Below are positions 1 to 41,898 of a stretch of DNA of 41,898 nt, piece by piece. Under the pieces are notes generated by a model. That model ran no database searches. It had not been told where the DNA came from and worked only from the letters and a program-made list of their open reading frames with translations. How positions within the stretch are numbered: position 1 is the stretch's first letter; each line of letters starts with the position of its first letter. Where the stretch lies: NCBI GenBank assembly GCA_028823415.1, contig JAPKBL010000036.1, positions 1-41,898 on the forward strand, read 5' to 3'. Source of the stretch: Mariniblastus sp. (GTDB lineage: Bacteria; Planctomycetota; Planctomycetia; Pirellulales; Pirellulaceae). A program made the translations under genes and the position numbers.

Positions 1-60
1 TGTCATCGTCTCCTGTGTCATCGTCTCCTGTGTCATCGTCTCCTGTGTCATCGTCATCTG
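1..60. repeat. 15-bp in-frame tandem repeat
   Basis: Four 15-base units follow each other at 1-15, 16-30, 31-45 and 46-60. The first three are identical (TGTCATCGTCTCCTG) and the fourth differs in a few bases. On the minus strand they code for the five-residue unit DDDTG of the acidic protein. As the unit is a multiple of three, copy-number change would lengthen or shorten the protein without a frameshift. The array may continue beyond the window. Confidence 0.9.
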
Positions 61-355
61 AGTCATCGTCTAGCTCTTCTTCGTAGTCGTCTACTTCTTC
101 GTACCCTTCATCCACGTCGTCGGTGCCTTCTTCGTCGTCGTAATCTTCCTCTCCACCTTCCTCTTCTTCACCCTCCTCCTCTTCTTCGTATTCATCCTCG
201 TATTCGTATTCCTCTTCCTCGTCGTCCTCAGACGTGATCGTCGTCAGGTTGAGTCCGCCGAAAGAGGCGGCAGCCCGATTTTCATTGGCTAATTGGGAAA
301 AATCGGGTTCACCCTGGACAAGTTGCTCTCGTTTTAAATCTAATATCAGGGACAT
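1..355 (-). CDS. Acidic Asp/Glu-rich repeat protein, C-terminus beyond window
   Basis: The reading frame starts with ATG at 355-353 and stays open to the window edge, so about 118 residues of the N-terminus are visible. Residues 1-40 are ordinary (MSLILDLKREQLVQG at the start). The rest is almost only Asp, Glu, Gly and Tyr, ending in DDDTG repeats that run off the edge. I see no signal peptide or enzyme motif. The start codon shares one base with the stop of scpB (TAATG), and a strong AAAGGAGG ribosome site lies 7 bases upstream inside the scpB end. The gene is therefore very probably real and translated together with scpB. The chain would be highly charged and disordered. Function is unknown; a role near chromosome segregation is suggested only by the coupling. 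Confidence 0.75.
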   Translation of the reverse strand, partial: MSLILDLKREQLVQGEPDFSQLANENRAAASFGGLNLTTITSEDDEEEEYEYEDEYEEEEEGEEEEGGEEDYDDEEGTDDVDEGYEEVDDYEEELDDDSDDDDTGDDDTGDDDTGDDD

Positions 356-1119
356 TATTCTTCCTCCTTTGTTTGCGAGTCATTGATCTCGCTGTCGGGC
401 ACTTGGGGATAAAGTGTTTGAATATCTTCAAGAACAGGTGTTGAAAAGTCGTGATTTTGATCTGAAGTGGCCCATTGAGGCAACCCTTGTCCAGAAAGAT
501 GTTTTGCTCGAGGCAGATCAGCAAGGCTGTTTAGTCCAAAATGGGCTAAAAATTCTTTCGAAGTAGCGTATAAAAACGGCCGACCCAGTTTCTCGCTTCT
601 TCCCGCTATCTTAACGAGGCCCTTGTCCAATAACTGTCGGAGCATTTCGCCGCAACTGACCCCCCGTACCGCCTCTATTTCGGCTTTTATGATCGGCTGG
701 CGATAGGCGATGACGGTTAGTGTCTCTAGGGCCGGGCCGGACAATCGGGCCGCCCTTGGTGCGTGCTCCAGCCTTCCGATCCAATCTGAAAACTGCGGCC
801 GGGTTCGTAGCTGGAAACCACCAGCGACTTGCTTAACGTGGAAAGCACGGCCAATTTCATCATAATGTTGATTTAGTTCCTTAATCATCGTTCTTGCCTG
901 GGTGCCATCCTCAAGCTCAGCCAACTGACTCAGCTTTCGGCTTGGCACCGGTGTCCGCGACATAAACAGAACGGCTTCCAGTCGCTTGCGTCGCGATTTA
1001 TCGTCAGCAGGCCATTTATGGACCGACTGCGACAAGTCGTCGCTTATTTGCAATTCTGGTTGAGGTTCAAGAGGATCCAAAATACTAAGCCAATGGTTGT
1101 TGAGGTGGTTGTCACACAA
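355..1119 (-). CDS. scpB: Segregation and condensation protein B (ScpB)
   Basis: ScpB is the winged-helix partner of ScpA in the bacterial SMC condensin complex, which organises and separates newly copied chromosomes in the cytoplasm. The core starts near residue 44 with RKRLEAVLFMSRTPVPSRKL, followed by the first winged helix, and the second contains the typical LETLTVIAYRQPI segment, then EAVRGVSC and LGRPFLYATSKEFLAHFGL. The 254-residue length fits the family with extra, charged N- and C-terminal tails. The start is uncertain: the frame opens at a TTG at 1119 without a clear ribosome site, and no upstream ATG exists in frame. The downstream acidic gene overlaps its stop codon. No scpA is seen next to it in this window. 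Confidence 0.93.
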   Translation of the reverse strand: MCDNHLNNHWLSILDPLEPQPELQISDDLSQSVHKWPADDKSRRKRLEAVLFMSRTPVPSRKLSQLAELEDGTQARTMIKELNQHYDEIGRAFHVKQVAGGFQLRTRPQFSDWIGRLEHAPRAARLSGPALETLTVIAYRQPIIKAEIEAVRGVSCGEMLRQLLDKGLVKIAGRSEKLGRPFLYATSKEFLAHFGLNSLADLPRAKHLSGQGLPQWATSDQNHDFSTPVLEDIQTLYPQVPDSEINDSQTKEEE

Positions 1120-1279
1120 GAATACTTATCGTACTGATAACTATCCGCGAATATCGGCAAATATTAAAAAATACTGCACGAATGTCCGACAAAAATTTTC
1201 GTGATTATTGAGTCGTTGAATCTAACCGACAAGCCTGTCTTTGCGGAATATCTATTGTTGCAAAAACGCCTAGAATTGC

Positions 1280-1316
1280 TTGACAACAGCAAATTTCTAC
1301 ACTTCCTTGCTATAAT
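1280..1316 (+). promoter_or_regulatory. Possible promoter with perfect -10 box
   Basis: A perfect TATAAT lies at 1311-1316, about 60 bases before the start of the plus-strand gene at 1377. A perfect TTGACA occurs at 1280-1285, but the 25-base spacer is far longer than the 16-18 bases sigma-70 prefers. The -10 box may therefore work alone or with a weak -35. The stretch lies between divergent genes, which fits a promoter. Confidence 0.35.
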
Positions 1317-1376
1317 CGATCTCAGAAGTATCGGGTTCGTGTGTCCTGACAACGACTATGTTTTTTATTTAAAATT

Positions 1377-2093
1377 ATGAGTCTTTCAAAATTTTTCATC
1401 TGGTTGATCCCTGTATTGATTATCTCTGTGTTCGGCCTGATCGTCGGATTTATTGTTCTCGCAATTAGCGGGAACATGGAGGGCCGGGAGTTTTCCCCAG
1501 AAAATTTTTCGATTCGAAAATTTACTTATAATAAAATACCGTTTTTTGATTGGGTTATCTCTCCCAAAGAAACCGTTGACCAAACCGGTGCTGTTCAAGC
1601 TGATCTTGTTAACCTCGGTTTTCTTCCCGGCACTACCGCTGCGAAAAATTGGCATTTAATCTCCGAATTAAACGTGTCGTCTTCGTTACATCCGCCTGAG
1701 TGTGATGCCCGATTTCTAACGCATTACCTTGAGTTGCAGGACTCTAATGGGGTACTTGCTTTTGTTGACTGGAATGAAAAACACCCCAATTTAGCTCCTT
1801 TGCTCTGGCCCCATGTCATTGAGATGGCTCGGCAAGAGTCGTATCTAAAAATCCCGGAAATCATGGAATTCGCGTTAACAAATTGTCCAAAGAACCCTAA
1901 CGAGTTTAGTGATGAATTAAATACTTTGGTCGCTCAAGCGTATTTGGAATTAGGTAAAATAGACTACGAACTGGGGCGGCTTAAGCGGGCAAAAGTCCGG
2001 TTGCAGTTGTCGCTCGATGCGGAAACGAGCGCCGAAGCTCGCTCACTGTTGGAGGCTGCTGCCGATCAGGATGCTAAAGAATACGTTCAATGA
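1377..2093 (+). CDS. Membrane-anchored protein of unknown function, possible TPR-like C-terminus
   Basis: The 238-residue protein has one clear N-terminal membrane segment (about residues 6-31, FFIWLIPVLIISVFGLIVGF), and no obvious cleavage site, so it is probably anchored with the rest outside the membrane. The C-terminal third (VAQAYLELGKIDYELGRLKRAKVRLQLSLDAE) reads like paired amphipathic helices of a tetratricopeptide-type repeat, which often bind other proteins. I do not recognise a named family. The stop overlaps the start of the cysteine desulfurase by four bases (ATGA), so the two genes are almost certainly co-transcribed. A functional link with sulfur transfer is possible but unproven. 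Confidence 0.75.
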   Translation: MSLSKFFIWLIPVLIISVFGLIVGFIVLAISGNMEGREFSPENFSIRKFTYNKIPFFDWVISPKETVDQTGAVQADLVNLGFLPGTTAAKNWHLISELNVSSSLHPPECDARFLTHYLELQDSNGVLAFVDWNEKHPNLAPLLWPHVIEMARQESYLKIPEIMEFALTNCPKNPNEFSDELNTLVAQAYLELGKIDYELGRLKRAKVRLQLSLDAETSAEARSLLEAAADQDAKEYVQ

Positions 2094-3274
2094 AAAAATT
2101 CATTTATCTGGATCACAATTCCACCGCTCCGATGCTGCCGGCGGTTGCCAATAAAATGTCCGAGTGTTTTTCTGCTGGGTTTGTAAACCCAGCGAGTCAA
2201 CATCGACCCGGTCAAATGGCCCGGAAACACTTGGAAGATTCTCGTCGAAAAATAGCGGAGTTACTGGGTGCGAAAACGTTGGGAATGGATACTGATCAGT
2301 TAATTTTCACCAGTGGCGGCACAGAGAGCAATAATTTAGCCATCCTCGGTTTGATAAACGCCCACGATTCAAATTTGGCAAACAACCAAGGCCTGTTTGC
2401 TCCTCAACATGTACTGGTTTCTTCTGTTGAGCACCCTAGTGTGACCGGCGCGGCGGAGCAGTTAGTGAGACTGGGTCATTCCGTTGATAAAATACCGGTC
2501 GATTCGCTCGGGGTCTGCCGAGTCGATCAACTCGATTCCCTTATCAACGACGACACGAAACTTGTTAGTTTGATGTTAGCGAACAACGAAACTGGGGTTG
2601 TTCAACCTGTGAAAGAGGTGGCTCAACTTTGTCGTGATCGCGGTGTTTTGTTTCATACCGATGCTGTTCAGGCGGTGGGGAAAATCCCTGTTAATTTTAG
2701 CGACCTAGCGGTCGACGCCTTGTCATTTACCGGACATAAATTCGGCGGGCCGCGAGGCATCGGAGGTTTGATTCTGAGACACGGACTAACACCCACCCCT
2801 TTGCAATTCGGAGGGTTTCAGCAAATGGCATTGCGGCCTGGCACCGAAGATGTCGCGATTGTCGCGGGGATGGAGACGGCGCTGGGGATTTTTCACCAAG
2901 ACCAAAACAACTATTACTCGGATGTCTTGTTACTGCGGAATCACATGGAAAACGAGCTACAAAATCGGTTTCCCGATCTCGTCATCAATGGAGTCGGGGC
3001 TCCCCGATTACCTCACGTTTCCAACCTCTCTTTCTCTGGTGTTAACCGGCAGTCATTCTTAATGGCTGCCGATATCGAAGGGTTGGCAATTTCGACGGGC
3101 TCGGCCTGCGCGAGCGGCAGTAGTGAATTGTCTCCGGTTTTACTCGCGATGGGGCTGGAGAAAAATATTGTCGAAAACTCTGTTCGAATTAGCCTTGGAG
3201 TAAGTAACACCCACGAGGAAATAGAGGATGCAATTGAAATCATTTCTCGTGTTCTAAACCAGTTGCAACAATAG
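2090..3274 (+). CDS. Cysteine desulfurase (NifS/IscS-like, PLP-dependent)
   Basis: This enzyme takes sulfur from L-cysteine, giving alanine and a protein persulfide used for iron-sulfur clusters, thiolated tRNA or cofactors. The chain of 394 residues is full length. It shows the N-terminal YLDHNSTAP, the SGGTESNNLAILG cofactor-phosphate loop (about residues 75-87), HTDAVQAVGK, the PLP lysine in SFTGHKFGGPRG (K217), and the catalytic cysteine in STGSACASGS (C340). The loop around the cysteine resembles the NifS/IscS class. No iscU, iscA or sufU lies next to it here. It follows the membrane-anchored gene with a four-base overlap. Which scaffold it serves cannot be told from the window, so I give no symbol. 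Confidence 0.93.
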   Translation: MKKFIYLDHNSTAPMLPAVANKMSECFSAGFVNPASQHRPGQMARKHLEDSRRKIAELLGAKTLGMDTDQLIFTSGGTESNNLAILGLINAHDSNLANNQGLFAPQHVLVSSVEHPSVTGAAEQLVRLGHSVDKIPVDSLGVCRVDQLDSLINDDTKLVSLMLANNETGVVQPVKEVAQLCRDRGVLFHTDAVQAVGKIPVNFSDLAVDALSFTGHKFGGPRGIGGLILRHGLTPTPLQFGGFQQMALRPGTEDVAIVAGMETALGIFHQDQNNYYSDVLLLRNHMENELQNRFPDLVINGVGAPRLPHVSNLSFSGVNRQSFLMAADIEGLAISTGSACASGSSELSPVLLAMGLEKNIVENSVRISLGVSNTHEEIEDAIEIISRVLNQLQQ

Positions 3275-3294
3275 CTCAGAGCGTTTTATGCGGC

Positions 3295-5232
3295 TTAATT
3301 TTCCAGGGTGTCTTTTGGCTTTCCCGGCCCTTTGGTTCTGGTGCCGACTTGCCATTGACCTATTTCTATTTGTGGTTTCCAGCCATCGGACAATTCTTTA
3401 GACAAAGAGTTTTCGGCAGGTTGTGCGTTCATCAGGCGGTTTGATCCGTCCCGGACCACACAAATTATGTCCTCTTGAGATAAGGCCCGCGTTATCTTTT
3501 CCGATTGGGCGTCGGTCAGCATCCAGGGCCAAAAAGTGGGGTTCATCGCGGTTGCGGGTGTTTTATCAGTCCAAAAGAAAAACCGGTTGTGGTTGTGTGT
3601 TTCAAATGCCAAAACTTGGCCCGGCGTGTTCCTAATCGCTTCAGCAACCTGTTGCTCTTGCGCGGCGCGACTCGCCTCCAGTCTCACCCAATTGCATCCC
3701 GGTTGATTTAGGGGCACTTGGTTGATCCAGCGAGATGAGAATACAACTGTGGATCCGATCATTACCAGGGCGACGCCCCAGCCCAGATAGCTATCGATTG
3801 CTTTCGATATTGGCTGGTAATCGAGCTTGGTTTGAGCCGCATCAGAAACTCCCACCAACAATCCGACAATGATAGGGATCGTGCCCAATGAAACTTGAGT
3901 TCCCGGGGTAGGGAATGCCAAGATTGGGAACAGACAGCCGCTCATTGCGACCGCGAGACGACCTGCCGACATTTTGTTAATTAATATTACCGGCATCACT
4001 ATTGGTCCAGCAATCGCCAAAAAACTTGCGGCTCCTCTCAAACTCAAGCCGTGTTCGATCGGCTGAAAACACCCAACAACTAATAGCAGTGTAGCTATTA
4101 ACAAAGTGACCCCGGGAAGTGTCATCAGCCACGGCATTAGTTTCTCTACCGAACGAGCGCCGCGCTGCCTTAGGAGAAGATATGAAAACACCAATAAGCT
4201 AAAAGCTACCGCCGAGACAAAGGTGAGGGCCTGGAGTGGGACCGGTTGATAAAATGACTCTGACATGAACGAGTGTTGAAGCAGCACGCCCCAAAGAATT
4301 TCACTCAAATTATTCCCATGTCGCACTGCCCAAACAACGACCCAGATTGAACCAGTCACACCACCGGCCACTACCCAGTAGAAATCCTTAATCCCCGTAG
4401 GTTGTATTTCTTTATTTTTTTCAGAAGCTCGATTTTGTTTTGCTATCCAACAGACCGCTAATGTTGATAAAAACAAGGCGGACGGTAACAAAAGACCGAT
4501 TGAATCTGCCCCGCCGTTTACTTTTTTCAATATCAACCAGCCAATTGCCGCTGGAATGCCGCAGCACATTAGCGAAGCTATTGACCGTAATAATTTATCA
4601 TGTCGGCTTGCACTTTGATGATTCCACGTAATCGCGAACAAAAAACTGGCGGCCATGGCGGCGCCAACGTTAAGCTTCGTAAAGCCAGCAAATGCCGCGC
4701 AGCCTCCGGCAATCAACAACATTAATCTGTTGTTCGGTTTTAAAACGATTAACCCTGCCGCTGCCAGCAATGCGATTATTTCTTGGGGGTGGGCTGGCTC
4801 TAAGCCTAGCTTTTCCAAGTGCAACATTACCAACAGCATCCCCGTGATGCCCAATGGTGTTTTGCCGGTGATTCTCCACACCAAAATTCCACTTAACAAC
4901 GAGATGCTAAACCAGGTGATTACCGTTTTCAGGCGGACGACGTCATGAGTAATGGGTATCCCGCCCCACAGGTGGAGGGGAGACTGAATCAAATAATACG
5001 CTGGACCATACTGCGTATAAGTCTCCTCGTAGAGTCGCTGGCCTTGAAAGAATGTTTGGAGCGACAACATGACGTAACTTTCGTCGTCATATTTAGCCAT
5101 CATTGTAAAACTATGGCTTAAGCCAAAACAAAGACAAAGGGTGATTGCACCTATCCAGCAACCGATGAGCCATCGTTGCCTGCCATGGTCGGTCGCTGTG
5201 ATTTGCGGCAGCGAGGGATGATCAGGTACCAC
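3295..5232 (-). CDS. Polytopic membrane protein, GT-C (GT39/ArnT-like) glycosyltransferase candidate
   Basis: The 645-residue protein has about a dozen hydrophobic segments. After the first one comes an acidic pair in KYDDESYVML, then YTQYGPAYYLIQSPLHLWGG. An acidic pair in the first periplasmic loop is typical of GT-C transferases that use polyprenyl-phosphate sugars as donors (ArnT/PMT type). The last 140 residues are soluble and probably periplasmic. The frame starts at a GTG (5232), five bases after the stop of the GT2 gene; an ATG at 5237 is out of frame. Together with the upstream GtrB-like GT2 and methyltransferase it forms a glycan operon: the GT2 would charge the lipid carrier and this protein would transfer the sugar outside. 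The acceptor is unknown. Confidence 0.72.
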   Translation of the reverse strand: MVPDHPSLPQITATDHGRQRWLIGCWIGAITLCLCFGLSHSFTMMAKYDDESYVMLSLQTFFQGQRLYEETYTQYGPAYYLIQSPLHLWGGIPITHDVVRLKTVITWFSISLLSGILVWRITGKTPLGITGMLLVMLHLEKLGLEPAHPQEIIALLAAAGLIVLKPNNRLMLLIAGGCAAFAGFTKLNVGAAMAASFLFAITWNHQSASRHDKLLRSIASLMCCGIPAAIGWLILKKVNGGADSIGLLLPSALFLSTLAVCWIAKQNRASEKNKEIQPTGIKDFYWVVAGGVTGSIWVVVWAVRHGNNLSEILWGVLLQHSFMSESFYQPVPLQALTFVSAVAFSLLVFSYLLLRQRGARSVEKLMPWLMTLPGVTLLIATLLLVVGCFQPIEHGLSLRGAASFLAIAGPIVMPVILINKMSAGRLAVAMSGCLFPILAFPTPGTQVSLGTIPIIVGLLVGVSDAAQTKLDYQPISKAIDSYLGWGVALVMIGSTVVFSSRWINQVPLNQPGCNWVRLEASRAAQEQQVAEAIRNTPGQVLAFETHNHNRFFFWTDKTPATAMNPTFWPWMLTDAQSEKITRALSQEDIICVVRDGSNRLMNAQPAENSLSKELSDGWKPQIEIGQWQVGTRTKGPGKPKDTLEN

Positions 5233-5236
5233 TTCA

Positions 5237-6352
5237 TTACCGTTGGTTAGTCATATCGTTAGAGATACCCACAGAGTTCGAATCGACCATTGGGAAAACG
5301 CTATGTCGGTTAGATTCAGATTTCGCGTCCTCTAGCTCTTTTAGCAAGCCTTGAATGTCCAATAACAATTCTTGCTCTGTTTTAACGGAAGCGTTGGGTT
5401 CTTCGCTAGTTAGGTTTTTGGTCTCTGCTACCACGTAGGCTGGCCGATCCCTAACTTGATCATAAATTCGGGCGATATATTCACCTAGAATGGCGATTCC
5501 GAGCGCGTTGATGGCTCCAAAAAAAGCACTAACGCTCGTTACCGAGGCCCAACCCGGTATCGCCTGTCCAGTAAATAATTTGTGATAAAGCGCCCAGGCG
5601 ATGCAGGTAAATCCGATCATCAATGAAACGAGCGCCAGACCATAAAACGCCAACAATGGAACTCTCGAAAAACTAAACATCGCGGTTTTTGCTAAAGAGA
5701 CCAAGCCTCGAAACGACACTCTTGGTTGGTCATCGTGCCGTCTAAGCCGCTCGACGGGCAACGCACATTGTTTGAATCCAACCCAAGTTCGCAATCCAGG
5801 AAAATACCGATCGGTTTCGCCAAGGCTAACCACATGTTTTACGACTCGCGCATCCATTAATCCGAAATTACCAGCATCCCGCGGAATCGCGATGGAGGCC
5901 AGTGACTGCATGGATCGATGAAAAAGATGGAAGGCAGATCGCTTTATTATGTTTTCCTTGCGGCCGTAACGAACGGCATAAACAACATCGTGACCTAGTT
6001 GCCACTGGTCGATCATTCGCGGCAGGGCATTGGGGTCATCCTGGGCGTCGCTATCCATCAGGATCGTCGCGTCTCCAGTTGCATGTTCTAAACCAGCATG
6101 TAATGCAGATTGATGCCCAAAGTTTCTCGATAGATGCAGAACCGTTATCCGGCTCTCTAAGCCTGCCATGCGATCAAGAACTTCACGACTGCCGTCGGTA
6201 GAGCCATCGTTGACCAATACAAATTGCCACTGACAACCTGTTTGGTTTAGCACTGTCGCGGTCTGCTCTACCAATTGTTCGATAACTGCCACTTCATTGA
6301 GAAGCGGCATGACAATGGTAATTTTTGTATCTTCTATTTTAGGTCGTTTCAT
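5237..6352 (-). CDS. Family 2 glycosyltransferase, GtrB/DPM1-like with two C-terminal membrane helices
   Basis: The N-terminal GT-A domain (about residues 10-230) opens with ITIVMPLLNE, has VLVNDGSTDGS for nucleotide-sugar binding, LSRNFGHQSAL, and the metal-binding acidic motif MDSDAQDDP. Two hydrophobic helices follow (about 235-265 and 275-300), then GEYIARIYDQVRDRPAYV. This layout is known from undecaprenyl-phosphate glucosyl- or mannosyl-transferases (GtrB, ArnC, DPM1), which make the lipid-linked sugar on the inner face of the membrane. The gene overlaps the stop of the methyltransferase gene by four bases and sits 4 bases upstream of the GT-C-like gene, so all three are probably one operon. 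The sugar cannot be named from the sequence. Confidence 0.88.
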   Translation of the reverse strand: MKRPKIEDTKITIVMPLLNEVAVIEQLVEQTATVLNQTGCQWQFVLVNDGSTDGSREVLDRMAGLESRITVLHLSRNFGHQSALHAGLEHATGDATILMDSDAQDDPNALPRMIDQWQLGHDVVYAVRYGRKENIIKRSAFHLFHRSMQSLASIAIPRDAGNFGLMDARVVKHVVSLGETDRYFPGLRTWVGFKQCALPVERLRRHDDQPRVSFRGLVSLAKTAMFSFSRVPLLAFYGLALVSLMIGFTCIAWALYHKLFTGQAIPGWASVTSVSAFFGAINALGIAILGEYIARIYDQVRDRPAYVVAETKNLTSEEPNASVKTEQELLLDIQGLLKELEDAKSESNRHSVFPMVDSNSVGISNDMTNQR

Positions 6353-7074
6353 TTGCTGATCACCCCGACAAGGGAAAGTCCAAATGGCACGCTGAGCTTG
6401 TTCGACACTTTGGTCTCAATTTTTGCTGCTGCTATCAACGCCTTGTTAGTTAGGTTTCCGACTCGCGGGAACTCTGTTCCCTTTCGCGATGGAAAAAAAC
6501 GACGCATTGTTCTGATAAAAATTGCGGCCGGGAAAGTGAATGAATTCCAATATCTCAGTTTTTCTATTTTGAGCCCGGCTGCTGCAACCTGTTCTCGCAT
6601 CATCGCCGGAGTGTAACGACGGTAATGTCCAAGTCTTTCATCCCAATCGGAAAATAGAAACGGATAGGCTGGTACGGTAAAAATAATCTTACCTGTACCT
6701 TGAAGGGTTTTGGCGGCTTCTTTCAGTACTTTGACTGGATCGGCTACATGCTCGAGGACGTCCAGTAACACCACACCCCCAAACGAATCTTGAGCCACCG
6801 GCCAGGGTTGTTGTAAATCGTGCTTGTAAATTTCGTCGATACCGATTGATTTTGCGTGCGTGACGGAGTCGTCCATGATATCGAGACCGGAAACGTCGTA
6901 GCCGCATTGTTTCCAGTTCAGCAAATTTCCGGCGGCACCAATCCCTCCTTCGACGATTCGGGCAGGAGAGGGTACATATTTTCGAAGCAAATCGGTGGCT
7001 ATGTTTCGCTTAGCGACATGCCACCAGTAGCGGTTTTCCAGCTCGATTAATTCGTCTAAGTGTGCTCGTTCCAT
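6349..7074 (-). CDS. Class I SAM-dependent methyltransferase
   Basis: The 241-residue protein carries a Rossmann-like methyltransferase fold. The SAM-binding glycine motif is IVEGGIGAAGNLL (about residues 40-52), the acidic end of strand 2 is VSGLDIMDDS, and the VVLLDVLEHVADP motif IV/post-motif is clear. The family (Methyltransf_11/23) includes enzymes acting on sugars and lipids, often found in cell-surface glycan clusters. It is first in the minus-strand operon with the GT2 and GT-C-like genes. The N-terminal LENRYWWHVAKR is a pattern often seen in methyltransferases of such clusters. The substrate is unknown. Confidence 0.88.
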   Translation of the reverse strand: MERAHLDELIELENRYWWHVAKRNIATDLLRKYVPSPARIVEGGIGAAGNLLNWKQCGYDVSGLDIMDDSVTHAKSIGIDEIYKHDLQQPWPVAQDSFGGVVLLDVLEHVADPVKVLKEAAKTLQGTGKIIFTVPAYPFLFSDWDERLGHYRRYTPAMMREQVAAAGLKIEKLRYWNSFTFPAAIFIRTMRRFFPSRKGTEFPRVGNLTNKALIAAAKIETKVSNKLSVPFGLSLVGVISK

Positions 7075-7611
7075 GGGTAGCTCTCGTTGAGGAGTGCAGC
7101 GTGCGTATGTATCTACGGCGTGGACGAACTGGGGTCTTCATTTCGTAACTCGAAAACTTAGCACCCGTTAGACTGCGACTAGTCCTATTTGGCACACAAA
7201 ACTCGAACTTTGACTTTGTTTGATCGAAATTACCCCCCTAATCAGACGTATTTACCAGTTTGCATATTTATCAAAGTAATTTTCCAGCCGAACCCGGTTT
7301 GGATTGCTCTTCTTCGCTGCGATTAACACTCCATTTCTTGGAATCAGGTTTTGAACCGCGAACCTAGAGGCTTGGAATTTGACCCCTAAATGTTGGGGCA
7401 TATTGATGGGGACAAGCCGCTTCGGAAGTCTTTTAAAAATGCCGGCTCTCTTTTGGCTGGATCGGCATCTTTGAACGCCCCAGATTTGGTCGAAATTAGC
7501 GTCAAATAGAGCGTATTTATCGGCCAAACCAACTCGTCGAATTGGTGAAAAACTGGTATGATGAGTCACGATTGAGTTGGCGTAATTTCTTTTTTTTTAG
7601 CTAATTATTGC
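7075..7611. other. Intergenic stretch upstream of dnaA
   Basis: This 537-base stretch separates the minus-strand glycan operon from dnaA. The left part (7075-7250) holds no plausible gene. The right part contains the doubtful minus-strand frame listed separately. I found no DnaA box matching TTATCCACA here, no tRNA and no strong terminator. A T-rich run just before dnaA (around 7589-7597) is the only evident compositional feature. Confidence 0.6.
7252..7569 (-). CDS. Doubtful small hypothetical protein divergent from dnaA
   Basis: A 105-residue frame begins with ATG at 7569 and reads away from dnaA. It is basic (KRLPKRLVP, KKSNPNRVRLENYFDKYANW) and its codon use is not obviously random. I recognise no family, see no signal peptide or membrane helix, and find no good ribosome site. 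In many bacteria rpmH and rnpA lie divergent to dnaA, but this frame lacks the features of either. It may be a lineage-specific gene, a remnant, or a chance frame. Confidence 0.25.
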   Translation of the reverse strand: MTHHTSFSPIRRVGLADKYALFDANFDQIWGVQRCRSSQKRAGIFKRLPKRLVPINMPQHLGVKFQASRFAVQNLIPRNGVLIAAKKSNPNRVRLENYFDKYANW

Positions 7612-8811
7612 ATGAATCCGATGGCTGCTGAGCAGATCTTTTCGGTGCCTTTCCGCTACCTGTTAGACGGGAAACTCGGTGGTGAACAAAACCGTTCTCC
7701 ATCTTGCCCATTAGGTCTTGCGCGGTTTGTTGGTGATACCTCTAATATACTACTGAAGTACTTGATTAGTGATGAGAGTCGAAACAATCTCGATTCTCAG
7801 TGGCCAATCGTTTTATTTGGTCCTTCGGGGACAGGTAAAACATCTCTCGCTTTGACAATCATCTCCGATTTATCTGATCAGACGGCCAGTGACGACGACG
7901 TTGTGCCGTTTAACAAATCTGATATTGAGCCTTCCCTCGGCCGACCAATTTTTTTATCGGCGCTAGAATTTGATCGCAGATACCGCTCCGCGATTGAAAC
8001 CGATTCGGTAGCTGATTTTCGGACAAGACTTATTCAGTCGTCCGGTGTGATCATCGACGACATCCATCAACTCGCTAATAAAACCGGTGCCCAGGCTGAA
8101 TTAGTTCGTGTTTTAGAACAAATGTCCGCGAAAAACAGGCCTATCGTGATAACGATGCCTACGTCGCCGCAACTTTGTAACGGTCTTTCGAGTCGGTTGA
8201 TTTCTCGTCTTTCGCTCGGGTTAAGCTTGCCAGTTAACCCGCCTGGACCGGAGGCTCGATTAGAAATCATTCGTGAACTGGCTGACATCAACCAAATCAA
8301 TTTATCCGAAGATGCCTCGCAGTTATTGGCTGACCGACTTCAGGTGACTGTACCCAAACTGAACCATGTATTTGCTCAAATCAAGACATCGCTAACGTCA
8401 GACGCTGACAAACAATCCCAAATAATAAACGCTTCGAAGCTTACTCAAATATTTAAAAAATCTGTAGGCGAAGTTGAATCGCTTTGCCATTTGATTATCA
8501 AAACGGTCGCAAAAGAATTCGACTTAAAAGTTTCCGATCTAAAGAGCAACTCCAGAAAACAATCAATTGTAATGGCCCGGGGAGTTTCTGTTTATCTAAA
8601 TCGAGAAATGCTTGGCATCAGTTTTCTCAAAATTGGTACCTACCTGGGTAATAGAGATCACTCCACTATCATGCATGCCAATCGAAAAATCGAAAAACTA
8701 GTATCTTCCGATTCGGACACTACCGACGCCGATACCTCTATTCAATCTATCGTTTTTAAACTCAAACAAGAGCTAACTGAGAAGTTCGCCAGCCAAATTA
8801 ATTTTATATGA
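7612..8811 (+). CDS. dnaA: Chromosomal replication initiator DnaA, short and divergent form
   Basis: DnaA binds the origin, opens it and loads the helicase. The AAA+ core has Walker A GPSGTGKTS (residues 70-78), Walker B VIIDDIHQLA (D149-D150) and the box VII arginine in LISRLSLGLSL (R199). The C-terminal DNA-binding domain IV ends with the signature GNRDHSTIMHANRKIEKL (346-363). At 399 residues it is shorter than usual (about 450). Walker A begins only 70 residues from the start, so the normal domain I, which binds helicase and regulators, is missing or reduced. The sensor II segment, VRELEGAL in E. coli, reads VPKLNHVF here, with proline at the arginine position. Gene order with dnaN, dciA and gyrB confirms the identity. 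There is no clear ribosome site; ATG at 7621 is an alternative start. Confidence 0.93.
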   Translation: MNPMAAEQIFSVPFRYLLDGKLGGEQNRSPSCPLGLARFVGDTSNILLKYLISDESRNNLDSQWPIVLFGPSGTGKTSLALTIISDLSDQTASDDDVVPFNKSDIEPSLGRPIFLSALEFDRRYRSAIETDSVADFRTRLIQSSGVIIDDIHQLANKTGAQAELVRVLEQMSAKNRPIVITMPTSPQLCNGLSSRLISRLSLGLSLPVNPPGPEARLEIIRELADINQINLSEDASQLLADRLQVTVPKLNHVFAQIKTSLTSDADKQSQIINASKLTQIFKKSVGEVESLCHLIIKTVAKEFDLKVSDLKSNSRKQSIVMARGVSVYLNREMLGISFLKIGTYLGNRDHSTIMHANRKIEKLVSSDSDTTDADTSIQSIVFKLKQELTEKFASQINFI

Positions 8812-9111
8812 AAACCTGTTCTTAGTTAGTTCACAATCTGGCGGTGACTCTCTACTTATTAACACTTCGCTTCTCACTTCGATTTTCAAACATTTCTATC
8901 AACCGACTATCTACATGTTACAAACAGCTAATAAACAGTTTATCCACAACAAATAATTGTTTGTTAGTGTTTACTAAATAAGCACTTAAGTCATTCAAAC
9001 TATAAGTTACCTACAATTTTGGCGTCACTTTAATACTAATACTGTAAAGAAAATTAAGATTAGTAAAACAAAAATGGACTGCCTAACCAGAATTGAAAAT
9101 AAGGACTGATT
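8812..9111. other. Candidate chromosomal replication origin (oriC)
   Basis: The 300-base stretch between dnaA and dnaN is markedly AT-rich. It holds one perfect E. coli-type DnaA box, TTATCCACA at 8940-8948, and near matches such as TTATTAACA at 8857-8865 and TTACCTACA at 9007-9015. Between the perfect box and dnaN lies a run of A/T (for example 9027-9075) that could be the unwinding element. Location next to dnaA and the switch of gene direction around dnaA support an origin. Only one box is perfect, so the assignment rests mainly on context. A GC-skew plot of the whole chromosome would decide it. Confidence 0.65.
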
Positions 9112-10227
9112 GTGAAAATTAAAATCAATCGAGAATCGTTTTTTAAAGTATTTCAAATAGCTGCCGCTGTCGCTCCAGCCCGCAGTCCAAAAACGATATT
9201 GCAGAACATAAAACTCGATGTGACGGCGGATACCGTAATCCTTACCGCAACCGACACAGAGGTAGGTGTTCGATTGACGGTGCCAGACCCGGAGATCATA
9301 AACCAGGGTAACGCCGTGGTGCCGGTCTCTCGGCTAAGTATGATTTTAAGGGAATCAAACGATGAGTTTCTCACGATCAACGCTAGTGAGGATAAAATAC
9401 TCATAACCGGTCAAAATAGTCGGTTTGAACTACAGGCTCAGGACCCGGAAGAATTTCCGGATGTGGCTAGTTTCGATGAAGAGGATTTTTATGAAGTCCA
9501 TGCCAATGTTTTTAAAGAGCTTATTAAACGAACTCTTTTTGCTACCGATTCAGAAAGCAGTCGATATGCCTTAGGAGGCGTGTTGTTGGAAATGAGTGAT
9601 AAAACCGTAATCGCTGTGGGAACAGACGGTAGGCGATTGGCAAAAATGGAAGGCAGTATCGAAAAGGTAGGAAATCCTAAACCAGAAACAGCGACAATCG
9701 TACCGTCTCGAGCAATGCAGTTGATGGAAAGAATTTTGCCGGAGGGAGATACAAAAGTTCAAATATCGACCCGAGCAAATGACTTATTAATGAAGGGGCC
9801 GAGCGGAGTGTTTTACACACGATTAGTGGAAGGCAGATTTCCTAAATGGCGAGACGTATTACCTAAAAGGGAAAAAAGTAATCGTATTGATATTCCAGTA
9901 GGCCAAATGTATACGGCCTTGAGACAGGCGGCGATTGTCACAAGTGAAGAAAGTCGCGGAGTAGATTTTACATTTAAAGATGGGTCACTTGTACTTACAA
10001 ATAATACAGCGGAAGTAGGACAATCTCGCATCGAAATGCCTGTTTCCTACAGCAGTGATGAATTAACAATCACACTCGATCATCGATATGTCGCTGATTT
10101 CTTAAAGGTGCTTTCACCTGAAAAAACATTTACATTGGATGTAGAAAATGGAGAGGCAGCTGCTTATTGCGAGACTGACGATAAATACGGATATGTAATT
10201 ATGCCGTTATCAAAGGATCGTAGATAA
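9112..10227 (+). CDS. dnaN: DNA polymerase III beta subunit (sliding clamp)
   Basis: The clamp is a ring-shaped dimer that holds the replicative polymerase on DNA. The 371-residue length is normal and covers three similar subdomains. Typical pieces are ILQNIKLDVTADTVILTATDTEVGVR, the FATDSESSRYALGGVLLEM stretch, AVGTDGRRLAKMEG, and a C-terminal YVIMPLSKDRR close to the usual MPMRL ending. The start is GTG at 9112, supported by AAGGA at 9101-9105. It follows the candidate origin and precedes dciA on the same strand, so it is probably read from a promoter in the AT-rich gap. The gene itself is AT-rich compared with gyrB. Confidence 0.97.
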   Translation: MKIKINRESFFKVFQIAAAVAPARSPKTILQNIKLDVTADTVILTATDTEVGVRLTVPDPEIINQGNAVVPVSRLSMILRESNDEFLTINASEDKILITGQNSRFELQAQDPEEFPDVASFDEEDFYEVHANVFKELIKRTLFATDSESSRYALGGVLLEMSDKTVIAVGTDGRRLAKMEGSIEKVGNPKPETATIVPSRAMQLMERILPEGDTKVQISTRANDLLMKGPSGVFYTRLVEGRFPKWRDVLPKREKSNRIDIPVGQMYTALRQAAIVTSEESRGVDFTFKDGSLVLTNNTAEVGQSRIEMPVSYSSDELTITLDHRYVADFLKVLSPEKTFTLDVENGEAAAYCETDDKYGYVIMPLSKDRR

Positions 10228-10284
10228 AAAAGCAATAGGCATATTTAAATTCACCACCACTCCGATGCGTTCAAGGACAGAGCA

Positions 10285-10650
10285 TTGACTGATCCCTATG
10301 AAGAAGTCGATTTTAAACAGGCTAATCACCTGGTTAAATCCAGACAAAGATATTTCAGAAAGCCAAAACGGCCGGCAGATATTTTGGGGCGTTTAATGGC
10401 GAGAAAAGGGTACTCTCAAACGACGAAGGCAAATGAGTTACAGCAGGTTTGGGAAAAAATAGTAGGCGATAAATGGAATTCAAAAACCAAAGTTGGATTG
10501 GTGAAATCTGGAGTGCTGGAAATCTATGTAGCCAATTCAGCAGTGAATCAGCAATTAGAATTTAAGAAAAAAAACCTTCTCGACGCACTTAACAAAAGTA
10601 ACCCAAAGACGAAATTTAAAAACATACGTTTTAGGGTAGGAAATATTTAA
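10285..10650 (+). CDS. dciA: DciA/DUF721 helicase-loader family protein
   Basis: DciA-type proteins (DUF721) help load the replicative helicase DnaB in bacteria that lack DnaC or DnaI. The 121 residues contain the family core: LGRLMARKGYSQ, the tryptophan segment LQQVWEKIVGDKWNSKTKVGLVKSGVLEI, then the SAVNQQLEFKKKNLLDALN helix. The N-terminal 30 residues are basic. The start is a TTG at 10285, chosen because AAGGACAG lies just upstream. The position between dnaN and gyrB is the standard one for this family. It may compensate here for the missing helicase-binding domain I of DnaA, but that is inference. Confidence 0.85.
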   Translation: MTDPYEEVDFKQANHLVKSRQRYFRKPKRPADILGRLMARKGYSQTTKANELQQVWEKIVGDKWNSKTKVGLVKSGVLEIYVANSAVNQQLEFKKKNLLDALNKSNPKTKFKNIRFRVGNI

Positions 10651-10703
10651 TAAGGCGATTATCTGTTTGTCAAAAACAATAGATAATTTTGAATAACTAA
10701 TAA

Positions 10704-13166
<2,463 letters not shown>

Positions 13167-13670
13167 TTAAAACAGAGGCTCGCGGCCAAGTTGGCGGCGG
13201 ACGACGGCCCATTGACCGGCATGCATCATCCAGTGGGCGTCTTGCATTAGAAATGCGGCGCCTATCGTCGGGCAGTAACTGCGGATCGGTTCCGGACCTT
13301 CGTTACTGAGATCATTGACGTCGATGGATTCGAGAGCGGCCAAGGTGCCGGCTCTTTGTTCCCCGTACAACTTCATCAACGTCGCTTTGCTATCGAAGTC
13401 GTCCGGGTTGTCAGAACCCGCTGTCTCTTTGGTGTAACGATCGGAAAACCCCTCAGGCAGTGCGGGCATCGCCTCAGGCAAACACTGACCGATCATATTG
13501 TTTTCACTGACAATCAAATGACCCACTTGCCACTTAATGTGATTACAACCAGGCGATGGACGATGCATCATGTCGTCATCGGTTAAATCGCCGAGGTAAG
13601 ATGTCGAGATCATGTTGGCCATATCAATGGCTGACTTAATAGCTGTTTTAGTATCCAAGTTTAAACTCAC
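13167..13670 (-). CDS. DinB-superfamily protein, putative metal-dependent enzyme
   Basis: The 167-residue protein is a four-helix-bundle DinB-like protein. It has the family pattern of metal-binding histidines: H51 in WQVGHLIVSENN and H146/H150 in DAHWMMHAGQWAVVRRQLG. Characterised members are thiol transferases that use bacillithiol, mycothiol or glutathione, but most have no known substrate. The gene runs against gyrB and the two stop codons touch, so it belongs to a separate transcript. Its promoter should lie in the 294-base gap before the kinase gene. Confidence 0.8.
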   Translation of the reverse strand: MSLNLDTKTAIKSAIDMANMISTSYLGDLTDDDMMHRPSPGCNHIKWQVGHLIVSENNMIGQCLPEAMPALPEGFSDRYTKETAGSDNPDDFDSKATLMKLYGEQRAGTLAALESIDVNDLSNEGPEPIRSYCPTIGAAFLMQDAHWMMHAGQWAVVRRQLGREPLF

Positions 13671-13964
13671 GAATTTAATTTTCTATTTACTCTTAGTCGA
13701 GTCAATCAAAAATTATGCCTATCTTTAATCCATTTCGTCAACAAGCCTTGCAGTAAGACTTGGTATTCGATGACGTTTGTCTTTCGAGTTGGTTTGTTTA
13801 AATCACCCCAAACAGCCGCCACAAAAGTGCTTCAAACCAAAAATATGGAGCGGTATTAAACATATTTGTTAAAAACAGCTGGCTCACAGAATCAAACGAT
13901 TATGACAAAGAGACTCCATCGACTAAATTAGAAGCCTCTTCTGTTCCGTATCATCCAGGTTCCA

Positions 13965-15497
13965 ATGGCTGAATCAGCGAAAAAAGTACTTCAGGAAATA
14001 ACCGCGGCCGGACTGTTGTCATCGGACCATGCGACCGACTATGCAAAAGAAGTTAATACCGGCGCCGACGCGCTGATTTCGAAACTCATTAAAGATGGCT
14101 GCGTAACCGAGTATCAGGCAGAGAAGTTTCGCTCAGGTCAGTCATCGGAAATTTGTTTTGGCGATTATATTGTGATCGATAAGCTAGGGCAGGGCGGAAT
14201 GGGAACCGTGCTCCTCGCGAAACATCGTCGAATGGATCGAAAAGTAGCGATCAAGGTGCTGCCCGTCACCGCCCTGGAATCAAAAGACGCGGTCGCAAGA
14301 TTTTATCAAGAAGTAAAAGTAGCAGCGAGATTAACTCATCCCAGTGTCGTTCATGCATACGACGCGGGAGAACATCGAGGGTTTCATTATCTCGTCATGG
14401 AATATGTCGAGGGCCATGACCTTTCGAAAGTGTTATCCCAGCTAGGAATTATTCCAGCGTCATTAGCGCTGGACTATATTTCCCAAGCGGCCAGCGGACT
14501 GGAGTATGCCCACCGCAAGGGAATAATCCATCGCGATATTAAGCCATCTAATTTGCTCTTAGATCATGAAGGCCAGGTGAAAATACTTGATATGGGTTTG
14601 GCGAGGATCGCCGACACCGTCGACCAACAACTGTCGGCGCAACTGACGACAACCGGCCAGATGATGGGAACTGTTGAATACATGTCTCCCGAGCAAGCCG
14701 AGGACACTCGATCCGCTGATGAGCGGTCAGATATTTATTCGCTTGGTTGTACGATGTACCGGCTAATGACTGGCCAAAGTCCTTTTTCACGCGAGACAAT
14801 TGTCAAAACAATCCTCGCCCACCGCAGCGCAGCAATTCCCACAATAAACACCGGTTGCGAAGATGAAGCGGCCATCAATCAGTTGTTTCAGAAAATGGTT
14901 GCTAAGAAACCGAACCAACGTTTTCAAACCGTAACCAATTTGCTGGAAGCAATTCGTCAACTGGAAGATAAAGAATTGTCTTCCTTTCAAAAGACGACAA
15001 CCAACATCGATTCGATTCAAGATACCGCAATCGCAACCCACTGGGATCACCGAAGTGATCCAGGTACGCTCCCCGAAGCGATAGTGCCCAATGACGAAAT
15101 TGAAATTATTGACGATGTAGAAGTGGTCTCGCCACCCATTGTCAACACAACACGACCGGATGTCATTTACGTAGGTAATACTCAGGACGCAAATGCTAAC
15201 CCTGTCAGCGCTGGGTTGCCTAAGTGGTTAACGCTGACCAAAGACCGGAGCAACCTTTGCCTGCTATTGTCATGCCTCTGCTGTGTGACAGCAGTGATAC
15301 CAGTACTGGGTACCATTGCTCCCTGGATGAGTTGGCGTTTGTCCAGACGATTAGTAAAAGAAAAAAAGGCTGGGTTGCGTTCAGAATTGAGGATGCGCAC
15401 GTTAAGAACTGCGAAATTAATCTCAATCCTGTCTTTTGTAGCAGCCTTGGTTGTGAGCACCTTGACGATCATCTTATTGCCAGCCGATTTCAGATAG
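13965..15497 (+). CDS. Membrane-anchored Ser/Thr protein kinase (Hanks type)
   Basis: The kinase domain spans about residues 66-325. It has the glycine loop LGQGGMG (74-80), the ATP lysine K97, the catalytic loop HRDIKPSNLLL with D191, and DMG (209-211) in place of DFG, followed by the GTVEYMSPEQ P+1 loop and DIYSLGCTMYRLMTGQSPF. The N-terminal 60 residues form a small helical region found before planctomycete kinases (LLSSDHATDYAKEV, GCVTEYQAEKF). The C-terminus has two membrane segments (about 425-455 and 485-505), so the kinase faces the cytoplasm. All key catalytic residues are present, so it should be active. Targets are unknown. It stands alone on the plus strand. Confidence 0.93.
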   Translation: MAESAKKVLQEITAAGLLSSDHATDYAKEVNTGADALISKLIKDGCVTEYQAEKFRSGQSSEICFGDYIVIDKLGQGGMGTVLLAKHRRMDRKVAIKVLPVTALESKDAVARFYQEVKVAARLTHPSVVHAYDAGEHRGFHYLVMEYVEGHDLSKVLSQLGIIPASLALDYISQAASGLEYAHRKGIIHRDIKPSNLLLDHEGQVKILDMGLARIADTVDQQLSAQLTTTGQMMGTVEYMSPEQAEDTRSADERSDIYSLGCTMYRLMTGQSPFSRETIVKTILAHRSAAIPTINTGCEDEAAINQLFQKMVAKKPNQRFQTVTNLLEAIRQLEDKELSSFQKTTTNIDSIQDTAIATHWDHRSDPGTLPEAIVPNDEIEIIDDVEVVSPPIVNTTRPDVIYVGNTQDANANPVSAGLPKWLTLTKDRSNLCLLLSCLCCVTAVIPVLGTIAPWMSWRLSRRLVKEKKAGLRSELRMRTLRTAKLISILSFVAALVVSTLTIILLPADFR

Positions 15498-15759
15498 ATT
15501 GGACTCAGCGCTAGGTGTCGAATGTATCCGATGAATGTTGCCAAAAATAATGTTTTAACAATCCGACCGCCTTCAGGGATTGATTTTAATAGAAAACTGC
15601 AAATCATGAGATTTGCCCGATAGTGGCACCTTCGCATCGAAACCAAGGTTAACTTTGCCGCCGTTGAATTTAGCGAAGAGATTTATATTATCGCTTAATC
15701 AGGCAGGCAATGACAAGACTTAAGCCCTGTCTAAATCGGTAGTATCAAGGAGTAGGAAA

Positions 15760-16779
15760 ATGAAAAAAATATTAGCTATCACCAAATTCACTCTCGGAAC
15801 ATTTATCGTGACCGCTTGCCTATCCACAGGTCAGCTGTTGGCACAGGAAAATAAGGATAAAACTACGCCGCTCAACGAGGAAGTGAACAAACAGAGTGAT
15901 AAAACAAAAAAGGAAATAACTGGCGACAACCTACCTGCGTTTACACCTTTTGGTGAGAATGACCCCAATCAACCGATCGATAAAAAAGAAGCATTGAAGC
16001 AATGGGAAGCGCAGCAACAAGAGGCGGCTGACTCCGCCAAAGCGCTCCGTCGTGGCCAACCACGAGGACAGCAGATTATCATGCGCAGTTCGGTCACCAA
16101 GGTTAATCGAAATGGTGAAGAGCAAACCGAATCATCCGGCAAGATGGTGATCGTCGGTCCGGATGGCGAGCGAAAAGAAATCGAACTAGACGGTATGGAT
16201 CAACCGAAGTTGAACTTTCCAAAGTTTGCCTTTCCAGCGCCAGCAATCAGGTTTAACCAACCAAAATCAGTAGACGGTTTTGGAATAGGCGCGGTCTACC
16301 GTCCGGTGCACGAAGCGATGCGTTCACAATTAGATTTAGGAGACCGAGGGCTTTTAGTGCTCTCCGTCACGCAAAATTCACCTGCCGCGAAAGCCGGCGT
16401 AGAAAAACACGACATTCTTATTTTTGCGGATGACAAAGCACTCCAAGATAAAAAAAATCTTGAAGAGGTAGTAAAGCTCGCTGGCGAAGAAAAACAGAGC
16501 TTTTCCCTCGGACTGATCAGGAAAGGTAAGGAACTGACAATGGATATTGCTCCGATTGAAAAATCAAAATTACGCCATAACGGAATAGTTTTTCAAGCTA
16601 GAAACATCCAAGGGGCTCCACCATTGAATCTAGAAATGGGTTTTCAAAAGAACCTGATTTTTGGAAACATAGACGAGGACATGCGTAAGGAAATGCTCCA
16701 ACACATGCAAAGAATTGAGCAAGCAGCGGAACAGTTTAATAATTTGAATCAAGGGTTTGACTTACGAGACAAAAAATAA
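15760..16779 (+). CDS. Secreted PDZ-domain protein
   Basis: The 339-residue protein starts with ATG preceded by AAGGAG. A signal peptide of about 29 residues ends near LLAQ-EN. After a charged low-complexity stretch comes one PDZ domain (about residues 175-270), recognised from FGIGAVYRPV, RGLLVLSVTQNSPAAKAGVEKHDILIFAD, and FSLGLIRKGKELTMDI. PDZ domains bind C-terminal tails or help proteases in the cell envelope, but no protease domain is attached here. The C-terminal 60 residues are helical (MRKEMLQHMQRIEQAAEQF). The gene lies upstream of another secreted protein with a similar style, 297 bases apart, so shared regulation is possible but a single transcript is not certain. Confidence 0.82.
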   Translation: MKKILAITKFTLGTFIVTACLSTGQLLAQENKDKTTPLNEEVNKQSDKTKKEITGDNLPAFTPFGENDPNQPIDKKEALKQWEAQQQEAADSAKALRRGQPRGQQIIMRSSVTKVNRNGEEQTESSGKMVIVGPDGERKEIELDGMDQPKLNFPKFAFPAPAIRFNQPKSVDGFGIGAVYRPVHEAMRSQLDLGDRGLLVLSVTQNSPAAKAGVEKHDILIFADDKALQDKKNLEEVVKLAGEEKQSFSLGLIRKGKELTMDIAPIEKSKLRHNGIVFQARNIQGAPPLNLEMGFQKNLIFGNIDEDMRKEMLQHMQRIEQAAEQFNNLNQGFDLRDKK

Positions 16780-17020
16780 GTCGCCGTTAGGGCTAGATTT
16801 GAATTAGATGTGTTCGATGGGGTGTAAACCCGTGCAATCGCCAAGTGGCAGATGTTACGAATACCAAGATTGTTTTGGCCACAAGTAAATTAAGCCAGTG
16901 GACGCTCCTGGGGAAGCCTTTAATGGCTTACAGGGTTCGGTAGGTTTTGCGCCTTTAACACGGGCGTTAGATCTCTCTTTTAAAGCACCGTTTACTTGCT
17001 ATATTTGTCAACTAATCGAA

Positions 17021-17033
17021 TGAGTATTACTCA
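17021..17033. promoter_or_regulatory. 13-bp perfect inverted repeat, candidate operator
   Basis: TGAGTATTACTCA is a perfect palindrome with one central base, 43 bases before the start of the secreted protein at 17077. Its place and symmetry fit an operator for a dimeric regulator. The remaining part of the 297-base gap (16780-17076) holds no gene, tRNA or terminator that I can see. No second copy was noticed elsewhere in the window. Confidence 0.25.
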
Positions 17034-17076
17034 CTAACGTTTACTTTTATCCAACACCCGCGATACGAGAACATAA

Positions 17077-17934
17077 ATGCTTAACAAATACCCTTACGCG
17101 GTCACATCGATGCTCCTCGCGATGGCTTGCAGCCTCGGCGCGATAAACACTGGAATTGCTCAAGAGGAACAGCCAGGTGCTGAATTATCCACCAGCCAGC
17201 AAGTAGAAATGACAGTAATCGGAAGTAGTGATATTGGCGGGCCAATGATCTTCTCTACGTCGGAAAGTTTTGGCGGGGGTGCAGCTACGATGCGGATGGG
17301 GTTTTCAGACGGACCAGCTGGAATAAACATGTTTGGTGGTGGAGATTTTGAGATGCCCGCTCCCGATTCCTTTAGCATGCTCTCCAACCCAAGTGTGCAA
17401 AAAGACCTCGAATTGGTAGGCGATCAATTAAAACAGGTTCAGGATCTTCAAGCGGAATTTGGAAATCAAATGAAGGACCAAATTGGTGCGCTAACGGCTG
17501 GTGGATTTTCACCGGAACAAATGAAAGCGATACCGGCTTTGATTGCAAAAATAAAAGAGAAACAAAAAGACCAGCTTAAAAGCTTGCTACTGCCCCACCA
17601 AATCGAACGCCTTGAGCAAGTTGCGTTGCAAACCCACATTAAACAAGCGGGAACTGCTGGAGTTCTGGCAAGTGATCAGGTAGCAGACGCACTTGGAATT
17701 ACAAAAGAACAAATCGAAAAACTCAAAGCGAGAAGCAAAGAGATCAATGAGAAACTTCAAGAGGACATCGAATCGTTGAAAGACGAAGCTCAACAAGAGT
17801 TGCTCGGCGAGCTGACGATGGACCAACGGGAGAAGCTCAAAGAACTGACAGGTGACAAATACGAACCGCAAAACAAAGATTGGGAAGAGGCCTTTGGTGC
17901 ACCGCGCATGAAAAGTCGCCGATTGAAAAAGTAA
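17077..17934 (+). CDS. Secreted helical protein of unknown function
   Basis: The 285-residue protein has a signal peptide of about 28 residues (MLLAMACSLGAINTGIAQ-EE). A glycine- and methionine-rich stretch follows (MRMGFSDGPAGINMFGGG), then a long helical part from about residue 100. The segment NPSVQKDLELVGDQLKQVQDL and later LGITKEQIEKLKARSKEINEKL give a periodic pattern with K/E-rich heptads, reminiscent of the Spy/CpxP-like helical periplasmic proteins and of many planctomycete secreted proteins, but I cannot assign a family. The C-terminus is basic. The gene ends 28 bases before a strong terminator. A short palindrome lies 43 bases upstream of the start. Confidence 0.72.
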   Translation: MLNKYPYAVTSMLLAMACSLGAINTGIAQEEQPGAELSTSQQVEMTVIGSSDIGGPMIFSTSESFGGGAATMRMGFSDGPAGINMFGGGDFEMPAPDSFSMLSNPSVQKDLELVGDQLKQVQDLQAEFGNQMKDQIGALTAGGFSPEQMKAIPALIAKIKEKQKDQLKSLLLPHQIERLEQVALQTHIKQAGTAGVLASDQVADALGITKEQIEKLKARSKEINEKLQEDIESLKDEAQQELLGELTMDQREKLKELTGDKYEPQNKDWEEAFGAPRMKSRRLKK

Positions 17935-17962
17935 TATTTAGGTCGAGTCAACATTACCAAGC

Positions 17963-17994
17963 AAGTGGCAACCCATGGGTTGCCACTTTTTTTT
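17963..17994 (+). terminator. Intrinsic terminator
   Basis: A perfect 26-base inverted repeat (arm AAGTGGCAACCCA, 17963-17988) is followed by eight T residues in a row (17987-17994). It lies 28 bases after the stop of the secreted protein gene. The T run lies only on the plus-strand side, so it ends plus-strand transcription; the minus gene downstream reads towards it but gets no T run. Confidence 0.9.
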
Positions 17995-18057
17995 GGTCAA
18001 TCGATAACAAAAGTATTGGGATGTATTATTGATAAACAGCGCGTGTTTGCCGAACGA

Positions 18058-18840
18058 CTAAACCAGTCGAACAGTGGGGTCGTACTCGGGTTGCCAAACA
18101 GCGCGTCCAATAAAGAACGGTCCCATTTTTTGGATAAACTCGGATGTCTGACGAGTACGCCTCATGTGCTGAACCAAAGCGGACAGGGGAAATAACTGCT
18201 CGCCTAAAAGACCCACAATAAAATCATTGTCGTCTTTGTTGAGGCCATGACCTGCCAGTCGAATGTCGGTTGCGTAACCCGCCTTTCCATAGGCATGCCC
18301 AATTCCCCCATGCTCGGCAAGCATTTTACGTTGGTCTTCCCGAGATTGGCGTTCAAACGCACCGCTTCGCCGTACGGGGTAATAGACGGCCCAAGGGGTT
18401 TTGGGATCGCAGACCCGCTGAGCAGGCCGTTTGATCAGAATATTTTCGAGATCCGATTCATATCCAATCGCGTACGTTCGCCCTAGCATGGTGTACTCTT
18501 CGCGGTACTCCAAATCTTTTTGAGTTCGAAGTAAAGGCTGGATTTCGTCAACGATGTAACCCGGATCTTCGCAAAAAGCGAGAACGCCAAACCCAGATGC
18601 ATCATGAATGTCCTGATAGATGACAGCTTGGGCCGAAGCGTTTTCAAATAGCCCTGCCAGTTTTTCGATGTTGCCGTTACGGAAACCCATAAATTGCATG
18701 AATAGCCGTCGGTCTAGCGAAACCGGTTGACCTGTTTCCCCGCGGCCCTTTTCACTGAGATCAATCCCGCCGTCGACTTCAGGGGATGCCGGGCGGGAAC
18801 CACGGGATGACTCGGGTTCCGTTGCAGATGATTCACTCAT
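18058..18840 (-). CDS. Chlorite dismutase-family / HemQ-like heme protein
   Basis: The family includes coproheme decarboxylase (HemQ), which finishes heme synthesis in the coproporphyrin-dependent pathway, and true chlorite dismutases. The C-terminal half has the family motifs: WAVYYPVRRSGAFE with the tyrosine that HemQ uses, MLAEHGGIGHAYGKAGYATD with the proximal histidine region, GHGLNKDDNDFIVGL, LFPLSALVQHMRRTRQTSEF, and GPFFIGRAVW. I chose ATG at 18840 (260 residues) over a GTG 12 bases upstream, as AGAAAGAGA precedes it. The N-terminal 45 residues are hydrophilic and probably disordered. Activity as HemQ is more likely than chlorite removal in this lineage, but no other heme gene lies nearby. 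Confidence 0.85.
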   Translation of the reverse strand: MSESSATEPESSRGSRPASPEVDGGIDLSEKGRGETGQPVSLDRRLFMQFMGFRNGNIEKLAGLFENASAQAVIYQDIHDASGFGVLAFCEDPGYIVDEIQPLLRTQKDLEYREEYTMLGRTYAIGYESDLENILIKRPAQRVCDPKTPWAVYYPVRRSGAFERQSREDQRKMLAEHGGIGHAYGKAGYATDIRLAGHGLNKDDNDFIVGLLGEQLFPLSALVQHMRRTRQTSEFIQKMGPFFIGRAVWQPEYDPTVRLV

Positions 18841-18954
18841 TCTCTTTCTCACTCCAAAATCGTTTAAAAAAAGTTTGTATTATAGAAATTGAAAACTACG
18901 GAGGTGGTTTGCGCTGGCCTTTACTAAATCCGAAATTTGGCCCGGTTCAACAAC

Positions 18955-21114
18955 TTATTTTGCAGGAAATTGAGGGGTTAAACCAAGATGTTTTGCCAAA
19001 AACGCCCATTGATCAGCATATTCTTCGATGATTTTAGCGGTCGGCTTTCCTGCCCCGTGTCCAGCTTTGGTTTCGATCCTGATTAACACAGGATTCGGAC
19101 CCGCTTGGGCTGCCTGAAGACGAGCTGCAAACTTAAAACTGTGTCCTGGAACGACACGATCGTCGGTGTCCGCGGTGGTAACCATCGTCGGTGGGTACTC
19201 TACTCCATCAACCAAGTTGTGATAGGGCGAGTACGCGAATAATGCATTGAACTCTTCGGCACTTGCTTCTGAGCTGCCATAATCGTCAACCCAAAATCGG
19301 CCAGCGGTAAACTTGTGGAATCGAAGCATATCCATCACGCCGACGGCTGGCAAACAGGCACCATAAAGATCGGGGCGTTGAGCCATGCAGGCACCGACCA
19401 GTAAACCACCGTTACTTCCTCCTTGTATGCCTAGGTGGTCGGCGGAGGTATAGCCTTTGGCGATGAGATATTCAGCAGCAGCGATGAAGTCATCGAATAC
19501 GTTTTGTTTCTTTGTTTTCGTGCCAGCCTTGTGCCATGCCTTGCCATATTCGCCGCCACCTCGCAAATTCGGCATTGCAAATATTCCTCCCATTTCCATC
19601 CACTGTAAACGCGAAATCGAAAAACTTGGCGTTAAAGAAATGTTAAAACCGCCATAGGCATACAACAGGGTTGGGTTTTCCCCGTTTAACGTTAGGCCTT
19701 TTTTATGAGCAATAAACATGGGCACCTGCGTACCATCGTTGCTCTTGTAAAAAACTTGTTTCACGACGAAATCGTCCGGATTGAAATCAACCTTCGCTTC
19801 GCGAATTAAATTACTTTTACCAGATTTTAAATTGTACCGGTAAACACTCGGTGGCTGATTGAAACTGGAGAAACTATAGAACGTTTCATGCTGATCACGA
19901 CGACCGCCAAAACCGCTCGCTGTGCCAATGCCTGGGAATTTGACCTCGCGCGTATAATTTCCACCGAGGTCATACAATTTGACCTGAGATTTTGCATCCT
20001 GAAGATATTGAACGATAAAATTGTCGCCAACAATGCCGGCAGATTCCATGGAATCATCAGACTCCGGAACAATCACTTTCCAATGGCCCGGCTCAGGATG
20101 AAGGGTATCAATCAAAAGAATACACTTTTTAGGCGCGTTGAAATCTGATTTAAAATAAAACTTGCTTCCGTCGTTTCCCAAGAAGCTGTACTCATTTTCA
20201 AAGCCTTTGATCAACGGGGTTAGCTTAGAATTAGGATCCTCGAGACTTCGATACAATACGCGATATCGATCATCAGTACCTTGCCAGACAGTGATAACAA
20301 GATACTTACCATCTTCGCTGACCTCTGGTAAGAATCCGTATTTAGGATTTTCCTGGTTTTCATGAACGAGCTGATCCTTGCTTTGAGGATCACCAATGCG
20401 ATGGTAGTAGACTTTTTGACCAAGGTTCAGCCCCTGAAATTTTTCATCAGATTTAGGCTCGTCATAGCAGCTGTAGAAAAAACCTTTTGAGTCTTTTGTC
20501 CAGGAGACGCTGCCGAATTTGATCCAATTCAATTCATCAGAAAGCTTTTTGCCGCTTTCGACTTCCATGACTTCCCAAGTTCGCCAGTCCGAACCGGCCT
20601 TCTGTACTCCATAGGCTAATAGTTTTCCGTCATCGCTGAATTCCAGCCCCCCTAATGCGTTGGTTCCGTCAGCTGACCACTGGTTGGGATCTATCAATGC
20701 GGTCGGTTCGTCACCGAGCGATTGGAGTTTATAGAGCACATTTTGGTTTTGAAGTCCGTTGTTCTTGAAATAGAAATAGCGTTGACCCCGCTTAAATGGC
20801 GTCCCAAATTTTTCGTAATCCCAAAGCTTGGTCAGCCGAGCCTTGATCTCTTTACGATAGGGGAGCTGTTTGATCTGGGAATAAGTGAGCGAGTTTTGCG
20901 ACTCGACCCAGGCACGTACCTCGCCAGAGTTTCGCACGTCGTCTTCAAGCCAACGGTACGGATCGGCGACGGGAGTGCCGAAATAGTCATCAATCTGGCT
21001 CACTTGTTTTGACACCGGATATTCCAATCTATCCTGACCAAACAAGGATCCAGAGGCAATCAACAGTGAAACAACGGCAAAACCGGCTGGAATGGTAAAT
21101 TTTCTCACACTCAT
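18955..21114 (-). CDS. Secreted prolyl oligopeptidase (S9A)
   Basis: This serine peptidase cuts short peptides after proline. The 719-residue chain has a signal peptide (about 26 residues, ending near LFGQ-DR), the N-terminal YPVSKQVSQIDDYFGTPVADPYRWLEDD pattern, a seven-bladed propeller, and a C-terminal alpha/beta-hydrolase domain. The catalytic triad is visible: Ser567 in GGSNGG, Asp in TADTDDRVVP (near 652), and His686 in KAGHGAG. The ATG at 21114 has AGGA 8-11 bases upstream. The signal peptide puts it in the periplasm or outside, which fits a role in using peptide nutrients. It lies 114 bases before the HemQ-like gene on the same strand. Confidence 0.93.
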   Translation of the reverse strand: MSVRKFTIPAGFAVVSLLIASGSLFGQDRLEYPVSKQVSQIDDYFGTPVADPYRWLEDDVRNSGEVRAWVESQNSLTYSQIKQLPYRKEIKARLTKLWDYEKFGTPFKRGQRYFYFKNNGLQNQNVLYKLQSLGDEPTALIDPNQWSADGTNALGGLEFSDDGKLLAYGVQKAGSDWRTWEVMEVESGKKLSDELNWIKFGSVSWTKDSKGFFYSCYDEPKSDEKFQGLNLGQKVYYHRIGDPQSKDQLVHENQENPKYGFLPEVSEDGKYLVITVWQGTDDRYRVLYRSLEDPNSKLTPLIKGFENEYSFLGNDGSKFYFKSDFNAPKKCILLIDTLHPEPGHWKVIVPESDDSMESAGIVGDNFIVQYLQDAKSQVKLYDLGGNYTREVKFPGIGTASGFGGRRDQHETFYSFSSFNQPPSVYRYNLKSGKSNLIREAKVDFNPDDFVVKQVFYKSNDGTQVPMFIAHKKGLTLNGENPTLLYAYGGFNISLTPSFSISRLQWMEMGGIFAMPNLRGGGEYGKAWHKAGTKTKKQNVFDDFIAAAEYLIAKGYTSADHLGIQGGSNGGLLVGACMAQRPDLYGACLPAVGVMDMLRFHKFTAGRFWVDDYGSSEASAEEFNALFAYSPYHNLVDGVEYPPTMVTTADTDDRVVPGHSFKFAARLQAAQAGPNPVLIRIETKAGHGAGKPTAKIIEEYADQWAFLAKHLGLTPQFPAK

Positions 21115-21427
21115 ATCTTTCCTAAATTAACGGATTTTTTTAAATTCGTCCTAAATCGTGGATTAGAATTAAATTAAACTTAATATGTAAATATTTCGAT
21201 GTATCTAAATGTAAAGTGTAAGCGGAAAGGCTTTTCTTTTAAAAAAATAAAAAACTTAAATCGTTATGCATCAATAGTTTACGGATTTACGAAGTCGGCC
21301 AGCCCGTCAGATGTGGAAGACAATTTAGTTAGTATTGATAGGGAAGCACGATCCTATTCAGGAATCGCTCCCATTACTTAAAGACCCAGTTCCAGCAAAA
21401 TCTTATCTACAACTAAGGAACATTTTC
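21115..21427. other. AT-rich intergenic stretch
   Basis: This 313-base gap separates the divergent prolyl oligopeptidase and the small conserved protein, and is AT-rich with A and T runs (for example 21236-21256). It presumably holds the promoters of both. I see no gene, tRNA or palindrome that I can defend. A frame that extends the downstream gene to 21335 is present, but its upstream part looks like leader sequence. Confidence 0.6.
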
Positions 21428-21964
21428 ATGTCGACTGACACCAATGGCACTCAATCTTTTCAGGGTAACAGGTTGCCTAAGGAAAATCTTAATCAATCCG
21501 CTCATCATACGATGAACATGGCTACAGCGTCCAACGAAAACCAGGCTCCGGCTATTGATCAAGTCAGCCGGTATCAAAACTTGCAACCGGAGCAACCCCT
21601 CACTATGCCATGGATATCGCTGAACCGGTCGCAGTCAAATGACGCGTCTCAAAGAATTGATACAACCGCTCCACAGCCCGTCTGGGATCGAGCACGCCGT
21701 GAACTTCGTTTGGGCAACAAGCTAATTAAGCGTTTCAAGTGGCCGGCTGAAAACCAAGAGCGAGTCCTCGATGAATTTGAGGACAATGGATGGCCATCCC
21801 ATATTAGTGATCCATTAGAATCCCACGACAGAATTTGTCCAAAACGTCGCTTGCACGACACAATTAAGTGTTTAAACCGCAAGCAAATCAACGGACTTAT
21901 TAAATTTCGTGGTGATGGTACGGGCTTGGGCGTACTCTTGCAAATCGTGACCGAAGCCAAATAA
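21428..21964 (+). CDS. Conserved small-domain protein of unknown function
   Basis: I placed the start at ATG 21428 because AAGGAA lies 7 bases upstream; an open frame extends to 21335. The first 100 residues are low complexity, rich in Asn, Gln, Ser and Pro. The last 75 residues form a compact domain: PVWDRARRELRLGNKLIKRFKWP, NQERVLDEFEDNGWPSHISDPL, CPKRRLHDTIKCLNRKQ, then IKFRGDGTGLGVLLQIV. From memory this pattern recurs in other hypothetical planctomycete proteins. The many basic and aromatic residues and the KRRLHDTI helix suggest nucleic acid contact, but this is inference. No enzyme motif is evident. The gene stands alone. Confidence 0.75.
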   Translation: MSTDTNGTQSFQGNRLPKENLNQSAHHTMNMATASNENQAPAIDQVSRYQNLQPEQPLTMPWISLNRSQSNDASQRIDTTAPQPVWDRARRELRLGNKLIKRFKWPAENQERVLDEFEDNGWPSHISDPLESHDRICPKRRLHDTIKCLNRKQINGLIKFRGDGTGLGVLLQIVTEAK

Positions 21965-22174
21965 AGTGCCTCAAAGCATGATCGCCACCAGCAATTAATG
22001 GCGAATTTCGCGCACCGAGCCGATCCCCCCAGCCAACTGGATGTTAACCTGGGCTAGACAGGGGGGGTGTCAGGACTGGATCGAAATTAATGAATGTTCT
22101 GATTTTCAATGTCGATGAGCGATAAGGAGTACGTTCCTTAGTCTCGAACCGTCAAAGAAGTCGGAGCATTTGTG

Positions 22175-23968
22175 ATGCAGTTGAAATCAAAGTTTATTTT
22201 AACGACGCTGGTTTTTATTATCGGCGTCTCGTCACAAGGTCGTTTTGCAAAAGCACAACGCGGCGATTTCCAGCCACGGAACCCATCGCAATTACGAGTT
22301 ATTCAATTACAAAACTCGCAAACTAAACAGGTTGGGTCTTCTCAGATCGTTGTCAGCCGCCAGCCATTGGTCAATCCAACACAGATCCAGTTTGATCAAA
22401 CGGGTTCACCGATCCCGCAACCACCGCGGGCGACAGGTCTTCCGTTGCCAAAGAACAATCAGTTATTGCAGCCCATGGCGCCGATCAAACCGGTACCTAT
22501 CGTGCGACCCAGGAAAAAGCAGCTAAATTCGATTCCGGCCAAAGTCAAGTCGAGAGCGGGTGAAACCTTAACGATCAGGAATCAGCTGGTTTCGACGGAA
22601 ATCCGTTCACCTGGGACGGTTAACGTTAACCAGTCGGCCGTGGTACAGATTAAGCTCAAAAATTTGAGTAGCGAAACTGTCGAAAACGTAAAACTAATCG
22701 CGGAAATATCCGAACACGCTAAGTTTATTTCAGCCAATCCCTCGCCGTCCAAAGTTGAGGGTCGCACCTATGAGTTTATTATTCCACGAATTGGAAATGA
22801 GCAATCTCAAGAGGTGGTTTTAAACTTGGTTCCAACTAAAAAATCCCCTCTGAAGATCGGTACGCAAGTCGTCCTCGAGAATGTTCAGCAGACCATTGTC
22901 GGTGTGAAACAACCAGAACTATCGCTCGCAATTGTGGGGCCACAACAAATTACAACAGGTAAGTCTCAAAAGCACCAACTGAAAATTACGAACGTGGGCG
23001 ACGCTGTTGCAACCGGAGTTCAGGTTGAAATGAATTACCCGGCGTACCTTCGGCCAACTCAGGCAAACAAGCCGTCGATGATTTCATCCATCAAACCGGG
23101 AGCGTCTGTCAACGTTTCCCTCGAGTCTCTTGCATTGGCTCCGGGCAACGGAAAACTGGAAGTTAGCGCGACGTCCAACAATGCAAAACAACAAAAAACT
23201 ACATTTGAGATCGGTGTTTACGAACCGGAGTTACATTTGTCAGCGGCGGGTCCCAAAATCAACTTCCTGCAGCGAGGTGGAATCTACTCGATCGATGTCG
23301 AGAATACGGGTGAAGTCGACATTACAAATTTAAGTGTTGTGGTCTCCATCCCCGTCGGATTAAAAGTTACCACCATCAGTCGCCCAGCCCGCATCGAGGC
23401 TGATCAAAGCGTACTGACGTGGAACTTCGACAAACTTCCACCTAACTCGATGGAACAGATTCAGCTAAAAGCAATTGCGTCTCAAGAGGGCCAGCAGATT
23501 TGTAATATTCTGGTGGTCAGTGACGATACAGTTAAAAAAGAATTTAGACTCGCAACTCAGGTGATTACCCGGGCGGATCTAAATGTCGGCATCAAAAATC
23601 AGTCCGGTCCGGTTCAGGTAGGTTCAAAAGCTGAATTTCTCGTCGAAGTGGAAAACAATGGCAGCAGAGCGGCAAATGATGTCACGGTGAACGTCGTGTT
23701 ACCAGGTTCGCTCGTCGTCGCGAAAGATACACCAAACTATAACCAGTCAAATAACTCCATAACATTTACCGACCCAACCATTGCCCCTGGGCAGAAAAAG
23801 ATATTCCGTTTTAGTGCAGTCGGCGAGGCACAGGGCGATCACATTGTGCGTTCGACGCTCCAGACTTCGGGCTCCGGAAAGAAATTGATCTCAGAGAAAT
23901 CAATTTATGTATACGACAGCGACGAGACACGGGTGAGCGAGGCGCTGAATCCAGTGCTCGTGAGATAG
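22175..23968 (+). CDS. Secreted protein with tandem DUF11/CARDB-like Ig-fold repeats
   Basis: The 597-residue protein begins at ATG 22175, preferred over an adjacent GTG, with GGAG eight bases upstream. It has a signal peptide of about 28 residues ending near AKAQ, then a Pro/Gln-rich linker to about residue 115. The rest is a row of about four Ig-like beta repeats (starting near 120, 240, 350 and 460) that share phrases such as VKLIAEISEHAKFIS, GDAVATGVQVEMNYPAYL, TGEVDITNLSVVVSIPVGL, and NNGSRAANDVTVNVVLPGSL. Such repeats are typical of DUF11/CARDB surface or periplasmic proteins that serve as spacers or binders. No enzyme domain or anchoring motif was seen. The gene precedes the BlaI-like regulator by 174 bases. 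Confidence 0.82.
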   Translation: MQLKSKFILTTLVFIIGVSSQGRFAKAQRGDFQPRNPSQLRVIQLQNSQTKQVGSSQIVVSRQPLVNPTQIQFDQTGSPIPQPPRATGLPLPKNNQLLQPMAPIKPVPIVRPRKKQLNSIPAKVKSRAGETLTIRNQLVSTEIRSPGTVNVNQSAVVQIKLKNLSSETVENVKLIAEISEHAKFISANPSPSKVEGRTYEFIIPRIGNEQSQEVVLNLVPTKKSPLKIGTQVVLENVQQTIVGVKQPELSLAIVGPQQITTGKSQKHQLKITNVGDAVATGVQVEMNYPAYLRPTQANKPSMISSIKPGASVNVSLESLALAPGNGKLEVSATSNNAKQQKTTFEIGVYEPELHLSAAGPKINFLQRGGIYSIDVENTGEVDITNLSVVVSIPVGLKVTTISRPARIEADQSVLTWNFDKLPPNSMEQIQLKAIASQEGQQICNILVVSDDTVKKEFRLATQVITRADLNVGIKNQSGPVQVGSKAEFLVEVENNGSRAANDVTVNVVLPGSLVVAKDTPNYNQSNNSITFTDPTIAPGQKKIFRFSAVGEAQGDHIVRSTLQTSGSGKKLISEKSIYVYDSDETRVSEALNPVLVR

Positions 23969-23979
23969 TCGGCATCAAA

Positions 23980-24030
23980 CAACCACCAGCCCGATTGTAA
24001 ATCCGGCTGGCGGTTAGCGTTTGAGGCTAA
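23980..24030. repeat. Two adjacent stem-loops, REP-like candidate
   Basis: Right after the DUF11 gene, AACCACCAGCC (23980-23990) can pair with GGCTGGCGGTT (24004-24014), one mismatch, loop of 13 bases. It is followed by GTTAG-N9-CTAAC (24012-24030), sharing bases with the first stem. There is no T run, so this is not a classic intrinsic terminator. GC-rich paired elements of this kind between genes resemble repetitive extragenic palindromes, but I cannot see further copies in the window. Confidence 0.4.
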
Positions 24031-24142
24031 CGCGATTGTGCATGGTCAGACTCAGCCTGCCTCTCCAATCGCAAAAGGCTTTAAAACGAGAACTTGACGT
24101 ACCGATTAACCCATTTTCGTTGCCCTTTGCCAGGAGCGTGAA

Positions 24143-24556
24143 ATGCCAGAGATCAGTCCAAGTATTTCAGATGCCGAGTGGCGAGTCATGCATGAAATCT
24201 GGGCCAGCGAACCGGTAACTTCGGGAGAGATCGCTGTTAGGATTCAGGAAACTACCAACTGGACTTCCGGAACGATCAAGACGCTTTTGCATCGCTTAGT
24301 GCAAAAAAAAGTTCTCGAGTTTCAACGAAAAGGAAATCGATACTTATATCGATCGAAATACAGTGAGACCGAATGTGTCGACCGAGCCAGCGGTCAAATG
24401 CTACACACTGTTTTTAAAGGCCGTCCCGTTCCCATGCTGGAATATCTCGTCAAGTCAGCAAGGCTCAGCGGCGTGGAGGTTGAAAAACTAAAGGATCTGC
24501 TGGCTGATCTCCAAAAGGATCTGCCGCTGGCGGCTTCTTCCAAAGTTCGGAACTAA
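24143..24556 (+). CDS. BlaI/MecI-family transcriptional repressor
   Basis: The 137-residue protein has an N-terminal winged helix: ISDAEWRVMHEIWASEPVTSGEIAVRI, then TSGTIKTLLHRLVQKKVLEFQRKGNRYLYR, and a C-terminal helical dimer part. Members bind palindromic operators with TACA/TGTA halves and in the beta-lactam systems are cut by a BlaR1/MecR1 protease. The ATG has AGGAG about 6 bases upstream. No M56 BlaR1-like gene is next to it in the window: the gene before is the DUF11 protein, and the gene after is a convergent secreted protein with a four-base stop overlap. It is therefore an orphan regulator whose target genes are unknown. I saw no TACA-N8-TGTA-like site just upstream. Confidence 0.88.
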   Translation: MPEISPSISDAEWRVMHEIWASEPVTSGEIAVRIQETTNWTSGTIKTLLHRLVQKKVLEFQRKGNRYLYRSKYSETECVDRASGQMLHTVFKGRPVPMLEYLVKSARLSGVEVEKLKDLLADLQKDLPLAASSKVRN

Positions 24557-25893
24557 TTACCTTTTGCCATGTTACCGAGAATCGTAAATAGGGTTTTAAT
24601 TTGCGGTTGGCTAGAAATTTTTGATCGATCAATAAATATACGACGAACAAATTGAGGGTTCTTGATAGATATCGAGTAATTAATTTCATCGGCTGTACCC
24701 TCATCGGCGCGTGTTAACTTGGGGACCGCGTCCCAGTCAGTCTTGATGATAAACTGGTTTAGTATCTCCATTTCTTCCGGATTCGCATTCCAGTCTCGCG
24801 ATAGGTTACGTGACTTTGACTCATAGTGAATTGAACCGTCAGCAAGAATAGTTTGCAATTGACCGTCGGAAGTGACAAGCGAAATTTCACTAAATCCCAT
24901 GGTTCTTCGCGGCAATGGGATCTTAGGTTCTTTTTTTTCCGGCGCAGTTAACTTTCGTGAATCACCCGATGCCGAATTTCCTAAGGGCTGTTTGGTTGGC
25001 GGGCGTGAATTTAATGGGGAGGGCATCTCTGAGGAGGGAGTTGGGGTTGATGTTTCAATGACATCCAAGTTGTCGACTTTCACGATGTACCTGAGTCTCG
25101 CAGTTCGAGCGCCACGCTGGCGTTCCATTGACAATACTCCTGACACGTTGACCAGGGCATCATTGGATTCTCCGAGCTTCTCTAACAACTTGGGCTGATC
25201 ACTAAGATCGAGCTCCCAAATAATCCCGTTAGCCGAGATCACGGTACCGAGGCTTTCGGTGCCAACTGATTTAAATTGAGTCCTTACGCGGCCGGTCATG
25301 TCAACGCGAACAAATTCTCTTCTCTCGGACTGTATTTCCGGCGCATTCTTTGGAGGACTGGGGTTGTTCTTGGGAACAACTGGTTGAATAACGGGCTTGA
25401 CGGGTGAGCCGTCGAATTTTTTTCCGTTGATTGAATTGATACCCGATTTTTCAATCACCATGATTAAGAAACTGAATCCCGGCCCCGGTTTTTCAGTGGC
25501 TGCTAATTCGTAAAACAGATCCCCTTCCGAATCTCGTTTCAATTGATTGGGAAATATTCGGTTGGGTCCTGGGGTTGTTTCCACTAGAACAAGCACTTTA
25601 TCTAAATCGACGGGGTATAATTCTTGACCCGGTCGCCATTTCAACCAAAGGGTTTTCCATTGTTTTTGGGTAGTTATAATGTTGAATCTGGGGCTGAGCA
25701 TCAACAGATTTAGATCGGAAACATTGCCACTGAATCTTCTGATGACTGAGACGGACTCATCTGCCCTGACCGGCAAAGCCCAGTTAACAAGAATGAATCC
25801 GACAATTAAGATCTGCCGCAGCGATACCCATTTTAATTGATTCGTCTTCGCGCGGTTTAAACAAATACTGCTCAACGGATTACCCCTCACCAA
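24553..25893 (-). CDS. Secreted multidomain protein with PrcB-like and emfourin-like segments
   Basis: The 446-residue protein has a signal peptide (VSLRQILIVGFILVNWALPVRA, about residues 23-45). The start is uncertain: the frame opens with TTG at 25893 and has no ATG near it. Three parts can be seen. Residues 65-170 (TQKQWKTLWLKWRPG..VDLDKVLVLVETTPGP..GFSFLIMVIEKSG) resemble the PrcB-like fold. Residues 195-285 look like a small OB-like beta domain (SLGTVISANGIIWELDL, ALVNVSGVLSM). After a Pro/Ser-rich linker, the last 110 residues (SEISLVTSDGQLQTILADGS..NQFIIKTDWDAVP..INYSISI) recall emfourin-type domains. All three assignments are by eye and weak. Both outer families are linked to extracellular proteases. 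It is convergent with the blaI-like gene. Confidence 0.6.
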   Translation of the reverse strand: MVRGNPLSSICLNRAKTNQLKWVSLRQILIVGFILVNWALPVRADESVSVIRRFSGNVSDLNLLMLSPRFNIITTQKQWKTLWLKWRPGQELYPVDLDKVLVLVETTPGPNRIFPNQLKRDSEGDLFYELAATEKPGPGFSFLIMVIEKSGINSINGKKFDGSPVKPVIQPVVPKNNPSPPKNAPEIQSERREFVRVDMTGRVRTQFKSVGTESLGTVISANGIIWELDLSDQPKLLEKLGESNDALVNVSGVLSMERQRGARTARLRYIVKVDNLDVIETSTPTPSSEMPSPLNSRPPTKQPLGNSASGDSRKLTAPEKKEPKIPLPRRTMGFSEISLVTSDGQLQTILADGSIHYESKSRNLSRDWNANPEEMEILNQFIIKTDWDAVPKLTRADEGTADEINYSISIKNPQFVRRIFIDRSKISSQPQIKTLFTILGNMAKGN

Positions 25894-26025
25894 ATATTTG
25901 ATTTAAAAACCAGACTCGCTTTACCTTCGATTGTAAGAGAAGCAGCGATCATTACGATACTAAACACCTCAAAAGCGATTTAGTTTCATACGAATCCTAT
26001 TACTTTTTAGACTACCCAACCCGCA

Positions 26026-27483
<1,458 letters not shown>

Positions 27484-27538
27484 GCCTCATTTTGCACCAC
27501 ATAGATCGCGCGCTACCCGCACCGAGGTAATGATTTAA

Positions 27539-28312
27539 ATGGGATTCGCAGTCACGCCACAGCAACAACGTCAATTCAACGAAGACGGTTACTTAGTCGT
27601 GCCGAATTTGCTGGATGAACGAGAGACTGATTTGTTAATGAAGGTTGCCAAATCAGACCGCGCGAGCCTGGAAGGTGCCTACGCCAAAAAGGACGCTTCC
27701 GGTGGCGAGAGCCGGTTGATTGTCCATAATGAGCTTGATCATTCGCCCTACGCAGCGATTGTCCGTAGCGAGCGAATCGTATTGGCAATGCAGTCGTTAT
27801 TGGATGACGAGGTCTACCACTACCATCATAAAATGATGTTGAAGGAACCGCTGATTGGCGGAGCGTGGGAATGGCATCAGGACTATGGCTATTGGTATGA
27901 CAATGGCTGTCTCTATCCCGACATGGCGAGCTGCCTGGTTGCGGTCGATCGGGCTACTCAAGAAAACGGTTGCTTGCAGGTGGTCCGCGGATCTCACAAA
28001 CTGGGGCGGCTTGAGCATGGCCAAACAGGGGGACAAACGGGGGCTAATCTCGAACGTGTGACTGCGGTGCTACAGCGTTTAGAGCTCGTTTATTGCGAGT
28101 TGTCGCCAGGCGATGCGATTTTTTTTCACGGGAATACGCTCCATCGCTCGGATCAAAATAAAAGTCAAAATTCGCGTTGGTCTTTGATTTGTTGTTACAA
28201 CACGCGACACAATGATCCTTATTTTGAAAGTAAGCATCCAAATTACGAGCCCTTGGAAATTTGGAATGATCGGCGCATTGCAGAGCATTTAGAATCTTAC
28301 CTCTCAGAGTAA
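27539..28312 (+). CDS. Phytanoyl-CoA dioxygenase (PhyH)-family protein
   Basis: PhyH enzymes are Fe(II)/2-oxoglutarate dioxygenases that hydroxylate small molecules. The 257-residue protein starts FNEDGYLVVPNLLDERETDLL. The HxD metal pair is in WEWHQDYGYWYD, the distal histidine in FFHGNTLHRSDQN, and the arginine that holds 2-oxoglutarate in SRWSLICCYN. All metal ligands are present, so an active enzyme is likely. The gene lies 55 bases after the recQ-like gene and 52 bases before a Gfo/Idh/MocA oxidoreductase on the same strand. Such pairs are common in planctomycetes, where both may modify the same metabolite, possibly a sugar-derived one; this is inference. The ribosome site (GAGGT) is rather far upstream. 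Confidence 0.87.
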   Translation: MGFAVTPQQQRQFNEDGYLVVPNLLDERETDLLMKVAKSDRASLEGAYAKKDASGGESRLIVHNELDHSPYAAIVRSERIVLAMQSLLDDEVYHYHHKMMLKEPLIGGAWEWHQDYGYWYDNGCLYPDMASCLVAVDRATQENGCLQVVRGSHKLGRLEHGQTGGQTGANLERVTAVLQRLELVYCELSPGDAIFFHGNTLHRSDQNKSQNSRWSLICCYNTRHNDPYFESKHPNYEPLEIWNDRRIAEHLESYLSE

Positions 28313-28364
28313 TGGCTGGTCGAGTCATTATGGTCTCGCCCAGCAGTGGCAATCTGGCTAAACA

Positions 28365-29597
28365 ATGAGCGATTCCAACGGTAATCAACCCACCCAAGCG
28401 GAGAATAGCATGCGAGTTTGTTTGTTGGGTGCGGGATTAATCGGCATGTTTTACACGATGTCGCTGCACGGAAAACGCGGACGGGACCGAGTGTCGGTGG
28501 TGTACTCCCGAACTCAAAAGTCGGCTGATCAATTCGCGAAGCAATGGGAAATACCAGTCGCGACCAACGATATGTTGGCCGCGATTGAGCGAGATGACAT
28601 CGATGTCGTCATTGTGGCATTGCCCAATCATCTTCACAAAACAGCTGTCATGGCCGCGGCAAAAGCAGGCAAGCCGGTGTTGTGCACCAAGCCACTGGGA
28701 CGCACGGCGGCCGAGGCGCAAGAGATGATGGAAGCAGTTGAATCCGCGGGTGTCTTTGCCGGATACCTCGAAGATTTGGTTTATACCCCAAAAACACTCA
28801 AAGCGTTGAAGTCCGTTCGCGGTGGAGCGATCGGAGATGTACTGTGGGTCAGGTCGCGGGAGACTCATTCTGGCCCGCATAGCGATTGGTTTTGGAATCA
28901 GGAAATGTCGGGCGGTGGCGCGATTATCGACATGGGCTGTCATTGTATTGAAATAGCCCGCAATTTTATCGGAAAAGAAATTCGCCCTGTGGAAGTGGTT
29001 TGCTGGGCAGATACTCAAGTGCATCCGATCGAAACGGAAGACCACGCGATTGGAATGGTCCGCTATGAAAACGGCGCGATTGGTCAATTCGAAGTCAGCT
29101 GGGCGTTTCGGGGTGGAATGGATCTCCGCGATGAGGTCGCGGGTACCGAGGGTACGATATGGCTGAACCATTGGTTACGGACCGGAATGGAAATGTTCTC
29201 GGCCTGCGGGGAGGCAGATTATGTTGCCGAAAAAGCAGAGTCTTCGAAAGGTTGGCTGTTTCCGGTAGGCGACGAACCGAGTGCGTTGGGCTATGTCGAT
29301 ATGTTTACCGATGTGCTCGATGCGCTGGAGCAGGGCAGGGAACCGTCGGAAACTTTTTACGATGGTTATGTCGTGAACGCAATTATGGATGCTGCCTATC
29401 AATCGGTAAAATCAAAACGATGGGAGCCGATTTCGTTACCGGTTTGGCGAGGCCAGGAAAAGACAGATCATATATCAGTAAGTCGAGATTTCGACGATGA
29501 ACACCATCTTGTAAAGCAAGAGCGAATGCCCGACGGTTCCACAAAAGTCATTTTGAAAAATAAAACGACCGGTGAAATTAGCCAGCGAATTGTCTAG
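28365..29597 (+). CDS. Gfo/Idh/MocA-family NAD(P)-dependent oxidoreductase
   Basis: The 410-residue protein has an N-terminal Rossmann domain beginning [21 protein letters not shown] (about residues 16-36), [14 protein letters not shown] and a KP motif in [13 protein letters not shown], where the usual EKP is TKP. The C-terminal domain has [19 protein letters not shown] with the typical GG..D.G.H pattern, and [24 protein letters not shown]. The enzymes oxidise or reduce sugars and related cyclic alcohols. The last 60 residues are extra and carry [15 protein letters not shown]. It forms a likely operon with the PhyH gene. A 6-base inverted repeat (TAGAGA at 29595-29600, TCTCTA at 29610-29615) fills the 27-base gap to the convergent metallo-hydrolase. 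Confidence 0.9.
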
Positions 29598-29624
29598 AGA
29601 TCGCCTCCGTCTCTATGGTGGCAT

Positions 29625-30395
29625 CTATTGCAATTCCAACAGATCGCTGACATCATAACGGCTCGCCACGTGAACCGGGAAATCGTCTCCCAAAATCTCC
29701 CGGTGAGTCTCTCGGGCCCGAGCGGGCTCGTTATTTTCCTCCGAGAGATGGCAGAGGCACGCCCACTGAAGGCGGTCTGTTTTTGTTTGCTTCAACAACA
29801 TCGCCGAGTCTTCGTTGGAGAGGTGTCCTCCATCGCCGCTGATCCGCAATTTTAAATGTTCTGGATAGGGTCCATTTTCAAGCATTTCTGTGTCGTAATT
29901 ACTCTCGATGACGACGGCATCGAGCGATCTCAAAACGTCCCGTAAACCGTCAAATGCGTGGCCTAAATCGGTCAAAATGCCGACGCGATGTTTCTGATCT
30001 TCGACAACAAACGCGACGCCATCGACACTGTCGTGCGGGGTTGGAATTGAGTGAACGGTGACGGAGCCAAACGATTGAGAATTGCCCGCAGTAAAAAGGC
30101 AGACCCGATCGAGCTTGCCAATTTTTTGATGTTGCTGAACGGCATCGAGTGTCCGGCGGGTAATGTAAACCGGCATTCCGAATTTTCGTTGGAAGACACC
30201 GACCGAACGAGTATGGTCACTGTGATCGTGGGAAATGAACAGCGCATCGACGTCACGAATGTCTCGGTTGTGACGAGCCAGCCTTATGTCAGCTTGCTTT
30301 CCGCTGATACCCGCGTCAAACAGGAGCTTGATATCTCCTGATTCAACGTAAAAACAATTTCCGTTACTTCCGGACTGAAGGGATACTACTTTCAT
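29625..30395 (-). CDS. MBL-fold metallo-hydrolase, WalJ/YycJ-like
   Basis: The metallo-beta-lactamase fold is shown by HDHSDH (the metal motif HxHxDH) near residue 60, preceded by SLQSGSNGNCFYVESGDIKLLFDAGIS, and by GILTDLGHA and ESNYD further on, then LCHLSEENN. This pattern is typical of the WalJ/YycJ group, cytoplasmic hydrolases linked to DNA or RNA end processing. I chose ATG 30395, giving 256 residues and the standard MKVVSLQSGSNGN start; the longer frame begins at 30455 and adds 20 residues that do not match the family. No ribosome site is seen for either. The gene is convergent with the oxidoreductase. Confidence 0.88.
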   Translation of the reverse strand: MKVVSLQSGSNGNCFYVESGDIKLLFDAGISGKQADIRLARHNRDIRDVDALFISHDHSDHTRSVGVFQRKFGMPVYITRRTLDAVQQHQKIGKLDRVCLFTAGNSQSFGSVTVHSIPTPHDSVDGVAFVVEDQKHRVGILTDLGHAFDGLRDVLRSLDAVVIESNYDTEMLENGPYPEHLKLRISGDGGHLSNEDSAMLLKQTKTDRLQWACLCHLSEENNEPARARETHREILGDDFPVHVASRYDVSDLLELQ

Positions 30396-30674
30396 AGGTT
30401 CTGATTTTATGGCGACAATTAAATTTGAATAGTCGGCCGCATCGAAAACCAGCATTTTGTGAGATAACTGACGAAGTGAAAACTAATGAGTGTCGGCGAG
30501 AGTGGCCGGTTTTTTGATCGTAAACCACGCTTACTCCGAGGGCTCGATCGGCGAACAGTGTTTTAAAAAAAACAGGCGAATAAATGATACTATCAAAGTT
30601 AAACGATGATGGCTAAATTAATTAGCTTCTTCCGTGGATCTGGCGACAGAAATATTCCGTAGACTGAGGGCCGA

Positions 30675-31481
30675 TTGACCAACGACATTGACACCCATCG
30701 AGATGCTGAAATACAGGAACGCAAGTACGACGCGGTTGCCCCGGAGATCGTTGTGTCGATTGTGGTTCCATTCTTTAATGAATCTCAAACACTCGAGGCG
30801 TTAGTGAATCGCGTTGTCGAAAATCCGTTCTCTAAGGAAATTATCCTGGTCGATGACGGCAGCACAGATGATTCGCTCGCTATCGCTCAACGTCTCGCGG
30901 ATAAGCACATGACCTGCGTCAACGGGTTTGCCAATCGACTGGTCGTCAAGACTCATGAGACAAACATCGGGAAAGGTGCCGCGCTGAAGACAGGCTTGTT
31001 GAGTGTGAGCGGAGACATAATTGTTTTGCAGGATGCGGATCTGGAATATCATCCGGAAGAAATTTTGCAACTAATTCAACCGATCATTAATAATCAAGCG
31101 GATGTCGTATACGGTAGTCGGTTTATCAACGACGGCTCAGATAAAAACCGTAAACAGTCGTCCGGTTATTTTTCCAATTACATTGCTAATCAACTCATCA
31201 CTCGTTTCTCAAATTTGTTGACTGGCCTGAAACTGACCGATATCGAAACCGGCTATAAAGTATTCACCCAGGAAGTAAATCAGAAATTAGCACCAGCTTT
31301 AGTTAGCCGAAGTTTTGCTATCGAGCCGGAAATCACAGCGAGAGTCGCCAAACAAAAAGTGCGGGTTACCGAAGTGCCGATCAGTTACTCCAGTCGAACC
31401 TATCAAGAGGGGAAAAAGATCGGCTGGTGGGATGGGATCAAGGCGGTGCTGGCAATCCTTCGTTTTGCAGTGAGTGCCTAG
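30675..31481 (+). CDS. Family 2 glycosyltransferase, DPM1-like
   Basis: The 268-residue protein has one GT-A domain: VSIVVPFFNESQTLEALV, ILVDDGSTDDS, NIGKGAALKTGL, DADLEYHPEEI, VVYGSRF, and DIETGYKVF. These are typical of bacterial dolichol-phosphate mannose synthase-like enzymes that move a sugar from a nucleotide to a lipid carrier or related acceptor. There are no membrane segments. The start is a TTG at 30675 with GAGGG close upstream; the first 30 residues are not conserved in the family, so the real start may be further in. It converges with pheA, with stop codons overlapping by four bases. No transferase partner is next to it. Confidence 0.85.
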   Translation: MTNDIDTHRDAEIQERKYDAVAPEIVVSIVVPFFNESQTLEALVNRVVENPFSKEIILVDDGSTDDSLAIAQRLADKHMTCVNGFANRLVVKTHETNIGKGAALKTGLLSVSGDIIVLQDADLEYHPEEILQLIQPIINNQADVVYGSRFINDGSDKNRKQSSGYFSNYIANQLITRFSNLLTGLKLTDIETGYKVFTQEVNQKLAPALVSRSFAIEPEITARVAKQKVRVTEVPISYSSRTYQEGKKIGWWDGIKAVLAILRFAVSA

Positions 31482-33706
31482 AGAACCCTTTGGCTGGCTG
31501 GAAAACTGCCCAGTACCGTTAGATTTTTACAGTGGGCACGAGCCTCGCCAATGATCTGGGCGATCGCCGAATTGTCGCGGTGCCCTTGGGTATCTATGAA
31601 AAATGTGTAATCCCAGTTTTGTTTACGACTGGGGCGTTTTTCCAGATGTGTGAGGTTAATCGAGTTTCGCTTGAAGACCTCCAGTACATCCATCAATGCC
31701 CCCGATCGATCGGTTGTGGTGAACATGATAGAGGTTTTGTCGTTTCCAGAGATTAGCGTTTTGCTTTTCGATAGAATCAAAAATCGAGTCATATTACTTT
31801 GCCGATCTTCAATCGCTTCGAACAGCGGACGCAGGCCATAAATTTCACCCGCCAACGAAGAACCAATCGCAGCGACTCCGCAATCGGGATCGGCGTCGAT
31901 TTCAGCCTTCGCCTTCATGGTTGCCAAAGCCGTACTTTCAGTGGGCACGCGTATGGCTTGCGGGTACTGTGTGCTGAGCCAATTCCGACATTGCTCAAAG
32001 ACACCCGGTTTTGAATAGATCTTTTTAACTTGTTCCGGCTTGCAATTGGCAAGTAGACAGAACCGGATTTGAAATTTTACTTCACCGTAAATATTAAGTT
32101 GATCGTGAAGGTCGATGAAAGAGTCAAGCGTTTCATTGACACCGCCGACAGAACTACTTTCGACGGGCACTAATCCATAATCGATTTCACCGTTTACCAC
32201 TTGTTGAAAGACGGTGCGAATTTCACGCGCAGGAATAAAATGCACACTCGAACCAAAATGGCGCACGGCGGCAAGATGCGAAAATTCTCCTTCGGGCCCA
32301 AGGAAGCCGATGCTAAGCGGTTTCTCGATTGCAAAACTACCGCTCATCAATTCCCGATAGATAGATTCGAAAGTAGTATCGGTTAAGGGGCCGCAATTGA
32401 GAGATTTTATCTTATTGAGAACGGCGTGTTCGCGGTGGGGCGCATAAATTGGAACATCAGACTTCCGTTTAAAATCGCCAACCTTAACGACCAGGTTAGC
32501 TCGTTCGTTGACCAAATCAACGACACGCTTATCCATGGCATCAATGGCAGGCTCCAGTTCCTTCTGCGAGGAATATTGGTTGGAGATAATCTCTTTTTGA
32601 TAGCGGTAATTTTTGTCATAAATTGGAAAGCTACCAAGCACATAGAGGTTTTTGCAGTGGGCACGAACTTCACCTAGGATCTCCGCAATCTTTCCGTCGT
32701 TGGCATGTCCGAGGATATCAACGAAAAAGGTATAGTCACTTCCAGCTTCCCGACTGGGTCTCTTTTCGATGTGACTAAGGTTGATACTATATCGTTTGAA
32801 CACCGAAAGAATGTCAACCAATGATCCGGGCCGGTCGGAGCAGGTAAACATCAAGGACGCTTTGTCATTTCCGGTAGCCTCGGTTTCGCGTTTCGATAAA
32901 ATCAGAAAGCGAGTGACGTTGTTATTACAATCCTCGATGCCGTCGAATAGCGAATTCAACCCGTAGAGTTCACCGGCTTTGCTTGATCCAACGGCCACGA
33001 CTCCGTCAGACGGATTGGCAAGGTATGCGATTTCCGCCGCGCTGGCTGTGCTCTGGGTAGGAATCTGCTGGGCTTCGGGGTATTTGTCGGACAGCCATTG
33101 GCGGCATTGAGCCAGCGCCTCCCCTTTCGAGTAAATAACTTTGACGTTGTCCGGATCACATTTTCCCAGCAGGGAAAATTGAATCGCTAATCGGATTTCT
33201 CCGTAAATCGTCAGTCGGCCATGATAATCCGAAAATGAATCCAGTGTTTCGATAATTGCACCACCGGTGCTGTTCTCGATCGGGACGAGTCCGTAATCGA
33301 CATGGCCTCGAGCCACTTCTTCAAACACCCCTTCGAGTGCTCGGAGGTTTTCATAGTCCACCGTCGGTCCAAAAAACTTAGAAGCCGCAAGATGGCTGAA
33401 GGTTCCCTGAGGGCCAAGGTAGCCGACCCTGGTCGGCCGGCCTAATACAAAGGCACCATTGAGAATTTCCCGATAGGCGCCCTCGAGTGCCGAATTTGGG
33501 ATCGGACCTTTGTTCTTGGTGACTACATTACGTACCGCTTCCGCCTCAGAATGCTGATCGATTCCACGGGAACCCGTATTAGCCCGGTCGATCCGAGCTC
33601 GTTCAACCGCGAGTTTCGATCGATCGTTGATTAGCTGGACGAGTCGCTGGTCGACTTCATCGATTGCGGTTCGTAACTGTAGTAGTGTTTTATTGGTCGC
33701 AGGCAT
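31478..33706 (-). CDS. pheA: Tandem-duplicated PheA: (chorismate mutase-prephenate dehydratase-ACT) x2
   Basis: PheA makes phenylpyruvate from chorismate in two steps and is feedback-controlled by phenylalanine through an ACT domain. One usual protein is about 360 residues; this one is 742 and holds two full copies (1-372 and 373-742). Each has a chorismate mutase (CM) helix bundle, a prephenate dehydratase (PDT) domain beginning YLGPQGTFSHLAA or FLGPEGEFSHLAA, and ACT. The copies look roughly half identical by eye. Copy 1 CM keeps R12 and R29 but has D40 and H52 where E. coli CM has K39 and R51, and A85/G89 for S84/Q88. Copy 2 has E385 for R11 but keeps R402, K413, R425, E426, S457, E461. 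In PDT, copy 1 has VPIENS; copy 2 has VPVESS. Both keep TRF, YSK and QC. No clear ribosome site. Confidence 0.93.
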   Translation of the reverse strand: MPATNKTLLQLRTAIDEVDQRLVQLINDRSKLAVERARIDRANTGSRGIDQHSEAEAVRNVVTKNKGPIPNSALEGAYREILNGAFVLGRPTRVGYLGPQGTFSHLAASKFFGPTVDYENLRALEGVFEEVARGHVDYGLVPIENSTGGAIIETLDSFSDYHGRLTIYGEIRLAIQFSLLGKCDPDNVKVIYSKGEALAQCRQWLSDKYPEAQQIPTQSTASAAEIAYLANPSDGVVAVGSSKAGELYGLNSLFDGIEDCNNNVTRFLILSKRETEATGNDKASLMFTCSDRPGSLVDILSVFKRYSINLSHIEKRPSREAGSDYTFFVDILGHANDGKIAEILGEVRAHCKNLYVLGSFPIYDKNYRYQKEIISNQYSSQKELEPAIDAMDKRVVDLVNERANLVVKVGDFKRKSDVPIYAPHREHAVLNKIKSLNCGPLTDTTFESIYRELMSGSFAIEKPLSIGFLGPEGEFSHLAAVRHFGSSVHFIPAREIRTVFQQVVNGEIDYGLVPVESSSVGGVNETLDSFIDLHDQLNIYGEVKFQIRFCLLANCKPEQVKKIYSKPGVFEQCRNWLSTQYPQAIRVPTESTALATMKAKAEIDADPDCGVAAIGSSLAGEIYGLRPLFEAIEDRQSNMTRFLILSKSKTLISGNDKTSIMFTTTDRSGALMDVLEVFKRNSINLTHLEKRPSRKQNWDYTFFIDTQGHRDNSAIAQIIGEARAHCKNLTVLGSFPASQRVL

Positions 33707-34299
33707 GAAATTTTCGATGGTCTTAAATCGCCCTTGGTGATGGAGTAACCCGCCATTCTAATGTGAATCGCAGACCGAACCAATCCAGATTGAATATTGC
33801 AAATTTGTTATCCGAACCTCTTTGTTTTTAAAGATATCGCCCAATCGGAAGGCTTTTCAGGCCGAGCCGATCGAGTGCCTGCTTGGTCAAGGAATTTTAG
33901 AGAAAAAATTGCCTTCTTCACCATGTTGCATGACGCCAAGTCCGCGATCATCCCCTTAGGGCGTGACACGGAGTCCCATCGTAACATTCTCAAGCAGGTC
34001 AAAAGAACAATAGAACGCTCTAGCGCGAGGCTGGCGGTGGCAAGAATACTGAACAACTGCTTCGTGAGCTGGGCATAGTTCGTAAATCCACTTTCAATCA
34101 ACCCAATGCTTTGGCCCTCTGGTTCACCGGTGATTCAACGGCTGGCAATAAATTCGAGAATAATTCCTCTTGTCGTGGCGCCGAATCTACATGCCGGAGC
34201 GATGCAAACCAATCCGGCAACCGTGCTCGGACAGGCGTTCGGCACAGTGGCCCTTCCACGTAATAGCCACTCGGCACCCGAAACGCCCATCAATAGCGT
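33707..34299. other. Non-coding or decayed stretch between pheA and Nudix gene
   Basis: This 593-base gap between two minus-strand genes has open frames on both strands (for example 33808-34101 minus, 33797-34078 plus and 34106-34390 plus), but none resembles a known protein, has a good ribosome site or shows convincing codon use. A 51-codon minus frame starts about 34295 with MGVSGAEWLLRGRATV and ends in TGA at about 34140. No tRNA, terminator or transposon end was seen. It may hold the promoter of pheA and a gene remnant. Confidence 0.45.
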
Positions 34300-34824
34300 C
34301 TATTCTTGGGAGAGAAAAAACTCAACGGCGCGTCGGTTGGATTCAAACGCAAATCGACCGAGCATTTCTTCGGTCGGGCGTCCAATGTGAAACGACTCGA
34401 CTTCCCCAGGTTGCGCCGTTAGCGGTTCAAAAGAATCGACTTCGCATTTAAAAAAAACGTCCAGCACGTCGATCGTTATTCCTCGATAGGTGTACTGGTT
34501 GGGAAACGAACAAAGGTAATTAGAGCGGGTTACCCTGAGCGATGTTTCTTCCATCACTTCTCTTAAGAGAGACGTTTCAAGAGCTTCACCGGAATCAACA
34601 AAACCTCCTGGCAAACCAAGTTTTCCTTTCCCTGGATCACAACCTCGAACTAGAAAAAGCAGTTCGTTGTTTGAATTAACAATGATCCCACCGACGGCTG
34701 CTACGGGACTAAAGTAAAACACGAAATCGCATTCTGCGCAACGAAAGGGGGAGGCTGCTAAATTTTTCGTCTCTGCGCTGCACCTTGGGCAAAAACGAAA
34801 TGCGTCAGCGATGTGTTGAGTCAT
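34300..34824 (-). CDS. Nudix hydrolase with N-terminal zinc ribbon
   Basis: Nudix enzymes cleave nucleoside diphosphates linked to another group. The 174-residue protein begins with a CxxC-N-CxxC zinc ribbon (FCPRCSAET...FRCAECDF), as in NudC/NADH pyrophosphatase-like or related proteins. The Nudix box is GGFVDSGEALETSLLREVMEETSL, which matches Gx5Ex7REUxEExGU except that the last glycine is serine. Metal-binding glutamates are present, so hydrolase activity is plausible. The substrate is unknown; ADP-ribose or NADH-like molecules are likely for this architecture. It follows the DUF255 lipoprotein gene by 37 bases on the same strand, so the two may share a transcript. Confidence 0.88.
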   Translation of the reverse strand: MTQHIADAFRFCPRCSAETKNLAASPFRCAECDFVFYFSPVAAVGGIIVNSNNELLFLVRGCDPGKGKLGLPGGFVDSGEALETSLLREVMEETSLRVTRSNYLCSFPNQYTYRGITIDVLDVFFKCEVDSFEPLTAQPGEVESFHIGRPTEEMLGRFAFESNRRAVEFFLSQE

Positions 34825-34861
34825 TGGGCAACGTGTTTCTTACTCGAAATGAAGAACGGCA

Positions 34862-36910
34862 TCACTCGGCAAATTTTGAGGCGGTAATCACCATTCGCGG
34901 AACCGCATGGGGGGCCCGGGTCAAGATCGCGGAGGCAGCTAAAACCGTTTGCTTCGATTGCTCAAGGTAGGCGTCCTGCTTTAATGTCGATCCGAGATAG
35001 TACAGGTTGGCAGCAGAGACACTGTTACCACCAGGCATGGCGCCATCGCTGGCTCGTTTACTGCGAGCAATGAGCTGTTCGTGGTCTTTCGAGGTATAAA
35101 AGTATCCTCCCTTTTCGTCCCAGAATAATTCGTCCTGAGTTTGCTGGAGGCGGTTTGCTGCATCGAGCCATTTTTGATTGCCATTGGCACGGTGAAGGGA
35201 AATTAATCCATCGATTACACAAGCGTAGTCGATGAGATAGGCGTTGAGTCGAGCTTGACCGTCGGTGTAGGTTCGATAGAGCCGCCCATCGGCAGTAGTC
35301 ATTTTTGTTAAAACGAAATCAGCGGCGCGTTCCGCCGTTTTGATGTGATCTGGATTTTTAAAAATTCGACCGGCGTCGGCATACCCGCGAATCATGAGCC
35401 CATTCCAAGCCGCTAATATTTTGGTATCAAGCAAAGGTCGCTTGCGTTTAGCCCGAACATCAAATAATTTTTTTCGAATCGGTGTCAACTGGGACTCCAA
35501 TTCCGCAAGACTTAATTCGCGAGCGACCGCATTCTCACTCATCAACATTTTCAACTGAGGAGCGTAGAATTCTTCTTCAAAATTCGGAGGCTCGTCGAGT
35601 CGATAGAGTTTTGAAAATAGCTCGTACTCCTGAGCAGTCAGCACGGATTTAATTTCTTCTAGTTCCCAGCGGTAAAACTTCCCCTCGATCCCTTCAGACT
35701 CTGCATCGAGGGAGGCATAAAATCCTCCTCCAGGTGCGGACAATTCCCGACTTACGAACTCCAGGATTCCCTCTGCCACGTTTTTAAACTCTTCCCGACC
35801 TGTGAGCTGAAAGGCTTCGGCATAGACGGTTGCCAGTTGACCATTGTCGTAGAGCATTTTCTCGAAGTGCGGAATGTGCCAAAAGCGGTCGACGCTATAA
35901 CGATGAAAACCGCCACCGAGATGATCATAAATGCCGCCTTTGAGCATGCCTTCGCAAGTTTTAACCAACAGTTTGGATGCTTGCTCGCGGGATTCCTCGG
36001 GGGCATCGGGGTTTTGCTGCAAATAGTCTATTAAGAAAAACAGATTTGAGGGTTCGGGAAATTTCGGTCGAGTGGGGTTGAGGGCGTTGTATCCAAATCC
36101 TCCAAATCGACTGTCGAAACTGGCACCGAGGTTTTCAATTGTGTTCAATGGCCAGGCGGCTTGAATCGGTAAGCCGGCGGCGGGTTCCAATCCTGCCAAT
36201 AATTCCCGCGTCCGCTCGGAGACGAGCTCGGAGTCTTTGATGATCGCCTCTCGGTTGTCGCGATAGGCTTCTATTACTTTCTGGATGATCGTCAGAAACC
36301 CCATGGACGCCCCCCGGTCTCCATCCCGGGCGGGCCAATAGGTGCCCCCAAAAAATGGTTTCGCTTCCGGTGTCATGAACATCGAAAGTGGCCACCCACC
36401 GCCTCCCGACCGAATCACTTGCAACGCGTTCATGTAAATTTCGTCGACGTCGGGGCGCTCTTCCCGATCCACTTTGATGCAAATGAAATTCTCGTTTAAG
36501 AAACCGGCAATCTCTTTGTCGAGAAACGACTCTCGCTCCATTACATGACACCAATGGCAACTCGAATAGCCGATAGACAGGAAAATGGGCTTGCCAGATT
36601 CTTTGGCCAAGGCAAGAGTTTCGTCGTTCCACGCGTACCAGTTCACTGGATTGTGAGCGTGCATCAACAAGTAGGGACTGGTTTCTTTGGAAAGCGCATT
36701 TTCGTAGACCGCCGTGTGTGTATCTGAAAGACCGGCTTCCGGCGGAGCCTGCGGCGAACTGCTGGATGACTGCGTTTCTGGTTCAACGGCCGGGTCGGCT
36801 TCCTTGGTAGCCGGCTTGGAATCGGATTTCGAAATCGAGGGGCTCGAGTCACAAGCGGGCAGGAAGGTCAAACAGCACAGCCAAATTATGCAACGACTGT
36901 AATGAAACAT
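34862..36910 (-). CDS. DUF255/SSP411-type thioredoxin-like lipoprotein
   Basis: The 682-residue protein has a lipoprotein signal: hydrophobic helix then LPAC with lipid cysteine C20. After a Ser/Pro-rich linker the DUF255 thioredoxin-like domain starts at about residue 70: [37 protein letters not shown] (C118-x-x-C121), [15 protein letters not shown], and [25 protein letters not shown]. The rest is an alpha/alpha-barrel similar to the N-acylglucosamine epimerase fold. Homologues (YyaL, human SPATA20) have no firmly known reaction; a redox role is inferred from CxxC. A lipid anchor facing the periplasm is uncommon for what is usually a soluble protein. It overlaps no gene; Nudix follows. Confidence 0.93.
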
Positions 36911-37001
36911 GGGCAGGTCCCAAAGGTTAAGCCAAATAGAAATTAAGTTTTAAATACGAATCAATCTCAGAGCCTGAGAATTTGATCCGGCCATCCACAG
37001 A

Positions 37002-39374
37002 TCAATCTTCAACGTTGATTTTAATTTCAAAATCGTAAGAAAGATAAATGTCACCCGTTTTGACCAGGGAGCGACACAGCGTCTCGAAGCTCGGTTTGTA
37101 ATTGACTTCGAATTTTTTTTCCTTGCCGTTATGATTCAGTGTGATCTGAATTGGTTTTTTCGGATCATCGATCAAACGGCTGTCAAGAAAGATAGAAAAC
37201 GAACTGAGGTTTTCAGTTTTTACCAGAATTTGATTACCGTTAATTTCGGCATCGATCAACTGACCTCGCTGGGGTGAATCGGTGGCCAACCAGAAAAAAC
37301 GATCAACGACTGAGTCGGTCATTTGCCAAGTGACATGCCGCGGTGCGGCGTTCCGCTGGTAATCGTACATTTCCCCGATCATGTCGCGGTCGGGTAGTCC
37401 GCCGTGGCCGAATCCGGGCTTGTACATAAATTCAACATTATCGTAGCCGAGTTCTTTAATTTCTTTGGCGAACTGTTCGCATCGCTCTCTTCTTCCATAG
37501 GCGGTATCCCCCTCGCCGACCATGAATGAAAAACGAGTGTTGCGAAGGGTTTTGGCGGTCGTCTGACCGCCCGTTGGTGCGGCCGCACTCGCGTGAATTG
37601 CAGCAAATCGATACGGTATTTTTGGGCCGATTGAAAAAGCACCGTAGCCGCCATGCGAATAGCCCATGATGAACACCTTGTTTGGATCAACGTCGCCGAA
37701 CGCCATAAACTGGCGAATTAGATTTTCGATCAATGGATAAACATAATCGTCGTAAAATCCATTCCAAGTATTGTTGGGCGCCCGCAAGGCGAGGTATTTA
37801 TAACCGGTCACCTGTTTTTGGTCTTTGTAATAAATCTGCATGTGTCGCCACTGACTGTCATTCAGTTCTTGCGGCGCTCCGCCTCCGCCATGCATCGCAA
37901 TAAAGAGAGGCCAGCCATTTGCCGGCCGCTTGCCAACGGTCTTGATTGTGTAGGGGCTGAGATGATTCTTGAAAGTCACCTGGTTTTTATCAAAATCAGA
38001 TTTGCCGCGGCGGCTTGCTGGCGAGGCAAGGTATTGCTCCCAAGCGAGTTGTCGGGCAGCCGCCGGTTTTTCTCTTAGTAATTGGTCAATCGATTCGACT
38101 TCCGTCTCACCAAAGAATTTATCGGCCGCCGATTTTATCATCGATTTTTCAGTCGAAGAGAGCTTGCCAGAAGAATCATCCTGATTCGGCATCCTCAGTT
38201 CAACCAGTTGATTGCCGTTTTGATTTGTTTTTAACTCGTGAGTCAGTATCGTTTCTGCTTGTGATATTCGTAGTCGATAGGTTTTCCCTGGGGCTAAGCG
38301 AAATGAAAGCATGTCATTCATATCGGCTGTACCTGCTTTGGTTGTACCCGACTCGACCGCGGCGAGTGTTTTTGAATCGAGCACTTCAACGTTGACAATT
38401 TCTCGTTGGGATTTGTCTCCGTTCCAGACTCTCACCATCACGTCGACGGCAGTCCTGACAGGAGTTGTTGTTTTCGGGATGTAGCGGCGAGTAACATTCT
38501 CGGCGAAAACACGTTTTTCAGGTGACCAGACCATCGGAAAGGCTGTCTCGGTTTTCTGAAAACTGGCTGCGTAGATGGAGTGTAGTTTTGAATCCGGGTC
38601 CGCGAGTGCGGCATCCCCTTGAAACCAGGTTCGGTTAAGGCCCTGTGGATTGTGCTCGGCGGCTCCTGTAAATTGCCACCCATCGTCCCACACTTCGACC
38701 CACGTGTGATTGCCGTTTTTATTTTTCCAGCTGGGAATGCCCGCCAGTCGAGCCGGTACACCGACGCTCCGGCATGCATCGGCTAGTAAAATGGAAAGAC
38801 CAGTACAGGATGCCAGTCCCTGCTCGATACTCTCTTTGGGACTCTGATTGGCGCGTTTTCTCGCGGTGGAGTATTTGACTGACAGTTGGCCGAAAATAGT
38901 GGCATTGATTTTTTGAGCTGCTTCACCTGGTGTTTTACAGTTAGCGATAATGGGCTGGCAGAGTTTGAAAAAATCTTCTCGCCAGGGATCGCGAGGCTCA
39001 TCAATGTTGGCGTAAGGCAGAACATTGTTTAAGAATAGTTGATCCGAAATATCCCAAGGCGCGGCTTCCCGGGCCTGATAGGCCAGTCGAATGTTGGTCA
39101 ACAGAAATTCTGCAGTGAGATTTTGCAAATCGTATTGGGGCATGTTCATCAGCAAAAACTCTAACGCTTGCCGATGTTCTTGAGGAACTGTTTTGATTGC
39201 TTTTCGCAATTCATCTCGATTATTCCCGGCCTGCTGAATTCGCGATTCAAGCAGGGCTGTTTTGTCGATCGAACCCTCGCTCAATTCAAGTGTCTGTGCG
39301 AAGGATGTCGAGATAAAAACCCCAAGCGTCAACCCAAAAAAGAATCCAAATTTGATGATCGATGCAGTCTTCAT
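37002..39374 (-). CDS. Secreted fusion of transglutaminase-like domain and alpha/beta-hydrolase (esterase)
   Basis: The 790-residue protein has a signal peptide (about 26 residues, FFFGLTLGVFISTSFAQ). Residues 150-255 form a transglutaminase-like domain: catalytic C190 in GLASCTGLSILLADACRSVGVPARLAG, H223 in GNHTWVEVWDDGWQFTGAAEHNP. The usual aspartate of the third position is not in a clear VDP motif; the family-specific GAAExNP replaces it. A beta linker follows. From about residue 470 an esterase domain appears: HGGGG (495-499, oxyanion), nucleophile S573 in GYSHGGYG, D623 in VGEGDTAYG, H657 in GFGHGG. The C-terminal 110 residues are beta-rich. Both active sites look complete. The joint function may be peptide or polymer breakdown at the surface. 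Confidence 0.88.
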   Translation of the reverse strand: MKTASIIKFGFFFGLTLGVFISTSFAQTLELSEGSIDKTALLESRIQQAGNNRDELRKAIKTVPQEHRQALEFLLMNMPQYDLQNLTAEFLLTNIRLAYQAREAAPWDISDQLFLNNVLPYANIDEPRDPWREDFFKLCQPIIANCKTPGEAAQKINATIFGQLSVKYSTARKRANQSPKESIEQGLASCTGLSILLADACRSVGVPARLAGIPSWKNKNGNHTWVEVWDDGWQFTGAAEHNPQGLNRTWFQGDAALADPDSKLHSIYAASFQKTETAFPMVWSPEKRVFAENVTRRYIPKTTTPVRTAVDVMVRVWNGDKSQREIVNVEVLDSKTLAAVESGTTKAGTADMNDMLSFRLAPGKTYRLRISQAETILTHELKTNQNGNQLVELRMPNQDDSSGKLSSTEKSMIKSAADKFFGETEVESIDQLLREKPAAARQLAWEQYLASPASRRGKSDFDKNQVTFKNHLSPYTIKTVGKRPANGWPLFIAMHGGGGAPQELNDSQWRHMQIYYKDQKQVTGYKYLALRAPNNTWNGFYDDYVYPLIENLIRQFMAFGDVDPNKVFIMGYSHGGYGAFSIGPKIPYRFAAIHASAAAPTGGQTTAKTLRNTRFSFMVGEGDTAYGRRERCEQFAKEIKELGYDNVEFMYKPGFGHGGLPDRDMIGEMYDYQRNAAPRHVTWQMTDSVVDRFFWLATDSPQRGQLIDAEINGNQILVKTENLSSFSIFLDSRLIDDPKKPIQITLNHNGKEKKFEVNYKPSFETLCRSLVKTGDIYLSYDFEIKINVED

Positions 39375-39605
39375 AAGAATTCCAGTGACTAAGGTTTCTC
39401 AAAAACAGGGTTTGTGGTTGCGCGCTTTCGTCAGAACGGACTACTTCAAGATTAACACGTTTCACGGTTAAGCAACATTGTGAGAGTGTGTTATCAATGC
39501 TGATTCTGGCAATTACAAATCACAATGGTGTGCATGATTACTTATAAGTCAAATATGCGTTATATTTACGCGCCGATTCATACAAGCTAATACACCGGAA
39601 ATTCA

Positions 39606-40709
39606 ATGAAAATTGCCCGCATTTCTGCATATCAAGTCGATCTCCCTTTGAAAGAGGGCAGCTATAAGTGGTCCGGCGGCAAGTCGGTTGATGTTTTCGA
39701 CAGCACCGTTGTTGAGGTCGAGACGGACACTGGACTTGTTGGTTACGGAGAAGTTTGTCCGCTGGGGCCATTTTATTTACCTGCCTATGGTCCGGGGGTG
39801 CGGGTAGGAATCAAGGAACTGGCGCCGCACCTGATCGGAATGAACGCCACTGACTTGGGGCCGCTTAATCGAATGATGGACGCGGCTTTAAAGGGGCATG
39901 CGTACGTCAAATCGGGCATCGATATGGCATGCTGGGATCTTCTCGGGAAATCCACCGGTAAAAGTGTCTGTGACTTAATGGGTGGCAAGTACGGTGAAGA
40001 TTTTGTTCTCTATCGTGCCATTTCCCAGCAGGCCCCCGAAGCGATGGCCGCCAATGTCGCAGACTATCGGGCTGAAGGCTATCGCCGTTTTCAATTGAAA
40101 GTCGGTGGTGATCCGGATGTCGATATTGAACGCATCCGACAGGTGGCGGCGGAAATGCAGTCGGGAGAAAAATTGGTCGCCGATGCCAATACAGGTTGGT
40201 TAATGCACGAAGCGGCCCGCGTGGTTCGGGCGGTACGCGATTTAGATGTCTACATTGAACAGCCTTGTTTGTCCTACGAGGAATGTTTGTCAATTCGAAA
40301 ACGCACAGACCACCCGTTTGTGATGGATGAATCAATTCACGGAATGCCGGAATTACTACGAGCCAGCCACGATCAGGCGATGGATGTGGTGAATATAAAA
40401 ATCAGTAAGTTTGGCGGATTAACAAAGGCAAAACTGGCTCGTGATCTGTGCATTTCGCTTGGCGTAGCAATGACGCTAGAAGACAGTTGGGGAGGAGATA
40501 TTATCACCGCGGCAATCGCTTCTATCGCCCACAGTACACCTACCGATTTATTGTTTACCTCCACCGATTTTAATAGCTACGGCACCGTCAGTATCGCTGA
40601 GGGTGCGCCCCAACGTGTTAACGGTCGGCTATCTGCCTCCGACGCTCCTGGGCTTGGTGTTCAGCCCCGAATGCAGATTCTGGGCGATAAAGTTCTGGAG
40701 GTTTCTTAA
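39606..40709 (+). CDS. Enolase-superfamily enzyme, mandelate racemase/muconate lactonizing type, hydroxyproline-related candidate
   Basis: The enzymes abstract a proton next to a carboxylate, with a divalent metal. The 367-residue chain has the capping domain ([38 protein letters not shown]) and the barrel with catalytic lysines K165 (QLKVGG) and K265 ([11 protein letters not shown]). Metal ligands are D193 (VADANTGW), E218 (YIEQPC) and D241 (MDESIHG). The spacing of lysines and the [25 protein letters not shown] stretch resemble cis-3-hydroxy-L-proline dehydratases and hydroxyproline betaine epimerases more than mandelate racemase. The subfunction is inferred from memory of these sequences and is moderately sure. 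It is monocistronic, with a stem-loop at its end. Confidence 0.85.
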
Positions 40710-40723
40710 TTTAGAAGAAACCT
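40699..40723. terminator. Stem-loop at the end of the enolase-superfamily gene
   Basis: AGGTTTCTT (40699-40707) pairs perfectly with AAGAAACCT (40715-40723) around a 7-base loop, and includes the stop codon. No T run follows on the plus strand, so it is not a classic intrinsic terminator, but it lies between two convergent genes and may slow transcription or protect the mRNA end. Confidence 0.35.
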
Positions 40724-40739
40724 AATCTTAAAATATTAT

Positions 40740-41528
40740 TTAATATTCGAATTGCACGGGGTCGATGTCGAAATATTCACGAAGCAGGTCGTAGACATCC
40801 GGCAGTTTCTGTTGGAGCCGACCTGGAGAATCGAAGAAATTTTCTCCACTGACCGCAAAGAATTCGGCTAAGTTAGTTGCCGCATAACCATCAATTCGAA
40901 GTTCGCGCCCAGAATCAAGTTCGTCGTTTAGTTCATTGAATCGTCGACGAAACACGATTTCCCATCGCTGCCGAAGGGGTTCAGATGGGATGATCGGCAT
41001 GCCCCCCATTTCACCGTCGAGCCCGTCGATATGATGGATGAACTCGTGAATGATTACGTTCCGTCCATCCCCCGGTTGGCGTGATCCTCTGAGCGCGTCC
41101 CGCCACGAAAAGACCAGCGGCCCGCCTTGCCATGCTAGGCCCGAATAATAGGCTGTTTCGTGACTTACGAGTCGTCCCTGTTGAACGGCCCGATTTTCAA
41201 TGAGATCGGGATGCACCAAAATGGTCGAGACACGATCAAAATAAAAGGGCTCCTCCAGTCCCAGAGTCAGCAGTGCGGCTGTTGCAGAGATGGTGAGCTT
41301 TACCTCGTCGGTGATCTCGAAACCTTTTACGGCTTCCCATGATTTTTCCGCCACCATGACCGCAGAGCATTGGAGGATTCGTTGTTGCTGGGCTGGAGAT
41401 AAGGACGAATATTGCCACACGTTGTTCGTAATGATCTCCACCCAAAGGTCGGAAAAAGGGCGGTTGAGCAATCGCTGCCTTCGACGGTTTTTAAAAAAAG
41501 AAAACAAACACAAGTCCGAATAAAACAA
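40740..41528 (-). CDS. mtfA: MtfA-like zinc peptidase
   Basis: MtfA is a soluble zinc metallopeptidase; in E. coli it binds and inactivates the Mlc (DgsA) repressor of the glucose phosphotransferase system. The 262-residue protein has the zinc motif HEFIHHIDGLDGEMGG, preceded by VFSWRDALRGS and NVIIHEF, with the further conserved DGYAATNLAEFFAVSGENFF that brings the third ligand. The order and spacing match E. coli MtfA along the chain. The start is a TTG at 41528; the first 20 residues (LCLFSFFKNRRRQRLL) are not conserved. In planctomycetes, an Mlc target is not obvious, so the natural substrate is unknown. The gene converges with the enolase-superfamily gene. Confidence 0.87.
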   Translation of the reverse strand: MFYSDLCLFSFFKNRRRQRLLNRPFSDLWVEIITNNVWQYSSLSPAQQQRILQCSAVMVAEKSWEAVKGFEITDEVKLTISATAALLTLGLEEPFYFDRVSTILVHPDLIENRAVQQGRLVSHETAYYSGLAWQGGPLVFSWRDALRGSRQPGDGRNVIIHEFIHHIDGLDGEMGGMPIIPSEPLRQRWEIVFRRRFNELNDELDSGRELRIDGYAATNLAEFFAVSGENFFDSPGRLQQKLPDVYDLLREYFDIDPVQFEY

Positions 41529-41640
41529 AGAGTTAGAAACTGGGAAAAAGACAGGTTTGCACAGCGAGATCGCTGGTGGTTTGCAAAGCTCAAACGAGGC
41601 AGGACGCTTCTAATTTAACGCATGTGACAAAATATGAGAC

Positions 41641-41699
41641 TTGCCCATTGTCGGTCAATGTTGGACATTTGTCGAATGAGACTGACCTCGGGCAATTTT
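41641..41699 (+). other. Possible structured leader upstream of Tat-signal gene
   Basis: TTGCCC (41641-41646) pairs with GGGCAA (41690-41695), and inside it GGTCA (41653-41657) pairs with TGACC (41683-41687); four T residues follow. It lies about 90 bases before the ATG at 41790, in a 261-base gap with no gene. It could be a leader structure, an early terminator, or chance pairing. No known riboswitch consensus was recognised. Confidence 0.25.
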
Positions 41700-41789
41700 A
41701 CTGCGGCAGTTTTTCTGCAAAAACTGGCAACCTCTGGGTGAATCAAGTAACCTTGGATCAGTTCGACGTATTCAACTTTGAAAAATAAA

Positions 41790-41898
41790 ATGAAACCATC
41801 GATTATTTTGCCTCCACGACGTCAGTTCATACGCCGTTCATTGGCAGGCGTTGGCGTGATTGCCGCAACTGTGTTATTCGAAAGACCAGGTTTGTTTG
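41790..41898 (+). CDS. N-terminus of a Tat-exported protein (partial)
   Basis: Thirty-six residues are visible before the window ends, starting with ATG at 41790. The sequence carries the twin-arginine motif RRQFIRRSLAGVGVIAA, followed by a hydrophobic stretch, so the product is exported folded by the Tat system. The ending LFERPGLF is reminiscent of signal peptides of planctomycete intradiol-dioxygenase-like or DUF1501-type proteins, but the mature part is outside the window and the family cannot be named. Confidence 0.7.
   Translation, partial: MKPSIILPPRRQFIRRSLAGVGVIAATVLFERPGLF

Follow-up and report, generated by a model that had tools for sequence, protein, structure and literature searches.

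A single open reading frame in the DNA of Mariniblastus sp. encodes a tandem P-protein whose two chorismate mutase (CM) domains probably pair with each other in an asymmetric AroQ dimer that has a live site and a dead one; from the comparison of related sequences, we assign this reading a probability of about 0.83. The gene lies in the window, that is, the whole stretch of 41,898 nucleotides that was analyzed. We propose that one in-frame duplication of the P-protein inside the genus would have produced two equal sites, and that redundant halves of both would then have been lost. In the live pocket, copy 2 would provide R402, K413, R425, E426, S457, and E461, and helix 1 of copy 1 would provide R12. 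The mirror pocket, composed of the copy 1 pocket and helix 1 of copy 2, would be dead through the loss of several cis residues and of the trans arginine. The original prediction that both CM copies jointly make one good and one dead site is strongly supported by the comparative evidence.

A Doubled P-Protein Gene in Twelve Genomes of the Genus

The Pfam profiles CM_2, PDT, and ACT each matched two stretches of the 742-residue frame, in the domain order of a P-protein with every domain present twice. This established that the gene coordinates and the doubled domain order originally proposed were correct. The gene and its domains are as follows:

31478..33706, minus strand: whole gene, tandem P-protein, CM1-PDT1-ACT1-CM2-PDT2-ACT2, 742 aa (from the ORF, Pfam, and relatives)
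33431..33706, minus strand: copy 1 CM domain (residues 1-92), with a decayed pocket and a preserved N-terminal half of helix 1
32885..33427, minus strand: PDT domain of copy 1; Q at the E232 position in 12/12
32666..32857, minus strand: copy 1 ACT domain (residues 284-347); W338 is kept in 0/12
32321..32548, minus strand: copy 2 stretch matched by CM_2, with an intact pocket; the R11 position falls immediately before it
31760..32311, minus strand: copy 2 PDT domain, with E at the S114 position in 12/12 and V or I at the S163 position
31547..31744, minus strand: copy 2 ACT domain, approximately residues 655-720

In a survey of 28 genomes of the genus, 12 carry the tandem (our own included), 14 have one normal P-protein, these being all the single-copy genes found in the set, and two lack a proper CM_2 match (G161 has none, and G162 only a broken, weak one). 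The tandem genomes are 80-94% complete, and our own is 92.7% complete. A search of genome contigs revealed 10 loci, in MAGs labelled Pirellulaceae, Mariniblastus, Planctomycetaceae, and Planctomycetota, encoding relatives across all 742 residues with 73-95% identity; judging by frame length and N terminus, these appear to be ten of the 12 tandem species and add no independent support. Among 149 genomes of the family, a single frame of roughly 750 aa with two PDT matches occurred only in G000, G100, G119, and G144, all of the genus, and among 392 genomes of the phylum several had two PDT matches among the matches listed. An assembly or frame artefact, in the form of merged genes or a collapsed repeat, has a negligible probability; nothing was found in its favour, and it is refuted by a doubled frame that is open in 12 separate genomes and by copies that are only 49% identical in the window, which leaves no room for a collapsed repeat.

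The Two Copies Keep Complementary Active-Site Residues

Passages of PMC5526877 give the active site of the E. coli CM as R28, K39, D48, R51, E52, and Q88 of one monomer plus R11 of the other, and a passage of PMC12329711 describes R11' as catalytically important. Residues were mapped with MAFFT on the E. coli CM domain, which is identical to 1ecm over 109/109 residues. In copy 1, R12 falls at R11, R29 at R28, D40 at K39, A85 at S84, and G89 at Q88. In copy 2, E385 replaces R11, and R402, K413, R425, E426, S457, and E461 occupy the positions of R28, K39, R51, E52, S84, and Q88. The alignment thereby reproduced the residues first read by eye, namely R12 with D40, A85, and G89 in copy 1, and in copy 2 the loss of R11 with the other six residues kept. 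It departed from them at one position: H52 had been placed at R51 of copy 1, and the loss of R51 stands but the identity of the residue does not, since the aligner inserts an extra residue in the H1-H2 loop and puts S53 at R51 and E54 at E52. Copy 1 loses R51 in either register and, in that of the aligner, perhaps keeps E52. The codons concerned are listed below:

33671..33673, minus strand: R12 of copy 1 (E. coli R11', the trans catalytic arginine), kept in 12/12
33587..33589, minus strand: D40 of copy 1 at the K39 position; K in 1/12 tandem species, seven residue types
33548..33553, minus strand: H52-S53 of copy 1, aligned with R51 give or take one residue; R in 0/12
33452..33454, minus strand: A85 of copy 1 at the S84 position; S in 3/12
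33440..33442, minus strand: G89 of copy 1 at the Q88 position; G in 11/12, A in 1/12
32552..32554, minus strand: E385 of copy 2 at the R11 position; E in 9, G in 1, Q in 1, and N in 1 of 12
32501..32503, minus strand: R402 of copy 2 (R28), kept in 12/12; R28 is also kept in 12/12 of copy 1
32468..32470, minus strand: K413 of copy 2 (K39), kept in 12/12
32429..32434, minus strand: R425-E426 of copy 2 (R51 and E52), kept in 12/12
32336..32338, minus strand: S457 of copy 2 (S84), kept in 12/12
32324..32326, minus strand: E461 of copy 2 (Q88); E in 12/12, and also E in all 29 intact singles

Across the 12 tandems, the number of copies 1 versus copies 2 that keep each residue was 12 vs 0 for R11, 1 vs 12 for K39 (retained by copy 1 of G157), 0 vs 12 for R51, 3 vs 12 for S84, 0 vs 12 for E88, 12 vs 12 for R28, and 9 (register uncertain) vs 12 for E52. 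All seven residues are kept in 14/14 single-copy congeners. The complete AroQ set is therefore found in neither copy alone and is present when both are combined. The two copies had been said to complement each other exactly; they do complement each other, but near-exactly, because R28 is kept in both. Two differences from E. coli in copy 2 do not count as changes: the glutamate at the Q88 position is shared by all 29 intact single-copy relatives aligned, and the alanine at the D48 position is no post-duplication loss, since it is also found in 14/14 genus singles. A wider comparison of 28 CM positions that are near-invariant in 29 single-copy relatives gave 12 positions lost in copy 1 only and two lost in copy 2 only, namely R11 and one mild change from L to I. 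The 15 family singles came from among the top CM_2 scorers, and their intact sites partly reflect that choice; one of the singles (G133) lacks the N terminus, and R11 is kept in 28/28 of those with a letter there.

The presence of R11 in 12/12 of copy 1 and 0/12 of copy 2, against 14/14 of the intact single-copy congeners, argues for a composite site. Counting against it are the retention in copy 1 of R28 (12/12) and perhaps E52, the fact that copy 1 is still over the CM_2 family cut-off in 10/12 tandem genomes, and structure models of low confidence.

Ordinary Decay Tends to Remove R11

Decayed CM domains are also found in untandemed PheA proteins of the family. We collected 35 such loci (L037-L071) from 34 genomes outside the genus, G009 contributing twice, taking from the family searches the five CM_2 loci that ranked next and the 30 best-ranked PDT loci; three of these genomes (G007, G064, and G099) also have a second CM_2 gene. 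R11 was kept in only 3/34 genomes, as read from a gappy alignment in which the Q88 column was unreadable, and R11, K39, and R51 occurred together in 0/35 loci. Decay of the usual kind therefore tends to cost the domain its R11. The tandem's copy 1, although decayed, has it in 12/12, and this difference is a second argument for the composite site. R28 was kept in 25/35 decayed loci, so its retention in copy 1 may be merely structural.

These data also bear on two other explanations. One is that both CM domains of the tandem are dead or regulatory and that chorismate mutase activity comes from an enzyme missed in our searches. It draws on the AroH-type CM found in 120/149 family genomes, since the PheA CM domains read from genomes with such an enzyme are decayed (AroH is present in 30/34 genomes with a decayed PheA CM and in 0/15 intact family singles), and on two weak CM_1 matches in tandem genomes, the best sub-threshold ones in the genus (E 0.08 in G159 and E 0.09 in G119). 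Nevertheless, no CM_1 match over the cut-off was present in the 28 genus genomes, and the copy 2 pocket, with a dN/dS of 0.022 and all six cis residues in 12/12, is unlike the decayed CMs, which makes this explanation very improbable. The 12 tandem genomes had no other CM_2 match over the cut-off. In our own genome, Pfam gives CM_2 for the tandem protein, and there was no further CM_2 match at E 1, no AroH-type CM_1 match at E 1, and no further PDT match at E 0.001. With no match over the cut-off, the tandem species have no replacement chorismate mutase in sight. As a separate observation, a match to the prephenate dehydrogenase C-terminal domain was detected in our own genome in a frame with an internal stop.

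The other explanation is that the CM domain of copy 2 pairs with itself and is active in spite of lacking R11, and that the copy 1 CM is a decaying relic in which chance or a role in folding has preserved R12. The CM_2 match of copy 2 scores 69.2 bits with all cis residues present, and natural CMs with altered sites exist, such as MtCM, which according to passages of PMC7762937 keeps its trans Arg18. This explanation is difficult to reconcile with R11 in 12/12 of copy 1 against 3/34 of the decayed untandemed CMs, and we saw by eye no conserved substitute arginine near position 11. Together with the conservation pattern described in the next section, these observations make self-pairing of copy 2 improbable.

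The Two Chorismate Mutase Halves Are Under Reciprocal Constraint

Pairwise identities were calculated for non-redundant rows (8/12 for copy 1, 7/12 for copy 2, and 12/14 for the genus singles). In helix 1 (residues 7-28), they were 0.71 for copy 1, 0.47 for copy 2, and 0.70 for the singles; the corresponding values were 0.27, 1.00, and 0.73 in the loop of residues 42-48, and 0.37, 0.79, and 0.73 in helix 2. In the copy 2 CM, no part is less conserved than the N-terminal half of helix 1, the half with the R11 position. This disfavours the self-pairing of copy 2, which would need its own version of this segment and would not be expected to let it vary most. The contrast between the halves (0.489; non-redundant rows, 8 for copy 1, 8 for copy 2, and 12 for the singles) was reached in 0/20,000 permutations and 0/82 circular shifts, figures that are descriptive because the rows share ancestry. 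Likewise, as the 12 species share one duplication, the losses represent few events, and permutation and Fisher values overstate their independence.

The dN/dS ratios among the eight close species showed the same trend, with 0.018 for residues 7-28 and 0.143 for residues 29-65 of copy 1, versus 0.053 and 0.022, respectively, for copy 2. When all 12 species were included, the copy 1 contrast was weaker (0.142 vs 0.285), and helix 1 of copy 2 was saturated. Selection on the two copies is thus reciprocal: copy 1 holds the N-terminal half of helix 1 and its pocket is relaxed, and copy 2 shows the reverse. This is the pattern that an asymmetric pair would predict, with the end of the helix bundle at the live site held in both copies and the other end relaxed in both.

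Some positions of copy 1 do not follow this relaxation. Positions 37R and 69P (E. coli numbering) are invariant in the eight non-redundant copy 1 rows and variable in copy 2 and in the singles, and copy 1 is likewise invariant at 72A and 75G. The protein could be an intermediate, legible within this genus, between a symmetric AroQ homodimer and a single-chain pseudo-dimer, with the dead pocket of copy 1 under a constraint of its own and perhaps turned into a regulatory site; we regard this as a tentative and rather unlikely extension of the composite-site reading.

Both PDT and ACT Domains Are Strongly Constrained

The PDT and ACT domains did not follow the asymmetry of the CM domains. Of 51 near-invariant PDT positions, five were lost in copy 1 only and nine in copy 2 only, and of 28 such ACT positions, the losses were three and two, respectively. 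T278, S208, Q215, and N160 are the residues that we take to be catalytic or substrate-contacting in PDT. T278 and S208 are kept in 12/12 of both copies, as is E159, while Q215 and N160 are each kept in 12/12 of copy 1 and 11/12 of copy 2, the exception at N160 being the copy 2 of the window itself, which has S. E232 is retained in 0/12 of copy 1 (all Q) and in 11/12 of copy 2; the S114 position is E in 12/12 of copy 2, and the S163 position, G in copy 1 and in the singles, is V or I in copy 2. Passages of PMC8192741 place E159 and E232 among the catalytic or substrate residues of PDT, and E232 is said there to matter for substrate binding. Since the dN/dS of PDT and ACT is alike in both copies (0.019-0.024 among the eight close species) despite the E232Q and S114-to-E changes, we do not claim a split into live and dead copies for these domains. 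As PDT and ACT of both copies are strongly constrained, two PDT domains may be served by a single CM site in this protein.

Pairing Within One Chain or Between Two Chains

From the sequence pattern, we infer that CM1 pairs with CM2 and that the composite site is active; that the pairing occurs within one chain seems fairly likely. The linker between ACT1 and CM2 is approximately 20 residues long as judged by eye, and the covalent linkage makes an intramolecular pair plausible. The composite site could also form between two chains, with CM1 of one and CM2 of another in a swapped dimer that would have two live sites. This arrangement is a sub-case of the composite-site reading and is not counted apart from it. 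It makes a residue prediction identical to that of pairing within the chain, and the PDT-like protein GqqA is a dimer, according to part of PMC8192741. The models at hand fix nothing about chain topology: the full-chain AlphaFold model (11 rows) had a mean pLDDT of 43.4 and a pTM of 0.30, and the model of the copy 1 module (20 rows) had a mean pLDDT of 55.4 and a pTM of 0.36. The module alignment contained the copies from 9/10 full-length loci and the window; L005 was left out because its frame resembles that of L004. Both models were too poor for placing R12 and showed only the order of helix 1, helix 2, and helix 3. Taking the covalent linkage into account, we consider the swapped dimer somewhat unlikely.

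A Probable Single Duplication and Rapid Divergence of Copy 1

In a tree of PDT plus ACT, copy 1 formed one clade (support 100/100) with a stem of 0.67. The stem of copy 2 without G144 was 0.08 (84/46), and with G144 copy 2 formed one group only at 48/99. In the GyrB tree, which comprised 20/28 genus genomes (7 tandem, 11 single, and 2 without a P-protein match), the seven tandem genomes with a usable gene lay on one side of a branch supported at 99/97 and, with midpoint rooting, nested within the genus beside G153, G154, and G170. These results fit a single duplication, after which copy 1 changed rapidly.

The immediate neighbourhood differs between tandem and single-copy loci, since a glycosyltransferase gene just downstream is found in the available flanks of 10/12 tandem loci and 0/14 single-copy loci (the flank lengths being similar). 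The GyrB gene is on the same contig, no more than about 30 kb away, in at least six tandem genomes (G000, G150, G151, G157, G158, and G159) and in three single-copy genomes (G067, G153, and G165).

Comparison With Known Chorismate Mutases and Significance

Each half of the tandem resembles the E. coli P-protein PheA (AroQ-alpha CM, 1ECM) in its domain order and in its catalytic residues, with R11 supplied across the dimer according to passages of PMC5526877 and PMC10520331. PheA has one copy and forms a homodimer with two equal sites, whereas the tandem has two unequal copies in one chain. AroH chorismate mutase differs in its CM_1 domain, which is absent in the tandem; CM_2 is present instead. 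Another counterpart is AroQ-beta, the class of the yeast CM, in which a duplicated CM has one site that is live and one that has been lost. The yeast CM subunit resembles the E. coli dimer, a duplicated CM is its proposed origin, and the lost site has been proposed to have become the regulatory site. The residue pattern of the tandem fits one live and one lost site, and the tandem would resemble AroQ-beta in this if its CM copies pair within the chain. AroQ-beta is eukaryotic and has no PDT or ACT, whereas the tandem is bacterial, with the whole CM-PDT-ACT unit duplicated and both halves still recognizable. Homologous domains in one chain with one live and one degenerate site also occur in the C1/C2 pair of mammalian membrane adenylyl cyclase, which is unrelated in fold and function and serves as an analogy only.

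Parts of PMC10520331 and PMC7762937 describe AroQ-beta as a 12-helical protein with a catalytic centre per subunit and separate allosteric sites. AroQ-gamma, the exported CM of M. tuberculosis, has a six-helix protomer in which the four N-terminal helices form the active site, as stated in part of PMC10520331. Its active site lies in one chain, which may also hold for the tandem, and it differs in being exported, in having a disulfide, and in lacking PDT and ACT. On the best reading, the tandem would work like a pseudo-dimeric chorismate mutase, but as a young, separate case built on AroQ-alpha. CMs with the site in one chain are already known (AroQ-beta and AroQ-gamma, in passages of PMC10520331). 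In the open PMC literature, no title or abstract opening that we found names a tandem P-protein or a split CM site, and a search there for a duplication origin of the yeast CM found nothing.

The change from symmetric to asymmetric enzyme dimers is mostly inferred from ancient cases. In this genus, 12 species with a split site stand beside 14 intact single-copy congeners, which allows the step to be located on a phylogeny and makes it testable in ordinary laboratory E. coli. Should both PDT domains be functional, a regulated branch-point enzyme of phenylalanine synthesis would also have changed its ratio of CM to PDT sites. With opposite parts of one catalytic pocket lost, each copy seems to depend on the other, and the tandem resembles a natural and fairly recent instance of a symmetric pair of enzymes turned lopsided.

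Divergence of the two halves of the tandem P-protein

In the N-terminal half of the tandem P-protein (copy 1), the tryptophan at the W338 position of the ACT domain (residue 323 of the window's protein) is gone in all 12 tandem species of the genus; this position is occupied by W in the 29 intact single-copy proteins and in the 12 copy 2 ACT domains. Substitutions were also observed in the PDT domains, which lie as follows:

31760-33427, minus strand, both PDT domains

The position equivalent to E232 of E. coli is Q in copy 1 and that of S114 is E in copy 2, each in 12/12 species, and the N160 position is S in the window's own copy 2.

Within the chorismate mutase (CM) domain of copy 1, the dead half, the stretch at about residues 38-76 includes an R and a P (E. 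coli positions 37 and 69, respectively) that are invariant among eight non-redundant copy 1 rows; both positions are variable in copy 2 and in the single proteins. The dead half could possibly have acquired a new role.

Other genes of the genome

A prephenate dehydrogenase C-terminal domain match with an in-frame TAG was detected in the same genome (G000, C45:7540-7827). Two GyrB-like genes, of about 820 and 640-660 aa, are located at 10710-13166 of the window and at C173:17849-19741 of G000. At least two GyrB matches occur in 21 of the 28 genus genomes, none above the family cut-off.

Chorismate mutases and DAHP synthase fusions in the family

The CM domain of PheA is decayed in all 34 family genomes read outside the genus (loci L037-L071). 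An AroH-type CM is present in 120 of 149 family genomes, including 30 of these 34, and in none of the 15 intact family singles. Across the family, one type thus seems to be replacing the other.

Three loci, L112 (genome G064), L113 (G041) and L114 (G099), appear to encode fusions of CM-PDT-ACT with a DAHP synthase domain in a single frame, the latter domain being identified by Pfam PF00793 in L113 and judged by eye in L112 and L114. Such a fusion would link the opening step of aromatic biosynthesis with late ones.
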